Source of the DNA: Verrucomicrobium sp. BvORR106
GTDB taxonomy: Bacteria; Verrucomicrobiota; Verrucomicrobiia; Verrucomicrobiales; Verrucomicrobiaceae
Length of the DNA stretch: 61,607 nucleotides
Direction of reading: 5' to 3'
NCBI RefSeq assembly: GCF_000739655.1
Contig: NZ_BATR01000100.1
Location: forward strand, 1-61,607
In this document: positions 1 to 61,607 of the stretch, one piece after another
How the letters are laid out: the number at the start of each line of letters is the position of its first letter
Numbering within the stretch: the stretch's first letter is position 1
Notes under the pieces: generated by a model
What the model was told of the DNA's origin: nothing
Seen by the model: only the letters and a program-made list of their open reading frames with translations
The model's database searches: none
Translations under genes and position numbers: made by a program

Positions 1-3000
1 TCCACCATCACCTTCAACAAGGTTGGAGGCAATGCTCTGACCAAGCAGGGGGTGGCGCTGGACATCATTCGCAATGCCCTCACCCTATCCACTGCGCTCA
101 ATGTCAATGTGGTGGATGCTGCCGGAAGCCTGCAGCTCGACGGAGCCATCGGGGCGGGCACCCTGACCAAGACTGGCGCGGGCACGTTGCTGATCACGGG
201 GACTGCAAACAATGCGCTCAACCTGCTGAATGCACAGCAGGGGACGGTGGTGCTTGCGAAGAGCAGTTCGACGTTGGTTCGGGCTGTCACCGGGGCGTTG
301 AATGTCGGAGGGGCGACTGCGGTTGACACGGCGACGGTCCAGATTGGTGGATCCTATGCAGGACTGGGCAGTACGCACCTCCCGAACTTTCGCGATCAAA
401 TCACGGCTGCGACCATCGTGACGCTCAACGCTTTTGGGACCCTGGATCTGAACGGAAACAGTGAAAGCATCGGACAATTGCTTGGAACAGGGAAAGTGAG
501 GAACTCGAAGGTGGGCACCACCTCCGTAATTGCCGTCGGGGAGTCTGTTGTTGCAAACACGACATTCGGCGGGCTCATCGAGGACGGCGACGGAACTGTC
601 TCCATTCGGAAGACCGGGGGTGTGACGTTGACGCTCACTGGAGAGAACACCTTCACGGGTGACTTGGTTGTCTTGAGCGGCACGTTGGCACTGGGGGGGA
701 CCTCGGGATCTGTGGACACGCAACTGATCAGGATGGTGCGCGGATCCCTGCTTCTGGACAACACCACCGCCAACAACAATGACAGGATCAGCGACACGGC
801 TACGGTCTCGCTGGCCCAAGGGTTTGGCAGCAACGGTCTCGTGATGCGTCGCAACAACGTTGCTGGAGTGAATACTCATGAAGAGATCGGTGCCCTTTCA
901 GTGCAGAACGGACACAATGTTGTGAGGTTCGACCATTCGGCGGGGGGGAATGCGACCTCCATCCTGGCCAATGTTCTGACACTGGAGATGAACAACTACA
1001 CCCGTAGCGTGGGGGGCACTGTGGCATTCGCGGAAATGGCCACCGCCGAAGCCCCTACTGGGTACAGTTACTTCAGCGCCACCGCCCCGTCTTCGGCGCA
1101 AACGCTGACCAAGATCATCCTGAACAATCTGCCAAGTCAGTGGCTGGTGGGGGGCGATGGATCGACCGGATACAATCGCAAGGTGCTCATCGGTGCCTTT
1201 GGCAACGTGTCGGAAAATACGGTTCTCAACCGGTTCGGCAACCGCTTGATGACGGTGGAAACCATCGACAACGTGAACTACGTTCGCCCATTGGACAGCA
1301 CGGAGTTTCGAGAGCTTGGCAGCGGTGCGACGACAAAGGTGATCGCCTCAAGCAACCTTGCTGGTGGCACACTCACCATCAACCCGGATGACAACGTCAA
1401 GGTGACCGGTGTCAGTGGTACGGCTGTGATCCCGTTGACCATTCGAGTGGGGCCTGCAAACAACGCGCTGGCAGGGCACCTGGCTTTCAACTCTTTGTGG
1501 GTGGAAGCGCCGTCCAGCGCCACGGTCGCCGCCAGTGTCAGCATTCGGATTGCCGACTTTAACGTGGTACATCTGGGCGACTATGAAGGGGATGACCTGC
1601 ATTCAGAGGTAACGGGAGGTTCTGGAACACTGTTCTTCAACGGCGGCAGGCTCAACGCTGGCGGCTCCGGTCTCTACGGCGGTGCTCTCATTCGTGGAGG
1701 GACCTTGGACTTTGGGAGCCGGGAGGCGATCATCTACATCGATGTTACAAATTCCGCCACCTTTTACACCACGATCACTGGCACGGGGGGAGTGACGAAA
1801 ACAGGGGGCGGGCAAGCTCACTTCTATGGATGGAACAATTACAGCGGCATCACGACTCATGCCTTGAACGAACTGTGGGTCTACACGGACACTGCTCTTG
1901 GGAAGGGGGGCGTGGGCAACGAAGTGATTAACTACGCAACCTTCCTGATCATGAATGGCATCAATATCGGCTCTATGACCGATGAGACTTTGCGCAAAGA
2001 CATGCTCTTTCGTGCAGGCGTTTTCTATAGCGCCGGTGGCAAGGCCAATTCCTGGAACGGTGATGTCTACTTGGACAATGCCTTGGAATCTGGAGAATAC
2101 GGTCAGGTGCTGACATTCACGGTTCGTGCGAACGCGGCCATGGTCATCAATGGAAACATTACGGGAACTGGTGCGACCAATCCGGCTCTCAATACTGGGT
2201 TGGATTCAGGGCGTGGGTTCACCATTCAGAATGATCAGACGTCGGTTACCAGTGTGCGGGGGGTAAATGGCAATCTGGTGATCAACGGCGAACTGGCAGA
2301 TATCGACGGAAGAGCGGCTCTGAATTCCAGTGAAAAGCTGCTGATAAGCATCGCGGGCTACACTGCGGCGACAGCTTCCAACAAGACCATGACCCACAAC
2401 AAGTTCAATGTGTTCTTTGAAGATGCTACAAACAGCAATGCCAGCCTGGGCATTACTTCGGGATATGTGCACTTCAACAAGGGTTTGGGAGTGGATGGCA
2501 CAACCTTCAACCGTACGATTATCCGCCAAAATGACGGCACAACTGAGATGGACCGGGCTGGCAATATCAGCGCCATTCTGCTGGGTTCAGATGGTGCTGC
2601 CTTCCGGACGGGTGCGTTCGTTTACGGGAATACGAATGCGGCATATTCATCCAATTCGGCGCTGTTGATTGGTGGAGAGAATACCTCAGGCACCGTCCAC
2701 TTTGGAAATAGCAATGGGTCAACCACCTTCACCTTCAGCCTGAACATCAGCCCGACCAACAAGGCGAAGGCGACAACCTGGACCAACGTGGTGGCGACGA
2801 AGCTGCCAACGGCAAGCAGCGCGCAAAATACCCGGGTAATTGCAATCGACACGAGCAACATAGTCGTCGGGATGATTGTCACGGGTACTGGTGTGCCTGC
2901 CGGGACCCAGGTGCTGTCTGTGCAAGCCGGAACGATAACACTGAATCAGGCGTTGACCGGAACAGGTGTGACAACCTCCACCTCGCTCTCCTTTGCCAGC

Positions 3001-6000
3001 CCGGTTAGCACGATTCAGCTTGCCGATGTGACGAATCTACAGGTCGGCATGGGCATCAGCGGCACAGGTATCCGTGCTGGCACCGTGATCACCGCCATTG
3101 ATGCGGTCACGAGCACTGTGACACTGAGTGCTCCGGTAAATGCGGCCATTACCACGGCTGCGTTGAATTTCACTGTGGCGGCGCCTGTGACCGTCGCGGG
3201 GACAACCAGAACTCAAAACTTTGGAGAAGCTCGCTTGTATCAGATGGCAGGCGGGACCGCAGAGTTCAACACATCCTTCACAGATGGGGCCGGTTACAGG
3301 GTGGATCAGGCTACTGGCGCCTTGTCGAAAGTGGGACGGGGTACGGTGGTGCTCAACGGCGGTACCAGCAGTTCCGACATCAATGGTGGCATCAATGTCT
3401 TCGGCGGGACTCTGGTGCTGAACTACAGCGGCAAGGCGGAGGGGTTCTCTCACATCAGCGGTCTGACAACCAACCAGAACAATCCCTATCAGCTCACCAT
3501 GGCGGGAGGGGAGTTGCGACTGACGAATGAAGGCTCGCTTGGGGACACGAACACGGAGTACATGCGAGGTGTCCTTACCTTCCGTGCCGGAAACTCATCT
3601 ATCACTTTGAACCCTGGCGACGAGAAGACCTTGAACCTGCATCTGGGGCTGGTGAACCCCGTCACGCAGATAATTGACAACAGGCTGAATCCCGGCTGGT
3701 ACTGGCGGGCGCCGGACCGCTTCGCCGGGGCTACCGTCAACTTCTTCTCAAACACGCGGGTCAAGGGCGCAGCCAACTTCTATTATTCCCAGAATGCTCC
3801 GGAAGGCGCGGGTCTCGCTGGGCTGGGGCTCGGAACTGGAACCATCATCCCTTACAGCACTTACAAGTATTTGGATGAAAATGGAACTGCGTACGTGGAC
3901 TTTGCTGCATTCCTCCTGGAGATGAACGGGAACACTCGCATCGTCGATGCGGCGGGCTATGTGGCCAATTCCCCCAGCGTCTATTCCGTGAACTCTGGAG
4001 CCGGAGCACCAGATGTCAGCACCTGGACCACACTGGTCCAGGACACGAACGTCAACGGATACTTCACCGACGACGATTTCAGCGGGACCAATGGGTTTGC
4101 CGGTGCAGTGACGGGCAACAAGTACAGCACTGGCGATGCGTCCTACCTGGACATCGTGGGCGTGCGCGCCATTCGATTCGCCGCCAGCGCTGCAGGCGGC
4201 AGCATTATCACCATCGGGTCCGGTGCAGGGAGCGCGGATCGCCTGGTGTTGGGAACACAAGGCCTGAATGGCTGGGATGGCGCGGGGTGGACGACCGGGG
4301 ACGGCGGGGCCATTCTGGTTTCGAACTCTGTCGGTGCGGCGTCGGCGGGAATCAGCGGGGGCTATCTGACATCCGCGCTCCCCAGTACCTACTTCACTGC
4401 TGCCGTCGCTCCCGGCAGCATGACGGCGCTGCCAGGGCCGACTGCTCGTGACTTGATCATCCATAACTACAACACGGGAAGCGTGTTCACTATTGACTCG
4501 ACCATTGTGGACTTCACTGAGAACCATGACTACGGTCCAAACCAGGCCGTCACTGCGCTAACGGGCGTGACCAAGCTGAATCTCGTCGTGGCGGGGCCGG
4601 GTACCACCCTCTTGAAAAAGGCGACCAACTACTACACTGGCACCACCTACGTCAGCGGCGGGGCCATGGCCGAAAACAATCAGTGGGAGGTGGGAACGCT
4701 CTGGGTGGGATCGGTGGAGTCACTAGGCTCAGGGGGCGTGCACCTTAATGGAGGTCGCTTGCGGTTTGCGCATACGTCAACGCCGCAAACTCAGAGCTTG
4801 GGAAGTCTCAACTTTGGTAGATCTGTAACTTTGGGGGGGAACGGTGGCTACATTGACGTGACGCATGCGAGCACGATCTTGACGATTGGTGGAGCAGTGC
4901 GCTCGGAAGACAACATCCTTTCCGGAAATATTGCCTCCACTCAGATGTCGGCTAATCCTGGAGTGGGAGACCTCATTAAAGAGGGAGCGGGCAGACTGAT
5001 ACTGACCAATCATGAGGCGATTCCAACGACCTTCAGTTCCACGCCCAATTCCCAGCAGATCTGGAACGCCTACTACGGGCTGACCATTGTAAAAGCAGGA
5101 ACTCTTCAAGTGAATATCGCGGCAACAGCGGACTCTGGGATCTTGGGAAGCAACGACTCCACGATCGATGGAACAGTGGTCGAGGAGGGCGCCCGGCTTG
5201 ATGTGCAGATGACGTCTGCCGCAGCGGGCACTAAAGAGTGGATCACCCTCGATGGTGCGACTCTGGGAACCACGGCAGCCCACACGGACGGATACATTGA
5301 CGGTGTGATGACGATTGCTTCCAAAGGGGCAACGTTCGACATCACAGGCAGTGGCACTTTGCGCCTGAACGGAGCTGGCACGGCTGACGGCTTCTTGGCA
5401 GGTACGGGCAATGTGGTGAAGACTGGCACAGGGACGCTCTTTCTGTACCAGAACAATGTGACCTACACGGGCAACTGGGACATCCTGCAAGGGAGGGTCA
5501 ATGGTTTTGGTCAGGGCATGACCCTGGGGGCAGGGGGCACGATCACGCTAGGCAGCATTACTGCCACAAGTGGTGAAGCTTCGTTGTTCCTTTCTGCCAA
5601 CCAAGTGTTCACCTCGCAATACCGGATCAATCAGGACATCATTGTGAGGGCCAACGCGGGGACCCAGGTGAGAAACATCGGAGCCGGACTCTCCCCAGCC
5701 ACAGCGAATGGACGGAATCAAGATTCCTTCTTCTTCGAGGGAGATATCACCCTCAATGGTGATGCTCATCTGGTCTTTGTCGAGAGCAGTGCCGCCACTT
5801 CGCTTGCTCCGATCACCGGTGAACTCCAGTATTCCCACGTCACGGGCGCCTACCGGAACCTGGTCTTCAACGGCCACTTCAGTGGATCGGGAAATCTCTA
5901 CACGGATGTCACTCTTACTGGCGTAGCAACCAACGGTGCCAAGGTCACCTTCCTCATCAATGGCGACAACTCCAGTGCCAATGGCCAGACCGCATGGACC

Positions 6001-7167
6001 GGGACGCTGACAACTGGCAATGCAAGCCTGAACAACCTGCAGGAGCACTTCATCCGCATGGGGAACAATCTGGCGCTGACTGGCGCCAACAAGGTGGAAC
6101 TGGGCTACAATAGCGCTCTCCAATTGGGTGGCAAGACGGTGTCCATTGGGGATCTCAAGGCTAGGGTGGCCGGCAATGCCGCCACCAACAAGATCTATGT
6201 GGAGAACGCCTCCAACAACGAAGGCACTTTGAGGGTGGTACAGGCCACCAACACCGACTGGGACATCCTCTTTCAGGACGGTGTGACACCGGAGTGGTAC
6301 AGCTCTGCGTCCGCGGCTGTTTACTCGAACCGGCTCAATCTGGTGAAGGCAGGTGCCGGGACTGCGGTGCTGACGCAGCTGAACATCTATACCGGTACGA
6401 CGGTGGTGGAGACGGGCAATCTGCAGGTGGGCAAGGGAGGCACGGGCACCCGGGCTTCAGCTGATGGCGTGGGGCGTTCAGGAACGGGTGCCCTGTCCGT
6501 GAACAACGGCGGGGTGCTCTCCGGCACCGGGGTGGTGCAGGCTCGCACCGGGGTGGTTCACAGTATCAACAGCGGCGGCAAACTCGCTCCGGGCGATGCC
6601 GCTGGCGCGGCCCTGGGCACCCTCTTCGTGGACGGCGGTCTGGTGCTGAATGCAGGAGGCACGCTGGAGTTCCAGATCACTTCGGCCACTCATTGGGTGA
6701 GCGGGCTGGCGGACGTCACGAATACCGGCGCCTACAGCGCGGCACTGTTGGCACTTCCGGGGGCCAGCCAGCTATCGGGAACGATCACGACTGGCATGCA
6801 CGACCACCTGGAGATCAACGGCCAGATGGATCTCTCAGGTGGCGGCCTCGGAGCGGGCACCATCTCTGTGGTGGATCTCAACTACCTGACCGGAGCGAAA
6901 GCAGGTGATGTCTTCAATCTCATCGACTGGGCCAGCGTAACCGGCACCGGGTTCAGTGCCGGCGGCACCTACCGCGTAGGTGGAGAGACCGGCAGCAACT
7001 TGCTGCTCCCGACGTTGGGCAGCGGGCTGGCATGGGATACCTCCCTTTTCACCAACCACGGCATCTTGATCGTCACCACCGTGCCGGAGCCGGGGCGGAT
7101 GGTGTTGTTGCTGGCAGCGATGGTGGGCTGGGCACTGCGCCGCCGACGGGCGGGGGCGACTGCATGA
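1..7167 (+). CDS. Giant autotransporter-type beta-strand-repeat protein with PEP-CTERM signal, 5' partial
   Basis: The frame is open to the left edge, so the N-terminus and signal peptide lie outside; at least 2,388 residues are present. The sequence is rich in Gly, Thr, Asn and Ser and carries degenerate copies of the autotransporter-associated beta-strand repeat, for example KTGAGTLLITG near base 170, KTGGVTLTLTGENTFTG near 620, VKTGTGTLFLYQ near 5420 and VKAGAGTAVLTQ near 6340. Two tandem modules of the type GMxxxGTGxxAGTxV lie at about 2870-3170. The C-terminus is a PEP-CTERM signal: VPEPGR at 7081-7098, a hydrophobic helix and an arginine cluster. By family knowledge such signals send proteins to exosortase processing at the cell envelope. 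The protein is probably a large surface or matrix beta-solenoid; its function is unknown. A similar gene follows after 190 bp. Confidence 0.9.
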   Translation, partial: STITFNKVGGNALTKQGVALDIIRNALTLSTALNVNVVDAAGSLQLDGAIGAGTLTKTGAGTLLITGTANNALNLLNAQQGTVVLAKSSSTLVRAVTGALNVGGATAVDTATVQIGGSYAGLGSTHLPNFRDQITAATIVTLNAFGTLDLNGNSESIGQLLGTGKVRNSKVGTTSVIAVGESVVANTTFGGLIEDGDGTVSIRKTGGVTLTLTGENTFTGDLVVLSGTLALGGTSGSVDTQLIRMVRGSLLLDNTTANNNDRISDTATVSLAQGFGSNGLVMRRNNVAGVNTHEEIGALSVQNGHNVVRFDHSAGGNATSILANVLTLEMNNYTRSVGGTVAFAEMATAEAPTGYSYFSATAPSSAQTLTKIILNNLPSQWLVGGDGSTGYNRKVLIGAFGNVSENTVLNRFGNRLMTVETIDNVNYVRPLDSTEFRELGSGATTKVIASSNLAGGTLTINPDDNVKVTGVSGTAVIPLTIRVGPANNALAGHLAFNSLWVEAPSSATVAASVSIRIADFNVVHLGDYEGDDLHSEVTGGSGTLFFNGGRLNAGGSGLYGGALIRGGTLDFGSREAIIYIDVTNSATFYTTITGTGGVTKTGGGQAHFYGWNNYSGITTHALNELWVYTDTALGKGGVGNEVINYATFLIMNGINIGSMTDETLRKDMLFRAGVFYSAGGKANSWNGDVYLDNALESGEYGQVLTFTVRANAAMVINGNITGTGATNPALNTGLDSGRGFTIQNDQTSVTSVRGVNGNLVINGELADIDGRAALNSSEKLLISIAGYTAATASNKTMTHNKFNVFFEDATNSNASLGITSGYVHFNKGLGVDGTTFNRTIIRQNDGTTEMDRAGNISAILLGSDGAAFRTGAFVYGNTNAAYSSNSALLIGGENTSGTVHFGNSNGSTTFTFSLNISPTNKAKATTWTNVVATKLPTASSAQNTRVIAIDTSNIVVGMIVTGTGVPAGTQVLSVQAGTITLNQALTGTGVTTSTSLSFASPVSTIQLADVTNLQVGMGISGTGIRAGTVITAIDAVTSTVTLSAPVNAAITTAALNFTVAAPVTVAGTTRTQNFGEARLYQMAGGTAEFNTSFTDGAGYRVDQATGALSKVGRGTVVLNGGTSSSDINGGINVFGGTLVLNYSGKAEGFSHISGLTTNQNNPYQLTMAGGELRLTNEGSLGDTNTEYMRGVLTFRAGNSSITLNPGDEKTLNLHLGLVNPVTQIIDNRLNPGWYWRAPDRFAGATVNFFSNTRVKGAANFYYSQNAPEGAGLAGLGLGTGTIIPYSTYKYLDENGTAYVDFAAFLLEMNGNTRIVDAAGYVANSPSVYSVNSGAGAPDVSTWTTLVQDTNVNGYFTDDDFSGTNGFAGAVTGNKYSTGDASYLDIVGVRAIRFAASAAGGSIITIGSGAGSADRLVLGTQGLNGWDGAGWTTGDGGAILVSNSVGAASAGISGGYLTSALPSTYFTAAVAPGSMTALPGPTARDLIIHNYNTGSVFTIDSTIVDFTENHDYGPNQAVTALTGVTKLNLVVAGPGTTLLKKATNYYTGTTYVSGGAMAENNQWEVGTLWVGSVESLGSGGVHLNGGRLRFAHTSTPQTQSLGSLNFGRSVTLGGNGGYIDVTHASTILTIGGAVRSEDNILSGNIASTQMSANPGVGDLIKEGAGRLILTNHEAIPTTFSSTPNSQQIWNAYYGLTIVKAGTLQVNIAATADSGILGSNDSTIDGTVVEEGARLDVQMTSAAAGTKEWITLDGATLGTTAAHTDGYIDGVMTIASKGATFDITGSGTLRLNGAGTADGFLAGTGNVVKTGTGTLFLYQNNVTYTGNWDILQGRVNGFGQGMTLGAGGTITLGSITATSGEASLFLSANQVFTSQYRINQDIIVRANAGTQVRNIGAGLSPATANGRNQDSFFFEGDITLNGDAHLVFVESSAATSLAPITGELQYSHVTGAYRNLVFNGHFSGSGNLYTDVTLTGVATNGAKVTFLINGDNSSANGQTAWTGTLTTGNASLNNLQEHFIRMGNNLALTGANKVELGYNSALQLGGKTVSIGDLKARVAGNAATNKIYVENASNNEGTLRVVQATNTDWDILFQDGVTPEWYSSASAAVYSNRLNLVKAGAGTAVLTQLNIYTGTTVVETGNLQVGKGGTGTRASADGVGRSGTGALSVNNGGVLSGTGVVQARTGVVHSINSGGKLAPGDAAGAALGTLFVDGGLVLNAGGTLEFQITSATHWVSGLADVTNTGAYSAALLALPGASQLSGTITTGMHDHLEINGQMDLSGGGLGAGTISVVDLNYLTGAKAGDVFNLIDWASVTGTGFSAGGTYRVGGETGSNLLLPTLGSGLAWDTSLFTNHGILIVTTVPEPGRMVLLLAAMVGWALRRRRAGATA

Positions 7168-7357
7168 AGGGCCGTAGAGAGTTGCTGCCGTAAACAAAAC
7201 AAAATGTACAGGTCATGCTCTCCGTTCCGCAGAAGCGGCGTCTAAAGGTGATCTTTGGTGGGGTATCAGGGGTGTGCTTAGTGTTGAAGCGGTTTGTGTC
7301 GACGTGAAGCGTTATTTCCGCAGAAAAAGAATGAGCGGAGTTGCATAGGGGCTAAAA

Positions 7358-10300
7358 ATGTTCACAAAGCAAAGAACCAGTCGGTGCAACCCGTACCTGA
7401 TCGTTGACTTGTTTGGTGCCCACGGCACCAAAAAATCCCCCCCAGCCCCCATGATCGCCGCACTGAGCCGTTTGTGCTCCCTCGTCGTCCCTAGAACCAG
7501 ATCGTCGGTTCAGGCTCTTGCTTCGGCACGTTCCGGCCTCAGATGGGTAGGATTAGGGTGTCTGGCCGTTGCGGGATCTTCTTCAGCTGCCACCTGGGAT
7601 GATGAGGCGGGCGACAACCTCTGGACGAGCCTTGCCAACTGGTCTGACAATGCGACGCAGGCAGCGCAAGCCGTTGTCTTCGACACAGCAGGGAACGCCG
7701 GCACGGCGGGGACGGTGACCAGCATCATGGATGCTTCGGGTACGTTTACCATTTCCTCGCTCCGGTTTCAGCAGAATGGGGCGGCTCTCTTTCACACCCT
7801 TCAGATCAATGCGGGCAACACTTTGGTGGTCAACGGGACCAACAGTTTGAAGGTGGGAGTTGGTAGTTACAATGCCAGTAACATCGGAACGAATGACAAT
7901 ACGCGTACCCACGTGACCATCGCTGGCGGGGGCGCGCTTCAGGTCAATAATACTGGCGGGAACTTCGAAGTGGGCATGCCCACGGCTGCGGATGCGGCCC
8001 TCAATCAGACGACGCTGGACATGACCGGTCTGACTTCCTTCACAGCCAACGTGAATGAACTGCGGGTGGCGTGGGGCAAGTTGAATCAGGCAACTCTCAA
8101 TCTCTCGAATACGGCCAATGACATCACGGCCAACACCATTCAGATTTCCAACACGGGTGGGCAAAATGCTGCAGCCGGTGTCATGGTGCTGGGGAACGGG
8201 ACCAACGTGATCCGTGCGACGACGATCAATCTCGGTATTTCCAAAGGGGATGCAACTCTCCGGTTTGCCTCCCAGACGGCGGGAAGTCCAGGCACGGTGA
8301 CGATCGGAGGGAAGACCGCGGGCACCGCGGCGAACTTCGTCCTCGCCAGTGCTTCGGATTCGACGGCGGCAAACCTGGTGGGTCTGCTGGATTTGAGAGG
8401 TCACGTGGCCACGGTGACGGCCGGGGACATTGTCATGGGGCGTCGTAGCGGCAACGGCGGCAACGGCGCCACCGGGACCATCTCATTCGACAGCGGGACC
8501 TTCACCGTGAACAACCTCAGCATGGGGATCCGCCAGCAGGACGCCGCCGGAACCGGTGGAAAAGCCAGCGGCATTCTGAACGTGAGTGGGGGCACTTTCA
8601 CCGTCAATGCTGGGGGAAGTTTCATTCTGGGGACACGTACGGGAACGACCGGAACGGCAACGGCTGAAGGGATTGTGAACCTGAGCGGTGGGACCTTGAT
8701 CTCGAACGTGGACATCAGCCATGGCGGTGGCGTCGGAGCTTCGAGCATCATCAATGTGACGGGCGGCACCCTGGACATGAAAGGGCGCAATATCGGCGAT
8801 GCAACGAACCGCATCACCACCCTGAATTTCAAAAGCGGCCGGCTGCAAAACTTCGGTGAAGTGAACGGGGGGCAGACGGGCCTCAACATCACTGCCGTGG
8901 TGGGAGATGTCTTGGTGCTGGAAGGGGTGAACACCTACACGGGTGGAACAAGCGTGGCGGCGGGAGGTAGGCTCCAAGTGGGATCTGGGAGCCTCACGGG
9001 GGTGCTGGGCGCTGGTCAGGTAACGCTTGGCTCGGGCGCGTCCTTGGCCTTCAATCGCTCCAACAGCACCACAGTGAGCAATGCGATCACCGGGGCAGAC
9101 GGAAAGTTGGAACAGATGGGGACGGGGCGCACGATTTTGACCGGCACCAATACCTATACGGGGACGACGACGGTGAAGGCAGGCGTGCTTCAGGCGAATT
9201 CCGGCTCCGCACTGGGACAGTCGAGCCGTCTGATCGTAGAGGCGGGTGGCGCATTCCATTTCGTGACCGGATCGGGTGGTACCATGAATCTGGCCCAGGG
9301 TTCGAGTCAAAACCTTGACTTGCGGGATGGCAGTTTCGTCGGGGTCGAGGTCGGTGGCACCGTCAACAGTGGCGCAGTGGGGGCTCTTACAGCGGGCAAT
9401 GTGGGCCTGAGACTGTTTGCCAATTCGTCATTGGGTTCATTGCCAGCCAGCACAACCCTTCTACAAGCTTCTGGAGGTGGATTGAACGGGGCCAACTATT
9501 CGCTCCGAGTTTACAACAACTCCAATTTCACCGCGACCCTGAACGCGAAGACGGATACGGCCATCACGGCCAACCTCACGGCGGCCACTGCTCTGACCCA
9601 GGCCTGGTGGGTGGGCGGACGCGTGACTGGAAACTCAGGTGAATGGGCGGTTTCGACCGGCGCCACAAGCAACTGGGGGGCTGATGCCACAGGTGCCGCC
9701 ACGGCTTTGGTGCCCGGTGCGGCAACGGACGTTTTCATCTCTGCAACAGGTGGGGATGCCACCAGCATGTCACTCGGTGCAGACATGTCATTGGGCAGCA
9801 TTACCGTGCAGAGCACCGGAGCGGCCAACCTCACGGATGCGCGTTATCAGCTGTCTCTGACAAAGAGCAACGCCATCACCACTAACGCTGGAGCGGGGGC
9901 CACCAACCTGGCCGTCAGGTTGAATCTAGCCAACGCCGCGCCAGTTATCACGGTGAACAGCACCACAGCACTGACGCTGTCAGGCGTGTTGACGGGTTCG
10001 GCTGGCTTCACCAAGGCGGGAACTGGCGCGCTTATCTTGAGTGGCGCAGAAGCCAATGAATACACGGGAGCCGTGGCAGTGATCGCGGGGACCGTGGAGC
10101 TGAGCAAGACAGCGGGCATGAATGCCATCACGGGCAATCTCTCCGCTGGCGATGGATCGGGCACAGACCGTGTGCTCTGGCGTGCTTCTGACCAGATTGC
10201 GGACACTTCCATTGTGACACTCAACACGGGAGGCTTGCTGTCCTTGAACGGATTCAATGAAACCATCGGTGGGTTGAACGGGGTGGGCACGGTGGAAAAT

Positions 10301-13300
10301 ATCTCGGGATCGGTAGCATCGGTGCTTACGGTCGGATTTGGCGGGGCCAATAGCACTTTTGAAGGTCTGCTTCGCAACGGCGGCACCGCCACACTAGGGC
10401 TGACAAAGACAGGTGCCGGGACCCTGACTCTGACGGGGACGACGGCGAATACGAATACCGGCCTGACAACAGTGCTCGGCGGCGTCTTGGCGCTGAACAA
10501 AACGGCCGGGACCAATGCCATCGGCGGGGCTCTCACGATCAATGGAGGCACCGCGCAGCTGCTTGCTTCAGATCAGATCGTCAACACGGGGGCCGTGACG
10601 ATCACGGGCGGCGGGGTGCTGGCACTGGGCGCATTCAATGATTCCGTGGGCGCTGTGACTCTGGACAACGGAGACATCACGGGGACCGGAATGTTGACTG
10701 CGGGAGGTGCCTACACTGTGCGAAACGGCAACATTTCCGCGAACCTCGCCGGAGCGTCCGGCTTTCGCAAAGAGGGGACGGGAACGGTTTCCGTTTCCGG
10801 CAGCAATACGTTCACCGGTCTTGTGAAGGTTGACCAGGGTGTGCTCAAGGTGCTTTCCGACAAGGCGCTCGGATCGGTGGCAAATACGGTCGAGCTGAGC
10901 GGGGACTCCGCCCAGAGCCGCAACCCTACGCTTTGGTTTGAAGGCGGGGTCAATGTGACCATTGCAGCCATGCGGACATCAGGTGCGGGCAATAGCGGAG
11001 CGACTGCAGGTGTGTTGTATAACGCTTCAGGGGTCAACACCCTCAACGTGACAGGCGACATCAGCCTCACGGCAGGGAATGGAGGCTCTACCTACTTTTC
11101 CCAGGCGGGCACTTTGATCATCAATGCGGCCCGGTTGCGCGCCCAGGATACCAGCCGGACATTGGCGCTGGACGGCCCCGGTAACGGGGTGATCAATGCG
11201 GTCATCGAAAACGGCGCCACCGTCGCCCTCCCGCTTACGAAGAGTGGATCGGGGACCTGGATCCTCACTGGTGCCAATACCTACACGGGTGCCACGGCCG
11301 TTACTGCAGGGACGCTGAAAGTGACCAACAAGAACGGCCTCTCGGGCACCTCCCGTTTGACGGTGTCCGGCGGTGCCACCTTCCACTACCAGAGCGGAGC
11401 TCTTGGAAACAACCTGACAGTGGCGGGGCTGACCCTGGCCAACACCAGCCGGATCGGGGCGGAATTGGGCAATTCGATCGTCGTAGGTGCGGGCGGTGCC
11501 ACCACCACCGGTGCGACCGTGACGCTGGACCTGTTTGGAATCTCGGGTAACTCCTATGCGGCTGGTGCGTACAACGTGATCACTGCTGGCAGCGGCCTCA
11601 ATGCCGGCACCTACAATCTGGGCCTCGTGTACAACATGACGGGCTTCAAGGTGGATACCGCCCAGGGCACCAATGGCATTAGCAAAACGGACACCGCCGT
11701 CACGGTGTACCTGGCTGCTGCTGCGGAACTCGTCACCGCCTATTGGAAGGGTGGCTTCACAGGCGGGGGCGGTGCCCTCGGTCACGTCTGGGCTGTCTCC
11801 AATGGCACCACACAGAGCAACTGGGTGACGGATGTCGGTGCGGATACCCCCCTGGTACCAGGCGCCAACACCAATGTGATCTTCTCCGCCTCAGGCGCGA
11901 CCAATCAAAATGTGCCGATGGTGCTTGGAGCCAACATGAGCATCGGATCCCTGACCTTCAATGACGCCACTCCGGCCACATTGTCGGATGGAACGAACCA
12001 GCTGCGGATCAACGGGCAGAACGCCATCACGGTGAACGGCGCGGGGCCAGTGGTGCTCAATACGAACCTGGTGCTCGCCCATGCCGCCCCTGTGCTCAAT
12101 GTCGGGGCCGGCGGTACGCTCACCCTCGGCCTGAGCGTATCGGGTGCCAATGTGACTAAAACGGGATCGGGAACGTTGACCTTCTCTGGATCTCATGCCA
12201 GCACCTTCTCTGGTCTTTTCACTGTCAGTGGAGGAACTCTACTGCTTGGTAAGGCGGATGGAGTCGCCTCCATCTCTGATGACCTGCGGATCCAGTCCGG
12301 CGGTACGGTCAGGCTGCTGAATGGCAATCAGATTGCAGATGCAGCGGATGTTACCGTCGAAGCAGGGGGGCAGCTCGACCTGAACGGGAAGGCGGAGTCC
12401 ATCGACGGCTTGAACGGGGACGGCACGGTCACCAACGGAGGCGTTGCCGCAACCACGATGGTGCTCGGCGCTGGCAATGAAGACGGGAGTTTCTCTGGGG
12501 TCATTGCGGATGGCACCGGCGGCATGTCCCTGACCAAGACTGGCACCGGAGCCCAGACGCTTGCAGGGGCCAGCACATATTCGGGGCTGACGACAGTGCT
12601 CAACGGGACGCTCCGCTTCGGGGGCAACAATGTGCTTGGCGCGGGGGATGTGCTGGTCAACGGCGCGACGGCTGTTCTCGATGTCAACGCCTACACGGAC
12701 ACCGTGGGCAAGGTGACCCTGACTAACGGTTCCATCACGGGTACTGCCGCGTCTCTGCTCACCAGCACCACGAGCTTTGAGCTGTTGAATGGCTTGGTGA
12801 GCGCGAGGCTGGCGGGAAATGTGGCAGTGAACAAGACCACGGCTGGAACAGTGACCATGTCCGGCCAGAGCATCTACGGCGGCGGAACGAACATCAAGCA
12901 GGGCACCTTGGTGGTGGCGGGAGTGAATGCGCTTCCCACGACCGGTGCAGTCGTGGTGGGAGATGCCGCCAACGTTGGCATTCTGCAGGTGAACGAAGAT
13001 CAAACGATCGCCAGTCTTCGCTTCCGAAGCAATACGGCCACCTCCAATACGGTTACGATCGCTGCAGGAAAGACCTTGACCGTTAATGGCGCGGAGAGTC
13101 TCAAGGTAGGGATCGGGTCCGGAACGGTTGCTGATCCTTATATCAATACGAGCACAACCAAGGCCACAATCAATGGGGCCGGTTCCCTGGTGGTGAACAA
13201 CAGCACAGGCACCTTCTCAGTAGGCATACAGAATGTGGACCAGAACAACGGGGAGAATACCTCGGAACTTGATCTGCGGGACCTGGGATCATTTTCCGCC

Positions 13301-14800
13301 ACAGTTGGAACGCTGAGGGTTGGGTATGAGTCGAGAAATAACTCTGTCTTCCGCCTCTCCAACACCAGTAATACGATCATCGCCAATCTGGTGACCATCG
13401 GAAACAGCAATGGTAACAATGCAGGCACCAACGCGCAGATGTATTTGGGCGCAGGAGTCAACATCATCCAGACCAACACCCTCGACATCGGGCGGGGCAA
13501 AACACCCAATGCGTTGCTGACATTTGGAAGCGCGTCCGGAACTGCAGTGATTGAAGGGCGTGTTTCAGGAAGCTCGGTCAACATCAACGTAGGCGTCGCT
13601 ACCGAAGTGGACACTGGGGCTACCATTGGAGGCACACTCAATCTGGCCGGACACTATGTGACTGTCTATGCGAATGAACTCAATATTGGACGGCGGACAA
13701 GGGCAAGCACTGGTGGTGCTACGGGTACGGTCAGTTTCAGCCAAGGAGAGTTCTTTGCCAATTTGGTCAATATAGCCAGCCGGACGGCTGGCGGAAATGT
13801 CAGTGGTCAACTAAACGTCAGCGGTGGGGAGTTTACTGTTTATGCCTTCGGTGACAACAGCATCATCCTTGCTTCAGGCGACTCCACGAACGGTCACCTG
13901 AATCTCACCGGTGGTGTCTTCAATTCGTGGGTGAAGATTCAAGATGGTGGGGGAAGTGGCCTCAGCCGTATCACACTGGACGGCGGCACGCTGGACATGC
14001 ACAACAACGTGATCGGTGATCACGTGAACGTCATCAATGAGCTCAACCTCATCAGCGGGGTGCTGAAAAACGTAGATTCCATCAACACTAACGCTGGCAT
14101 CACCAAGACCGGGGCAGGCAAGACTTTGAAGTTGGAAGGCTCGAACTACTTCTACGGCGACTCTACGGTCAGTGCGGGTACTCTGCTGGTGAATGGGACC
14201 CATGGTGATGCCGGGGAGTCTTACTATCGCAAGGCGGGCAGCTACAACGTGGCCTCCGGTGCGGTCCTGGGAGGCACCGGTGGAATTCATCTTGATGAAG
14301 GAAAGTCCATCACGATTCAGTCTGGGGGTAAGCTGGCCGTGGGAGATTCTACGCTCGGGTCTGCACAGGCGGGAACATTGACGGTCAGTACAATGGGCAG
14401 TGGAGCACTGGTTTTTGAGTCGGGTAGCTCACTGGAATTTGATCTGACGACGGCCGGAACTGGAGGTCTGAATGAAGGCGATGCCTTGGATCTCGACGGA
14501 CAGCTCTTTCTTGGATCAGGAGCAACGCTCAATATTGCGAATGCCAACGGAATTGCGAGTTGGGCTTACGGCGACACTTGGAAGCTGTTTGACTGGGCAG
14601 GAGTCACTTTCGCCGAGGGGTCGCAGCAGGAGTTCACGATTGGATCCAGCTTCGATGCCGTCTTGCAGGGCAGTGGTTATTTCTGGGATCTCAGCAAGCT
14701 CTACACGGACGGAACCATCACCGTGGTCCCTGAACCAGGGCGCATGGTGTTGCTGCTCCTGGGCTTCAGCTTCATGCTAGTGCGCCGGAGAAGGAAGTAG
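7358..14800 (+). CDS. Giant autotransporter-type beta-strand-repeat protein with PEP-CTERM signal
   Basis: This encodes 2,480 residues. The ATG at 7358 has an AGGGG Shine-Dalgarno about 7 bases upstream. An internal ATG at 7451 is possible but has no such site. The long N-terminal region ends in a hydrophobic stretch (VGLGCLAVAG) and an Ala-rich cleavage site near residue 75, giving an extended signal peptide. The mature part has many beta-strand repeats of the form KxGxGTLxLxGxNTYTGxTxVxxGxL, for example near 9110-9190 and 11240-11320. Large segments are duplicated: about 7755-8980 resembles 13011-14190, and about 9590-10070 resembles 11730-12220. The C-terminus is VPEPGR (14726-14743), a membrane helix and RRRRK. 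An exported, exosortase-sorted surface beta-solenoid is likely; ligand and role are unknown. Confidence 0.92.
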   Translation: MFTKQRTSRCNPYLIVDLFGAHGTKKSPPAPMIAALSRLCSLVVPRTRSSVQALASARSGLRWVGLGCLAVAGSSSAATWDDEAGDNLWTSLANWSDNATQAAQAVVFDTAGNAGTAGTVTSIMDASGTFTISSLRFQQNGAALFHTLQINAGNTLVVNGTNSLKVGVGSYNASNIGTNDNTRTHVTIAGGGALQVNNTGGNFEVGMPTAADAALNQTTLDMTGLTSFTANVNELRVAWGKLNQATLNLSNTANDITANTIQISNTGGQNAAAGVMVLGNGTNVIRATTINLGISKGDATLRFASQTAGSPGTVTIGGKTAGTAANFVLASASDSTAANLVGLLDLRGHVATVTAGDIVMGRRSGNGGNGATGTISFDSGTFTVNNLSMGIRQQDAAGTGGKASGILNVSGGTFTVNAGGSFILGTRTGTTGTATAEGIVNLSGGTLISNVDISHGGGVGASSIINVTGGTLDMKGRNIGDATNRITTLNFKSGRLQNFGEVNGGQTGLNITAVVGDVLVLEGVNTYTGGTSVAAGGRLQVGSGSLTGVLGAGQVTLGSGASLAFNRSNSTTVSNAITGADGKLEQMGTGRTILTGTNTYTGTTTVKAGVLQANSGSALGQSSRLIVEAGGAFHFVTGSGGTMNLAQGSSQNLDLRDGSFVGVEVGGTVNSGAVGALTAGNVGLRLFANSSLGSLPASTTLLQASGGGLNGANYSLRVYNNSNFTATLNAKTDTAITANLTAATALTQAWWVGGRVTGNSGEWAVSTGATSNWGADATGAATALVPGAATDVFISATGGDATSMSLGADMSLGSITVQSTGAANLTDARYQLSLTKSNAITTNAGAGATNLAVRLNLANAAPVITVNSTTALTLSGVLTGSAGFTKAGTGALILSGAEANEYTGAVAVIAGTVELSKTAGMNAITGNLSAGDGSGTDRVLWRASDQIADTSIVTLNTGGLLSLNGFNETIGGLNGVGTVENISGSVASVLTVGFGGANSTFEGLLRNGGTATLGLTKTGAGTLTLTGTTANTNTGLTTVLGGVLALNKTAGTNAIGGALTINGGTAQLLASDQIVNTGAVTITGGGVLALGAFNDSVGAVTLDNGDITGTGMLTAGGAYTVRNGNISANLAGASGFRKEGTGTVSVSGSNTFTGLVKVDQGVLKVLSDKALGSVANTVELSGDSAQSRNPTLWFEGGVNVTIAAMRTSGAGNSGATAGVLYNASGVNTLNVTGDISLTAGNGGSTYFSQAGTLIINAARLRAQDTSRTLALDGPGNGVINAVIENGATVALPLTKSGSGTWILTGANTYTGATAVTAGTLKVTNKNGLSGTSRLTVSGGATFHYQSGALGNNLTVAGLTLANTSRIGAELGNSIVVGAGGATTTGATVTLDLFGISGNSYAAGAYNVITAGSGLNAGTYNLGLVYNMTGFKVDTAQGTNGISKTDTAVTVYLAAAAELVTAYWKGGFTGGGGALGHVWAVSNGTTQSNWVTDVGADTPLVPGANTNVIFSASGATNQNVPMVLGANMSIGSLTFNDATPATLSDGTNQLRINGQNAITVNGAGPVVLNTNLVLAHAAPVLNVGAGGTLTLGLSVSGANVTKTGSGTLTFSGSHASTFSGLFTVSGGTLLLGKADGVASISDDLRIQSGGTVRLLNGNQIADAADVTVEAGGQLDLNGKAESIDGLNGDGTVTNGGVAATTMVLGAGNEDGSFSGVIADGTGGMSLTKTGTGAQTLAGASTYSGLTTVLNGTLRFGGNNVLGAGDVLVNGATAVLDVNAYTDTVGKVTLTNGSITGTAASLLTSTTSFELLNGLVSARLAGNVAVNKTTAGTVTMSGQSIYGGGTNIKQGTLVVAGVNALPTTGAVVVGDAANVGILQVNEDQTIASLRFRSNTATSNTVTIAAGKTLTVNGAESLKVGIGSGTVADPYINTSTTKATINGAGSLVVNNSTGTFSVGIQNVDQNNGENTSELDLRDLGSFSATVGTLRVGYESRNNSVFRLSNTSNTIIANLVTIGNSNGNNAGTNAQMYLGAGVNIIQTNTLDIGRGKTPNALLTFGSASGTAVIEGRVSGSSVNINVGVATEVDTGATIGGTLNLAGHYVTVYANELNIGRRTRASTGGATGTVSFSQGEFFANLVNIASRTAGGNVSGQLNVSGGEFTVYAFGDNSIILASGDSTNGHLNLTGGVFNSWVKIQDGGGSGLSRITLDGGTLDMHNNVIGDHVNVINELNLISGVLKNVDSINTNAGITKTGAGKTLKLEGSNYFYGDSTVSAGTLLVNGTHGDAGESYYRKAGSYNVASGAVLGGTGGIHLDEGKSITIQSGGKLAVGDSTLGSAQAGTLTVSTMGSGALVFESGSSLEFDLTTAGTGGLNEGDALDLDGQLFLGSGATLNIANANGIASWAYGDTWKLFDWAGVTFAEGSQQEFTIGSSFDAVLQGSGYFWDLSKLYTDGTITVVPEPGRMVLLLLGFSFMLVRRRRK

Positions 14801-14824
14801 CCGTTCGCTGTCGCAAACAGGGCC

Positions 14825-17347
14825 CTACTCGCGGGTGATCGCCTCGTCCAGATTCAACAGAAGCTGGCACAAGGCGGTCCACGCGGCGTGTTCGGCTTCA
14901 GGAAGTGACTTGTCCCTGGGTGATTCTCCCACCGCGAGCAGTCTGACGGCCTCGGCAGGAGTTTCCTGATACTGGGTGCGGAGGTAGTCCAGCCGGCTGA
15001 GGATGATGTCGCGCTCTTCGGCAGAGGGGACGCGGCACGTGACCAGACGGAAGGCCTGGTCGATCTTGGTGCGGTCGTCAGGGAGGGAGCTTGTCAGAAG
15101 CACGCGCTGGGCCATGGCGCGGGCCGCCTCCACGTAAGTGATGTCGTTCAGCGTGGTCAGGGCATGTAGAGGCGTGTTCGTGCGGAGGGAGCGCACGTCA
15201 CAGGTCTGTCTGGCCGCGTTGTCGAAGAACATGGTGGGGCCTACGATGCGCCGCCAGAAGATGTAAAGACTGCGGCGATAGAGGGCGTCGCCGTGATCCT
15301 GTTTGTAGCTGATCTTGCCGAACGTGGCCTCCTCCCAGATGCCTTCTGGCTGGTAGGGACGGACAGGTGGACCGCCCTGGGCTTCATTGAGCAGGCCAGC
15401 GGCAAAGAGCGCTTGATCACGCATCATCCAGGAGGGGAGGCGATGGCGGGCACCTCTCGCGAGCAGGCGGTTCTCAGGATCCCGCTCCAGCAACTCTGGC
15501 GTTACCCGGGAGGATTGCCGGTAGGTGCGGCTCATGACGATCTGTTTGCAGAGAGCCTTCACATCCCAGCCGGATTCGATGAAATCGACAGCCAGCCAGT
15601 CCAGCAGCTCGGGGTGGGAGGGCTTGGCACCCTGAACGCCAAAGTCCTCCGTGGACTTCACTAGGCCCATGCCAAAGAGGCCCTGCCAGAGCCGGTTTAC
15701 GGTGACACGGGAGGTGAGAGGATGTTCGGGGGAGACCAGCCAGCGCCCCAGATCCAGGCGGGTGGGGCGGGGACTGCCCGAGGGCGTGAGTAGGGCGGGG
15801 AGGATCGCGGGAGTGCCGGCTTGAACCTTGTCAGTGGGTTTGTCGTATGCGCCTTTGGCCAGCATGGAGGTCTCCCGGGGCTGCGGCAGCGTGTCCATGA
15901 TCATCACCTTGGTCACGCCATTGGCGGCGGCGGTCCGTTCCCGGTTCGCGGAGAGGAGCTTCTCCAGCACCTTCACGTACTCCGGGTCCGTGCCCTCATT
16001 TTTGAAATGGGCGACGGCTTCGAGCAGCCCGTCCACGTTGCGTTTCACCGGAAGCACCTTCGCCAAGGTGGCGGGGAGATTGCCAGGTAGCTTGGCCGCA
16101 TCGGACTCGATGAGGGGAACCCCTTCTGCGCGAGGGAACTTCTTGAGCTCATAGGCCTCCACGTCAGCCGCGACAGTAGCGACCCGGGCTTCCGCCTTCT
16201 TCACCCGCTCCAGCTCAGCTGGGGTGGACATGTCCATGGCGGGGGCGGCCTTGCCCCCGCGGATGGCGCCATCCTCAGAGGTCTGGTTGAAGAAATCGTA
16301 CAGCGCGTAGTACTCCCGCTGGGTGAGAGGATCGAACTTGTGATCGTGGCACTTCGCACAGGCCAGAGTCAGGCCCAGCCAGACGGTGGCGGTGGTGTCC
16401 ACGCGGTCCATCACATTTTCCACCCGGGCTTCTTCCGGGATGCGGCCGCCTTCGCCGTTCATCATGTGATTGCGATGGAATCCAGTCGCAAGCTTCTGCA
16501 CCGGCGTGGCCTCGGGCAACAGATCGCCTGCCATCTGCCAGAGAGTGAACTGGTCATAGGGCATGTTCGAGTTGAAGGCCTGCACCACCCAGTCCCGCCA
16601 CGGCCACATGGTGCGCTCGGGATCGCCCTGGTAGCCGTTGCTGTCTGCGTACCGCGCGGCATCCAGCCAGTCCCAGGTCATCCGCTCGCCGAACCGGGGC
16701 GACTTCAGCAGGCGATCCACCACGCGTTCATAGGCTTGGGGGGAAGTGTCGGCGAGGAAGGCGGACACCTCCTCGGTGGTGGGAGGTAGACCGGTCAGAT
16801 CCAGGGTCACCCGGCGGATCAGCGTCTCCTTGGGGGCTAAGGTACTTGGGGCGACATTTTCCCTGCTCAGCCGGTCGAGCACAAAGGCATCGATGGTGTT
16901 CCCGTCGGAGATATTGGCGGGCAACGCCGGAACGGCAGCCTTCACGGGCTTCACAAACGCCCAGTGCTTGCCCCAGGGGGCTCCTTCCTCCACCCAGCGC
17001 TTCAACATTTCCTTTTGCGCCGCGGTGAGCTTGCGATTGCTCTTGGGTGTGGGCATCACCTCCTCCGGGTCGGTGGAAAAGATCCGCTGGATCGCCGTGC
17101 TCTGACTGCTGTCTCCGGGCCGGATGGCGATATGCCCGTCCACCAGCGCTTTCGCAGCCGCTTCCTCGTCCAAGCGCAGCCCGCCCTTGCGCTCGGCCTT
17201 GTCCGGGCCGTGGCAGTGGTAGCAGTTCTCTGAGAGGATGGGCTGGATGTCCCGATTGAAGTCCAGAGGTGTCGCTGCCCAGGAGGGTGCGGCTGCGCAC
17301 AGCAGGACTGGAATCAGGAAGGTGTGGGGCTTGCGGAATCCAGGCAT
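14825..17347 (-). CDS. PSCyt1/DUF1549/DUF1553 domain protein (planctomycete-type cytochrome)
   Basis: This is an 840-residue exported protein. I chose the ATG at 17347 because it begins a clean signal peptide (MPGFRKPHTFLIPVLLCAAA, cut after SWA); the frame stays open to 17482 without a better start. Next comes a haem-binding motif CYHCH with the following GPDKAERKGGLRLD typical of PSCyt1, then DUF1549 with a second CAKCH motif followed by DHKFDPLTQREYYALYDFF, and finally DUF1553 with the RLW and RT(Y/N) blocks. These families are abundant in Planctomycetes and Verrucomicrobia, where genes are often paired with a DUF1501 protein. No DUF1501 gene is adjacent here. It probably works in the periplasm or envelope, perhaps in polysaccharide-linked oxidation, but no activity is established. 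It converges on the giant gene with a 24 bp gap. Confidence 0.92.
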   Translation of the reverse strand: MPGFRKPHTFLIPVLLCAAAPSWAATPLDFNRDIQPILSENCYHCHGPDKAERKGGLRLDEEAAAKALVDGHIAIRPGDSSQSTAIQRIFSTDPEEVMPTPKSNRKLTAAQKEMLKRWVEEGAPWGKHWAFVKPVKAAVPALPANISDGNTIDAFVLDRLSRENVAPSTLAPKETLIRRVTLDLTGLPPTTEEVSAFLADTSPQAYERVVDRLLKSPRFGERMTWDWLDAARYADSNGYQGDPERTMWPWRDWVVQAFNSNMPYDQFTLWQMAGDLLPEATPVQKLATGFHRNHMMNGEGGRIPEEARVENVMDRVDTTATVWLGLTLACAKCHDHKFDPLTQREYYALYDFFNQTSEDGAIRGGKAAPAMDMSTPAELERVKKAEARVATVAADVEAYELKKFPRAEGVPLIESDAAKLPGNLPATLAKVLPVKRNVDGLLEAVAHFKNEGTDPEYVKVLEKLLSANRERTAAANGVTKVMIMDTLPQPRETSMLAKGAYDKPTDKVQAGTPAILPALLTPSGSPRPTRLDLGRWLVSPEHPLTSRVTVNRLWQGLFGMGLVKSTEDFGVQGAKPSHPELLDWLAVDFIESGWDVKALCKQIVMSRTYRQSSRVTPELLERDPENRLLARGARHRLPSWMMRDQALFAAGLLNEAQGGPPVRPYQPEGIWEEATFGKISYKQDHGDALYRRSLYIFWRRIVGPTMFFDNAARQTCDVRSLRTNTPLHALTTLNDITYVEAARAMAQRVLLTSSLPDDRTKIDQAFRLVTCRVPSAEERDIILSRLDYLRTQYQETPAEAVRLLAVGESPRDKSLPEAEHAAWTALCQLLLNLDEAITRE

Positions 17348-17530
17348 ATTGAAGATGTCGGAAGCGGGCAACGCTGGTGGGCCAGCATGATGAGGATCAA
17401 CGGGAAGTGGATGGGTATTGTTGCGTGGGCGCCCGGGGAACTCCATGCCTGCCATGACCGGATTGCTGGAAAATGTCGTCACCTGGGGTAAGGTGCCCGC
17501 CCTGTGACTCCGTCCGTCCCCGATCTCCCC

Positions 17531-18403
17531 ATGGCTTCATCTTCCGCAGTGAGTGCGGCAGGAGTGCGGCAGATCGTGGTGCCGAGGGAAACTTGGGATG
17601 CCAAGACGCAGCAACATCGAGCCCGGGTGGCGGAGCACGCGGAGGCCTTCGTCCAGCGGCGGAGCCAGAATGCCAAGCACCCCGTCTGGGACTTCCTCTT
17701 CACCTACTACAGCTTCTCGCCCAACAAACTCATGACCTGGGTGCCGGGGCTGGGGTTCTCGTGGGATCTTGCGGAAGGAGCCGAGGCTGTGACTTGGGAC
17801 TCGCCGCCGATGCCGGCCCGCGTGCAGCGCGAGGCCCGCTGGGTGGCGCAGCTCTGCCAGAATATCACGTCCCGACCTGCCCGATTCGCCTGCCACGGTC
17901 TACATGAGTGGGCCATGGTGTACAAGCAGAGCGCTGAGCAGGTGCGCCACTCGGGGTACGACCTGCGCCTGCCCGCCGAGGAGCTGGCGTCCTTTGTCGA
18001 AAGCCAGACCGTGTGCTGCACCCACTTCGACGCCTACCGTTTCTACACGCCGGAGGCCCGGCCGCTGAACACCTTCAATCCCACCTTTGAAACGCGGCAG
18101 GAAATGGAGCAGGGGGGCTGCCTCCATGCGAACATGGATCTCTATAAATGGGCCTACAAACTCTGGCCCTGGATCGGCAGCGATCTGGTGGCAGATGCCT
18201 TTGAGGTCGCCTTGATGGGGCGGGCCATGGACATGCGAGCCAGCCCCTATCAGTTGGCTGATCTGGGCTTCGAGCCTATCCGGATCGAAAACGAATCCGG
18301 TCGGGCTGAGTATCGAGCCGCTCAGCAAAATTTGGCGAATGCCGCTCAGGCCGTCCGTTTGACATTGGGGGCCGCTGCTCAGTCGTTGGCTGACTCGATC
18401 TGA
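17531..18403 (+). CDS. Conserved protein of the family labelled 3-methyladenine DNA glycosylase
   Basis: This encodes 290 residues from the ATG at 17531; a GTG at 17504 would add nine. The sequence has the conserved features I associate with a bacterial family usually annotated as 3-methyladenine DNA glycosylase: an N-terminal W-x(4)-QxHRARV stretch, then HPVWDFLFTYYSF, MTWVPGLG, a central FACHGLHEWAMVY, a CTHFDAYRFY block and a C-terminal LYKWAYKLWPW. The many conserved His, Cys and aromatic residues suggest a metal or substrate site. I see no helix-hairpin-helix or AlkA-type signature, so the glycosylase label rests on family naming only. The gene is divergent from the DUF1549 gene and is followed by a long non-coding gap. 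Confidence 0.75.
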   Translation: MASSSAVSAAGVRQIVVPRETWDAKTQQHRARVAEHAEAFVQRRSQNAKHPVWDFLFTYYSFSPNKLMTWVPGLGFSWDLAEGAEAVTWDSPPMPARVQREARWVAQLCQNITSRPARFACHGLHEWAMVYKQSAEQVRHSGYDLRLPAEELASFVESQTVCCTHFDAYRFYTPEARPLNTFNPTFETRQEMEQGGCLHANMDLYKWAYKLWPWIGSDLVADAFEVALMGRAMDMRASPYQLADLGFEPIRIENESGRAEYRAAQQNLANAAQAVRLTLGAAAQSLADSI

Positions 18404-19392
18404 TTTTTGAGCTCTCAAGATTTCGCCCGACGGCAGAATTCGAATGATGTTATGAGGTCGGTCAGCCTTGGGAAATTGCGGCTTCGTCGGGATGATCGCC
18501 TTCCATTTTGAGGGGGCATCCTTCGGCGTTTTTGATGCCTTCGACCGTCCGTTTTGAACTTCGATTTCCGTCCCTGATAACTCGTGGCCAAGGCCAGTCA
18601 GCCTCCCTCCCGGTGCCATTTTTTATCCAAGTTGTTTCTTAGAATTTGACAGCTTTGATTTATTAACTAACCTTGATATTCATGGTTAAATATTTACTTT
18701 TTCAATGGCTTAATCGCTCTGGAGATATTCACAAATAGCCTGTTCATGACTTCAGAATTTCGGGGGCAGATTGCTTTGATTGCATTTTAGATATCCCGGC
18801 TGTTTGCTCAAATTGTGAATTTCGGATCTCATTCTAAAACGTAAAAAGCTACGCTATCTATTTGATCTTAAGAGAGTTGAAATAGATAAATACGTCGAAT
18901 CAAGAATTAACAGGCAAGTGATCTCACACGATACCCGATCCGGGTAGGCTGCTTGGAGTTGCTCACAATAACGAGCTGCGGCTGTGAATATCTGTTTACA
19001 CGTAATTTACGTTTAAAAGCGTGTGAGGAAGAAGTGTAGAACCTCTGGGAACTTCTGTGAACCAGTTATTATTCACAGCCTTGTCTCACTCGATCAGGAG
19101 AATGCCGGGGAAGGGGAGGGCGATCCTGATGCGTCTTTTTATGAAACGTGCGTAAAAAGAAATCACCCGCCGGTTCTGGTCTAGATGACCGTTAGAAGGG
19201 GGACTGCTGCTGATCCCCCCTTGGTCTCCGCGATCACCTCAAGACGGGGGCATTGAGGGCAGCCCAGTAAACCTCGTTAGCAGGCTGTCGCTGGCGTGAG
19301 GCCTGCCTTCTTTCTTGACCCCGCCCCCTTTTCTCTTATCCCTGTCATCCCCCTTTTCCCTCGTTCACTTACCCTTGTCCCTCCCGCACCCC
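18404..19392. other. Non-coding gap of about 1 kb with an A+T-rich core
   Basis: No convincing gene is seen on either strand. The stretch from about 18640 to 19060 is clearly richer in A+T than the flanking genes and contains runs of TTTA and AAAT words. A hairpin with arms ATCAGGA/TCCTGAT at about 19095-19130 is followed by TTTTT and could be a weak terminator. I looked for tmRNA, RNase P RNA, SRP RNA and 6S RNA signatures and could not place one. A small RNA or long leader for purB remains possible. Confidence 0.5.
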
Positions 19393-20820
19393 ATGTCCGA
19401 CGCCATCCCGAATGTCCTTGCCGAACGTTACGCTTCCTCCTCGATGCGCGCCATCTGGTCGGGAGAGGGAAAGGTACGGCTTGAGCGTGAACTCTGGATC
19501 GCGGTGATGAAGGCTCAGAAGGACCTCGGCATCCCGGTGCCGGATGGTGTGATTGAGAGCTACGAGCGTGTGAAGGATCAGGTGAACCTGGAGTCCATCA
19601 TGCAGCGTGAGCGGGTGACTCGTCACGACGTGAAGGCCCGTATTGAGGAGTTCTGTGATCTGGCCGGGCATGAGCACATCCATAAAGGGATGACCAGCCG
19701 TGACCTCACGGAGAACGTGGAGCAGCTCCAGGTCTTCCGCAGCCTGCAGGTGGTGCAGCGCAAGAGCGTGGCCGCCTTGGTCAAACTGGCTGCCCGTGCC
19801 AAAGAGACCCGCGACATCCCGCTGACGGCCCGCACGCACAACGTCGCCGCGCAGGTCACGACGGTCGGCAAGCGCATTGCCATGTTCGGTGAAGAGATGC
19901 TGGGTGCTTATCACCAGCTTCAGAGCGTCATCGGTAGCTACCCTGCGCGTGGCCTAAAGGGAGCGGTCGGAACCCGTTTGGACCAGATCAGCCTCTTTGA
20001 AGGGGACGCCGCCAAGGCCCGTGCGCTGGATGAGAAAATGGTGGCTTACCTCGGTCTCCCGCTCGCATTCGGTTCCGTGGGTCAGGTGTATCCTCGCAGC
20101 CTTGATTTGCGCGTGGTGGGCACCTTGGTGGACCTTGCCAGCGGTCCTGGCGACTTTGCCCGCACCCTGCGCCTGATGGCCGGTCACGAACTGGCCAGCG
20201 AAGGTTTTGCCAAAGGTCAGGTCGGCTCCTCCGCGATGCCGCACAAGATGAACAGCCGCTCCTGCGAGCGGGTGAATGGTCTGCACGTGGTATTGAAGGG
20301 CTACCTGACGATGGCCTCCGGCCTGGCTGGCGACCAGTGGAATGAAGGGGACGTCTCCTGCTCAGTGGTGCGTCGCGTCATGCTGCCTGATGCCTTCCTC
20401 GCCATGGACGGTCTGCTGGAAACCCTCCTCACCATCCTCAATCAGATGGAAGTGTTCGAGGCTGTGGTGGCGACTGAGCTCCAGCGTTATCTGCCCTTCC
20501 TGCTCACGACCACCGTCCTCATGGAGGCGGTCAAATCAGGTGCTGGGCGCGAAGGCGCTCATGAAGCCATCAAGGAGCACGCCGTGGCGGTGGCCAAGGA
20601 TCTCCGCACCGGCAAGGTGCGGGCCAATGACCTCTTTGATCGTCTCGCTGCGGACGCCCGTCTGGGGCTCACCCCAGCTCAGTTCGAAGCCGTGTTTGAG
20701 CAGGGACGTGCCAACTCAGGCGATGCCGGGGCTCAGGTGGACGAGTTCGCCGCCCGTGTGGACGCCGTGGCCGCGAACTGCCCTGAAGGTGCCTCGTATG
20801 AGCCCGGGGCGATCCTCTAA
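19393..20820 (+). CDS. purB: Adenylosuccinate lyase
   Basis: This encodes 475 residues from ATG 19393; the frame continues upstream, but the family N-terminus begins at MSDAIPNVLAERYAS. The enzyme belongs to the fumarase/aspartase superfamily and cleaves SAICAR and adenylosuccinate, releasing fumarate, in purine synthesis. Visible blocks are HDVKA with the substrate-binding region, KGMTSRDLTEN, the catalytic-base region TARTHN, and the signature GSSAMPHKMN. Length and motif order are normal for the longer PurB subgroup. The leader just before the start is pyrimidine-rich and has no Shine-Dalgarno sequence. It seems to be transcribed alone or with the following membrane protein gene, 132 bp downstream. 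Confidence 0.96.
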   Translation: MSDAIPNVLAERYASSSMRAIWSGEGKVRLERELWIAVMKAQKDLGIPVPDGVIESYERVKDQVNLESIMQRERVTRHDVKARIEEFCDLAGHEHIHKGMTSRDLTENVEQLQVFRSLQVVQRKSVAALVKLAARAKETRDIPLTARTHNVAAQVTTVGKRIAMFGEEMLGAYHQLQSVIGSYPARGLKGAVGTRLDQISLFEGDAAKARALDEKMVAYLGLPLAFGSVGQVYPRSLDLRVVGTLVDLASGPGDFARTLRLMAGHELASEGFAKGQVGSSAMPHKMNSRSCERVNGLHVVLKGYLTMASGLAGDQWNEGDVSCSVVRRVMLPDAFLAMDGLLETLLTILNQMEVFEAVVATELQRYLPFLLTTTVLMEAVKSGAGREGAHEAIKEHAVAVAKDLRTGKVRANDLFDRLAADARLGLTPAQFEAVFEQGRANSGDAGAQVDEFAARVDAVAANCPEGASYEPGAIL

Positions 20821-20952
20821 TGGTCCCTCGAGCAACATCTCTTTCGCCAAATTGAGAGTTTTTGGTTTTCAGTTGTCTGCCAAACGGGCAAAATAGCGGG
20901 CTCAAACTCCGCTGCCCTTTGGCTGGACCTCTGAATACCGTTCCCTTCCTAC

Positions 20953-21648
20953 ATGAAATTCGTTGCCATTATCATCACGCTCGTCCTCTTTGGGGGCATG
21001 GGTTATCTCATGATGGATGCCCGGAACCAAGCCAAAGGGGTGACCAATGAGCTGGAGCTGATTCGCCGTCAGCAGGCGGCCGATCAGGCGGAGCGTGCCG
21101 CCGAGAGACAGGCTGGCGAGGCGCCCGCTGTGAATCAGATTCCTGGGGCTACGGGCAAGGGCAAACGTCCGGCTCCGACGCCGGAGCAGTTGGCCGCCGC
21201 TGCCCGTGAGAGCGAAGCCCTTGTGCAAGGCGCTGCCACCAGCATCCCCACAATGCCCCCTGGCGGCACCATTGGGGCACCAGCTCCTGGTGCACCCGGT
21301 ACTCCTGGGGCCCCCGGCTTGGCCGCTGTTCCCGGTGCCCCTCCGGCACCCGTGGCACCGCTGCCACCCACGCCGCGTCAACGTCAGGTCGTGGCCGCCC
21401 CAGCGATTGCCAAGGTGAGCGAGGTGCAGCTTGAGTCCGGCTTTGTCATTATCAGTTCCGGTTCCGGTCGCAAAATCGAAAAAGGCATGCCGTTTGCCAT
21501 CCGTCGGGGTGATGCGATTGTCGGTCGTGTCAAGGTTACCCTCGTGGAAGAGGGGAATGCCGTGGCCGATATCGTGAGGGAGAGCGTGCCCGTGGGGGTG
21601 AGCCTCCAGCAGGGTGACGACGTCATTCAGGATCTGCCTCCTCTCTGA
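20953..21648 (+). CDS. Membrane-anchored Pro/Gly-rich protein, function unknown
   Basis: This is a 231-residue protein that I cannot assign to a named family. Residues 3-21 form an N-terminal membrane anchor (FVAIIITLVLFGGMGYLMM). A charged, probably helical region rich in Arg, Gln, Glu and Ala follows (about 30-55). A low-complexity Pro/Gly/Ala stretch at about 85-140 includes APGAPGTPGAPG, giving collagen-like spacing. The C-terminal 75 residues form a compact domain with ESGFVIISSG, RRGDAIVGRVKVT and VGVSLQQGDDV. That pattern resembles small beta-barrel domains in verrucomicrobial envelope proteins. It lies between purB and tlyA on the same strand, 53 bp before tlyA, with a weak hairpin between them. 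Confidence 0.8.
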   Translation: MKFVAIIITLVLFGGMGYLMMDARNQAKGVTNELELIRRQQAADQAERAAERQAGEAPAVNQIPGATGKGKRPAPTPEQLAAAARESEALVQGAATSIPTMPPGGTIGAPAPGAPGTPGAPGLAAVPGAPPAPVAPLPPTPRQRQVVAAPAIAKVSEVQLESGFVIISSGSGRKIEKGMPFAIRRGDAIVGRVKVTLVEEGNAVADIVRESVPVGVSLQQGDDVIQDLPPL

Positions 21649-21680
21649 TTCTCTCTTTATAGAGTAGAGATCGTTTTTTC
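21647..21680 (+). terminator. Possible weak rho-independent terminator
   Basis: An imperfect hairpin pairs GATTCTCTCT with AGAGTAGAGATC with two bulges, and is followed by CGTTTTTTC. It overlaps the stop codon of the Pro/Gly-rich protein gene and would separate it from tlyA. Confidence 0.4.
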
Positions 21681-21701
21681 TCCCCAGTCTGACTCCGGCG
21701 A

Positions 21702-22439
21702 ATGGCAAAGCAGCGGCTTGATCACCTCTTGGTGGCGCGTGGTCTTTGCACTTCCCGGGAGCAGGGGAAGCGGCTCATCCTCGCTGGCGAAGTACTGGTG
21801 AACGATGAGCCGGTCACCAAGGCTGGCCAGCTTGTGCGAGAGGACTGCGTTATTCGCGTCAAAGAGCCTCCCAAGTATGTGAGCCGGGGTGGGTTCAAGA
21901 TGGAAGGGGCTCTTGCAGCCTTCGGCGTATCTCCCGAGGGGAAGGTGTGCTTTGACGTGGGGGCTTCCACGGGAGGCTTTACCGACTGCCTCCTCCAGCA
22001 TGGAGCGGTCAAGGTTTTCGCCTTCGACGTCGGGACCAACCAGCTCGTGTGGAAACTGCGCAGCGATCCGCGAGTGGTCTCGCGCGAAAACTACAACGTC
22101 CGTCATCTGAAGGTGGAGGACGTGGGCGAGGAGGTGGACATCATTGTCGCCGATGTCTCGTTCATTTCACTCACCCTCGTGCTGCCACCCGCTTTTCAGG
22201 TGTTGAAGGCGGGCGGTGAGGCGCTGGTGCTGATCAAGCCTCAGTTCGAGTTGAGTCGTGAAGAAATTGGCCGGGGCGGGATCGTGCGAGAGACAGCACT
22301 CCATGAGAAGGCGTGCCTGAAGATTGAGACCTTTGTAAAGAGCCAGCCCGGTTGGGTCTGGAAGGGGCTCACCGATTCTCCGATTCAAGGCACCGATGGG
22401 AACCGCGAGTTCCTGGCCTGGATTGGCAAGGTGGGGTGA
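21702..22439 (+). CDS. tlyA: TlyA family rRNA 2'-O-methyltransferase (S4 + FtsJ-like)
   Basis: This 245-residue protein has an N-terminal S4 RNA-binding domain (about 1-60: QRLDHLLVARGLCTSREQGK, then AGEVLVNDEPVTKAG) followed by a class I methyltransferase domain with FDVGASTGGFTDCLLQHGA as the SAM motif, DVGTNQL and VDIIVADVSFISL. This is the TlyA/hemolysin A architecture; TlyA of mycobacteria methylates ribose positions in 16S and 23S rRNA. The length is slightly short but normal. The stop codon TGA is the first unit of a TGATC tandem repeat. A cytoplasmic RNA methyltransferase is the most likely role; the historic hemolysin label is not supported by the sequence. Confidence 0.93.
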   Translation: MAKQRLDHLLVARGLCTSREQGKRLILAGEVLVNDEPVTKAGQLVREDCVIRVKEPPKYVSRGGFKMEGALAAFGVSPEGKVCFDVGASTGGFTDCLLQHGAVKVFAFDVGTNQLVWKLRSDPRVVSRENYNVRHLKVEDVGEEVDIIVADVSFISLTLVLPPAFQVLKAGGEALVLIKPQFELSREEIGRGGIVRETALHEKACLKIETFVKSQPGWVWKGLTDSPIQGTDGNREFLAWIGKVG

Positions 22440-22461
22440 TCTGATCTGATCTGATCTGATC
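22437..22461 (+). repeat. Pentanucleotide tandem repeat (TGATC)5
   Basis: Five perfect TGATC units begin exactly at the tlyA stop codon. Repeat-number change would not alter the protein because the first unit supplies the stop. Confidence 0.97.
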
Positions 22462-22517
22462 TGGAACTCACGGCACGTGTGGACGTCCGGTGTGTTTCCG
22501 GGGACCGATTCAGACGC

Positions 22518-22784
22518 ATGAACGTGTCTGAGTTTATTTCCAAGGTGGCTCCCCACATTGGGAGCGGACGATGGCAGCAGCAACACCCCGGGGCGACGCA
22601 GCTTGCGAGCGGGGCCGGGAAGCTGGCCTGCCTGGCCACAGGGGTGGGCATGCTGCGCAGCGGTGCCGCCCAGCACGGCTGGAAGCGGTGGGGACTCTTT
22701 GTGCTCGGGGGCGTCTTGCTCTACCGGATGCTGGCTGCCAAGAAGGAGGATCGGGTGGAGGAGATCTGGTTCAGGAGGAGGTAG
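22518..22784 (+). CDS. Small membrane protein, unknown
   Basis: This would be an 88-residue protein starting MNVSEFISK at ATG 22518; a GTG at 22479 would add 13 residues. It contains an Ala/Gly-rich middle segment (LACLATGVGML) and a clear hydrophobic stretch WGLFVLGGVLLYRML near residues 55-70, then a charged tail ending FRRR. No family is recognised. It follows tlyA by about 80 bp on the same strand. Codon use looks ordinary for the region, but support is only moderate because other frames here are also open. Confidence 0.5.
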   Translation: MNVSEFISKVAPHIGSGRWQQQHPGATQLASGAGKLACLATGVGMLRSGAAQHGWKRWGLFVLGGVLLYRMLAAKKEDRVEEIWFRRR

Positions 22785-22802
22785 GAGGAGGAGTGGTGGA
22801 GA

Positions 22803-22866
22803 GATGGAGTGATGGAGTGATGGAGTGATGGAGTGATGGAGTGATGGAGTGATGGAGTGATGGAGT
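22803..22866 (+). repeat. Octanucleotide tandem repeat (GATGGAGT)8
   Basis: Eight perfect 8 bp units follow one another with no spacer. Rotated, the unit is TGGAGTGA, one base away from the TGGAGTGG unit at 37714-37740. The array sits 95 bp before a fold-back element. Confidence 0.98.
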
Positions 22867-22960
22867 GGTGCCGCGAGTTGGTTCATGCCGCGGCAGGTCC
22901 GGCGTGACTGGCGGCCCTGAGCTACAGTGGCAAAGTGCGATGTGGGGCCGGTCGTGATAT

Positions 22961-23376
22961 GGGTCTACCGCTCCGCGGTAGAGTAGCGTGTGTTGTTCCC
23001 CGGGCAGTCCTCGCTTCACTCGGTCGGCAAAGCATGACGGGCCGGACTTCCTGCCAGGGAACCTTGGATGCGAAAGGCAGGCCGACCGCCACAACTTCTT
23101 CGGAGTAAAAACTTGAATCGTCCCATACCCACGTAGGCTCGCTCGAAGCTCGCCAATGTGGGGCTTATGGAATATCCACTTCGAGGAAGAGCGTCGCCTG
23201 AATGACGGAGCAGTGATGGTTCCTTGGCGGCAGCGTCGTTGGTTGGCTCTCGATACGTGACTTCCTGAACCCGGAGGGTTCGCCATCCGTAGCCATGGGT
23301 GAAGCGAGCGGAGCGAGTGCAACCCATGGTAAGGAGAACGTCGCTTCTACCGCGCAGCGGTAGGCCCATCGGGTGG
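22961..23376. repeat. Fold-back repeat element, copy A
   Basis: The right half (23269-23376) is a unit of about 105 bp starting AACCCGGAGGGTTC, containing the palindrome CCATGGGT...ACCCATGG (23294-23330) and the hairpin TACCGC-GCA-GCGGTA, and ending GGCCCATCGGGTG. The left end has the same end motif inverted (GGGTCTACCGCTCCGCGGTA, 22961-22980), followed by a degraded inverted copy. Two copies of the same unit occur at 37853-38116. Confidence 0.8.
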
Positions 23377-23581
23377 CGGTTGGATTGGTGGACTATGAGG
23401 GGAGGCCGGCTCTGGGGGGGGACGTCAGTTCGTTCGAGACCCACTTCGGCGCGAACAAAGCTCAAGATTTGGTAAATGCGGTCGGACACACCAGCGGCGA
23501 AAAAGATGAACCTGAAAACCATTTCTGAAAATGCATGGCGTTGGAATCGGCCTGGGAGTGGGGCGGAGGGCCTGAACGTCT

Positions 23582-23610
23582 GTTGAACGGAAACTGGAAT
23601 TCCGTTCAAC
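23582..23610. repeat. Perfect 10 bp inverted repeat
   Basis: GTTGAACGGA (23582-23591) and its exact inverse TCCGTTCAAC (23601-23610) flank a 9 bp spacer. There is no T-run on either side, so it does not look like a terminator. Part of the motif (GTTGAACG) recurs near 23626. Confidence 0.7.
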
Positions 23611-23771
23611 GGAACTGCCAACGGCGTTGAACGTAATAGTAAGAGAAAAGGAAATAGGAATAGTAAGAGAAAGAGGAAGCGAAAAACACTGGAAGTCCAC
23701 GGCCTCCCTTCCCGCCAAATGCAGCCGGGGCTGCGCCCCTGAGCATCTGCTTGTCTATGGCTCCCTGAGTT

Positions 23772-24683
23772 TCAAACCGCTCCTTGATCGCCCTCAGTTG
23801 CCACACGCGGTCGGTTTGGGTTCCGGTCTCGCTGGATTTGAATCAGCTTGTGCTCCCGGGGCGGAGGTTTGGCTTCGGTCCAGTCCCCATCCTCACCCCG
23901 GTGGAACTGCCATGTGCGGGTCGGCACGTAGGCCGCGTCCGTCCAGGTCCAGGCCTGGACTTGCAACTGCTGTCGGTCGCCCTCGATCACGTGGAATCCA
24001 TTGGGCTCCCCCTTGAGCCGATGGGAGGTGGCCGTGGAGGTGACGGAAAGAACGAAGTGGCGGGGATGTACGCCGGGTAGCTTCACAGGCACGGCATAGC
24101 TGAGGTGAAAGTGGCCGGAGAGCACGAGGTCGACACCGGCTTCATTCAGGGCACCGAAGAGGGCTGGACGCTTGTCGATGAGGTGGCGGCGCGTCCCTTG
24201 GGGGGGAGCAGCGGGGGGATGGTGGACCACGAGTACCCTGAGGGCCTCAGGGGCGGCTTCGAGGTATTGCTGGCGGAGGCGGATGAGCTGCCCTGCGGAA
24301 AGCCGTCCGCGAGACCAGTCCACATAGAGTCCACCGGGTCTCCCTGAGTTCATGCCGGCGACCACCATGCCAGGGGCGTGCAGCGTGGGCTCCAGCTCTT
24401 TCCCCAGCACCTCCTGATAGATCCGCCACGGGTGGTCAAAGCGTGCCCAGAGGTGCACTCCGTGGGGCATGTCGTGATTTCCTGGGACCACGAAGCGGGG
24501 TCCGGGCAGAGTGTCCAGAAAGTCGCGGGCGGCCACGAACTCACGATGCCGACCCTTCTGAGTGAGGTCTCCGCTGATCACGGTGAGGTCGGCACCGACG
24601 GCCTGGACGGCCTCGCGAAGGGCCTCCGGTCGCCCCAGGGTGATGGCACCGAAGTGCAGGTCAGACAGGTGCACCAGCCTCAT
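23772..24683 (-). CDS. Calcineurin-like metallophosphoesterase
   Basis: This is a 303-residue protein starting MRLVHLSDLHFG. I chose ATG 24683 because the metallophosphoesterase fold begins there and a GGAG lies about 10 bases upstream; ATG 24692 and TTG 24719 are in frame. All five metal-site blocks are visible: SDLHFG, SGDLTQKGR, PGNHD, VVHHP and SGHFHLS. The family hydrolyses phosphoesters with a two-metal centre; the subgroup resembles 3',5'-cyclic-nucleotide or general phosphodiesterase-like enzymes, with the substrate unknown. No signal peptide is seen, so it is probably cytoplasmic. The start lies inside the end of the upstream diacylglycerol-kinase-like gene (23 bp overlap), which suggests translational coupling. 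The Arg/Pro-rich C-terminal tail is unusual. Confidence 0.9.
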   Translation of the reverse strand: MRLVHLSDLHFGAITLGRPEALREAVQAVGADLTVISGDLTQKGRHREFVAARDFLDTLPGPRFVVPGNHDMPHGVHLWARFDHPWRIYQEVLGKELEPTLHAPGMVVAGMNSGRPGGLYVDWSRGRLSAGQLIRLRQQYLEAAPEALRVLVVHHPPAAPPQGTRRHLIDKRPALFGALNEAGVDLVLSGHFHLSYAVPVKLPGVHPRHFVLSVTSTATSHRLKGEPNGFHVIEGDRQQLQVQAWTWTDAAYVPTRTWQFHRGEDGDWTEAKPPPREHKLIQIQRDRNPNRPRVATEGDQGAV

Positions 24684-25665
24684 GGGTGGCATGCTCCGGC
24701 TGGTTGTTTCCTGGGTCAACTGACTCTGTCACAGGTTCCGCCAGTCGGGGAGCCAGCACGCGCAGGGCCTTGGGGCGGATCCGGATGCGGAAGGGCACCC
24801 GCAGCTTGTCGATCTCCCCATCCCGCATCACCGGGATTCTGGATTTGCGCTTTACCTGCACCTCCAGCTCTGTGGTGTGAATCACGGTCAGCTCCTTGTC
24901 CTCCTTCCAGCGTCCCATCAGCCAGGCCAGGCTGGACTTCAGCAGTCCCCAGCGGCTGCGGTGCGTGGAAACATACACGGTGAAATAACCGGCATCCAGC
25001 GAGCGACGCCGCGGGATGATGCCGAAGAGGTCCTCATAGTCATTGTTCGCCATGAGGGCGATGCGGGTGCGCCGGCGGACCTCGCGACCGTCATCGTCTT
25101 TTAGCACCAGGTCCAGTGGTGGGAAGGTGGCGGCGCTCTTGATGGACGCCGTGGCCGTGCGCCAGGCCTTCACCAGCCAGTTGCCGTGATACTCTGGCTT
25201 GCCTAAAACGAGTGCCGGGTAGAAGCCCAGCACCACTACGCAGAAGAACATGCTGCCATCCACATCCAGCAGGTCCATGGCGCCCTCTGGGGCCTGGGTG
25301 AGCTGGCGCGCTGCCTCTTCCCAGTCCAGGTTCATGCCCACATCCCGGGCGGCGAGATTGAAGGTCCCCAGTGGCAAGATGCCGAGCGGCTTCTCATGCC
25401 CGGCCAGTACGCTGGCCGCGGTGGCCACGGAGCCGTCTCCGCCGCCAATGATGACGGCGTCTGCGTCCCCATCGCGGGCCTCGACCAGCGTGGGTTCTAT
25501 TTCCGCTCCGCGGACGAGCCGGACGTCCGCCTCGGCTCCCAGCTCGGCAAAGATTTCCCGCAAGCGTGTGGCGACGTGCTCGGGCCCGAGCGAGGAGATG
25601 GTTCCAGATTCGCGATTGAGGATCACCACGGGACGGGTCCAGCGGCAGGAGTCGGAGGCAGGCAT
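24661..25665 (-). CDS. Diacylglycerol kinase family lipid kinase
   Basis: This encodes 334 residues with the DAGK catalytic domain: VVILNRESG near the N-terminus, the nucleotide-binding signature IIGGGDGSVATAAS (about residue 72), and LPLGTFNLAARDVG. The C-terminal beta-sandwich half contains the metal-site region IPVMRDGEIDKLRVP. The family phosphorylates diacylglycerol or related lipids with ATP at the inner membrane face; YegS-like enzymes act on phosphatidylglycerol. The partner metallophosphoesterase gene overlaps its 3' end, so the pair is probably co-transcribed from a promoter in the 174 bp gap shared with the divergent aldehyde dehydrogenase gene. Confidence 0.92.
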   Translation of the reverse strand: MPASDSCRWTRPVVILNRESGTISSLGPEHVATRLREIFAELGAEADVRLVRGAEIEPTLVEARDGDADAVIIGGGDGSVATAASVLAGHEKPLGILPLGTFNLAARDVGMNLDWEEAARQLTQAPEGAMDLLDVDGSMFFCVVVLGFYPALVLGKPEYHGNWLVKAWRTATASIKSAATFPPLDLVLKDDDGREVRRRTRIALMANNDYEDLFGIIPRRRSLDAGYFTVYVSTHRSRWGLLKSSLAWLMGRWKEDKELTVIHTTELEVQVKRKSRIPVMRDGEIDKLRVPFRIRIRPKALRVLAPRLAEPVTESVDPGNNQPEHATHEAGAPV

Positions 25666-25839
25666 GTGGGGGAGGGTGTTGTGACGCCGCAGTTGGGGGG
25701 CGTCCTCCCTGATTCGCCTCCAGGTTCAGCCTTGCGCTTCTGTCTGCGCGGCTGGGGGCAGTCCAACCCGGGCGAAAAACCGGGTGGGGCATCTCACAAA
25801 ACTGCTTTATTTCTACCCGAGTTAGATGCTTAGTTACGG

Positions 25840-27438
25840 ATGACCCTCCACGGCCATTCCATCATCGCAGGCAAGGTCACCCGCTCCGAGTCGGGTGTGA
25901 CGTTTCTTCCCGTCAACCCGTCCACGGGCGCTGATCTGGCCCCTCCTGTGCATGAGGCTCCGGTGGAATTGGCCGACCAGGCGCTGCAGGCAGCGGATGA
26001 GGCGTTCGACATTCTGCGGAGCAAGACCCCGGCGGAACGAGCCGCCTTTCTGGACGCGATCGCCGATGGCATCGAAGCGCTGGGGGATGCCCTGCTGGAG
26101 CGCGCCCAAGCTGAGACGGGGCTGCCTCTCGCCCGCCTCTCAGGAGAGCGAGGCCGCACCACGGGGCAGGCCCGCCTTTTTGCCCGTCTCATCCGGGAGG
26201 GCTCCTGGCAGGAGATCCGCATCGACCGCGCCATCCCTGACCGTCAGCCACTGGCCAAGCCGGACATCCGCCGCTTCATGCAGCCGGTGGGGCCGGTGGT
26301 CGTGTTTGGTGCCAGTAACTTCCCCTTCGCCATCTCAGTGGCCGGTACGGATACCGTGAGCGCTCTCGCCGCGGGCTGTCCGGTGGTCGCTAAGGCCCAC
26401 CCTGGCCATCCTGGTACGTGTGAGATGATTGCCCGGGTCATCTCCGAGGCGGCGGACCGCAGCGGCATGCCTTCAGGCACATTCTCCATGGTGCATGGTC
26501 GTGGCGTGGAGATCGGCATGGCCCTGGTGCAGCATCCTCTGACCACCGCCGTGGCCTTCACTGGCTCTCTCCGCGGTGGCAGAGCGCTTTTTGACGCCGC
26601 CAATGCCCGGCCCACTCCCATTCCCTTCTACGGTGAGCTGGGCAGCGTGAATCCTGTCTTTCTTCTTCCCGGCGCACTGCAACAGCGTGGCGCCCAGATT
26701 GCTGAGAGCTTTGTGGGTTCCCTAACCATGGGCGTCGGTCAGTTCTGCACGAACCCCGGCGTGGTCTTCGGGGTGAAGAGCGAAGGGTTTCAGGACTTCA
26801 CAGACAAGACGGCCTCCCTGGTGCGCGCGTGGCCACCCTCCACCATGTTGCACTTCGGCATCTCCCAGGCTTTCAAGGATGGGTTGAAGCGCATCAGCCG
26901 TGTGAAGGGGATTGATCTGCTGGGTATGTCAGAAGGCACCGCCCGTGGCAATGCCGCACAGGCCTCTGCGATGGTGTTTTCCACGGATCTGGATACTTAC
27001 CGTACCAACGAAGACCTGCATGAGGAGGTCTTTGGCCCGGCGTCCATCGTGACCCGCTGCCAGAGCAAGGAAGAGCTGGAGCAGGTGGCAGAGTCCCTAC
27101 AGGGACAGCTCACCGCCAGCATCCACGGCACGCCTGAAGATTTGCGCGAGCACGCCCGCCTCATCCGCATTCTGGAGCGGAAGGTTGGCCGCATCATCTT
27201 CAACGGTTTCGGCACCGGGATCGAGGTTTGTCCGTCCATGCATCACGGCGGTCCTTACCCGTCCTCCACTCATAGCTACTTCACCAGCATCGGCACCGCG
27301 GCCATCTACCGCTTTGTCCGTCCGGTTTGCTACCAGGGCTTCCCTGACGAGAGCCTCCCCGCTCCGCTGCAAAACGCGAATCCCACTGGGCTGTGGCGCA
27401 TGATTGACGGGGGGCTGACCCAGGATTCCCTTCACTAA
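25840..27438 (+). CDS. Alpha-ketoglutarate semialdehyde (2,5-dioxovalerate) dehydrogenase
   Basis: This 532-residue enzyme belongs to the NADP-dependent aldehyde dehydrogenase subgroup that oxidises 2,5-dioxopentanoate to 2-oxoglutarate in sugar-acid and hydroxyproline breakdown. The cofactor region is FGASNFPFAISVAG, the proposed general base lies in FYGELGSVNP, and the catalytic cysteine in GVGQFCTNPG. Length and the C-terminal HHGGPYPSSTHS are typical of this subgroup rather than of ordinary aldehyde dehydrogenases. No sugar-acid dehydratase or transporter is adjacent, so the physiological pathway is not shown by context. It ends at a strong terminator. Confidence 0.93.
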   Translation: MTLHGHSIIAGKVTRSESGVTFLPVNPSTGADLAPPVHEAPVELADQALQAADEAFDILRSKTPAERAAFLDAIADGIEALGDALLERAQAETGLPLARLSGERGRTTGQARLFARLIREGSWQEIRIDRAIPDRQPLAKPDIRRFMQPVGPVVVFGASNFPFAISVAGTDTVSALAAGCPVVAKAHPGHPGTCEMIARVISEAADRSGMPSGTFSMVHGRGVEIGMALVQHPLTTAVAFTGSLRGGRALFDAANARPTPIPFYGELGSVNPVFLLPGALQQRGAQIAESFVGSLTMGVGQFCTNPGVVFGVKSEGFQDFTDKTASLVRAWPPSTMLHFGISQAFKDGLKRISRVKGIDLLGMSEGTARGNAAQASAMVFSTDLDTYRTNEDLHEEVFGPASIVTRCQSKEELEQVAESLQGQLTASIHGTPEDLREHARLIRILERKVGRIIFNGFGTGIEVCPSMHHGGPYPSSTHSYFTSIGTAAIYRFVRPVCYQGFPDESLPAPLQNANPTGLWRMIDGGLTQDSLH

Positions 27439-27467
27439 GAGGATTCCAGCATTTGCTGACTTTGCGA

Positions 27468-27498
27468 CGCCCCTCCCGACCGGAGGGGCGTTCTTGTT
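27468..27498 (+). terminator. Rho-independent terminator
   Basis: CGCCCCTCC (27468-27476) pairs perfectly with GGAGGGGCG (27482-27490) around a 5-base loop and is followed by TTCTTGTT. It lies 30 bp after the aldehyde dehydrogenase stop. Confidence 0.85.
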
Positions 27499-27527
27499 GG
27501 CTCATGAACCCAGTGCCTGGGGTGGGC

Positions 27528-27902
27528 TCATTCTGCGGGGTGGATTTCCAGATGGGTGATGAGCCAGCCATCGTGCTCCAGCTGGTGTTGCAGCATGACC
27601 GGGCTGCCATCGAAGGTGCCGGAGACCAGCCCCGTGATGGTGATCCGGCCGTCGCCACCCGTGACCTCTCGCACATCCAGCACCGGGTGGTACTTCTCAA
27701 ACGCCTCCGAAATCCAGGTGTGAATTTGGATGGTGCCCGTGTGGCGGCGATGCTCGTCTTCCACCAGGGCATCGGGATCAAAGCAGCGGGCCACGGCGTC
27801 TGGATTCTGGGAGTTCATGGCGGCCACGTATTTCTGAGCCAGCAGCTCAGCGGGGGAATTGGTGGCCAGGGGGCGGGGGGCTTCGCAGGCAGTTGCATTC
27901 AT
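27528..27902 (-). CDS. NTF2-like (SnoaL-type) protein
   Basis: This is a 124-residue protein with the NTF2-like pattern: an N-terminal helix LLAQKYVAAMNSQNPDAVARCF, then DPDALVEDEHRRHTG, a helix IHTWISEAFEKY and four strands ending GWLITHLEIHP. Proteins of this fold are small enzymes or binding proteins; the ligand here is unknown. It has no signal peptide. It is convergent with the aldehyde dehydrogenase gene and divergent from the next exported protein. Confidence 0.85.
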   Translation of the reverse strand: MNATACEAPRPLATNSPAELLAQKYVAAMNSQNPDAVARCFDPDALVEDEHRRHTGTIQIHTWISEAFEKYHPVLDVREVTGGDGRITITGLVSGTFDGSPVMLQHQLEHDGWLITHLEIHPAE

Positions 27903-28050
27903 GGGACCAGTCTATGACAGGGCACTGACAGCCCTATGTCAGCAGGGTGGTGCTGAGTGGAGAAATCGTTTCCCGTGACGGACTCTGGTAGATTCGTGAC
28001 CGAGTCCGGCCCTGGGTGAAACCTGCGGGTTGCCCGGCCGTATCGGCTGC

Positions 28051-29433
28051 ATGATCCTGACCTCCTCGTTGTTGTCCCGTTCCTTGCCCACCCGTGCACG
28101 AGCTGGGCTGATGGCCCTGCTTCTTCCTTGTGCTGCGTATAGCCAGACCTTTGAGTGGGTGGCCTCCGGTGGCGGAGCGCAGTCTGATAAAACCCGGGCT
28201 GTGAATGTGGATCGCCAGGGCAATGTCTTGCTGGTGGGGGAGGCCAATGGCGATTTGAAGTTCGGGGAGATCACCGTGCCCGGGGCGGGCAGCACGGACT
28301 GCTTCATCGCCAAGGCGTCTCCGGATGGGAAGTTCCTCTGGGCGAGGTCTCTGGGCGGCAGTCTGGTGGATCGCGGCTACGGTGTCGCGGCGGATGCCGA
28401 GGGCAATCTCTATGTCACAGGGCATCATCAGAGCACAGACGCCAAAGCGCTCGGCCAGCCTCTGCCCAATGCCGGCGACTATGATGTCTTTGTGGCGAAG
28501 TACAGCCCGGCCGGGGAACTGCTCTGGGTGCGTACGGCGGGAGGCAGTGGCTATGACTATGGTCATGGCATCGCAGTGGACAGCAAAGGTGACATCGTGG
28601 TGACCGGGGCGGTTGTCGGACCGGCCAAGTTCGGCGAGACAGTGTTGACCGGCACGCGTCCCATCTTCTGCGCCAAATACGATGCCAGCGGCCGCTTGCT
28701 GTGGGTGAAGGGGAGCGAGGGCAAGGCGGCCTGCAGTGGCCATGGCGTGGCGCTGGACGCGGCGGACAACATCTACCTCGGTGGACTGGTGTCTGGTACC
28801 GGCTCTTTCTCCGGACGTGAACTGACCGCCGGAAAAGAAACCCATGCGCTGGTGGCCAAGCTGAATGCCCAAGGGGATGTGCAATGGCTCAGTACTGTGC
28901 CGGGTGCACCATCAGCTGTGGTTCATGAAATCACGGCTGATGCTGCTGGCACGGTCTGGGTGGCGGGCATCTTCAAAGGACGACTCCAGGCCGGGGACAA
29001 GAGCTGGACCACCACCGGAGACAAGGACAGTGATGGCTGGGTGGCCCAGTTTGGCACGGATGGAAAACTCAAGTGGTGCCAGACGTTGCAGGGGGCGGGT
29101 ACAGACTATCTGCTGGGCGTGGCTCCCAATGGCACAGGGGGCGTGCTGGTGACGGGCGAGTCCAGTCCTGGTGCCCTCCTGGCGGGCGGGCAGAAGCTGG
29201 AGGGCACTGCTCGCACGAGCGTGCTGCTGGCTTCTCTGGATGGCGCTGGCGCGTTGCAGTGGCACCAACTGGCCATCGGGGACAAGGCGGGCAATGCGTA
29301 CACGATTGTGGCGGATGGCAAAGGCGCGGCCGTTTTGGGAGGAGCGGCGATGGCTCCGACGGCCTTTGGCAAGGTGCCGATGGCGGCAACGCAGGGGGCC
29401 GATGCTTACGCGGTGAAGGTACGGCTGAAGTGA
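28051..29433 (+). CDS. Exported SBBP-type beta-propeller protein
   Basis: This encodes 460 residues starting at ATG 28051, which gives a signal peptide with a basic n-region and the hydrophobic core GLMALLLPCAAYS; a TTG start at 28030 would only add residues. The mature protein has about seven to eight repeats of the SBBP type, each with a D(A)xGNxxVxG strand followed by F(G) and a DxFxAKxxxxGxxxW strand, for example DAEGNLYVTG, DYDVFVAKY and DSKGDIVVTGAV. Such repeats form a beta-propeller. The protein is probably periplasmic or secreted; no catalytic motif is visible. Confidence 0.85.
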   Translation: MILTSSLLSRSLPTRARAGLMALLLPCAAYSQTFEWVASGGGAQSDKTRAVNVDRQGNVLLVGEANGDLKFGEITVPGAGSTDCFIAKASPDGKFLWARSLGGSLVDRGYGVAADAEGNLYVTGHHQSTDAKALGQPLPNAGDYDVFVAKYSPAGELLWVRTAGGSGYDYGHGIAVDSKGDIVVTGAVVGPAKFGETVLTGTRPIFCAKYDASGRLLWVKGSEGKAACSGHGVALDAADNIYLGGLVSGTGSFSGRELTAGKETHALVAKLNAQGDVQWLSTVPGAPSAVVHEITADAAGTVWVAGIFKGRLQAGDKSWTTTGDKDSDGWVAQFGTDGKLKWCQTLQGAGTDYLLGVAPNGTGGVLVTGESSPGALLAGGQKLEGTARTSVLLASLDGAGALQWHQLAIGDKAGNAYTIVADGKGAAVLGGAAMAPTAFGKVPMAATQGADAYAVKVRLK

Positions 29434-29516
29434 CCCACAGCGGGGCGGGGTAAAGTAACGCTGTTCAGGCGGGTGCGGGTTTCGTAGAATCAGGGCACAC
29501 TCCCTGCCATTCTGCT

Positions 29517-31019
29517 ATGAAACGCCGCACCTTTCTGGGCCACAGCGCCGCCCTGACCGCGCTCGGGGAACTGGGCTTTCTCTCCCGCCTGCCGGTTGTC
29601 TCCGCCCAGGAGGCGACCGTGCCCACCCACATGGTGCGGTTCGACGCCGAGATCGAGCCGCTGGTTCGCTTGTTGGAAGAGACTCCCAGAGAACGGGTGC
29701 TGGAGGAGTTTGGTTCGCGGATCCAACGTGGACTCAGCTACAGGGAGGTGCTTGCTGCGCTCATGCTGGCGGGTGTGCGCAGCGTGCAGCCGCGCCCGGT
29801 GGGGTTCAAGTTCCACGCCGTGCTCGTGGTGAACTCCGCGCACCTGGCCAGTCTGGCCTCGCCGGACTCGGATCGTTGGCTGCCTATCTTTTGGGCGCTG
29901 GACCAGTTCAAGTCCTCCCAGGCGGCGAATGTGCGGGAGGGGAACTGGGTGATGGAACCGGTGGAGGAATCCAAGCTGCCACTTGCGCATGCGGCCCGCC
30001 AGGCATTCATCGACGCCATGGACAACTGGGATGAATCCGCTGCGGATGCCGCCATTGTCAGCTTGGTGAGGCATAGCAGTGCGCATGACTTGTTTGAACT
30101 CTTCACCCGCTACGGCGTGCGGGACTTTCGGGATATCGGACACAAGGCCATTTACGTGGCCAACAGCTTCCGCACCCTGGAGGTGATCGGCTGGCAGCAT
30201 GCGGAGCCGGTGTTGCGCTCACTGGCTTACGCCTTGCTGGATCGCTCCGGGGCGAATGTGAATCCTGCCCAGGCCGATCTTCCGGCGGACAGGCCGTTTC
30301 GGGAAAATCAAGAGCGGTTGGCCAAGGTGAGAGACGGTTGGACAGCGGGCAAGATGGATGGTGGAGCCACGCGTGAAGTGCTGCAAACGCTGCGCGCGGG
30401 ATCTTCATCAGATGCCAGCCAGCTGACCCTGGATCTGCTGAACCGCGGTGTGTCGCCGCAGTCGCTGTTTGAAGGCTGCTTCGATGGAGCGGGGGAGTAT
30501 CTGATTCAGGCTCCGGGCATTGTATCTCTACATGCCATGACTTTCACCAACGCGGTTCACTACGCCTGGCAGCGGGTGCGGAGCGATGAAACTAGGCGAT
30601 TGCTGCTGCTGCAGAATGCGGCCTTTCTCCCGCTGTATCGCGGTGGCCGGGCGGACAATGGCGTGCACATCGACCAGTTGGAACCCGTCATGCCCTCCAC
30701 AAAGGGAGACGAGGCTGTGGCGGAGATCTTTGCAGAGATCGGCAAGGATCGGCTCACGGCGGCGAGGAAGGTTCTAGGGTATTTGAAAGACCGTCCTGAT
30801 GCGCGGGCATTTTCCGATGCCGCCCGCAGGTTGGTGTTCATGAAGGGCACGAACTCACACGACTACAAATTCAGCTCAGCGGTGCTGGAGGACTACGGCC
30901 AGCTCAGCCGCCCGTGGCGGGATCAGTTGCTGGCATCGAGCGTGTTTTATTTTCGGGGTTCCGGAGAACGGGACAATGAGTTGGTGGAGCGGGTGCGCAG
31001 CGCGGTGGGAGGGAGTTGA
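29517..31019 (+). CDS. Tat-exported protein, unknown function
   Basis: The 500-residue product begins MKRRTFLGHSAALTALG, a twin-arginine-like signal (RRTFLG) with probable cleavage after VSA near residue 30. The rest looks mainly alpha-helical, with segments such as VLAALMLAGVRSVQPRP, KFHAVLVVNSAHLA and SLFEGCFDGAGEYL. I recall similar proteins of unknown function in Planctomycetes and Verrucomicrobia but cannot name a domain. Several His residues (FHAVLVVNSAH, GHKAIYVAN, LHAMTF) could bind a metal or cofactor, which would fit Tat export of a folded protein; this is inference. Confidence 0.8.
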   Translation: MKRRTFLGHSAALTALGELGFLSRLPVVSAQEATVPTHMVRFDAEIEPLVRLLEETPRERVLEEFGSRIQRGLSYREVLAALMLAGVRSVQPRPVGFKFHAVLVVNSAHLASLASPDSDRWLPIFWALDQFKSSQAANVREGNWVMEPVEESKLPLAHAARQAFIDAMDNWDESAADAAIVSLVRHSSAHDLFELFTRYGVRDFRDIGHKAIYVANSFRTLEVIGWQHAEPVLRSLAYALLDRSGANVNPAQADLPADRPFRENQERLAKVRDGWTAGKMDGGATREVLQTLRAGSSSDASQLTLDLLNRGVSPQSLFEGCFDGAGEYLIQAPGIVSLHAMTFTNAVHYAWQRVRSDETRRLLLLQNAAFLPLYRGGRADNGVHIDQLEPVMPSTKGDEAVAEIFAEIGKDRLTAARKVLGYLKDRPDARAFSDAARRLVFMKGTNSHDYKFSSAVLEDYGQLSRPWRDQLLASSVFYFRGSGERDNELVERVRSAVGGS

Positions 31020-31090
31020 TGGAACTGGAGGTTAGCCATCGAGATATGAACCTTGGGCATGGCAACTTACAGGGGCCACGCAAGGATGCC

Positions 31091-31612
31091 TCACCTCTTG
31101 ATCTTGTTGTATTCCGCGTCATACAACTTTTCAGCCACAAGTCCGTCCATGGTCACGATGATGGTCTGGCTGGGGTGTCCGGGAGTCGATTCCGTAAGGT
31201 CAAACTCGTACGCATATTGGCAGATGTCTGTAGGAGTCGATTCGTTGTTGAACCAGAACATTTCACTTTCGAGCGACTCGAACCTTCCCTTGTAACTCGT
31301 CACCTGCCGATAATACGCGACCGCGATGGCCAGGGCAGCGTTGCGGGTCAGAGGAGGCAGTGTGCGGCTTTGCACCGACCAAGGACCCACTTTGCGCAAA
31401 GACGACAGGGAGGCCACATAGTAGATTCCGACAGGTCTTCCTTGCGCGTCATTGGTGCCGAAGCTGCGAACCAACACGGGATCAGGCACGACGGCGTGGA
31501 GCCGCAGGCCACCCAGCGGACATGCGATGGCGATCAGGGCGATGACGGCTACCTGACGGAAGGGACGGAAGGGACGGAAGGGACGGAAGGGACGGAAGCT
31601 GAAGGTGCGCAT
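31091..31612 (-). CDS. Secreted protein with a repeat-encoded signal peptide
   Basis: This encodes 173 residues from ATG 31612. The N-terminus MRTFSF(RPF)n RQVAVIALIAIA is a signal peptide whose basic n-region is encoded by a 9 bp tandem repeat. The mature part has no recognised domain; it includes VGIYYVASL, TRNAALAIAVAYYRQV and TIIVTMDGLVAEKLYD. It lies 8 bp after the stop of the upstream SHD1-like gene, so the two probably form an operon and work together in the periplasm. Confidence 0.7.
   Translation of the reverse strand: MRTFSFRPFRPFRPFRPFRQVAVIALIAIACPLGGLRLHAVVPDPVLVRSFGTNDAQGRPVGIYYVASLSSLRKVGPWSVQSRTLPPLTRNAALAIAVAYYRQVTSYKGRFESLESEMFWFNNESTPTDICQYAYEFDLTESTPGHPSQTIIVTMDGLVAEKLYDAEYNKIKR
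31555..31599. repeat. In-frame 9 bp tandem repeat (GACGGAAGG)5 in a signal peptide
   Basis: Five units of 9 bp (the last with one change) lie inside the minus-strand secreted protein gene and encode repeated Arg-Pro-Phe triplets. Gain or loss of units keeps the frame and changes only the length and charge of the signal peptide n-region. Confidence 0.93.
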
Positions 31613-31620
31613 AGTCAATG

Positions 31621-32670
31621 TCAACGTTGTGAATCCCACAGTGAAATGTCTCCGTCTGCAAAGACTGGAATGATCGCGTACGCGCTCTGTCGCAAGGGGA
31701 CGGCATACTTGGGGATCTTTTGGGCAGCCAGTTTGAGGGCCTTCGTGTCTTTCGTGGTGAACCAGAATATCCTCCCTGCTGAAGGGCGCTCCGTGGCTTC
31801 TTTCCAAGCGGGAGGCTGGTAGATGGTATTGGGGTGGTTCCACCAGTTGAACTCCTCAACTTTTTCCAGTTTCCAGTAGGACAGATCGCCAACCTTTTCT
31901 TCCATGAACTCTCGTGCTTTGGTGAAGGCCACTTCGAAAGTGACAGCGTTCTTGTAGCCGATAGCGGCCCGATCATTTGGCACATAGGCGCGAAACGTCC
32001 AATTGCCCTCCGCCTCAGCGAGCGAGGCGCTGCCCCACTCGAATTTCAGCGGAATCATCAGCTCCTCCCCCTTGAGGGTTCGTTGCAGGTAGTCGAGAGA
32101 ATCCTTGTCGAGCATGTCTACCGGCACGGGATAGGAGCGGTTGTTGATCCAGATGGCCACCTGGTCATCCGTGACATTCAGGAGGCAACCCTCGACCGTT
32201 TTGCCGTCGGTACGGGTCCACTTCCTGGGCAGGCCGACGGGGTTCCTCGTCATGTACTCCTCAGGGCGCTCGCTCAAATTGGGGGCAAATGGAGGAACAC
32301 CCACGGGTGTGATGGAATGGCGAGGGATGCCGGCTCCCGTATCCTCCGCCACCTTCACTTCCTGCTTGCGAATCTTTTCCAGATCCGCCTTGTGCTCTGG
32401 AGCGAAGGCAGAGAGGGGACGGCTGGCGCGCTTGCCTCCTGCCACGCGGCAATTCACAACCTCACCACGGACCTCCAGCACCGCAAACCTCAATGAAGTA
32501 CCATCCACAAATCTCCAGGTCCGGATTCCTGTGATGAGGGGGACACTCTTGGGAGCCTTGGCCGGACTTTGCGCCGGGCAGGGGCTGGCCCAATGACCAA
32601 GCAGACTGAGCGCCGCCAGAGCCGCGGCACGGGCTGAAATCACGAAAAAAGGGCGGGGGAACAAGCGCAT
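31621..32670 (-). CDS. Secreted protein with two SHD1-like domains
   Basis: This 349-residue protein has a signal peptide (MRLFPRPFFVISARAAALAAL, cut near CPA). Two segments resemble the SHD1 (SLA1 homology) domain common in Planctomycetes and Verrucomicrobia: RTWRFVDGTSLRFAVLEVRG with PLSAFAPEHKADLEKI (about 48-98), and RKWTRTDGKTVEGCLLNVTD with VPVDMLDKDSLDYLQ (about 148-195). The C-terminal third is a separate domain with several aromatic residues (WTFRAYVPNDRA, FNWWNHPNTIY). It lies upstream of, and probably co-transcribed with, the small secreted protein gene 8 bp away. An envelope protein-protein interaction role is an inference. Confidence 0.82.
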   Translation of the reverse strand: MRLFPRPFFVISARAAALAALSLLGHWASPCPAQSPAKAPKSVPLITGIRTWRFVDGTSLRFAVLEVRGEVVNCRVAGGKRASRPLSAFAPEHKADLEKIRKQEVKVAEDTGAGIPRHSITPVGVPPFAPNLSERPEEYMTRNPVGLPRKWTRTDGKTVEGCLLNVTDDQVAIWINNRSYPVPVDMLDKDSLDYLQRTLKGEELMIPLKFEWGSASLAEAEGNWTFRAYVPNDRAAIGYKNAVTFEVAFTKAREFMEEKVGDLSYWKLEKVEEFNWWNHPNTIYQPPAWKEATERPSAGRIFWFTTKDTKALKLAAQKIPKYAVPLRQSAYAIIPVFADGDISLWDSQR

Positions 32671-32742
32671 GACGGGATGCCGCAGGCTCTAGCCAATCAG
32701 CGGAGATTTGCAATGCTTCTTCATGGAGAAATGTGGATACAT

Positions 32743-32781
32743 AAAAAAGACCTGAAGCACACCCGCGGCGCACTTCAGGTC
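32743..32781 (-). terminator. Rho-independent terminator
   Basis: On the minus strand GACCTGAAG pairs perfectly with CTTCAGGTC and is followed directly by TTTTTT. It lies 26 bp after the stop of the membrane protein gene at 32807-33580. Confidence 0.9.
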
Positions 32782-32806
32782 CCGGTTTTGGGGTGGGGAA
32801 AAAAGA

Positions 32807-33580
32807 TCAGTTCTCGGTTTCCAGAGAGTAGCTCAGACCAATATGCGTCTTTCCGCCGGTGGATTGGATCATCACCGTCTGCGTGCGTTTGCCAGCGTCC
32901 TTCGTGGCATTGATCATGGTCATGTCTCCGTCAGCCGTCCTGGTAGCCGTGAAGTTGGTTTCATAGCCAGCGGCCTTCAGTTGCTCGCCGTAGTACTTGC
33001 TGACGTTCTCGTTGCTGTCCGCCGTCTCCATGGCATAGGAGCCATTCACGGATTTGCCCTTCTCATTGCGCATGCCGCCATTCTGAGAGGCACCGGGATA
33101 GAGTTGCACCCATTCCGGAGGCGCGCTCTGACTGCCGCCGATGACGGTCTGACCTTCTGGACCTGTCACCACCACGCCCTGCTTTTGCGCGTTTGATGCG
33201 TCCATGGTGACGGTTTCGCCCTTGGCATTCTTGATGGTGAACTTGCCCTGCGCGATGTCTTCAAACGACATCGTGATGGTGTCGCCAGACTTTTTCTCTT
33301 TCACCGTGACTTCACCCGTCGCGTCATTGACGGTGACGATCTCAAGATCTGGATTGAGGCGCAGCGCCATCAGCGCCGCCGCCTTGGTCGGGTTCTTTTC
33401 GAAGTCGAGATCGCCTGCCACCTCTTTGATCTTCTGGCAGCCCTTCATCACCAGCAGCCCACCCGCGATGCCGGTGAGCAGGAGGAGGGCCCCGCAACCA
33501 ATGCCCGCCACGGCGAGGCCGGACATGCCTTTTTTCTTCGGGGGCTGGGGAGGAGATGACAGGGACGGATTCTGGTTCAT
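32807..33580 (-). CDS. Membrane-anchored protein, unknown function
   Basis: This encodes 257 residues from ATG 33580. A Pro/Lys-rich N-terminus (SSPPQPPKKKGMSG) precedes one membrane helix (VAGIGCGALLLLTGIAGGLLV, about 23-45). The outer part begins with a KNPTKAAALMALRLNPDLEIV segment, then beta-strand pairs in which DATGEVTVKEKKSGDTITM and NAKGETVTMDA alternate. The C-terminal 90 residues resemble a small sensor or lipid-binding domain (VQLYPGA, KYYGEQLKAAGYETN). I recall proteins of this design in Verrucomicrobia and Acidobacteria without a known role. The gene is followed by a strong terminator. Confidence 0.82.
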   Translation of the reverse strand: MNQNPSLSSPPQPPKKKGMSGLAVAGIGCGALLLLTGIAGGLLVMKGCQKIKEVAGDLDFEKNPTKAAALMALRLNPDLEIVTVNDATGEVTVKEKKSGDTITMSFEDIAQGKFTIKNAKGETVTMDASNAQKQGVVVTGPEGQTVIGGSQSAPPEWVQLYPGASQNGGMRNEKGKSVNGSYAMETADSNENVSKYYGEQLKAAGYETNFTATRTADGDMTMINATKDAGKRTQTVMIQSTGGKTHIGLSYSLETEN

Positions 33581-33775
33581 GAGCGGGTCGGAGTCGGCGG
33601 GTGGATCAGTGGCGAGGTGGTGGTGTGAGTGGGGTTTTGCCGTTTGTATGTAAACCTGCGGGCTCGCGTGACGGCGCACGCGATGAATTTCTCCCGCCCA
33701 CGGGTGTTTGAAGGAAACTGGTCTCCCGCGCCGATTTACCTTCCTGTTTCGCTTTCCTCTTCCTCCGCTGCTGCC

Positions 33776-36700
33776 ATGAACCGGATCACCCCTCTCGCCT
33801 TGATGACTCTGACTGCCGTGCTCAGCGGTGGTCTTTGGGCCGCCCCACTGCAACTTCAGCCAGGGGATCATGTCTGCCTGATCGGCAACACACTGGCCGA
33901 GCGCATGCAGTTTGAAGGGCACAACCACTGGGAGGCGTTGCTTTACCAGCGCTACCCCCAGCACAACCTCGTGGTGCGGAATCTCTCCTGGCCGGCGGAT
34001 GAGGTGGACTTGCGTCCGCGAGCGGAGGGCTTTGGTTCGCCCGATGAACATTTGAGCTTCAGCAAGGCAGACGTGGTCATCGCCTTCTTTGGCTTCAACG
34101 AGTCCTTTGGCGGGGCGGAGGGACTCCCCAAGTTCAAAGCAGACCTTGAGAAGTGGATCGCCGACACCCGGGCGCAAAACTACAGCGGCAAGGGCGCACC
34201 GCGGATTGCCCTCGTCTCACCCGTAGCCCATGAGAATCTGAACAATCCCAACCTGCCTGACGGTGTGGCGAACAATCGCAACATTGAGCTCTACACCCAG
34301 GCGATGAAAGAAGTGGCGGACAAGGCAGGGGTGACCTTTGCCGATGTCTTCGCGTCCACGCGGGAGCTCTACGCATCAGGCAAGGGGCACTACACCCTCA
34401 ATGGGGTGCATTTCACGGCGCAGGGGGACGAGGCCTTCGCTCCCATCCTGGACAAGTCGCTCTTTGGCAATGCGGGTGCGCCCGGGCCGGTGCAGGATGC
34501 CCTGCGCCAGGAGGTGGAGGACAAGTCCTGGCACTGGTACCACCGCTATCGTATTGTGGACAGCTACTATGTGTACGGCGGCCGTGCGGGCCTGAAATTT
34601 GCCGATGGCGACCAGACCAATCGCGATGTGATGCAGCGGGAGCGGGAGGTGCTGGATGTGATGTGCGCGAACCGGGACGCTCGCATTTGGAAACGGGCCC
34701 AGGGCCAGCAAGTGAGTGGCAAGGCGGACGATGCCAACGTGCCGCCTTTCCTCAAGGTGCAGACATCCTTTGGGGTGAATCGCAAGAAGGATGCAGGAGC
34801 CAACACCGGACAGACCAGCAAGACCGCAGAAGGGGAGAGCGCGGACATCCTGCCAAGCGCCGGGACGTTGAAGTCCTTCAAACTGGCCCCGGGCTATGCC
34901 GTCAATCTCTATGCCAGTGAAGAGCAGTTTCCTGAGCTGGGGAACGCCGTGTCGATGGCGTTTGACTCCCGCGGCCGCATGTATGTGCCCACCATGCCCA
35001 GTTATCCGCAATGGCGGCCGGGGGATGAGATGAATGACAAGGTGCTCATCCTGGACGACAGCGACCACGATGGGAAGGCGGACTATTGCAACACCTTCGC
35101 TGGCGGTTTGCAGTGTCCGATCGGGCTGGAACTGGCGAATGGCGGGGTCATTGTGAACAACCAGCGGGAGGTGCTCTTCCTCAAGGACACCAACGGCGAT
35201 GACAAAGTGGATTCTCGCGAAGTCATCTTGAGTGGCTTTGACTCAGCCGACTCGCATCATGTGATCAACTGCTTCACTTATGGCCCAGGAGGGGATCTCT
35301 ACTTCCAGGAGGGCACCTTCCACCACACGCAGGTAGAGACCCCCTATGGCCCGGTGAGGTGCAAGAATGCGGGGAGTTATCGCTACGAACCGCTTAGCCA
35401 GAAACTGGACGTTTTCGTCAGCTACAACTACGCGAACCCTCATGGTATCTCGTTCGACAAGTGGGGGCAGACGTTCATCAGCGATGCCTCCGGTGGGGCC
35501 AACTACTTCGCCACGGCGTTTTCCGGTCATCTGCCGTACCCGGACAAGCACAGCAGCATGCAGCAGTTCTTTCCCAAGCGCGTGCGCCCCACCAGCGGCT
35601 GCGAGTTTGTCAGCAGCCGCCACTTCCCGGATGAGGCCCAGGGCCGGTTCCTGCTGAACAACTGCATCGGTGTACAGGGCATCCTGCAGCATGAGGTAAA
35701 GCCCGTGGGCAGTGGATACGAGGGCAAGGAGATCGAGCCGCTGTTGTTTTCCTCGGACCCGAACTTCCGCCCGGTGGACCTCCAGTTCGGCCCGGATGGT
35801 GCCCTCTACCTGATCGACTGGCAAGATGCCCTGGTGGGGCATATGCAGTACTCCCTGAGAGACCCGCTGCGGGACAAGAAGCACGCCCGCATCTGGCGCA
35901 TCACGTATCCCAGTCGGCCGCTCTTGAAAGTGGCCAATCTGGCCGAGGCCAGTGTGAAGGAGCTGGTGAAACTGCTGGAGGAGCCGGAGATCCGCACGCG
36001 GGAGCGCGTGAAGCAGGAACTGAGCCTGCGGCCACAGCAGGAGGTGCTGCAAGCGCTGGAACTCTGGGCGGATGGGGTGGATGAGACTTCGCCCGACAAG
36101 GAGCGCTTCTGGCTGGAAGCACTGTGGGTGCACCAGTGGCTCAATGTAGTGAATGAGCCGCTGTTGAAGCAGACGCTGCGTTCCCCGCAGCCTGAGGCTC
36201 GCGCCGCCGCCACCCGGGTGTTGTGCTACTGGCGGGATCGCTTGCCGGATGCGATCGCACTACTGGAGGAGCAGGCCAATGATGAACACCCGCTGGTGCG
36301 GCTGGAGGCGGTGCGTGCGGCGAGCTTCTTCCCAGGCGAGAAACAGGCGGCCAACGTCGCCCTCGCGATTCTGCAGCACCCGATGGATTATTACCTCGAA
36401 TACACCCTGGGCGAGACCATGCGGGCTCTGAAGCCCTCGCCCAAGGACATCGATATTGCCGCGAACCCGAAGGCGCTGCCGTATGTGCTGGAGAAGATGA
36501 CCAATGAGGAGCTGAAGGCGGCTCCACCCGTGGAGGCAGTCTTCGCCGCGCAGCTCGAGCGCAAAGGACTGGACGTGGGAACCCGCGATCAAGCGGCGGT
36601 GGAGCTGGCAAAACTCCACAAGACGACGCGGGAGGTGGAGCTGGCCGCGGCCATCAAACGGCTGGACGATCAGGAGAAAGATACCCCTGCATCGGCCGAG

Positions 36701-37693
36701 CTGGGCAAGATGCTCGCCGGGAGTCCGCCGGAGAAGCTGAAGAAGGCCAGCGATCTGATCACGCGTCTGGCGTTCAAGGATCACGGGGTGCGCAGTGCCC
36801 GCATCGCCGGGATGGCCGCGTATGTGGCCATGACGCAGAACCCTGCGGAGGTATGGTCCAGCCGCCAGGACAATCACGAGACGCTGGCGGTGCTGCTGGA
36901 AAGCATTCACCTCGTGCCGGACGTGGCGTTGCGGGAGAAGTTTCAGCCGTTCATCGAGCAAGCCCTGCCGAGTGAGCTGCTGCCCGCCCCGGTGCGGAAA
37001 GCGGCCCTGGCGGCGGCTCCTCTCACCGGTGATGCGGCCGCCCCGCGGAACTTTGGGTTGCTGAGCGAGGTGCTGGTGAAGGGGCAGTATCGGGACAGTG
37101 CGGCGCGGGCCGTCCTGGCCTTGCCTCGCGCAGCGTGGGAGAAGGATCAGGCACCGCGCGTGGTGGAGTCCATCTTGAAGTATGCCAGCAGCGTCCCGGT
37201 GAACCAGCGGACGCAACAGGCGTATGTCGAGGTGGTGCAGCTCGGCAAGGAGCTCGCCTCATTGCTGCCAGAAGCGGATGCGGGCACGGCACGCAAAGCC
37301 CTGCAGGATCTGGGCGTCAGTGTCTTTGTCATCAAGACCGTACGCGAGCAGATGCGGTACGACACCACGGAGCTGGTTGTGCAGGCGGGCAAGCCGTTTG
37401 AGGTCATCTTTGAGAACAACGACATCATGCCGCACAACATCGTCTTTGCCCCCGGTGACTCCCGCACCGCCATCGGCACCGCCGCCCAGACCATGCCCGC
37501 CGTGCCGGACAAGAAAGGGCAGATGTATGTTCCGGAAGGGAAGGGGATCTTTGCCAGCAGCAAGATGCTCGAGCCTGGCCAGAAGGAGCGCCTTCAGATC
37601 AACGCGCCAGCCGAGCCTGGCACGTATGATTATGTCTGCACCTTCCCTGGGCATTGGGTGATCATGTGGGGAAGGTTGTCGGTGGTTCGGTGA
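33776..37693 (+). CDS. SGNH-like / PVC-type propeller / HEAT / azurin-like copper protein
   Basis: This encodes 1,305 residues from ATG 33776 (signal peptide MNRITPLALMTLTAVLSGGL, cut after WAA). Residues 25-240 are SGNH-like (FFGFNES, NGVHFTAQG), but the usual GDS nucleophile block reads IGNT, so hydrolase activity is doubtful. Residues 370-750 form the propeller typical of PVC-type membrane-bound dehydrogenases, with calcium-type loops DDSDHDGKAD and DTNGDDKVD, FGPDGALYLIDW and RIWRIT. HEAT-like helices follow to about 1,180. The last 120 residues are azurin-like, with copper ligands His in MPHNIVF and Cys, His and Met in CTFPGHWVIM. Homologues usually end in a CxxCH cytochrome; none is present here. 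A periplasmic oxidoreductase using copper for electron transfer is inferred. Confidence 0.9.
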   Translation: MNRITPLALMTLTAVLSGGLWAAPLQLQPGDHVCLIGNTLAERMQFEGHNHWEALLYQRYPQHNLVVRNLSWPADEVDLRPRAEGFGSPDEHLSFSKADVVIAFFGFNESFGGAEGLPKFKADLEKWIADTRAQNYSGKGAPRIALVSPVAHENLNNPNLPDGVANNRNIELYTQAMKEVADKAGVTFADVFASTRELYASGKGHYTLNGVHFTAQGDEAFAPILDKSLFGNAGAPGPVQDALRQEVEDKSWHWYHRYRIVDSYYVYGGRAGLKFADGDQTNRDVMQREREVLDVMCANRDARIWKRAQGQQVSGKADDANVPPFLKVQTSFGVNRKKDAGANTGQTSKTAEGESADILPSAGTLKSFKLAPGYAVNLYASEEQFPELGNAVSMAFDSRGRMYVPTMPSYPQWRPGDEMNDKVLILDDSDHDGKADYCNTFAGGLQCPIGLELANGGVIVNNQREVLFLKDTNGDDKVDSREVILSGFDSADSHHVINCFTYGPGGDLYFQEGTFHHTQVETPYGPVRCKNAGSYRYEPLSQKLDVFVSYNYANPHGISFDKWGQTFISDASGGANYFATAFSGHLPYPDKHSSMQQFFPKRVRPTSGCEFVSSRHFPDEAQGRFLLNNCIGVQGILQHEVKPVGSGYEGKEIEPLLFSSDPNFRPVDLQFGPDGALYLIDWQDALVGHMQYSLRDPLRDKKHARIWRITYPSRPLLKVANLAEASVKELVKLLEEPEIRTRERVKQELSLRPQQEVLQALELWADGVDETSPDKERFWLEALWVHQWLNVVNEPLLKQTLRSPQPEARAAATRVLCYWRDRLPDAIALLEEQANDEHPLVRLEAVRAASFFPGEKQAANVALAILQHPMDYYLEYTLGETMRALKPSPKDIDIAANPKALPYVLEKMTNEELKAAPPVEAVFAAQLERKGLDVGTRDQAAVELAKLHKTTREVELAAAIKRLDDQEKDTPASAELGKMLAGSPPEKLKKASDLITRLAFKDHGVRSARIAGMAAYVAMTQNPAEVWSSRQDNHETLAVLLESIHLVPDVALREKFQPFIEQALPSELLPAPVRKAALAAAPLTGDAAAPRNFGLLSEVLVKGQYRDSAARAVLALPRAAWEKDQAPRVVESILKYASSVPVNQRTQQAYVEVVQLGKELASLLPEADAGTARKALQDLGVSVFVIKTVREQMRYDTTELVVQAGKPFEVIFENNDIMPHNIVFAPGDSRTAIGTAAQTMPAVPDKKGQMYVPEGKGIFASSKMLEPGQKERLQINAPAEPGTYDYVCTFPGHWVIMWGRLSVVR

Positions 37694-37713
37694 TTCAGTA
37701 ATTCGGTAAACCA

Positions 37714-37740
37714 GTGGAGTGGTGGAGTGGTGGAGTGGTG
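37714..37740 (+). repeat. Octanucleotide tandem repeat (GTGGAGTG)3
   Basis: Three perfect units and a partial GTG. Rotated to TGGAGTGG, the unit differs by one base from that of the array at 22803-22866. Confidence 0.95.
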
Positions 37741-37852
37741 TGTGTCGATATAGGGTTCTAGGAAGTAGGATTGCAGAATTGTGCCAACTGTGAATGACAA
37801 CCACACTTGCAACTGGGAACCGACGAATAGCATGTAACGATCAATCTCCAGG

Positions 37853-38116
37853 AACCCGGAGGGTTCACCATGAATAGCCATGGGTCGGCCGAGTATAGCG
37901 AGGACTGCCCATGGATTTCCGTCCAAGAGAAGTTTACTGCGGAGCGGTAAGCCCATGGCGTTGCTAGCCCTATAGCAGTCTTCCCGATAGGCTCCGCCAG
38001 CAACGCTGGTCACCCGATGGGCCTACCGCTCCGCGGTAGCATGCAGTCAGCTTTTCGTGGGTAGCCCTCGCATAGCTCGGTCGACCCATGGCTAAGCATG
38101 GTGAACTCTCCGGGTT
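37853..38116. repeat. Fold-back repeat element, copy B
   Basis: Two units of about 105 bp face each other. The outer arms 37853-37887 and 38082-38116 match as inverted repeats over 35 bp with three differences, beginning AACCCGGAGGGTTC and its inverse. The inner arms 37935-37958 and 38015-38038 match over 24 bp with three differences and contain the hairpin TACCGC-TCC-GCGGTA in the right copy. The units are the same family as 23269-23376. Confidence 0.88.
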
Positions 38117-38180
38117 CAGGAAACGTGAGATGCACGGGTGGCGGCGTCTTTGATTGATTGCTTTCGTTGAGAGTGGAGGA

Positions 38181-38208
38181 AACTTCAAACTTCAAACTTC
38201 AAACTTCA
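38181..38208. repeat. Heptanucleotide tandem repeat (AACTTCA)4
   Basis: Four perfect 7 bp units lie just downstream of the methyltransferase gene. Confidence 0.95.
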
Positions 38209-38212
38209 CGAC

Positions 38213-38247
38213 GAACCAAGAACCAAGAACCAAGAACCAAGAACTAG
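38213..38247. repeat. Heptanucleotide tandem repeat (GAACCAA)4 plus a degenerate unit
   Basis: Four perfect units of GAACCAA and one degenerate GAACTAG begin 5 bp after the AACTTCA array. The last unit overlaps the stop of the minus-strand methyltransferase gene (stop at 38244). Confidence 0.95.
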
Positions 38248-38924
38248 GAACTTAGCGCCCTTTCCGCCACCAACCGATACGCGCCCAGCTGGGACATGCT
38301 CTCCCGCACGGTCCAGATCTTTTCATCCAGACGCAGGAGCTTGGGCAGCTCACCTACTCTGAAACCTGCCTGAATGCTGCGGGCCATGTCGAACATGGTC
38401 ACATAGTTGAAACCCAGGATGGCATTCAGCAGGCGTCCTTTCCAGAGGTGGGAGGGATGTCGGGCGGGCTCGCTGATGACCAGGAGGCGGGCGCGGTGCA
38501 ACCGGCGGCCGAGAAGGGCGAGCTGATCATCCTGGAAATGGTGCAGGATCAGATTGGCCACCACGACGTCTGCCCCTCGCAGGGCATCGGCGGCGGGGCC
38601 TTCCGCAAGAAAGTCTCCTTGCAGCCAGCCGGTGCCTTCGGGGAGGTGGCCGGGGGGCGGGGCGGGGGCGAAGTCCAGTCCGGCCCAGCGTTTGGCCAGT
38701 TCGGGATGCGATTGGGCCACGTAGCGGACCAGGCCACCGTCTCCCGCGCCCAACTCCACGGCCTTCTCCCCAGGCCGGGCGTTTTGTCCCAGTTCCTTCC
38801 GGATCCAGCGGAAGCTGCCCATGATGGTGTTTAGAAAACGGATGTCTCCACGACTGACCAGCGCATCGGGATGATCATGGGGCAGGGAATCCAGAATCTC
38901 AGGTTCAACCAGACGTGATCGCAT
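38244..38924 (-). CDS. Class I SAM-dependent methyltransferase
   Basis: This encodes 226 residues from ATG 38924; the frame stays open to 39059, but the upstream part is not conserved-looking. Residues 31-46 read FLNTIMGSFRWIRKEL, a block found in methyltransferases encoded beside type III polyketide synthases. The SAM site is AVELGAGDGGLVRYVA; motif II is GLDFAPAP and the later block is VVVANLILHHFQ. No polyketide synthase is adjacent here, so the substrate is unknown. The 3' end of the gene contacts a heptamer repeat array. The gene is divergent from a small secreted protein gene. Confidence 0.87.
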   Translation of the reverse strand: MRSRLVEPEILDSLPHDHPDALVSRGDIRFLNTIMGSFRWIRKELGQNARPGEKAVELGAGDGGLVRYVAQSHPELAKRWAGLDFAPAPPPGHLPEGTGWLQGDFLAEGPAADALRGADVVVANLILHHFQDDQLALLGRRLHRARLLVISEPARHPSHLWKGRLLNAILGFNYVTMFDMARSIQAGFRVGELPKLLRLDEKIWTVRESMSQLGAYRLVAERALSS

Positions 38925-39172
38925 GCGGGGAACATGAAGGGCATACCGGCGGTAGGTCAACTTTGCAGCGAAAACACGATGCAATATGTCCAAATGAGCA
39001 TGTAAAGGGGGTGTCCTCTCCTGGAGTAGGTCTGGCCCGCAAGGTCCAGGCTTCTTCACGCGTTTCTCTCGTCCCCATTCCCGCCATCATCTGGATCCGC
39101 CCGGACACGAGGCCTGCACTGGCTTTTGCATTCTCCAAGGATTCTCTGCTACTTTCTTCACTGATCTTCGCC

Positions 39173-39817
39173 ATGAAACACCACTGGACCTCACGCACCT
39201 CTGCTCTCCTCGCGGCGCTCTTGCTGCCTCTGACCCTTTCTGCTGAACCCAAGAAGTTCTCCTTCGACAGCGAAGCCTGGGAGGAAGGCGAGCCTCCCGC
39301 CGAGGTGTTTGTTGTGGAAGGCAAGTTCAGCATCGCTGCCAAGGACGGCAACAAGGGCATTCAGATCGGCGTTGGCGAACTGGTGGAAGCCAACGCGCTG
39401 CTGGGTGACTCTGCCCGCGGCAGCGCCAGCATCGAGGCCAAGGTGTTCGCGAGCAAACAAGGGCGCAGCTTTCCCCGCTTTGCCATCGGCGTGCATGGGC
39501 AGAGCGGTTATCGGCTGACGGTGTTTCCTGCGAAGAAGGAACTTCAATTGATCAAACAGGAGGAAGTGGTGAAGTCCATTCCCTACACGTGGACAAGTGA
39601 CGCCTGGCTGAAGATGAAGCTGGAAGCGAAGAAAGTCGCAGAAGGCAAATGGACAGTAACTGGCAAGGTGTGGCCTGCCACCGAAGCAGAGCCTGCAGAA
39701 GCACAGTTCATGGTGGAAGACACCACGCTCAAAGGGCAGGGCAAATGCTCCATCTGGGGCACCCCATTCTCCAACACGCCGATCCTCTTTGATGATGTGA
39801 AAGTCGAAGTCGAGTAG
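39173..39817 (+). CDS. Secreted beta-sandwich protein, unknown function
   Basis: This encodes 214 residues from ATG 39173 with a signal peptide (MKHHWTSRTSALLAALLLPL, cut after LSA). The mature protein resembles a concanavalin-like sandwich: FSIAAKDGNKGIQIG, SIEAKVFASKQGR, FAIGVHGQSGYRLTVFPAKK, WLKMKLEAKKVAEGKWTVTG and FDDVKVEVE at the end. The order is similar to DUF1080/3-keto-disaccharide hydrolase domains, but I cannot see the family's signature residues, so binding of a carbohydrate is an inference. It is followed by a strong terminator. Confidence 0.8.
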   Translation: MKHHWTSRTSALLAALLLPLTLSAEPKKFSFDSEAWEEGEPPAEVFVVEGKFSIAAKDGNKGIQIGVGELVEANALLGDSARGSASIEAKVFASKQGRSFPRFAIGVHGQSGYRLTVFPAKKELQLIKQEEVVKSIPYTWTSDAWLKMKLEAKKVAEGKWTVTGKVWPATEAEPAEAQFMVEDTTLKGQGKCSIWGTPFSNTPILFDDVKVEVE

Positions 39818-39840
39818 CTCTTACTTCCATAGTGCTTGAG

Positions 39841-39884
39841 ACACCTTCGGACGCGGATCGCCATCTGCCCGAAGGTGTTTTCGT
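39841..39884 (+). terminator. Rho-independent terminator
   Basis: ACACCTTCGG (39841-39850) pairs perfectly with CCGAAGGTGT (39869-39878), followed by TTTCGTT. It lies 23 bp after the stop of the secreted protein gene. Confidence 0.85.
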
Positions 39885-39945
39885 TCAGGCCTATAGAGAT
39901 GAAAGAGGGGGGATGAAAAAAAGTCGAAAAAGATGCATTTAGAGT

Positions 39946-39973
39946 TTGCACATTTCTGGGATGCATGTACTCT
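39946..39973 (+). promoter_or_regulatory. Candidate sigma-70 promoter of tRNA-Asp
   Basis: TTGCAC (39946-39951) and TACTCT (39968-39973) are separated by 16 bp and lie about 40 bp before the tRNA gene. Confidence 0.45.
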
Positions 39974-40011
39974 CATGACCTTCCCGAACGGCAACGAACG
40001 GGGCGAAGGTT

Positions 40012-40088
40012 GGAGCGGTAGCTCAATTGGTTAGAGCGCTGCCCTGTCACGGCAGAGGTTGCGGGTTCGAGTCCCGTCCGTTCCGCCA
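40012..40088 (+). tRNA. tRNA-Asp (anticodon GTC)
   Basis: This is a 77-base tRNA with encoded CCA. The acceptor stem GGAGCGG pairs with CCGTTCC with a G-T pair; the D arm is GCTCAATTGGTTAGAGC; the anticodon stem-loop is CTGCC-CTGTCAC-GGCAG with GTC in the loop; the T arm is GCGGGTTCGAGTCCCGT. No duplicate of its 3' end and no integrase is visible downstream, so it is not an obvious integration site. Confidence 0.98.
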
Positions 40089-40249
40089 ATCTTCGCAAAT
40101 CAGGGGCTAACAAAGATGCCCCAAACCGGAACGATACAAACCCGGTACTCCACTGAGTATTTCCTCGAATCCGAGGCTCACGTTGTCTCATCTGCGTGCG
40201 ACGGGAAGTTTTTGAAGCGCAGTTTCCAGGGCGACGGCGATTTACCGGC

Positions 40250-40978
40250 ATGCAACCTCCCACTGATCTCCTCCGGGCTAGTCACGTCCCGGTTCTTCCG
40301 GAACGGATGACCTCGCTGGATGTCATGTGTTGTCGTCAGGTCACAGAACTGCCTGCCGGTCCAGATTGGATCTACGAAATGAAGTGGCAGGGATTTCGAG
40401 TCACGGCGCTGAAGTCAGACGGGGATGCCTGGCTGGTTTCCCGGAACCACCTGTCCTTGGGATCGGAGTTTCCGGAGATCATCAACTCATTGCAGGCTCT
40501 CCCTTGCGATCAGGTGCTGATGGATGGCCTGCTGGTGGCATTGGACGAAGAAGGCCGCGTGTGTGGCTGTCCGATCGAGATGTCAGGGAAGGGGCAACGG
40601 CCTGCGGCGGTGCGTTTGGTGGTATTTGATCTGCTGGAACTCGATGGGTGTTATATTCAGGGTCTGCCTCTCCATGTCAGGAAACAACGCATGGTCGCTC
40701 TGCTCGCCACCGCCCCAGTGGGCGTGGTCCCCGCAGGTGATCTCACTGGCACTCCTCAGGAGCTGCTGGCTCAGGCGCGTATCGCAGGGCAGCCGGGCAT
40801 TGTGGCCAAGCACCGGGACTCCACTTACGAAGAAGGGCGGCGCACGATGGATTGGCTGAAGTGTCTGGCCCCGGTCGAGGCGGTGCAAGGTGGGGGCGGA
40901 TTTATCAATGTGGTTCGTGCTGGGCAGGTGCCGGGGGTGATCCACCTTAGGGAAGAATCCGGACGCCGCGCAGCCTGA
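40250..40978 (+). CDS. ATP-dependent DNA ligase-like protein with altered catalytic motifs
   Basis: The frame is open from GTG 40196; I prefer ATG 40250 (242 residues), though ATG 40307 is possible. The protein aligns by eye with the nucleotidyltransferase domain of LigD-type ATP-dependent DNA ligases: LPAGPDWIYEMKWQGFRV (motif I), VLMDGLLVALDEEGRV (motif III), VVFDLLELDG (IIIa), GIVAKHRDSTYEEGRRTMDW (IV) and LKCL (V). Key residues differ: motif I reads KWQG rather than KxDG, motif III reads DGL rather than DGE, and motif IV lacks its usual Glu. The nucleophilic Lys is kept. The OB-fold domain, polymerase and nuclease domains of LigD are absent. An inactive or altered ligase homologue is likely. 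Confidence 0.78.
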   Translation: MQPPTDLLRASHVPVLPERMTSLDVMCCRQVTELPAGPDWIYEMKWQGFRVTALKSDGDAWLVSRNHLSLGSEFPEIINSLQALPCDQVLMDGLLVALDEEGRVCGCPIEMSGKGQRPAAVRLVVFDLLELDGCYIQGLPLHVRKQRMVALLATAPVGVVPAGDLTGTPQELLAQARIAGQPGIVAKHRDSTYEEGRRTMDWLKCLAPVEAVQGGGGFINVVRAGQVPGVIHLREESGRRAA

Positions 40979-41226
40979 TGGGTAAGTCCAGATGCTGCCT
41001 GCCTGTCCCGCCTCGCCACCCTAGCCCCGCCGGATTCGCTGCCCTCATGAGAATTTCAAGGGGCATAACCTCCCAAGTTTGTCGTCTGGGTGGTGTTCTT
41101 ATTTCCATCTGGTCTTTATCATCCCTGCACAAACTTCTTGTATCTCCACGTGATTGCAGGCTAAGGGGGAGTCCTATATAGGGTAAGTAGTGCGTTTTTT
41201 GTCATGGCAACTAGAGTAACAATTGT

Positions 41227-41481
41227 ATGAGCTCATCCAAGCAACCAACCGTGGAACAACTTAAGAAGGCGGTCGCAATCGCCGAGAAAATCAAAGAACT
41301 CGAGACCCAGCTCTCCGAGTTGCTCGGCGGCGGACCCCCCGCTCCTGTCGTCACCCGTGGCCGCAAGCCCAAGGCCGTCAAGGCTGAAGGCGGCCGGAAG
41401 GCGCGCAACATCTCGCCTGAAGGTCGTGCCCGCATCGCTGCCGCCCAAAAGGCGCGCTGGGCCAAATCCAGAAAAGGCTGA
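41227..41481 (+). CDS. Small coiled-coil protein with basic tail, unknown
   Basis: This 84-residue protein has an N-terminal helix with coiled-coil heptads (VEQLKKAVAIAEKIKELETQ, about 9-33), a Gly/Pro linker (GGGPPAP), a basic GRKPK segment resembling an AT-hook core, and a C-terminal GRKARNISPEGRARIAAAQK followed by ARWAKSRKG. This tail, of the form SPEGRARIAAAQKARWA, recurs in small proteins of Verrucomicrobia and some other bacteria. The pattern suggests an oligomeric DNA- or nucleic-acid-binding protein, in the manner of H-NS-like or histone-like proteins; this is inference only. The upstream 248 bp contains no other gene. Confidence 0.85.
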   Translation: MSSSKQPTVEQLKKAVAIAEKIKELETQLSELLGGGPPAPVVTRGRKPKAVKAEGGRKARNISPEGRARIAAAQKARWAKSRKG

Positions 41482-41490
41482 TCCGCCTCT

Positions 41491-41509
41491 AAAAAAGCCC
41501 CGTTGGGCT
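41491..41509 (-). terminator. Possible terminator for the pirin-like gene
   Basis: On the minus strand AGCCC-AACG-GGGCT is followed by TTTTT, 59 bp beyond the pirin-like stop. A longer hairpin (GGGCTGGAGG-ACTCAA-CCTCCAGCCC, 41505-41530) overlaps it. Confidence 0.5.
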
Positions 41510-41567
41510 GGAGGACTCAACCTCCAGCCCGGCTTCTGGCCTGTGGCGCCCCCGCCCCGGCCGGATG

Positions 41568-42281
41568 TTAGACATCGAACTCCAGCACAAACAATTGTGC
41601 GGGACGCCTGGCTTGAAGTCTCAAGCACGGTTCTTCATGGGCCAGCGCCGCGTCTCCAGCAGAGAGCAGCTTCCCACAGCACCAGACTTCCCCTGCGGTC
41701 ACAGTGACCCAGGCATGGTGCCCATTCCCTAGAGTCCTCCGCCACCGCTGACCGTGGTGCAGCGTTGCCTGCCAGAGCGCCATGCCCAGGGGGGCGCGCA
41801 AGTGAGTGGCACTACCCTTGGGGCAGGCCAGCAGTCTTGGTCCATCGACGCCATTCCCTAAGGGGGCCGTCTGTGCCGTTGGCTTGAGCTTTCCCGCTGG
41901 AGGGCAACGGCTGATCCAGAACTGCAGGAGCCGGCTGAGCTTGTCCGGCGACGGATTGTGCCATCGCTGTGCGGTGCCGGTTGGGTGATTTCCGTCGAGG
42001 GATGGCTCTATCTGGCTGGAGCCTGGCGTCAGACGTGATTGAGAGCCCTGGCACGGGGAGCGCTGTGCGATGCCCTCAAGCATAAAGGTCAGAACCGTAT
42101 GGGTGGCGGGCGGCGGAGGGGAATCCTCGAAATACTCGCCAGGCATGAGGATGGCGTCGGTAATACCCACTAGAACCCCGGGAGGCGAGCCCAATTCAGG
42201 TTTGGGAATCAAGGTGGTGCAGACATGGACCCCGCCTAGATGGTGGCGCAACCGATCGGCCGCCTTGAGAATCTGAAGCAT
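41568..42281 (-). CDS. Diverged pirin-like bicupin
   Basis: This encodes 237 residues. The C-terminal 80 residues match the second cupin of YhaK-type pirins: ALWQATLHHGQRWRRTLGNG, HHAWVTVTAGEVWCCGKLLS, AGDAALAHEEPCLRLQ and LFVLEFDV. The N-terminal half keeps the pirin order (THTVLTFMLEGIAQR, LLQFWISRCPPAGKLKP), but the metal-binding HPHRDME block is replaced by SPPPPATHTVLTF. Pirins bind iron and some act as quercetinase-like dioxygenases. With these ligands missing, a metal-dependent activity is doubtful. It is divergent from the Mrr-like/bactofilin gene across a 189 bp gap. Confidence 0.72.
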   Translation of the reverse strand: MLQILKAADRLRHHLGGVHVCTTLIPKPELGSPPGVLVGITDAILMPGEYFEDSPPPPATHTVLTFMLEGIAQRSPCQGSQSRLTPGSSQIEPSLDGNHPTGTAQRWHNPSPDKLSRLLQFWISRCPPAGKLKPTAQTAPLGNGVDGPRLLACPKGSATHLRAPLGMALWQATLHHGQRWRRTLGNGHHAWVTVTAGEVWCCGKLLSAGDAALAHEEPCLRLQARRPAQLFVLEFDV

Positions 42282-42470
42282 GTGCCACGGTCATCTTCCA
42301 AGCTTGGTCTGGGAAAAGACCTGTACGGCAGCGTGAGCATAGCCTTGAAGTATGCTCCCCGGGTACGACTCCTGCGGAGATCAAGGAATGGGCAGAGTCA
42401 TCATAGACAAATCCGGGAGGTGTGTTAACTTTGTGTCTTGTTTTTGAGAAGAGTTTACTGCTCTCGCTAG

Positions 42471-43442
42471 ATGTCCCAAAGGCTTTACAAGGCAATGCTC
42501 GGCGGGTTCGACCCGGTCTTGACCGGGAGCGAGGAGATGTCTGCACGCTGGACTGCCGATCTGCTTCTGTCGCTGGACTGGTGTCGTGTGGTGGAGTTGG
42601 CCCGCGCCATGGCGCTTTTTGGCGGATTCGAGTTGGGCTCCACGACCGTGCGACTGGATGGGGCGGCGGATTTTTCGATGACTCGGGGCAAGGGTGGCCA
42701 AGCACAGCGGTACCGGGTGCGATTGGCGGAGTGGAATCAGTGGCAGGCGACAGTGGCCAGCGTGGAGCAGTTTGCGCAGGCGCTGAAGAAAGAGAAGCAT
42801 CGCGGCACCCGCGGTGTGTTTCTGGCTCCTGGAGGCTTCTCCACCTCCGCCCTCCACTTGGCGAGGCAATACCAAATTGAAACGGTGGATGCTGACATCC
42901 TGGCGGCCCGGCTCAATGAATTGCCGGAAACGCACAGCACTTTCTTTTATGAGACCGGCACGTTGGGGGACTATGGAACGCCTACTTGCCCTGCCTGCAT
43001 GAGGCGCTTGGAGTTGCTGCCAGAACCGCGGCCCCAGTCTCCTGGGAAGGTCTCGGCCCTGCCCGATCTCAGTTATCGCACCAGTGACATCGTGGCCGAG
43101 GTGGTGGCCGCCCGGCGCATTGAAATCCATCGCAACTGCGAGGTCTATTTCCTGCGCGAAGTGCATGCGCGGGATGTCATCGTTCACGGGCATGCCGTGG
43201 GAAACTTTGTCTGCGAGGGCTGTTTGCTGCTCAATCCGGGCAGTGTCGTCGAAGGCACCGTCGCCGCCCGTTCGGTGATGGTGAGACCCGGCGCCATCTT
43301 GAATGGTGAAACCCGCATCTTGCAAAGTGCTCCCGAATCACTCGCTCAGGAGTCGCCCTCCGTGGCGTGGCGGTGCGCCAACCGGTCACCCAATGTCAAG
43401 CTGCGTGCGAAGTGCGGGCAGGTGATGTTCCGGGTGCATTGA
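42471..43442 (+). CDS. Mrr-like restriction-endonuclease fold fused to bactofilin domain
   Basis: This 323-residue protein has two parts. Residues 25-155 resemble the Mrr-type nuclease fold: LLSLDWCRVVELARAMALFG, then GAADFSMT, RYRVRLAEWNQW, VASVEQFAQALKKE, GVFLAPGGFSTSALHLAR and IETVDADILAARL. The Asp of the site is kept (GAADF), but the Q-x-K motif reads R-L-A, so cleavage is doubtful. Residues 205-290 look like a bactofilin beta-helix with repeated short strands (RIEIHRNCEVYFLREVHARD, GHAVGNFVCEGC, GSVVEGTVAARSVMVRPGAI). Two CxxC pairs (CPAC near 172 and CEGC near 250) could bind zinc. A cytoskeletal polymer carrying an inactive nuclease domain is inferred. Confidence 0.78.
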   Translation: MSQRLYKAMLGGFDPVLTGSEEMSARWTADLLLSLDWCRVVELARAMALFGGFELGSTTVRLDGAADFSMTRGKGGQAQRYRVRLAEWNQWQATVASVEQFAQALKKEKHRGTRGVFLAPGGFSTSALHLARQYQIETVDADILAARLNELPETHSTFFYETGTLGDYGTPTCPACMRRLELLPEPRPQSPGKVSALPDLSYRTSDIVAEVVAARRIEIHRNCEVYFLREVHARDVIVHGHAVGNFVCEGCLLLNPGSVVEGTVAARSVMVRPGAILNGETRILQSAPESLAQESPSVAWRCANRSPNVKLRAKCGQVMFRVH

Positions 43443-43484
43443 CGCAAGTCGACGCTCGAAGGCGAACGACGGGATCAACGCGAC

Positions 43485-44255
43485 CTACTTCAGGTACATG
43501 GTGCTGCCACGTTTCGTGATGCGCCCGATCACTTCCGTCTTGATGCGCTTGTCCAGTGAACCCTCGAACGGTTTGAAGACCTCGATGTGGCCGTCTACAA
43601 AAAGCATGTTGGCTGTGCCATTGTGCCGGAAATGGATGGTCTTGTCTGTCTCGTTGATCAGGTAGAACTCTTCGAGCATGGGCTTCGAAGGGCTGGCAGG
43701 TGCCTGGAAGGTGTTCACCTGGCCGCAATCACCGAAAAGGATCACTTGGGCTCCGCTTTTCAGCTGGCTGACGTTCATCGGAGCTCCTCCAAATCGTCCT
43801 CCTAGCATCCAGTTGTAACCATACCCATAACTCGCCCCCTTGAACTTGGGTTTCCACACGGCCGCCTCATAGTTAAACGCCGGACAAACTTCAATTTTCC
43901 CGACCTCCTGGATATAGGGATATAGGGGGCCGGACTCGCGATCAAGGTCGCGATCACCCTCCGATCCGCTCCCACTCTCTTTCCCAAAAAACCATGTCCG
44001 GTCGCCATTGCTTCCTTCTTGCACGTAGGCCGGAAAGTAGCCGTGGTTGTCACTCACATACATGTTCACGGCTGTGCCCAGTTGTCTAAGATTAGCTGAG
44101 CAGGTGGCGCGCGTCGCCAGTCCGCGGTACATCTTTTGGCCAGAGATCGTTAGGGTGATGAGAATGGCGATAATCACCGTGGTCACAAGCAGCTCGACCA
44201 GCGTGAATGCTGCAGATGATCTAAGTGACTTGGTCTGGAGGGGAAGGTGAAGCAT
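43485..44255 (-). CDS. Type II secretion/type IV pseudopilin with H-X9-DG domain
   Basis: This 256-residue protein has a prepilin N-terminus: a short leader, then AAFTLVELLVTTVIIAILIT with the conserved Glu at +5 and Ala rather than Gly at -1. It belongs to the pseudopilin-like family of Planctomycetes and Verrucomicrobia. Blocks visible are CSANLRQLGTAVNMYVSDN, a YPYIQEVGKIEVCPAF block, GYGYNWMLGG and the processing-associated motif HFRHNGTANMLFVDGHIEVF (H-x9-DG). It probably sits in the inner membrane with its globular domain outside. Its gene lies 24 bp after the PEP-CTERM gene, so the two are likely co-transcribed. Confidence 0.92.
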   Translation of the reverse strand: MLHLPLQTKSLRSSAAFTLVELLVTTVIIAILITLTISGQKMYRGLATRATCSANLRQLGTAVNMYVSDNHGYFPAYVQEGSNGDRTWFFGKESGSGSEGDRDLDRESGPLYPYIQEVGKIEVCPAFNYEAAVWKPKFKGASYGYGYNWMLGGRFGGAPMNVSQLKSGAQVILFGDCGQVNTFQAPASPSKPMLEEFYLINETDKTIHFRHNGTANMLFVDGHIEVFKPFEGSLDKRIKTEVIGRITKRGSTMYLK

Positions 44256-44279
44256 GGACCGATGGTTGCCTGCCCGACT

Positions 44280-45041
44280 CTATACAGAAGGTTTTTCCAG
44301 GAGCTTGCTGCGTCTCCGTCGGAAAACCAGCAGCACACATCCAGCTGCCAGAAGCATGCTGCGTCCCGGCTCTGGTACGGCGCTTCCATAGACTGTGATG
44401 CCGTTTGCAGTGGTGAAGAGGGCGGTGAGATTGGAAAAGTTCGCCGCGGTGGGAAGGTTGGCAGCGATATCCGAATTTGCTCCGGTCCCAAAAGTAAAGG
44501 CATCGAAGCTTCCGTTGCTCAGGTTGCGTGTGCTGATGCCATCCCAGGCGCTAGTCCAAGCCGGGTTGTTGTTTTCATCCAAAAATGGATAGTTACCTTC
44601 GTAGAAATCGCCGCTTCCCCCGGCTACTTGGTAGTTCCAGTACTTGCCGTTGGTAAACAGAGGGGAACCAGGAAAGGTGACTCCATTGATGGTGAATTGC
44701 GACACGATGTAGGCGTCAAAGCTGGAGAAGTACTCATAGGTCGCACCGTAGCTACCGTTTGTGGAACTGAAGAATGTCTTTCCATTGAGCACCGTGGGCG
44801 TGGATCCGCGGACGCCGAAAAGCACATTGAGCAAGTCCTGACCGGTCTGAAGGGCAGGGGTCTGTGCGGTGTCGTACTCGAAGCGGAATTTGAACGACTC
44901 AAGTGCCGTGCTGTTCGTGTCGAAATCCCCTTCAATCACCAAAAAATGCACCATCACCGCCGCTTCGGTCCGTGTCGGAAGCAAAATGCCGCTGAGGGAG
45001 ACTATTGAGAGGAGGGCGGTGGCGAGCAGATGGCGGAGCAT
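44280..45041 (-). CDS. PEP-CTERM exported protein
   Basis: The 253-residue product has a signal peptide (MLRHLLATALLSIVSLSGIL, cut near TEA), a beta-rich mature region with FEYDTAQTPALQTGQDLLN, SYGATYEYFSSFD and YVGSAVPEPGR-type ending, and a C-terminal PEP-CTERM signal: VPEPGRS, helix MLLAAGCVLLVF, then RRRR. By family knowledge it is sorted by an exosortase and its tail removed. The mature region resembles other PEP-CTERM proteins of unknown role. No exosortase gene is in this window. The gene leads an operon with the pseudopilin and is divergent from a DUF6580 gene, with two dyads in the shared control region. Confidence 0.9.
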   Translation of the reverse strand: MLRHLLATALLSIVSLSGILLPTRTEAAVMVHFLVIEGDFDTNSTALESFKFRFEYDTAQTPALQTGQDLLNVLFGVRGSTPTVLNGKTFFSSTNGSYGATYEYFSSFDAYIVSQFTINGVTFPGSPLFTNGKYWNYQVAGGSGDFYEGNYPFLDENNNPAWTSAWDGISTRNLSNGSFDAFTFGTGANSDIAANLPTAANFSNLTALFTTANGITVYGSAVPEPGRSMLLAAGCVLLVFRRRRSKLLEKPSV

Positions 45042-45066
45042 GATTGTTACTGGTCGGGGCAGATGC

Positions 45067-45085
45067 GTCTAGATTGAACTTAGAC
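45067..45085. promoter_or_regulatory. Dyad GTCTA-N9-TAGAC, site 1
   Basis: GTCTA (45067-45071) and its exact inverse TAGAC (45081-45085) flank 9 bp. It lies 26 bp before the PEP-CTERM start, in the shared divergent control region. Confidence 0.6.
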
Positions 45086-45110
45086 AGCCACATTGCTTCC
45101 TTCAGGATGA

Positions 45111-45133
45111 TTGTCTACATCCTATTTAGACAA
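45111..45133. promoter_or_regulatory. Dyad TTGTCTA-N9-TAGACAA, site 2
   Basis: TTGTCTA (45111-45117) and its exact inverse TAGACAA (45127-45133) flank 9 bp. The core and spacing match site 1; the centres are 46 bp apart. Confidence 0.65.
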
Positions 45134-45175
45134 CATTGCCCTTGTTCATCTGCCCACTTCGGGCTTCATTCCCGC

Positions 45176-45820
45176 ATGTCCCAACCTGCTCGTTCCCAAG
45201 GTCTCTCTGCCTACGTTTGGCTGCCGCTCGTGCTGATGGTTGCGGCCTTGGTCTGGCGGGTGCTTTATCAGCAGGGGATCGTCGCCGCCAACTTGGGGAA
45301 TTTGAGCCCGCTCATGGCTTTTGCCTTTGCCGGGGCCATCGCTTTTCCGCGATCGCTGCCCTGGTGGAGCTGGGCGGGACTCTTGATTTTGGTGGACTGG
45401 GTCAGCATGGGCTCACAGTGGTGGTCCACGGCACATGGTCGTGAGGCGGTGCTGCTCAGCTATGGCCTGTATGTGCTGGCCGCATGGTGGGGCTCCCGCC
45501 TGCGGGGCAAGGCGGGGATGGTGGACACCGTGCTGGGCACCTTGCTTTGCAGTGTCGTTTTCTATCTCGTGACGAATTCCCTGTCTTGGGCCGTGGAGTC
45601 CTACTACGCGAAGACCTGGGCGGGCTGGGTGCAGGCTCTGACGACTGGCAAGGAAGGATTGCCGCCGACGCTGATGTTCTTCCGCAATTCTCTGATCGCC
45701 GATTTGCTGGGGGCCACGGCGATCGTGGTGGTTTACAATTTCGAAGCGGTGGTGAGAAAGCTGCGCGTCATGCCGGTGATCGGTTGGGGGCGTCAGTCCC
45801 AGGCCGCGATGGCGGTGTAG
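45176..45820 (+). CDS. DUF6580-type membrane protein
   Basis: This encodes 214 residues from ATG 45176 (MSQPARSQG); the frame is open further upstream through the operator region. About five membrane segments are visible: WLPLVLMVAALVW, LMAFAFAGAIAF, WWSWAGLLILVDW, AVLLSYGLYVLAAWW and TVLGTLLCSVVFYLVTN, plus a final SLIADLLGATAIVVVY. The blocks NLSPLMAFAFAGA, VFYLVTNSLSWA and FFRNSLIADLLG match the DUF6580 family, thought to be transport-related by its resemblance to small ECF-type S components; its substrate is unknown. It is divergent from the PEP-CTERM gene. Confidence 0.83.
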   Translation: MSQPARSQGLSAYVWLPLVLMVAALVWRVLYQQGIVAANLGNLSPLMAFAFAGAIAFPRSLPWWSWAGLLILVDWVSMGSQWWSTAHGREAVLLSYGLYVLAAWWGSRLRGKAGMVDTVLGTLLCSVVFYLVTNSLSWAVESYYAKTWAGWVQALTTGKEGLPPTLMFFRNSLIADLLGATAIVVVYNFEAVVRKLRVMPVIGWGRQSQAAMAV

Positions 45821-46180
45821 CACCAATTCCTAGCTCTTGGGTGAAGGGCTCATCAGCGAGGTAGGCACGGTTTGTAGACCTCGTCTCGGAGTTCTGACTG
45901 CAGGCAGGCGGCTCGTGCCTCGCCTTACCCTGGATAGTGTGTATCACGCCATCGGCGTGAATGCGGTCCGCAAACAGCGTCAAAAGCCGGTGAGCTCACA
46001 AGGAGCGGCGGTTTGTGCTTGCACAACCGCCGGACGGGGCCGGAGGAAGATCGCTCGCTATTCATCGATCCGCGGTGAGGTGGCATCCGGCGATGGGAGA
46101 TTGTAGGTCACGCGCTCCGCTACGCATCGGCGGTTGTGCAAGCACAAACCGCCGCTCCTTGGGGCGACGCCGCGAACCGG
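45821..46180. other. Non-coding gap with nested inverted repeat
   Basis: No gene is supported between the DUF6580 stop and the DUF4105 stop. The gap holds a perfect 32 bp inverted repeat (46001-46159). Confidence 0.75.
46001..46159. repeat. Perfect 32 bp inverted repeat with self-pairing arms
   Basis: Arm 46001-46032 begins AGGAGCGGCGGTTTGTGC and its exact inverse is 46128-46159. Each arm is itself almost a palindrome (CGGCGGTTTGTGC / GCACAACCGCCG), so the arms can pair with each other or fold alone. The spacer is 95 bp. Confidence 0.92.
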
Positions 46181-47209
46181 TCAAGGAGGGGGAGCGTTCC
46201 CTGTCGGTGTTGCTCCAAATCCCGGTCTGCCTTCGCGGATGAGTTTCCAGAAGTCCGGTGACTTGTCGGCGGCTTGAGCTGCGGCGTTGATGTGGGCTTT
46301 TTCCCGGAGTTCGGGGAAAGAGAGCCCATCGGTGATGAACGCCCTTCTTTCGTAGAGCATCTCGTCCGCCTTGCCATTCACCAGGATGCGCCAGTCCCAG
46401 GGAGCTCTTTCTGAGGCGGGGCGTTGGGTTCGGATGGCGGTGGTGCAGTTCGTCGTGGCAGCGTTGTACCAGCGCGGCTGGTCCCGCAGTCCGTTCATGG
46501 TGGCGACGTATTCCATGAACCGTTCCCGAGCTCGCTCGGGTGAGACGGGGATTCGGTAAAGATAGGAGTCTTCTCCGGGGCGATAATTGGTGCGCAGCCT
46601 CACGATGTCGCGTTCATCCGCCGCAATGCAGATCAGCTCATACTGCCGGTAGAAGCCCCCAATGGCCGAGTACTTCTCTCCCACTTCCTTGCGAGTCTCG
46701 ATGGAAAAGCAAATGGGCGGCGCATCCTTGAACTGAAAGCTGGCAATGGGATGGGCCATCCATGGCGACCCCCAATAGTTGATAAAGAGGTCAATGCCGG
46801 TGAGTTGGGAGAGTCGCACTTTGCGGGTTTCCCAGGTCGGGGTGAAGTCGGTGGTCGTGCGGTAGTCAAAGTTTCGCACGTTGTAGATCGTCACCTCATC
46901 GCCAGCCACCTCGGCCCACGGGAGCTGGGCCACGTCAGGCTGCCATTCGCGGTTCGCTTGGGGCTGGAGTTTCAACCACCAACTCAAGACGCCCACAAAG
47001 GCCAGTCCGATGAAGAGTGACTTCCGCCAGGCCTGGCGGATGAAGAGCAGCATGGTGGCGGCGGAGCCAAGCCAGAACCAGGCCGCGGCCTGATTGAGGA
47101 AGGGCATGTCGTAGTACAGGGCTCCAAAAGTCCAAGCTACCAGGCCGAGCAGGACCAACGAAAGCGCCAGGCGGAGCACCAGTTTGAAGGGCCACAGAAG
47201 AATTTGCAT
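46181..47209 (-). CDS. DUF4105 (Lnb-type) membrane protein
   Basis: This 342-residue protein starts with a hydrophobic region of two or three membrane segments (about 5-95: LVLRLALSLVLLGLVAW, AAAWFWLGSAATMLLFI, SLFIGLAFVGVLSWW). The rest is the DUF4105/Lnb N-terminal domain: AGDEVTIYNVRNFDYR, IASFQFKDAPPICFSIETRK, GGFYRQYELICIAADERDIV, LYRIPVSPERARERF, and the key block WYNAATTNCTTAI, where the Cys and a distal His may be important. Such proteins occur in many Gram-negative bacteria as periplasmic-facing membrane proteins of unknown activity; a peptidase-like role was suggested from the conserved Cys. It lies 18 bp after another membrane protein gene and so is probably co-transcribed with it. 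Confidence 0.88.
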   Translation of the reverse strand: MQILLWPFKLVLRLALSLVLLGLVAWTFGALYYDMPFLNQAAAWFWLGSAATMLLFIRQAWRKSLFIGLAFVGVLSWWLKLQPQANREWQPDVAQLPWAEVAGDEVTIYNVRNFDYRTTTDFTPTWETRKVRLSQLTGIDLFINYWGSPWMAHPIASFQFKDAPPICFSIETRKEVGEKYSAIGGFYRQYELICIAADERDIVRLRTNYRPGEDSYLYRIPVSPERARERFMEYVATMNGLRDQPRWYNAATTNCTTAIRTQRPASERAPWDWRILVNGKADEMLYERRAFITDGLSFPELREKAHINAAAQAADKSPDFWKLIREGRPGFGATPTGNAPPP

Positions 47210-47227
47210 GATGGAGTGGGTGGGGGA

Positions 47228-47656
47228 TCAGGCCTGGGAGTTCATGGCCTGTTGGGGAGATGGGGCAGCCGTTGCCGGCTTGCTGCGAAGTTTTTGAAGG
47301 GCCAGCGTCGCGAGCTTGACGAGCAGCAGTACGCCGAAGCACTCGATGAAGGGGATGATCCAGCCGAACAGCATGATGCCCACGTTTCCGCCCACACCGT
47401 CGTAGCTTGGGTTCCTCTGTTCAATATCGAGAATGGTCCGGGCCCAGTGGACTTCGTATCCGCGGAAGACGCTAAGCATATTCCAAACAACCACCGTGAC
47501 GAACACTGTCCTCCAGAAGATGCCCTTCCACGTCAAAGGGATGGGGGGCACCAGGGCCAGCACGATTGCGCAAAGGTACACGTAACCGGTAATCTCGTTC
47601 ACGTCACTCCTGGCCTGCTCGGCCACCTGCAAGAGGGTGTGGGTCGGGTAGTCCAT
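47228..47656 (-). CDS. Membrane protein, unknown
   Basis: This encodes 142 residues from ATG 47656 (MDYPTHTLLQVAEQ); the frame is open upstream but lacks the features of a protein there. Two or three membrane helices are visible: ITGYVYLCAIVLALVPPI, FWRTVFVTVVVWNML and GIMLFGWIIPFIECFGVLLL. A C-terminal tail rich in Lys, Ala and Pro follows. No family is recognised. It precedes the DUF4105 gene by 18 bp and probably works with it. Confidence 0.7.
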   Translation of the reverse strand: MDYPTHTLLQVAEQARSDVNEITGYVYLCAIVLALVPPIPLTWKGIFWRTVFVTVVVWNMLSVFRGYEVHWARTILDIEQRNPSYDGVGGNVGIMLFGWIIPFIECFGVLLLVKLATLALQKLRSKPATAAPSPQQAMNSQA

Positions 47657-47823
47657 GATGGATGGGCGGATGATGTCTGGCGACAACTTACGGTTTTGCC
47701 ATGGCGTCTGTCGAACGGTTTGTGGGGGGGGGCTGACCGTCTGGCGGTGCAAGCGGCAGGGCGGTCGCTTCGGTTGCTGCGCTAGGAGAAGCTTCAGTGG
47801 GCAAACGGCATCCCACTCCAGCA

Positions 47824-48492
47824 TCATCGTTTCTGCTTCTCCCCGCCTCCGAACTTCGCCTCAAAGCGGTCCAATTCTGCCTGCGGAATGGGCATCAGTT
47901 CTGTCATCACTTGCTCAAACTCCTTCTGAGAGAGTCCTGTCCACTGGGGAGAGCCGTCCCGATAGTTTGGATAGGTGATGAAAAAATTGGAGCACTTGTA
48001 GCAGAACGAGCTCTCAAACAGAATGCGGTAGTCTTTGTCCCAAACACGGATCCCGTGGATCGGAAAGTGGCACATTGCTCCGGAGGTGTTTTCTTCCACT
48101 CCCACCGTCTGCTTCAGATGGGGCAACAGCTTGGCGAGTTCGGCACCCTTGATGATCCGCTGCTTCAAGATCTTCGATGTCGCGTCATAGGGGGCGATAA
48201 CGAAGGTGTCTGCCGGGAGAGGTGGCGTCTTCTCAAAAGGGTCATTGCTCTTCTTGGGCAAAGAGACGGTCTCAAAGTCCAGGAGATAGACCTCTGCCCG
48301 CACGGCGTCGTCCAACGCAGCAGCGAGCGCCTTGCGATAGTTCTTCTTCGCGATGTCCTGATCCTGGTAGTAGGCGTTTTCCGCCTTCTCCAGTTTGGCG
48401 GGCAATGTCTCTTGAGCAACAGCCTTGCCCCCGAAGGACAAGCTACAAAGAGCGAGCGCGGACCAGAATGCACGGGTGGAGAGTGAATTCAT
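47824..48492 (-). CDS. Secreted protein, unknown
   Basis: This 222-residue product has a signal peptide (MNSLSTRAFWSALALCSLSF, cut after VAQ) followed by a helix rich in Lys, Ala and Glu (LEKAENAYYQDQDIAKKNYR), then DDAVRAEVYLLDFETVSLP. The centre contains a region with an aromatic- and Cys-rich block (MCHFPIHGIRVWDKDYRILF, CYKCSNFFITYP); the Cys pair CYKC may form a disulphide or bind metal. No family is recognised. It is 167 bp upstream of the next membrane gene. Confidence 0.78.
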   Translation of the reverse strand: MNSLSTRAFWSALALCSLSFGGKAVAQETLPAKLEKAENAYYQDQDIAKKNYRKALAAALDDAVRAEVYLLDFETVSLPKKSNDPFEKTPPLPADTFVIAPYDATSKILKQRIIKGAELAKLLPHLKQTVGVEENTSGAMCHFPIHGIRVWDKDYRILFESSFCYKCSNFFITYPNYRDGSPQWTGLSQKEFEQVMTELMPIPQAELDRFEAKFGGGEKQKR

Positions 48493-48885
48493 AGGGGCAG
48501 GGTGGGTGCTCCGCCCAACTTAGAGTTTCTCCACGCGGCCTGTCGACTGTTTTGTTGCTGGCGAGGGCGGGGGCTTTCAAGGAGCCGCATCCAACACCTG
48601 GATGCGAAGCATCTTTGGGACTGCGGTGAGGATCACCGCTTTGGAGAGGCCTGTGTCAAACTGGTCGCCGATTGACTGTAAGCGGAGGCGTTGGGCGCTG
48701 GACTCGGGTGAAGGGAAGGGGTTTGATCTCCTCACAAGGCGTAGCCAAAGCGGCGATTCTCGCACGCACTCCTAAAATCCCGCAAGCGGGATCAGGTGGA
48801 GGACATGGTAACGGGCTTGGATGCGTTTGAAGCCTGCGACACTCCATGCTCCGTTGGTGCAGTTCCGGTTCGCGGAATCGACTCC
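48493..48885. other. Gap without a gene
   Basis: Apart from the terminator at 48773-48792 and short hairpin words such as GCGGTGAGGATCACCGC (near 48622), I see no feature. No open frame here has convincing composition. Confidence 0.6.
48773..48792 (-). terminator. Terminator of the trpA-panB cluster
   Basis: On the minus strand ATCCCG-CTTG-CGGGAT is followed by TTTAGG, about 95 bp beyond the panB stop. Confidence 0.7.
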
Positions 48886-49659
48886 TCACACTCCCTTCAC
48901 ACCCGCGATCCACTCTCGCGCGGCGCGAGTGGTCTCCATGGCCTCATTCGCCAGCGCGGTGGCAAACGGAGGCTTGAACCACGGAAAGGCACCAAGGAGG
49001 TCCGGGGTCACGAGCACCTGGCCGTCGCAGTTCGGGCCGGCACCGATGCCGATGGTGGGGATCTTGATGGCTTGGCTGATGCGTTCTGCCACGGCGGGGA
49101 CCATACTCTCCAGGACGATGCCTGCTGCGCCTGCTTCTTGCAGAGCGAGGGCGTCGTCCACCAGGCGGTTGGCATCGACGTCGGTCTTGCCCTTTTTCTT
49201 GTAGCCGCCTTCCTGCTTCACGCTCTGGGGCAGCATGCCGATGTGCCCGATGTAGGCGATGCCGGCTTCTGTGATGGCTCGAACCTGATCCGCTTCATCC
49301 ACGCCACCCTCAAGCTTCACGGCATCGGCACCTGCTTCCACGAGGCGGCGGGCGTTGTGTACTGCCATATCTGGCATGCCATAGCTGCCGGAGGGGAGGT
49401 CCACGATGACGGTGGCGCGCTGTACGCCGCGGCGGACGGCGGCGGCATGGTGCAGCATCATCTGCATGGTCACGCCCGTGGTGTCTGGCAGACCCAGCAC
49501 GACCATGCCCAGAGAGTCTCCTACGAGGATGAGATCCACGCCGGCTTCATCAAGCAGCCGGGCGGTGGGGTAGTCATAAGCGGTGAGGACGGCGAGCTTT
49601 TCACCGGCGGCTTTCCGGTCGCTGAGCTGCTGGGCGAGGAGGGCGGGGGAGACGGCCAT
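48886..49659 (-). CDS. panB: 3-methyl-2-oxobutanoate hydroxymethyltransferase
   Basis: This encodes 257 residues from ATG 49659. PanB adds a hydroxymethyl group from methylenetetrahydrofolate to ketoisovalerate, the first step of pantothenate synthesis. Visible blocks are LTAYDYPTARLLDEAGVDLI, VGDSLGMVVLG (metal Asp), DLPSGSYG, VKLEGG, YIGHIGMLPQSV, VLESMVP and TIGIGAGPNCDGQVLV, all typical. The start is preceded by pyrimidine-rich sequence without a Shine-Dalgarno. It is the last gene of the trpA-dapF-dapA-dapB-folK-panB cluster, 59 bp after folK. Folate and pantothenate steps adjoining each other is common. Confidence 0.96.
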   Translation of the reverse strand: MAVSPALLAQQLSDRKAAGEKLAVLTAYDYPTARLLDEAGVDLILVGDSLGMVVLGLPDTTGVTMQMMLHHAAAVRRGVQRATVIVDLPSGSYGMPDMAVHNARRLVEAGADAVKLEGGVDEADQVRAITEAGIAYIGHIGMLPQSVKQEGGYKKKGKTDVDANRLVDDALALQEAGAAGIVLESMVPAVAERISQAIKIPTIGIGAGPNCDGQVLVTPDLLGAFPWFKPPFATALANEAMETTRAAREWIAGVKGV

Positions 49660-49718
49660 TGCAAGAGGAGGAGAGGAAGGGTGCGTCGAGCGAAACTTAC
49701 GATACGACGGAAATGATC

Positions 49719-50243
49719 TCACGGACTGCCGAGGTCGAGCCAGTCCAATGCATACACGCGAGGTGGGGGCTCGTCCGAGATGGGCAGGCTAGCGAGGATC
49801 TCCTGCACTGACCGGTCTTCACCGGGTAAGCGCAGGTCCGCGCGGATGTCTGCCAGAGGCTGCAAGACAAATCGCCGCTGGGTCATGCGCGGGTGGGGAA
49901 GGGTGAGGTCCGGGTGATTCACCTCGGCGGCATCCGCATAGAGGAGATCCAGGTCCACGGTGCGTGGCGCATGGTGCTCGTGCTCATTCGGGCGGCCGAG
50001 TGCAGCCTCGATGGCCCGGGTGAACCGCAGCAGGTCCAGAGGCTGGAGCTCTGCTTCCAGCTCGATCACTGCATTCAGAAATCCCGGCGAACCAGGAGGG
50101 CAATCCACGGGATCTGTTTCATAAACCGCCGAGGTGGCGATCACTCGACTCCCGGGAACCCTCTGCAAAAGAGAGGCGACGGCCTGGCGAAGATTCTTAA
50201 GCCGGTCTCCCAAATTCGAACCGAGAGCGATGCCGTATTTCAT
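49719..50243 (-). CDS. folK: 2-amino-4-hydroxy-6-hydroxymethyldihydropteridine diphosphokinase
   Basis: This 174-residue enzyme transfers pyrophosphate from ATP to 6-hydroxymethyl-7,8-dihydropterin in folate synthesis. The family blocks are IALGSNLGDRLKNL at the N-terminus, VYETDPVDCPPGSPGFLNAV, RPNEHEHHAPRTVDLDLLY with the metal-binding Asp pair in DLDLL, LPHPRMTQRRFVLQPLADI and the C-terminal end. Length is normal. It sits between dapB (47 bp) and panB (59 bp) on the same strand and is very likely in their operon. Confidence 0.95.
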   Translation of the reverse strand: MKYGIALGSNLGDRLKNLRQAVASLLQRVPGSRVIATSAVYETDPVDCPPGSPGFLNAVIELEAELQPLDLLRFTRAIEAALGRPNEHEHHAPRTVDLDLLYADAAEVNHPDLTLPHPRMTQRRFVLQPLADIRADLRLPGEDRSVQEILASLPISDEPPPRVYALDWLDLGSP

Positions 50244-50290
50244 CGACTCCCGGTTGCGAAGGTGGGTAGGGTAATAAGGCAGGCCTGAAG

Positions 50291-51031
50291 CTATTTTAGC
50301 CCCAGCACGTCCTGCATGTCATAGATGCCAGCGGGCTGGCTCACGAGCCACTTGGCGGCGCGCACGGCTCCGTTGGAGAAGGTGTCGCGGCTGGAGGCCT
50401 TGTGCGTGAGTTCCACACGCTCGCCCACGTTGGCGAAGACGACGGTGTGATCACCGACCACATCGCCACCGCGCAGGGCGTGAACGCCGATTTCCTTCTT
50501 CGTGCGGGCACCCACATCGCCCTTGCGGCCGTGGCGGGTGTCCGTTTCGTAGCTGACGTCGGTTTCCTCACACAGGATCTCCACCAGACGGCGGGCGGTG
50601 CCGCTCGGGGAGTCCGTCTTCATGCGGTGGTGCATTTCCACCACTTCGAGGTCGAAGGGCTCGCCGAGGATGCGGACTGCCTGACGAGTCAGCCAGAAGA
50701 GCGTGTTCACGCCCACGCTGAAGTTAGGCGCCAGCACCACAGGCAGCGTCTTGGACGCTTCGCGGATGGTCTCGAGTTCCTCGGCGGTGTGGCCGGTGGT
50801 GCCCATGACGAAGGGTTTCCTATTCTTCACGCAGGCGGCCACCAGCTCATTGCTGAAGTGGTGGGAGGTGAAGTCGATCACTGCATCGCACTTGGAGAGG
50901 GCTTCATCCAGGGAGTCACCCATGTCCACGGTCGCGCCGACTGCACAGTCGGCATCGCTTTCCACGGAATGAATGACAGCCTGGCCCATGCGGCCTTTGG
51001 CACCGGTGACGAGAATCTTGAGCTGAGCCAT
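50291..51031 (-). CDS. dapB: 4-hydroxy-tetrahydrodipicolinate reductase
   Basis: This 246-residue enzyme reduces 4-hydroxy-tetrahydrodipicolinate with NAD(P)H in the diaminopimelate/lysine pathway. Features are VTGAKGRMGQAV (dinucleotide site), CDAVIDFTSHH, VMGTTGHTAEE, APNFSVGVN, VVEMHHRMKTDSPSGTA (catalytic His pair and Lys) and VHALRGGDVVGDHTV. Length and order are typical. It follows dapA by 22 bp and precedes folK by 47 bp. Confidence 0.97.
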   Translation of the reverse strand: MAQLKILVTGAKGRMGQAVIHSVESDADCAVGATVDMGDSLDEALSKCDAVIDFTSHHFSNELVAACVKNRKPFVMGTTGHTAEELETIREASKTLPVVLAPNFSVGVNTLFWLTRQAVRILGEPFDLEVVEMHHRMKTDSPSGTARRLVEILCEETDVSYETDTRHGRKGDVGARTKKEIGVHALRGGDVVGDHTVVFANVGERVELTHKASSRDTFSNGAVRAAKWLVSQPAGIYDMQDVLGLK

Positions 51032-51053
51032 GATGGTCGGTTTGCAGTGAAGG

Positions 51054-51938
51054 TTACTCTGCGAGGATGCCCACGCTGATCATGGTCTGGCGCAATTCTT
51101 TGACCTGGGCTTCTCCCAGCTCACACATCGGCAGACGCAGCTCGGCATCGCAGATGCCTTTGAGGGCTAGCGCCGTCTTGATGGGGATCGGGTTCGTGGA
51201 AAGCTTCAGGAAAGCGGAGAACAGGGGGTTGAACTGCGCATGGATGCTCTGAGCTTCGGCCCATCGGCCAGCCAGAGCGGCCTGCACCATCTTGTTCATC
51301 TCTGCCGGGATGAGGTTGCCAGCCACGCTGACCACGCCCACGCCACCCACGCTCATGAAGGGCAGGGTGAGGGAGTCGTCACCGGAGAGAATCTCAAAGT
51401 CCGCCGGCAGAAGCATCTTCATCTGGCTCACGCGATCGGCGTTACCACCCGCTTCCTTCATGGCGCGAATGTTTGGGCAGGCCTCGGCAAGTCGCACGAC
51501 CGTGTCCACGCCGATCTCGATGCCACAGCGGCCGGGGATGCTGTACAGCATGATCGGCAGCTTGGTGTTGTCTGCGATGGCCTTGAAGTGGCGGAAGAGC
51601 CCCTCCTGAGTGGGCTTGTTGTAATAGGGCGCGACCAGCAGGGCGGCATTGGCGCCCGCGGCCTCGGCTTCCTGGGTCATTTCCACGGCTTCACGCGTGG
51701 AGTTGCTGCCAGTGCCAGCCATGACGATGCCACGGCCTGCGGTGTACTCCACGGTCAACTGGATGACGCGCTCATGCTCATCATAGTCCAGCGTGGGGGA
51801 TTCACCCGTGGTCCCGCAGGGCACGACACCCTGCACGCCGCCGGCAAACTGGTAGTCCACCAACTTTCGCAGGGCGGCTTCATCGATCTGGCCGTTGCGA
51901 AAAGGGGTGACAATGGCGGTGTGGGTACCGGCGAACAT
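51054..51938 (-). CDS. dapA: 4-hydroxy-tetrahydrodipicolinate synthase
   Basis: This 294-residue enzyme condenses pyruvate and aspartate semialdehyde in the first committed step to diaminopimelate and lysine. Features are TAIVTPFRNGQID, VPCGTTGESPTLDYDEH (GTTGE signature), VMAGTGSNSTREAVE, APYYNKPTQEGLFRHF with the active-site Tyr, MLYSIPGRCG, and the Schiff-base Lys in IRAMKEAGG. Length is typical. It is the third gene of the cluster, after a 108 bp gap from dapF that holds two GAGAACT heptamers (51963-51976). Confidence 0.97.
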   Translation of the reverse strand: MFAGTHTAIVTPFRNGQIDEAALRKLVDYQFAGGVQGVVPCGTTGESPTLDYDEHERVIQLTVEYTAGRGIVMAGTGSNSTREAVEMTQEAEAAGANAALLVAPYYNKPTQEGLFRHFKAIADNTKLPIMLYSIPGRCGIEIGVDTVVRLAEACPNIRAMKEAGGNADRVSQMKMLLPADFEILSGDDSLTLPFMSVGGVGVVSVAGNLIPAEMNKMVQAALAGRWAEAQSIHAQFNPLFSAFLKLSTNPIPIKTALALKGICDAELRLPMCELGEAQVKELRQTMISVGILAE

Positions 51939-52046
51939 GACGTTTTAGGTGTTAATGATGATGAGAACTGAGAACTGAAAAGAGGAAAGGGGGAGCCAAG
52001 TCACCTGCGGCTGTGAGGGCCGGCAAAGGGTGCTCCCAGAGGGCGA

Positions 52047-52871
52047 TTAAACTTCGAGTTTGCCCTGGAAGACGAAGTCGGCGGGGCCGTGCAGGGTGAC
52101 GTCAGAATAGACGTCGCCAGCCTGGTTGAAGCCGACCTTCAGGGTGTCGCCACCCTTCACCTTCACGGAGACGGGAGCGGATGCGCCATGCAGCTCATGA
52201 TGAATGAGCGCGCAGGCCACCATGCCGGTGCCGCAGGCCAGGGTCTCGTCTTCCACGCCGCGCTCGTAGGTGCGGATCACAATGGAGCCGGGGGAGACGA
52301 CGGTGGCAAAATTGGCGTTGGTGCCCTTCGGCGCGAAGGCCTCGTGGTAGCGCAGGCCGGCGCCCAAGCGGCGGATTTCGGCCGTGGAGAGGGCATTCAC
52401 ATCCTCCACAAACACGACGGCGTGCGGGACGCCGGTGTTCACGCTGTGCACTTCCATTGGGGTGCCATCCACCACCAGCGCCTGATTCAGCTTCAGGCTG
52501 TGGGGCTGGCTCATGTTGATTTCCACCTGATCGCCGAAGAACTCCGCGGAGATCATCCCAGCCTGGGTCTCGAACTTCACTGTAGTCAGGCAGTTGTCGT
52601 GCAGCTTGTTCACGAAGCGGGCAAAGCACCGGGCGCCGTTGCCACACATCTCTGCCTCACCGCCGTCCGCATTGTAGTAGCGCATGCGGAAGTCGCCGCC
52701 ATCGGTGGCTGGCTCCACGGCCAGCAGGCCGTCTGCACCCACGCCGCGATGACGATCGCAGAGCTGGGCGATGGATTTACCGGAGAGTTGCAGGGACAAA
52801 TCGCGGTTGTCGAGCATGACGAAGTCATTGCCCGCGCCGTTCATTTTCCAGAAGCTGAGAAGATTGGCCAT
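52047..52871 (-). CDS. dapF: Diaminopimelate epimerase
   Basis: This 274-residue enzyme interconverts LL- and meso-diaminopimelate. Both catalytic cysteines are seen: MCGNGARC with the first and LACGTGMVACALIHH with the second. Other blocks are KMNGAGNDFVMLDN, DGLLAVEPATDGGDFRMRYY, MEVHSVNTGVPHAVVFV and RTYERGVEDET. It starts 19 bp after trpA and lies before dapA. The product feeds both lysine and peptidoglycan synthesis. Confidence 0.97.
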   Translation of the reverse strand: MANLLSFWKMNGAGNDFVMLDNRDLSLQLSGKSIAQLCDRHRGVGADGLLAVEPATDGGDFRMRYYNADGGEAEMCGNGARCFARFVNKLHDNCLTTVKFETQAGMISAEFFGDQVEINMSQPHSLKLNQALVVDGTPMEVHSVNTGVPHAVVFVEDVNALSTAEIRRLGAGLRYHEAFAPKGTNANFATVVSPGSIVIRTYERGVEDETLACGTGMVACALIHHELHGASAPVSVKVKGGDTLKVGFNQAGDVYSDVTLHGPADFVFQGKLEV

Positions 52872-52890
52872 GGGATAAGGGGCGGAGAAG

Positions 52891-53691
52891 CTAGACGGCT
52901 TTCACTGCGTCCACAAGAGGTTTAACGAACGCCGTGAGCCGGTCGGACAGGTCAGATTGAGTGCCGTGCTGCTCGATCAGCTTCACGATGGCGCTGCCCA
53001 CGACCACGCCGTCCGCCATCTTGGCCACGGTGCTGGCCTGAATGGGGGTGGAAATGCCGAACCCTACCGCGATAGGGGTATGGGTGGCGGACTGGATCTT
53101 CTGGAGCTGGTCGGAGATGCCCGTGGCCAGGGAGGACTGGGCTCCCGTCACGCCTTCACGGGAGACGTAGTAGATGAAGCCCTCTGCCTGCTCGGTGATG
53201 AACTTGATGCGCGACTCCGGGGTGGTGGGCGCGATGAGGCGGATGCGCCTGAGGCCGTCTCCGACTTTCAATTCGTCATTCAGCGGCGCTTCATCTGGCG
53301 GGAGGTCCAGGATGAGCACGCCATCCGCCCCGGCAGCTGCTGCGTCCCGGTGGAAGGCCTCAAATCCGTAGGTGTAAACGGGGTTCAGGTAGGTAAAGAG
53401 CACCAGAGGCACCTCAGTCTCCTGGCGGAGTTCCTTGATGAACGCCAGCACCTTGGGCAGGGTGGTGCCCGCCTTCAGGGCGCGCTCGGCCGCCATCTGG
53501 TTCACAATACCATCGGCCTGGGGGTCGCTGAAGGGCACGCCCAGCTCGATCACATCGGCTCCGCAGCGGGCCAGAGTCAGCACAATCTCCCGGGTGGTGG
53601 GCAGGTCCGGGTCTCCTGCGGCGATGTAGGCCACAAAACCTTTCTTTCCGGCAGCGCGCAGGCCGGCAAAACATTGGTCAATCCGATTCAT
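52891..53691 (-). CDS. trpA: Tryptophan synthase alpha chain
   Basis: This encodes 266 residues from ATG 53691 (MNRIDQCFAGLR); the frame stays open to 53820 but the family start is here. TrpA cleaves indole-3-glycerol phosphate and passes indole to TrpB. Catalytic Glu and Asp lie in VIELGVPFSDPQADG; other blocks are FVAYIAAGDPDLPTT, LVLFTYLNPVYTYG, DGVLILDLPPDEA, LIAPTTPESRI, GFIYYVSREGVTGAQ, PIAVGFGIS and DGVVVGSAIV. TrpB and other trp genes are not in the window. It is the first gene of the cluster, divergent from cls. Confidence 0.96.
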   Translation of the reverse strand: MNRIDQCFAGLRAAGKKGFVAYIAAGDPDLPTTREIVLTLARCGADVIELGVPFSDPQADGIVNQMAAERALKAGTTLPKVLAFIKELRQETEVPLVLFTYLNPVYTYGFEAFHRDAAAAGADGVLILDLPPDEAPLNDELKVGDGLRRIRLIAPTTPESRIKFITEQAEGFIYYVSREGVTGAQSSLATGISDQLQKIQSATHTPIAVGFGISTPIQASTVAKMADGVVVGSAIVKLIEQHGTQSDLSDRLTAFVKPLVDAVKAV

Positions 53692-53867
53692 GAGGGCGGG
53701 ACGGATAGTCCGAAGCCGCCCACGGTGCAAAGCGCAATGTCGCTCGTTCCGGGGTTTTTTGGCAGGATGGGGCCAACACTTGTGGGAAGGGGGGGCGTGT
53801 TGGTGTTCGCGGCATTGCATCGCGGATCATTCGGGACTATCGGTGCCCCAGTGGTTGCGCGACGAGC

Positions 53868-55325
53868 ATGATATCATTCCTTTCTGAGATCCTGCCGGTG
53901 GTGAAGCCCGTCTGGCACCTGTCTGTCATTGCATTGAACTTGGTGGTGGTGGGGTACGCCCTCAGTCACGTGCTGCTGCGGAACCGGGATCACCGGAGTG
54001 CGGCTTTTTGGGCGGTGCTCATTGCCTTCGTCCCCTTCCTGGGGGCATGCTTCTACGCGCTTTTTGGGATCAACCGCCTGCGACGCCGAGGTGCCAAGTA
54101 TCGCCACAGCCTGGAACTCGCGGCGGTGGGCGAGGCCTGCCCGGTGAATCCCTGGCAGACCGTGCCGGAACTGAAGGAACTGCGAGCTCTTTCCACCTCG
54201 CTGGGCATGATCTCCCGGTTTGGCTTCACGGTGGGGAATCACGTCACGGTGCTGCGCAATGGGGAGGAGGCCATGCCGGCGATGCTGGAGGCCATTCGCG
54301 GGGCCAAGAAGTCGGTCTCCCTGTGCTCTTACATTTTCGAAGCCCACGGCATCGGCATGAAGTTCGTGGAGGAGTTGGTGAAGGCCAAGGACCGCGGGGT
54401 GGAAGTGCGGGTGCTGGTGGATGATGCAGGCACCCGCTACTCCTGGCCGCCCATCACCCACCTGCTGCGGGGGCGGGGCATAAAGGCCAAGCGCTTCATG
54501 CCCATCCGTTTCGTCCTGCGCATTCTCACCATGAACCTGCGGAATCACCGCAAAGTGATGGTGGTGGACGGGACCACCGGGTTCACCGGGGGCATGAACA
54601 TCCGCCAGGGCAACATGCTGGAGGCTGACCCCAGCCACCCGGTGCAGGACATGCACTTCAAGGTGGAGGGCCCGGTGGTGCAACAGCTCCAGCGCGTGTT
54701 TGCCGAGGACTGGGCTTTCTGCTCCGGTGAGGTGCTCTCCGGTCCCCTCTGGTACCCTACTCTGGAACCTGCGGGTGAAGTGGCGGCCATCGGGGTGCCG
54801 GACGGTCCAGATGAAGACCTCGAACTCATGCCCAAGACCATCTTTGCCGCCCTCTCGGAGGCTCGGCACTCGGTGCGGATCATGACGCCGTACTTCCTCC
54901 CGCCGCCTGCTCTCATCTGGGCCTTGAACCTTGCGGCATTGCGTGGGGTGGATGTGAAGGTGCTCACGCCAAAACGCAACAACATCCCCTTTGTGCGCTG
55001 GGCGGCACGCACTTTGTACCCGGAGATGCTGGAGAAGGGCGTGAAGATCTACGAGGCGGACGGGCACTTCGACCACTCCAAGTTCATGACGGTGGACGGG
55101 CTGTGGTCACTTGTTGGCTCCACGAACTGGGACCCCCGCAGCCTGCGGCTGAACTTTGAGTTCAACCTCGCGTGCTTCGATGACTTGCTGGCTCAGGAGC
55201 TGGACCGGGAGTTTGAGAAGAAGGTGCGGAACGGTACCCTGGAGTCCCTCGCGGCGCTGCGCAATGCCACCCTGGCTGAGCGCCTGCGGGATGGCTTTGC
55301 GCGGTTGTTCATGCCGTTCCTGTGA
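53868..55325 (+). CDS. cls: Cardiolipin synthase (phospholipase D type)
   Basis: This 485-residue protein has two N-terminal membrane segments (about 12-33 and 45-66) and the PLDc_N-like motif LLRNRDHRSAAFWAVLI. Two HKD motifs follow: HRKVMVVDG with GTTGFTGGMN (about 223) and HSKFMTVDG with LVGSTNWDPRS (about 403). Such enzymes form cardiolipin from two phosphatidylglycerol molecules at the inner membrane. Length and architecture match bacterial ClsA-type enzymes. It lies divergent from trpA across 176 bp and precedes a membrane-anchored protein gene. Confidence 0.92.
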   Translation: MISFLSEILPVVKPVWHLSVIALNLVVVGYALSHVLLRNRDHRSAAFWAVLIAFVPFLGACFYALFGINRLRRRGAKYRHSLELAAVGEACPVNPWQTVPELKELRALSTSLGMISRFGFTVGNHVTVLRNGEEAMPAMLEAIRGAKKSVSLCSYIFEAHGIGMKFVEELVKAKDRGVEVRVLVDDAGTRYSWPPITHLLRGRGIKAKRFMPIRFVLRILTMNLRNHRKVMVVDGTTGFTGGMNIRQGNMLEADPSHPVQDMHFKVEGPVVQQLQRVFAEDWAFCSGEVLSGPLWYPTLEPAGEVAAIGVPDGPDEDLELMPKTIFAALSEARHSVRIMTPYFLPPPALIWALNLAALRGVDVKVLTPKRNNIPFVRWAARTLYPEMLEKGVKIYEADGHFDHSKFMTVDGLWSLVGSTNWDPRSLRLNFEFNLACFDDLLAQELDREFEKKVRNGTLESLAALRNATLAERLRDGFARLFMPFL

Positions 55326-55634
55326 GGGCCCTTCTTGAGACAGGATTAACAAGATTTCTGAAGGATTAACAAGATGGGAATAGGGTGATTGGACGCAAAT
55401 GCGTGTGGCGATGCTGCGGGGTAGTCCTACGGTCCCCGTCGGTTCGGGAGCGGAGGGGTTTGTGGGAAGTGTCGAGGATTTGCTGGCCTCCCGGAGCGCT
55501 CTGAAGTGGGGCACTCGCTCGCGCTCCTCGTACAATTCTCCGCAACTTCCTCACCGTCTGGGCATTCAATTCCGGGAGATGACGCTCCTCCGAAAAGCAT
55601 TGCACAATGGCTGCACAACCCGCACGTTGATTCT
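55326..55634. other. Gap with a short direct repeat
   Basis: No gene is supported here. Two copies of AGGATTAACAAGAT lie at 55342-55355 and 55362-55375, 20 bp apart, just after the cls stop. An upstream extension of the next gene is open but not convincing. Confidence 0.6.
55342..55375 (+). repeat. Direct repeat AGGATTAACAAGAT, two copies
   Basis: Two perfect 14 bp copies with a period of 20 bp. The word resembles the AGGATTAACAGGAT-type repeat seen in many bacterial intergenic regions. Confidence 0.85.
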
Positions 55635-56321
55635 GTGAGAACGGCACTTCTGGTTGTCCTGGCGTTCCTGGTAGCCCTGGCCATCGGCTGGTACGGGGGC
55701 GCTCGTCGTCCCTCATTGGGGCTTGAGGGGCTGGCTGGCGAGCCCATGGAGTTGGCTCAGTCGGCTCCAGTGGTGGTCCCCACTGCCCGCGCTCCCTTTG
55801 CGGCACCCAAGAGCGTGGATGACGACCTGGAGGATCTACTGAAGCCGACCGTGGAGGTGGCTCCGGCGACGGCGGAGACCAAGCCTGCGGTGCCCATTCC
55901 GGGTATGCCTGGAGTCTTTGGTCAACGCATGGCTCAAATTGATCAACTGGTGGATGCGGGATCGACCTTGGTGACGGACCCCTACGAAGTGGAGCCCGGC
56001 GTGTTCAACTACTCTACGCTCACCCCGCGCCTGAGTGTGCTCAACGATGGGGCCGCGGGAGTGCAGATGGATGTGAAGCGCTACCAGTTCGATGTGAGCG
56101 GCGGCTACTATGTGGATTTAGACCAGTCGGTGCCGATGACTCCAGGGATCGACTCGGGGATGAACTTCCAGGAAGGCAATCAAGGCTTTGCCAGCATCCT
56201 CAGGGTGGAGTTACAACCGGGTACGGGGCAGGTGCGAGTCATGTCGAGCGATTACAAGACGGAGGGGGCAGCACCATCGCCCTCTGGCGCAGGCGGCAGT
56301 GCTCCGGGTGAGGTGCCTTGA
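55635..56321 (+). CDS. Membrane-anchored protein, unknown
   Basis: The most sensible start is GTG 55635, giving 228 residues with an N-terminal anchor (TALLVVLAFLVALAIGWYGG, about 3-22). A Pro/Ala/Val-rich linker follows (residues 40-105), then a compact C-terminal domain with VTDPYEVEPGVFNYSTLTPR, GAAGVQMDVKRYQFDVSGG and RVELQPGTGQVRV. No family is recognised; the domain looks beta-rich. The gene follows cls by about 310 bp and converges on the M56 gene. Confidence 0.7.
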   Translation: MRTALLVVLAFLVALAIGWYGGARRPSLGLEGLAGEPMELAQSAPVVVPTARAPFAAPKSVDDDLEDLLKPTVEVAPATAETKPAVPIPGMPGVFGQRMAQIDQLVDAGSTLVTDPYEVEPGVFNYSTLTPRLSVLNDGAAGVQMDVKRYQFDVSGGYYVDLDQSVPMTPGIDSGMNFQEGNQGFASILRVELQPGTGQVRVMSSDYKTEGAAPSPSGAGGSAPGEVP

Positions 56322-56345
56322 TGCTCTCCTGCGTGGGGCGAGTTG

Positions 56346-59300
56346 TCAGAGGCGTTTCACAACCACAGAGCGGTCAGAAGATGAGATCGGGATGGTGCCA
56401 ACCTTCTTCCCATCTGGGTTGTTGATGTGAATGGAGTAGGAGCCTTCCACATCGAAGTTCATGCCTTCCAGATGGAAGCTTCCATCCTGGGCGCAGGCAA
56501 AGGTGGTGTACCAGTAGCTCCACTCCCTCAGGTGATACACCAGGGTGAGGCTGGCCTGCGACGCCGGAGTGCCATCGGCTTCGAGGACCTTGCCGGAGAT
56601 GGTCTGCCCTTTGGGGAAGGTAAGAGGAGCTTCGGGAAGGGGATTGCTCTCGTCGAGCTTGAGCCAAGGTGATTCCACCAGACGGCAGCCGGAGCGGAAG
56701 AGGATGCGGTAGCTCGTATGCAGAGGCAGTCCCGTCACCGCATACTTATCAGAGCCGGATGGGAGTCGGATGTCATGCTCCAGGCTGATGGCGCGTTTAC
56801 CCTCGTCATCGAGGCGTAGAATCGTTCCCGTTGTTCTTCGATAGTCGATGCTGGCCGCGGCGGAGGCCAGTTGTCCCGTGATGCCACCGGAGGGGATCAG
56901 GTGGATGTCCAGCTCCACATCCCCCTCGCCATGGGTGAGTTTGACATCCTTCAGACTCTCCTGACGTGTGTAGCCAGCGATCCCGTGACGCAGGAAGGCG
57001 ATGTAGTCGCCCACTTGAAAACGCCCTGTCGCTTCGCCGTTGTTGATCGGCAACGGGTGTTCCAGCCCTCTCACCCGGACGACGAAGTTTCCTTGAGCCG
57101 GCGGCTGATCTGGCGGTGCATGCAGCCGGAATCTCACCGTTCGTTCCTGGGGAGGGGCGGGCGGGGTTTGGTCGGGGCCTGCCGTGGTGAGGCCGTTTTT
57201 TGAGAGATAGAGGTGCAGGTCGGACTTGTTGCCTGTGACTTGCGTCTTCCATTCCCGCCCATCGCAATTGAATTCAATCTCCCCTGGGTTGAGCTGGCCA
57301 ATCGAGAAATGGACGTCGGTTCCTTGGAGACGTCCTTCAGTTTCAAACGCCATGTTGAAGTTGGCCAGATTCCAGGAGTTGCCGCTGTTCGAATCCAGGT
57401 AATACCGAACAATCGGCGGATTCCCGCTTCTGGAGAGAAGCTTCTTTGGATCATGAACGACCCCTCCAAGCCTCAGTTCAGGGAAGAGGCGAACGGGTTC
57501 GAGAGGGCGCCTGGGTACCACCCTGGCAATCGCGGTGGCATATCCAGGAGCATCGATGAGTGCGAGGAAATTCCGGTTGGGGGACCAGAGGTCCAGCTTC
57601 AAATGCCCATCGTTGCCTGATGGCTGACTGCTCATGCTGGCGAGGAAGGTTCGTGAGCCGTATGACATCGACTCGTTCGCTTTTTCCCAGGAGCAGCAGT
57701 AAGCCCTGGCGCCGGGTACGGCGGCTCCGGTGTTGGCATCGACGATCGGCAGATCCAGCGGCTCGATCTTGCGGACGCTGATCGTGGTGGGGACTCCGTT
57801 GGCAAAACGGACACCTTCAAACTGCGACCATTCGTGACCGTAGGCGCGCACTTCGATCTCGAATGTGCTGTCTGCCTCTGCATTTCCGATGGTGGCTTCC
57901 CCCGATGCTGAAGGTTGCAGGCTTCCCTGACGGTAGGGCTTTTCGCCATTGAGCATGACTGATTTTACATGGAGTTCTGCCCCGGAGATGGCCGCCCCCG
58001 TCTCGTCCACCAGTTTCAACTTCGCGGGATAGCCTTTCCTGACGACGAGGGAGAACGCGGTCGGTTCATCAGCATTCTTAGGGGCCTGGACAATCGTTGA
58101 GGTAGGGGCGTGACCTTCAAGCCACAGACCGACTACCATGGACTTCCCAAAGCCCTCGCAGGTAAACCTGGCAGCATTCCACTCGGTGGCAGTGAAAGAT
58201 CTTCTCTCTGACCAACCGCTAATCGTGAAGACCTGGTCCACGGTGATGACCTTGCCATCTCCATCCACCAGCTTGCCAACCGCCGTCCATTCAAGCATCG
58301 GGTCCACCGTCTGCGCCTCTTCCACTGCCGCCAGCGCCGCGATCCTCTCTTCTGGCGTAAAGGCTCTCGCCAAGGGCGGTACGGCGAGCGCACACACGAG
58401 AATGAAGCCAGTGATGGATGCCAGGGTGGCAAGGCCAATGGTTTGGGAAACAAACGGACGGCTTTGAGGAGGGACGGTTCCTAGAATGCGCTGGATGCGT
58501 TGCAGCAGACCGCTGCCACCGGTGGCGGCGAGGGAAAGGGCGAGATGTTCCGGTCTGACGGCTTCCAGGTCGGCAAGGGCTCGGGCGTAGGTGGGGCGAT
58601 CTCCGCCCCAAGCGAGAACCTGATCGTCACAGGCGCACTCCGCCTCGTCCCGCGCCGTACGTGCCATCGCACGGACTGGCGGGTTGAAGAAGAGCAGCGT
58701 TTCCATCGTGGTGATCCAGAGATTGATGATGGGATCCCGCCGACGCAGATGGGCCAGTTCATGGAGCACGACCGTTTCCGCGGCGGCGACTGTCATCCTG
58801 CCAAAGATCGCAGCGGGCAGGTAGATGACGGGACGGAACCAGCCTACTACCATCGGCACCTGCAACCGTGCCGAGCAAAGCACCCGGGCAGCAGGAAGGG
58901 CGGTGTGCTCCAGCAGGCCCGGCAACCAGGGCGCGGTGCACCGTGAAGCATCATGACGCAGCCGGTGCATGAGCCACCAACCCGCCGCGAGTCGCAGGCA
59001 GAGCAGGGCGACCCCGGCCGCCCAGATCACTGCCACGAGGGCCTGCCAAGCCATCGGGGCAGGCTCCGGCTTGGGAAGGGGGCGGGGGACGATGGGCGTT
59101 GATTCGGACCTCGGCGAGATGGCGGGTGCCTGATCCGAGATGGGGCTTGGGAGCGATGCAATAACACCTGCTGTGGGGCGGGAAACTTCTACCGCCTCAT
59201 TCAGATCACGGCCCAGCCAAACCATGGTGCCCACTGGTAACAGCAAGGTGAAGGTGAGGGCCGCCAAGATCAGACGATGTCTCGCCGCAGCGGACGCCTT

Positions 59301-59420
59301 GCGCAGAGCCTGTAGCATGATGCTCAGCAGCAGCCAGACGGCCGCTGCCTGCCAGAGACTGTGCAGGAGACTGGCTCCCAGGTGTGAAAGCCAGGGGGAA
59401 TGGAGCAGATGAAGGCTCAT
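56346..59420 (-). CDS. M56-family (BlaR1/MecR1-type) sensor with large carboxypeptidase-regulatory-like region
   Basis: This 1,024-residue protein resembles BlaR1/MecR1 in its N-terminal 350 residues: membrane segments at about 15-35, 48-68 and 120-145, then the zinc protease motif HELAH in VVLHELAHLRRRDP and the third-ligand region in ARDEAECACDDQVL, then another segment at about 335-355. The rest, about 660 residues, lies outside the membrane and contains beta-sandwich modules like carboxypeptidase regulatory-like domains (GYPAKLKLVDETGAAISGAE, GKVLEADGTPASQASLTLV). No penicillin-binding transpeptidase motifs are seen. By analogy it senses an outside signal and cleaves the partner repressor. 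Its gene follows blaI by 15 bp. Confidence 0.9.
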   Translation of the reverse strand: MSLHLLHSPWLSHLGASLLHSLWQAAAVWLLLSIMLQALRKASAAARHRLILAALTFTLLLPVGTMVWLGRDLNEAVEVSRPTAGVIASLPSPISDQAPAISPRSESTPIVPRPLPKPEPAPMAWQALVAVIWAAGVALLCLRLAAGWWLMHRLRHDASRCTAPWLPGLLEHTALPAARVLCSARLQVPMVVGWFRPVIYLPAAIFGRMTVAAAETVVLHELAHLRRRDPIINLWITTMETLLFFNPPVRAMARTARDEAECACDDQVLAWGGDRPTYARALADLEAVRPEHLALSLAATGGSGLLQRIQRILGTVPPQSRPFVSQTIGLATLASITGFILVCALAVPPLARAFTPEERIAALAAVEEAQTVDPMLEWTAVGKLVDGDGKVITVDQVFTISGWSERRSFTATEWNAARFTCEGFGKSMVVGLWLEGHAPTSTIVQAPKNADEPTAFSLVVRKGYPAKLKLVDETGAAISGAELHVKSVMLNGEKPYRQGSLQPSASGEATIGNAEADSTFEIEVRAYGHEWSQFEGVRFANGVPTTISVRKIEPLDLPIVDANTGAAVPGARAYCCSWEKANESMSYGSRTFLASMSSQPSGNDGHLKLDLWSPNRNFLALIDAPGYATAIARVVPRRPLEPVRLFPELRLGGVVHDPKKLLSRSGNPPIVRYYLDSNSGNSWNLANFNMAFETEGRLQGTDVHFSIGQLNPGEIEFNCDGREWKTQVTGNKSDLHLYLSKNGLTTAGPDQTPPAPPQERTVRFRLHAPPDQPPAQGNFVVRVRGLEHPLPINNGEATGRFQVGDYIAFLRHGIAGYTRQESLKDVKLTHGEGDVELDIHLIPSGGITGQLASAAASIDYRRTTGTILRLDDEGKRAISLEHDIRLPSGSDKYAVTGLPLHTSYRILFRSGCRLVESPWLKLDESNPLPEAPLTFPKGQTISGKVLEADGTPASQASLTLVYHLREWSYWYTTFACAQDGSFHLEGMNFDVEGSYSIHINNPDGKKVGTIPISSSDRSVVVKRL

Positions 59421-59435
59421 AGCGGAAGGGCGTGC

Positions 59436-59843
59436 TCAAGCGTTGCCGTCTTTGCGATCCAGTTCGTCCAGCAGCTTGCGGATCTCCGCCCGCTCTTCTG
59501 CCGAGACTTTGCGCGTGGAAAGGGCGCCCAAGGCCAGTTGGGCGGCAGAGCCTTCAAACATCTGAGTCATGAGGCGGCCGAGTAGGGACCGCTTCACCTT
59601 CTGCTCGGGCACTGCGGCAGAGAAGACGTGTATCTTCGCGGAGTCGTCGCGGGCGAGAAGCCCCTTTTCGTGCATCACCTGAAACTGCTTCAGCACCGTG
59701 GTGTAGCTGCCTTTGCTGCCGGTTTCCTCCCAGACCTGACGCACGCTGGAGGGGCCGTTCTTCCAGAGGACACGCAGGAGCAGCAGTTCAGCCTCGGTTG
59801 GTTCGGGCTGGGAGGGATCTCGTTCTTTGGTAGGTCTGGCCAT
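59436..59843 (-). CDS. BlaI/MecI-family repressor
   Basis: This encodes 135 residues from ATG 59843 (MARPTKERD); the frame continues to 59888, but that part covers the operator. The winged helix-turn-helix of the family is visible: PTEAELLLLRVLWKNGPSSV, RQVWEETGSKGSYTTVLKQF and EKGLLARDDSAKIHVFSAAV. The C-terminal dimerisation region ends in DELDRKDGNA. By family knowledge a BlaR1-type partner triggers its cleavage, relieving repression. It precedes the M56 gene by 15 bp, so the two are almost surely an operon. Two similar dyads stand upstream of the start. Confidence 0.93.
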   Translation of the reverse strand: MARPTKERDPSQPEPTEAELLLLRVLWKNGPSSVRQVWEETGSKGSYTTVLKQFQVMHEKGLLARDDSAKIHVFSAAVPEQKVKRSLLGRLMTQMFEGSAAQLALGALSTRKVSAEERAEIRKLLDELDRKDGNA

Positions 59844-59855
59844 GGCGGTGTGAAA

Positions 59856-59871
59856 TACGAATATTGTCGTA
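59856..59871. promoter_or_regulatory. Probable BlaI operator 1
   Basis: TACGAATATTGTCGTA is a dyad with arms TACGA/TCGTA around 6 bp, starting 13 bp before the repressor gene. Confidence 0.65.
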
Positions 59872-59899
59872 GATGATGCCTGGCACATGCTGGATCGTC

Positions 59900-59915
59900 A
59901 ACGATTATTGTCGTA
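59900..59915. promoter_or_regulatory. Probable BlaI operator 2
   Basis: AACGATTATTGTCGTA differs from operator 1 at two of 16 positions and lies 44 bp further from the gene. Confidence 0.6.
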
Positions 59916-59921
59916 GATGCC

Positions 59922-59957
59922 AAAAGCCCCCGCGCCTGCGATGCAGGGGCGGGGGCT
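59922..59957 (-). terminator. Terminator of the pyruvyl transferase gene
   Basis: On the minus strand AGCCCCCGC pairs with GCGGGGGCT around a small inner hairpin and is followed by TTTTGG. It lies 29 bp after the gene's stop and before the operators. Confidence 0.75.
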
Positions 59958-59986
59958 GAAGAGGGGAGCGGGTAGCGAGTGGGCAG

Positions 59987-61234
59987 TTACGCCTTCGCGG
60001 TGGCCTTGCTCAAGGAGTCGGCCAGAACGCCGAGGTGTTCTTTCTGCAGTTTCAGCACGACGTCGCGAGCCTGTGCGGCCTTGGCCTTGGCGGCGGCCGG
60101 GTCTTTGGCGATCGCGACAATCGCGGGCGCGATCTTGGGCATCTCATCCTCGTTGTCGAGCGTGAAGAGCCAGTCGTTCAGGCCGATGTCACGCCACATG
60201 TAGCCCTTCGTGGTCTGTTCCTGCCAGCGGCAGACCACGGCCGGGATGCCATTAGCGATGCACATGATGGGGCTGTGCATTTCATTGCCGAAGAGTCCGA
60301 GGGACTTGGTGTACACGCTCAGGGCTTCATCGGTGAGCCAGTACTTGTCCCGCCACACCACCTTGGCCTTCACATCATCGGGCAGGGGATCCACCAGGAT
60401 CTCCTTGCCCAGGGCAATCTGGGTCTGGTCTTCGCAGCACACCAGCACCTTGCAATCTGTCTCCCGGGTGATGCGGATGATCGCCTCCCGCAACTGAGCG
60501 TGGTCATGCTCCTTCATCTCCTGGTTGCGGGCATTCTTCACCGCATCGAACTCGCGACCCTTTTTCACCGTCCAGAAGGGGGTCCAGCGATAGCGGGGAA
60601 TGCAGCACAGGAACTTGCCTTCTTCCAGGTTGTTGGCCTTGAGGAAAGCGCTGGCGGCCTCGTCGTTGCGCAGCTTCACGATGCCAAACGCGGCGTCCGG
60701 ACCAAAGGCCATGATGGGGCATTTCACCCCGGCATCCTGGGCGACCTTCAGCGAGACCGATTCACGGAAATAAACGAAGTTCGCATGGGTGAGGGTCTCG
60801 ATGCCCTCCTGGTTCGGCGTGAAGTACGAGATGCCGTACACGCCATAGGGCTTGCCCGTCTTCTTCCGCCACTCCGCCACATGCTTCTGGGCCACAAAGC
60901 CGGAGCCGGATCCGTGAAGGAGGAAGTCACATTCCTGGAAGGCCTTGTCGATATCGGCCTGTCCTTTGAGGATGATGACGTCCGGGAACTGTTTCAGGAC
61001 CAGTTCATCCGCCCCGTTCTCCAGGTTGCTGGCCCAAAAGCGGATCTCCGCCTTGATGCCGTGTTTCTGGAGGAGTTCCAGAATGCCCAGCTGGTGGGCG
61101 ATGTCGCCAATGTTGATGCTCTGCCAGCCGTTGCGGAGAAGGATGCGGGGCAGTCGGCCGGTCTCCGCGTAGGCGGGCAGGGCGGCGGCCAGGGCAGTGA
61201 GGAAGGAATTCTGAAGAAGCGTGCGGCGGTTCAT
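59987..61234 (-). CDS. Polysaccharide pyruvyl transferase family protein with Tat-like signal
   Basis: This encodes 415 residues from ATG 61234, which begins with MNRRTLLQNSFLTALAAALP, a twin-arginine-like signal peptide. The rest has the polysaccharide pyruvyl transferase pattern: NIGDIAHQLGILELL near the N-terminus, CDFLLHGSGSGFV, PYGVYGISYF, YFRESVSLKVAQDAGV, FGPDAAFGI, CEDQTQIALGKEI, and GLFGNEMHSPIMCIANGIPA near the end. Family members transfer pyruvate from phosphoenolpyruvate to envelope sugars. An exported member is unusual because PEP is cytoplasmic, so the substrate is uncertain. Confidence 0.88.
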   Translation of the reverse strand: MNRRTLLQNSFLTALAAALPAYAETGRLPRILLRNGWQSINIGDIAHQLGILELLQKHGIKAEIRFWASNLENGADELVLKQFPDVIILKGQADIDKAFQECDFLLHGSGSGFVAQKHVAEWRKKTGKPYGVYGISYFTPNQEGIETLTHANFVYFRESVSLKVAQDAGVKCPIMAFGPDAAFGIVKLRNDEAASAFLKANNLEEGKFLCCIPRYRWTPFWTVKKGREFDAVKNARNQEMKEHDHAQLREAIIRITRETDCKVLVCCEDQTQIALGKEILVDPLPDDVKAKVVWRDKYWLTDEALSVYTKSLGLFGNEMHSPIMCIANGIPAVVCRWQEQTTKGYMWRDIGLNDWLFTLDNEDEMPKIAPAIVAIAKDPAAAKAKAAQARDVVLKLQKEHLGVLADSLSKATAKA

Positions 61235-61518
61235 GGTCGGTAAATCAGTCATTCAGTCGTCCGGCGAGCCAGGGTGAGGGGCTGGCTGTCCACTCAACTA
61301 GGCAGATTGGAACGCGATTGGACGGTCTGAATTTCTGTCAATGAAACTTTGGGGAGGCAACGCGGGGACGGAAGAGTGAACCCACGCTGAAGTATCCGGG
61401 TCGGTGGGGCAGGGTGCCGCCGTGGAAGTTTTTTGGGCGAGGCGCTTTGGTGCCCAAGCCGGAAAAATTTTGCATGGGGATGGCAAAATTCGATTGAAGA
61501 TTGCAGGATGATGTTCTA
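61235..61518. other. Gap with one perfect inverted repeat
   Basis: No gene is supported between the pyruvyl transferase start and the possible right-edge gene. The stretch is G+C-rich at first and becomes A+T-rich after about 61460. Confidence 0.55.
61466..61490. promoter_or_regulatory. Inverted repeat AATTTTGC-N9-GCAAAATT
   Basis: Perfect 8 bp arms (61466-61473 and 61483-61490) flank 9 bp. It lies about 30-60 bp before the possible right-edge gene and looks like an operator. Confidence 0.5.
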
Positions 61519-61607
61519 ATGAGTATCAGTAAATACCCCATACTAATACGCATGAGTCCTAGATCGCGCGAAAGTTCCAACAGCATCCTCTCTCGTTTCC
61601 GACAAAA
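61519..61607 (+). CDS. Possible start of a gene cut by the right edge
   Basis: A frame opens at ATG 61519, or more likely at ATG 61552 (MSPRSRESSNSILSRFRQ), and runs off the edge. The A+T-rich upstream sequence and inverted repeat are consistent with a promoter region. Too little is present to identify the product. Confidence 0.35.
   Translation, partial: MSISKYPILIRMSPRSRESSNSILSRFRQ

Follow-up and report, generated by a model that had tools for sequence, protein, structure and literature searches.

Short tandem arrays beside a fold-back repeat family of probable IS200-like origin in Verrucomicrobium sp. BvORR106

The window, i.e. the whole 61,607-nucleotide stretch analysed here, is contig C110 of the draft genome of Verrucomicrobium sp. 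BvORR106 (8.69 Mb in 209 contigs). It contains two gaps in which tandem TGGAGTGR octamers stand ahead of a fold-back element built from a unit of about 105 bp (Table 1). A sequence-only reading of the window had described eight perfect octamers before the fold-back in the first gap (copy 1) and a variant octamer about 110 bp from a fold-back of the same family in the second (copy 2). Both descriptions were borne out: 91 bp separate the array from the inverse unit in copy 1, 111 bp lie between octamer array and fold-back in copy 2, and TRF reports the copy 1 array at 22790-22867 with 9.8 copies and a score of 142. The small ORF ahead of copy 1 has collinear sequence, including the terminal TAG, in the genomes G003 (L373) and G001 (L372). 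Other short repeats were also observed in the window. TGATC is repeated 5.4 times at 22437-22463, its start falling in the upstream gene's stop codon, and GACGGAAGG is repeated 4.9 times at 31555-31598 within an ORF, where it encodes an RPF repeat. The fold-back of copy 2 is framed by arrays on both sides, with the octamers at 37714 and arrays of AAACTTC and GAACCAA at 38180-38244, behind a minus-strand gene at 38244. A search of the window against Rfam returned one tRNA and nothing else.

Table 1. Coordinates of the repeat features in the window and of the units flanking the transposase gene in G003
Feature	Position	Strand	Basis or remark
Copy 1: small ORF, 101 aa	22479..22784	+	ORF list; TAG stop 22782-22784 precedes array
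Copy 1: array of 8 perfect TGGAGTGR octamers	22805..22868	+	final octamer TGGAGTGG
Copy 1: probable degraded long end (TGCCGCGAGTTGGTTCATG...), immediately 3' of array	22869..22898	+	PWM score -0.7
Copy 1: degraded inverse fold-back unit, model positions 17-105	22959..23038	-	nhmmer E 1.9e-09
Copy 1: well-preserved fold-back unit, short end	23266..23370	+	nhmmer E 2e-26
Copy 2: TGGAGTGG array, 3.4 copies, 20 bp past stop of 1354-aa ORF	37714..37740	+	TRF
Copy 2: complete plus-minus fold-back, short ends on both sides, 267 nt	37852..38118	.	units 37852-37956, 38016-38118
G003 L233: bracketing units	2328-2432 and 2924-3027		flank Y1_Tnp gene

The 105-bp unit gave 65 blastn matches genome-wide and GAACCCGGAGGGTTCRCC gave 82 exact matches, while a profile of the unit gave 103 matches at 63 places among the loci fetched from the BvORR106 genome; the unit at 23266-23370 is 87-89% identical to its best other copies. 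Among the 63 elements, 36 are arranged plus-minus, usually with a length of 264-270 bp, 13 consist of a minus unit only and 10 of a plus unit only, three are minus-plus and one is minus-minus. The complete form reads GAACCCGGAGGGTTCRCCATG, TAGCCATGGGT...ACCCATGG, about 18 nt, CTACCGC..GCGGTAGGCCCAT and about 50 nt, followed by the inverse. The two internal palindromes of the unit, CCATGGGT..ACCCATGG and TACCGC-N3-GCGGTA, are as first described, GTAG or ATAG stands before the CCATGGGT stem, and the earlier likening of the unit to REP sequences holds, the unit itself appearing to derive from a mobile element. Complete fold-backs fold with a z of about -14; copy 2, as single-stranded DNA, has a predicted fold of -96.6 kcal/mol against a shuffle mean of -42.8 (z -13.95). 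In the predicted fold the two inverted units and their spacer collapse into a single hairpin, which is the layout of a REPIN.

The origin of the fold-back is suggested by G003, a genome of the same genus in a single 8.22-Mb contig, in which two inverted copies of the unit bracket a Y1_Tnp gene encoding 148 aa. The encoded protein matches PF01797 with 83.8 bits and passes the IS200 model NF033573 (67 bits, cut-off 55), and scores 25.7 bits against the NCBIfam REP-transposase model NF047646, below its cut-off of 80. Its HUH motif and a tyrosine, which we take to be the catalytic one, align with the solved IS200-type transposases 2fyx and 2xm3. At the orthologous locus in BvORR106 (L251) both units are kept with about 75 nt of the 5' end of the gene, and the remainder of the gene is lost; L251 is a fold-back caught following the loss of its transposase gene. 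The bracketed gene in G003 and the remnant at L251 thus point to the fold-back as a REPIN- or MITE-like derivative of an IS200-like element. The full G003 element, with its gene, has a short end and lacks both leader and array. As had been noted at the outset, the window holds no RAYT-type transposase: all 18 PF01797 matches of BvORR106 lie outside its contig, and none of the 18 is an intact cognate transposase with the studied unit within about 1.5 kb. The seven full-length Y1 loci examined in BvORR106 (L115-L121) all differ, each being flanked by its own inverted repeats; several of these repeats have an outer palindrome and a TAGCC hairpin resembling the layout of the studied unit. In a comparison of 15 of the 18 intended Y1 proteins (L206, L209 and L212, which yielded no protein, were dropped, and L122 was left out), no pair within one genome exceeded 74% identity and the G003 protein reached at most 44% with any other; the transposase is single-copy per genome and distinct from its paralogues.

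The octamer is no fixed partner of the fold-back. Of the 23 TGGAGTGR arrays with at least three copies in the genome, three stand beside a fold-back (two in the window and one at C208), or four if a diverged copy at C131 is included, where a diverged long end and then the unit come after the octamer array at C131:2442. Conversely, a TGGAGTGR array occurs within 150 bp of 3 of the 63 elements (the two of the window and L094 at C208). A composite of this octamer with the fold-back was accordingly rejected; fold-backs are not generally accompanied by TGGAGTGR arrays, and what stands of the idea that array and fold-back form one composite is a linkage beyond chance between arrays of various units and one class of element end.

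This class is defined by the sequence outside the unit. Ends of the TGAACCCGGAGGGTTCGCC type often extend outward as GTTATCTCA plus TTGCGCG and ends of the GAACCCGGAGGGTTCACC type do not; the long-end subclass is marked by an extra TTGCGCGNGTTATCTCAT, with an outer leader of about 14 nt (often ..TGGTTCTT), then TTGCGCGNGTTATCTCAT and then GAACCCGG. An array was defined as at least 2.5 copies of a 5-12-nt unit spanning at least 18 nt and ending 12-22 nt outside the element end. By this definition an array with a unit of 7-8 nt is present at 14 of the 25 long ends with sufficient flank and lacking at the other 11. Of the remaining end types, the short G ends have one array among 12, and none occurs at 48 short A ends, one long A end, three unclassified ends or 36 inner or broken ends; 0.175% of 20,000 random intergenic points satisfy the same definition. 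The difference between long and short A ends is significant (Fisher 1.2e-8), as is the excess of long-end arrays over the intergenic background (binomial 1e-32, although the copies are not independent). Among 12 long ends of G003, eight carry an array that stops 0-3 nt short of TGCGCG, a ninth carries one at a distance of 18 nt and three carry none. The linked units are varied and include GTGCGTCR, GGTTCTT, GTGCTTG and GGGTCTT. In a set of 80 arrays, drawn from loci selected in part for their elements, a long end lies on the G-rich 3' side of 17 arrays (16 sites) and on the 5' side of none, by a matrix built largely from the tested sites, with only L297, C135:161953, L098 and L251 outside it. 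At C135:161891-161953, nine copies of GGGCAGT are followed by a long end and a mere stump of the unit. In a 1.26-Mb sample, about 4 of 30 intergenic arrays (37 arrays in all) abut a long end, so arrays are more widespread than the long-end composite, which makes up one clearly defined portion of them. Among 68 genomes of the family, three contain long ends, all from one of its 11 genera, and none was found in G002 of that genus, an assembly that is 76% complete; a scan of genome contigs, from which BvORR106 itself may be missing, named the unit only in Verrucomicrobium sp. BvORR034 (25 stretches).

Comparison of orthologous loci indicates that the fold-back persists as unit and copy number of the array change rapidly. 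With the element common to both loci, 13 copies of GTGCTTG at L305 and 12 copies of GGTTCTT at L308 correspond to no array at L253 and L250, respectively, where the leader runs from TAG, through about 14 nt that close with TGGTTCTT or a similar sequence, to TTGCGCG. In other pairs the unit or its number has changed: 16 copies of GTGCGTTG against 11 of GTGCGTCG (L306/L088), about 2-3 copies of GGGTCTT against 16 (L311/L083), and GTGTGTCA against GTGCGTCA (L314/L080). At L094 (C208), BvORR106 and G003 carry TGGAGTGG arrays, and G001 (L379) has TGGAGTGA with a remnant of the long end and no fold-back, which may be a case of an array that grew at a long end after the fold-back had been deleted.

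The two copies of the window fare differently in this light. In copy 1 the array abuts a probable degraded long end, whose score is attained in 1.35% of intergenic stretches of 170 bp drawn at random. The long end is clearer in the array-free orthologue of G001, a second species, with a PWM score of 16.0 (at least 10 in 0.3% of random stretches), and copy 1 therefore probably counts as a case of array with long end. The G003 orthologue scores -9.0, i.e. no long end, and likewise lacks the octamer array. We consider copy 1 to be probably an old, decayed long-end member whose array is unique to BvORR106 among the three genomes compared. Its minus-plus order, as opposed to the prevalent plus-minus, is unusual, so its two units may stem from separate insertions or differ in age. 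Copy 2 was excluded as a composite, since both its ends are short and 111 bp separate it from its array; its G001 orthologue (L374) has about 1.5 octamer copies and also the fold-back element.

The position of the long ends relative to genes is equally characteristic. Counting orthologues, which are not independent, 25 of 46 distinct long ends have the start of their array or leader no further than 20 nt from a sense stop codon, as identified with a simple purpose-made gene caller, and these stop codons are 19 TAG, 4 TGA and 2 TAA (TAG at 10 of 13 in BvORR106 alone), against 237 TAG stops in 871 called genes of the genome. No such excess was found among the 18 long ends 20-400 nt from a stop (TGA 7, TAG 6, TAA 5), nor any TAG-like site at short ends. 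The arrays often begin at the TAG stop codon, and for all 14 array-bearing long ends of BvORR106 a sense gene ends no more than 150 nt upstream. Arrays at large are not sense-strand features of the nearest gene, an explanation we ruled out, as in a sample near 3' ends the G-rich strand was sense 14 times and antisense 8 times. In G003 the long ends follow the GC skew, with 10 plus and 2 minus below 3.9 Mb and 1 plus and 8 minus above (Fisher 0.0019; the cut was picked by us from 20 skew points), and in strict skew zones with 8 plus and 1 minus, and 1 plus and 6 minus (Fisher 0.0087).

With moderate confidence, we favour the explanation that the fold-back descends from an IS200/IS605-like element and is itself non-autonomous, and that its long-end subclass forms a composite with a variable array behind a stop codon. 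The full form would consist of a unit, a Y1 transposase gene and an inverted unit, and loss of the gene would leave two inverted units of about 105 bp and a short spacer. Judging from their structure, such fold-backs could be mobilised in trans by a Y1 transposase as folded single strands, with TAG as a candidate insertion site. A stretch of 7-8 nt at the start of the leader would then be repeatedly expanded into a tandem array, so that array, long end and fold-back would make up one composite, usually in sense direction just past a stop codon, mostly TAG. The TAG border and the fixed geometry argue for the array lying inside the mobile unit. No clean empty site for a long-end copy was found at L244/L112 or L326/L061, or when G003 stretches were compared by BLAST with the loci fetched from the BvORR106 genome, a comparison that gave many orthologues; the left boundary is thus tentative and the array may sit outside the moving unit. 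A bolder version, which we regard as unlikely, makes the left end of the HUH/Y1 element the generator of the 7-8-nt arrays, the array being carried in a mobile composite, inserted behind TAG and rewritten by nick- or stall-primed slippage; if it were true, such elements would be one source of heptamer and octamer repeats past stop codons in other bacteria.

Several other explanations were weighed against the preferred one. One that we regard as possible but not probable is slippage in situ at a replication barrier, whereby the fold-back stalls the polymerase and short repeats of the host flank expand before it. The very stable fold, the change of arrays at fixed elements and the co-orientation of G003 long ends with GC skew are all in agreement with it; however, equally stable fold-backs with short ends lack arrays at that spacing (0/48), which speaks against a pure barrier, and the same small set of units turns up at unrelated loci, contrary to what slippage of a purely local kind would produce. 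The orientation bias, moreover, is equally expected of IS200/IS605 elements, as these insert into the lagging-strand template (part of PMC6006769). We think it improbable that arrays and fold-backs are chance neighbours, the octamers being ordinary simple-sequence repeats that collect in large, fold-back-rich intergenic gaps. This would suit the 19-20 of 23 octamer arrays without an adjoining unit, and copy 2 with its short end, its distance and its few octamers in G001, but it leaves the 12-22-nt spacing at 14 of 25 long ends unexplained and is already refuted for the long-end subclass.

We give little credence to a mechanism in which the transposase itself drives expansion. After Y1 cleavage, a 3' OH would remain on the left flank. 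Cutting of the left end would free this 3' end on the array side, and its extension with slippage would give one-sided arrays. The arrays are indeed one-sided (17/80 against 0/80, the matrix stemming from largely the same sites) and HUH-Y1 chemistry involves a covalent tyrosine link (part of PMC6006769), but BvORR106 has long arrays yet no intact cognate gene beside the unit, which counts against a pure nick. That array and hairpin are a selected device acting on the mRNA 3' end, through termination or stability, with mobility as mere history, seems doubtful to us: REPs are reported to affect both processes (part of PMC6006769) and the array-bearing long ends of BvORR106 all follow sense gene ends, but the sequence and presence of the array vary between orthologues and no fold is predicted for the octamer array itself.

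The elements resemble several known systems. Like the REPINs and RAYTs of Bertels and Rainey (2011, PMC3116915, consulted in part), they consist of an inverted palindromic doublet with a spacer that forms one hairpin in many intergenic copies, and the transposase is present once and distinct per genome; unlike REPINs, whose REP is short (20-40 bp, 5' GTAG), the unit is about 105 bp with several palindromes, the transposase fits the IS200 model and fails the REP-transposase model, and the long end and array are extra. Like TIRtrons, as far as the consulted sections of Rocco et al. (2013, PMC3733652) describe them, they have long inverted repeats, unrelated to GTAG REPs and dispersed in the genome, on either side of a Y1 gene, and several Y1 genes with their own repeats per genome, dispersal being shown here for the unit of G003; the same sections describe no one-ended tandem arrays and name no Verrucomicrobium family. 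IS200/IS605 elements and their miniature derivatives share the Y1_Tnp domain, HUH and tyrosine, hairpin ends and a strand-biased orientation, whereas here the gene copy is single, most members are gene-less and the leader bears arrays. The BrickBuilt MITE of Porphyromonas gingivalis (PMC4596501, in part) is likewise an intergenic miniature element with a minisatellite; its constant 23-nt unit, however, defines the element, unlike the variable 7-8-nt units outside the fold-back here. The G-rich heptamers of Xanthomonas and Nostoc, according to the part of PMC4692102 consulted, have one unit per genus with G-quadruplex tracts and are generally not tied to insertion sequences or transposable elements, in contrast to the variable and linked units described here. 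A search of the openly accessible literature returned no description of an IS200-like miniature element that carries variable-unit arrays on one side. G-rich arrays behind stop codons and REP- or IS200-type palindromes are usually held to be separate kinds of repeats, and here they meet. The fixed spacing and the natural before-and-after pairs of orthologues make the start and change of an array directly testable with few strains.

Arrays also occur beside other structures. At least four further octamer arrays (L100, L104, L110 and L114) are followed by a different hairpin, GTAGAAGAGCCGTCCCGGCWCTTGG; at these loci GTAGAAGAGCCGTCCCGGCTCTTGG, or a hairpin near it, stands about 60-110 nt past the octamer array and may represent a further REP-like family associated with arrays. 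At L273, C96:160341 and L098:6575, arrays of differing unit are each followed by a shared stretch near GGGTTCGAGG, which could be the end of another element. At L318 of G003 (C1:1234698-1235097), a TGGAGTGR array of about 50 copies, which the orthologue L065 lacks, directly follows an intrinsic-terminator-like T run.
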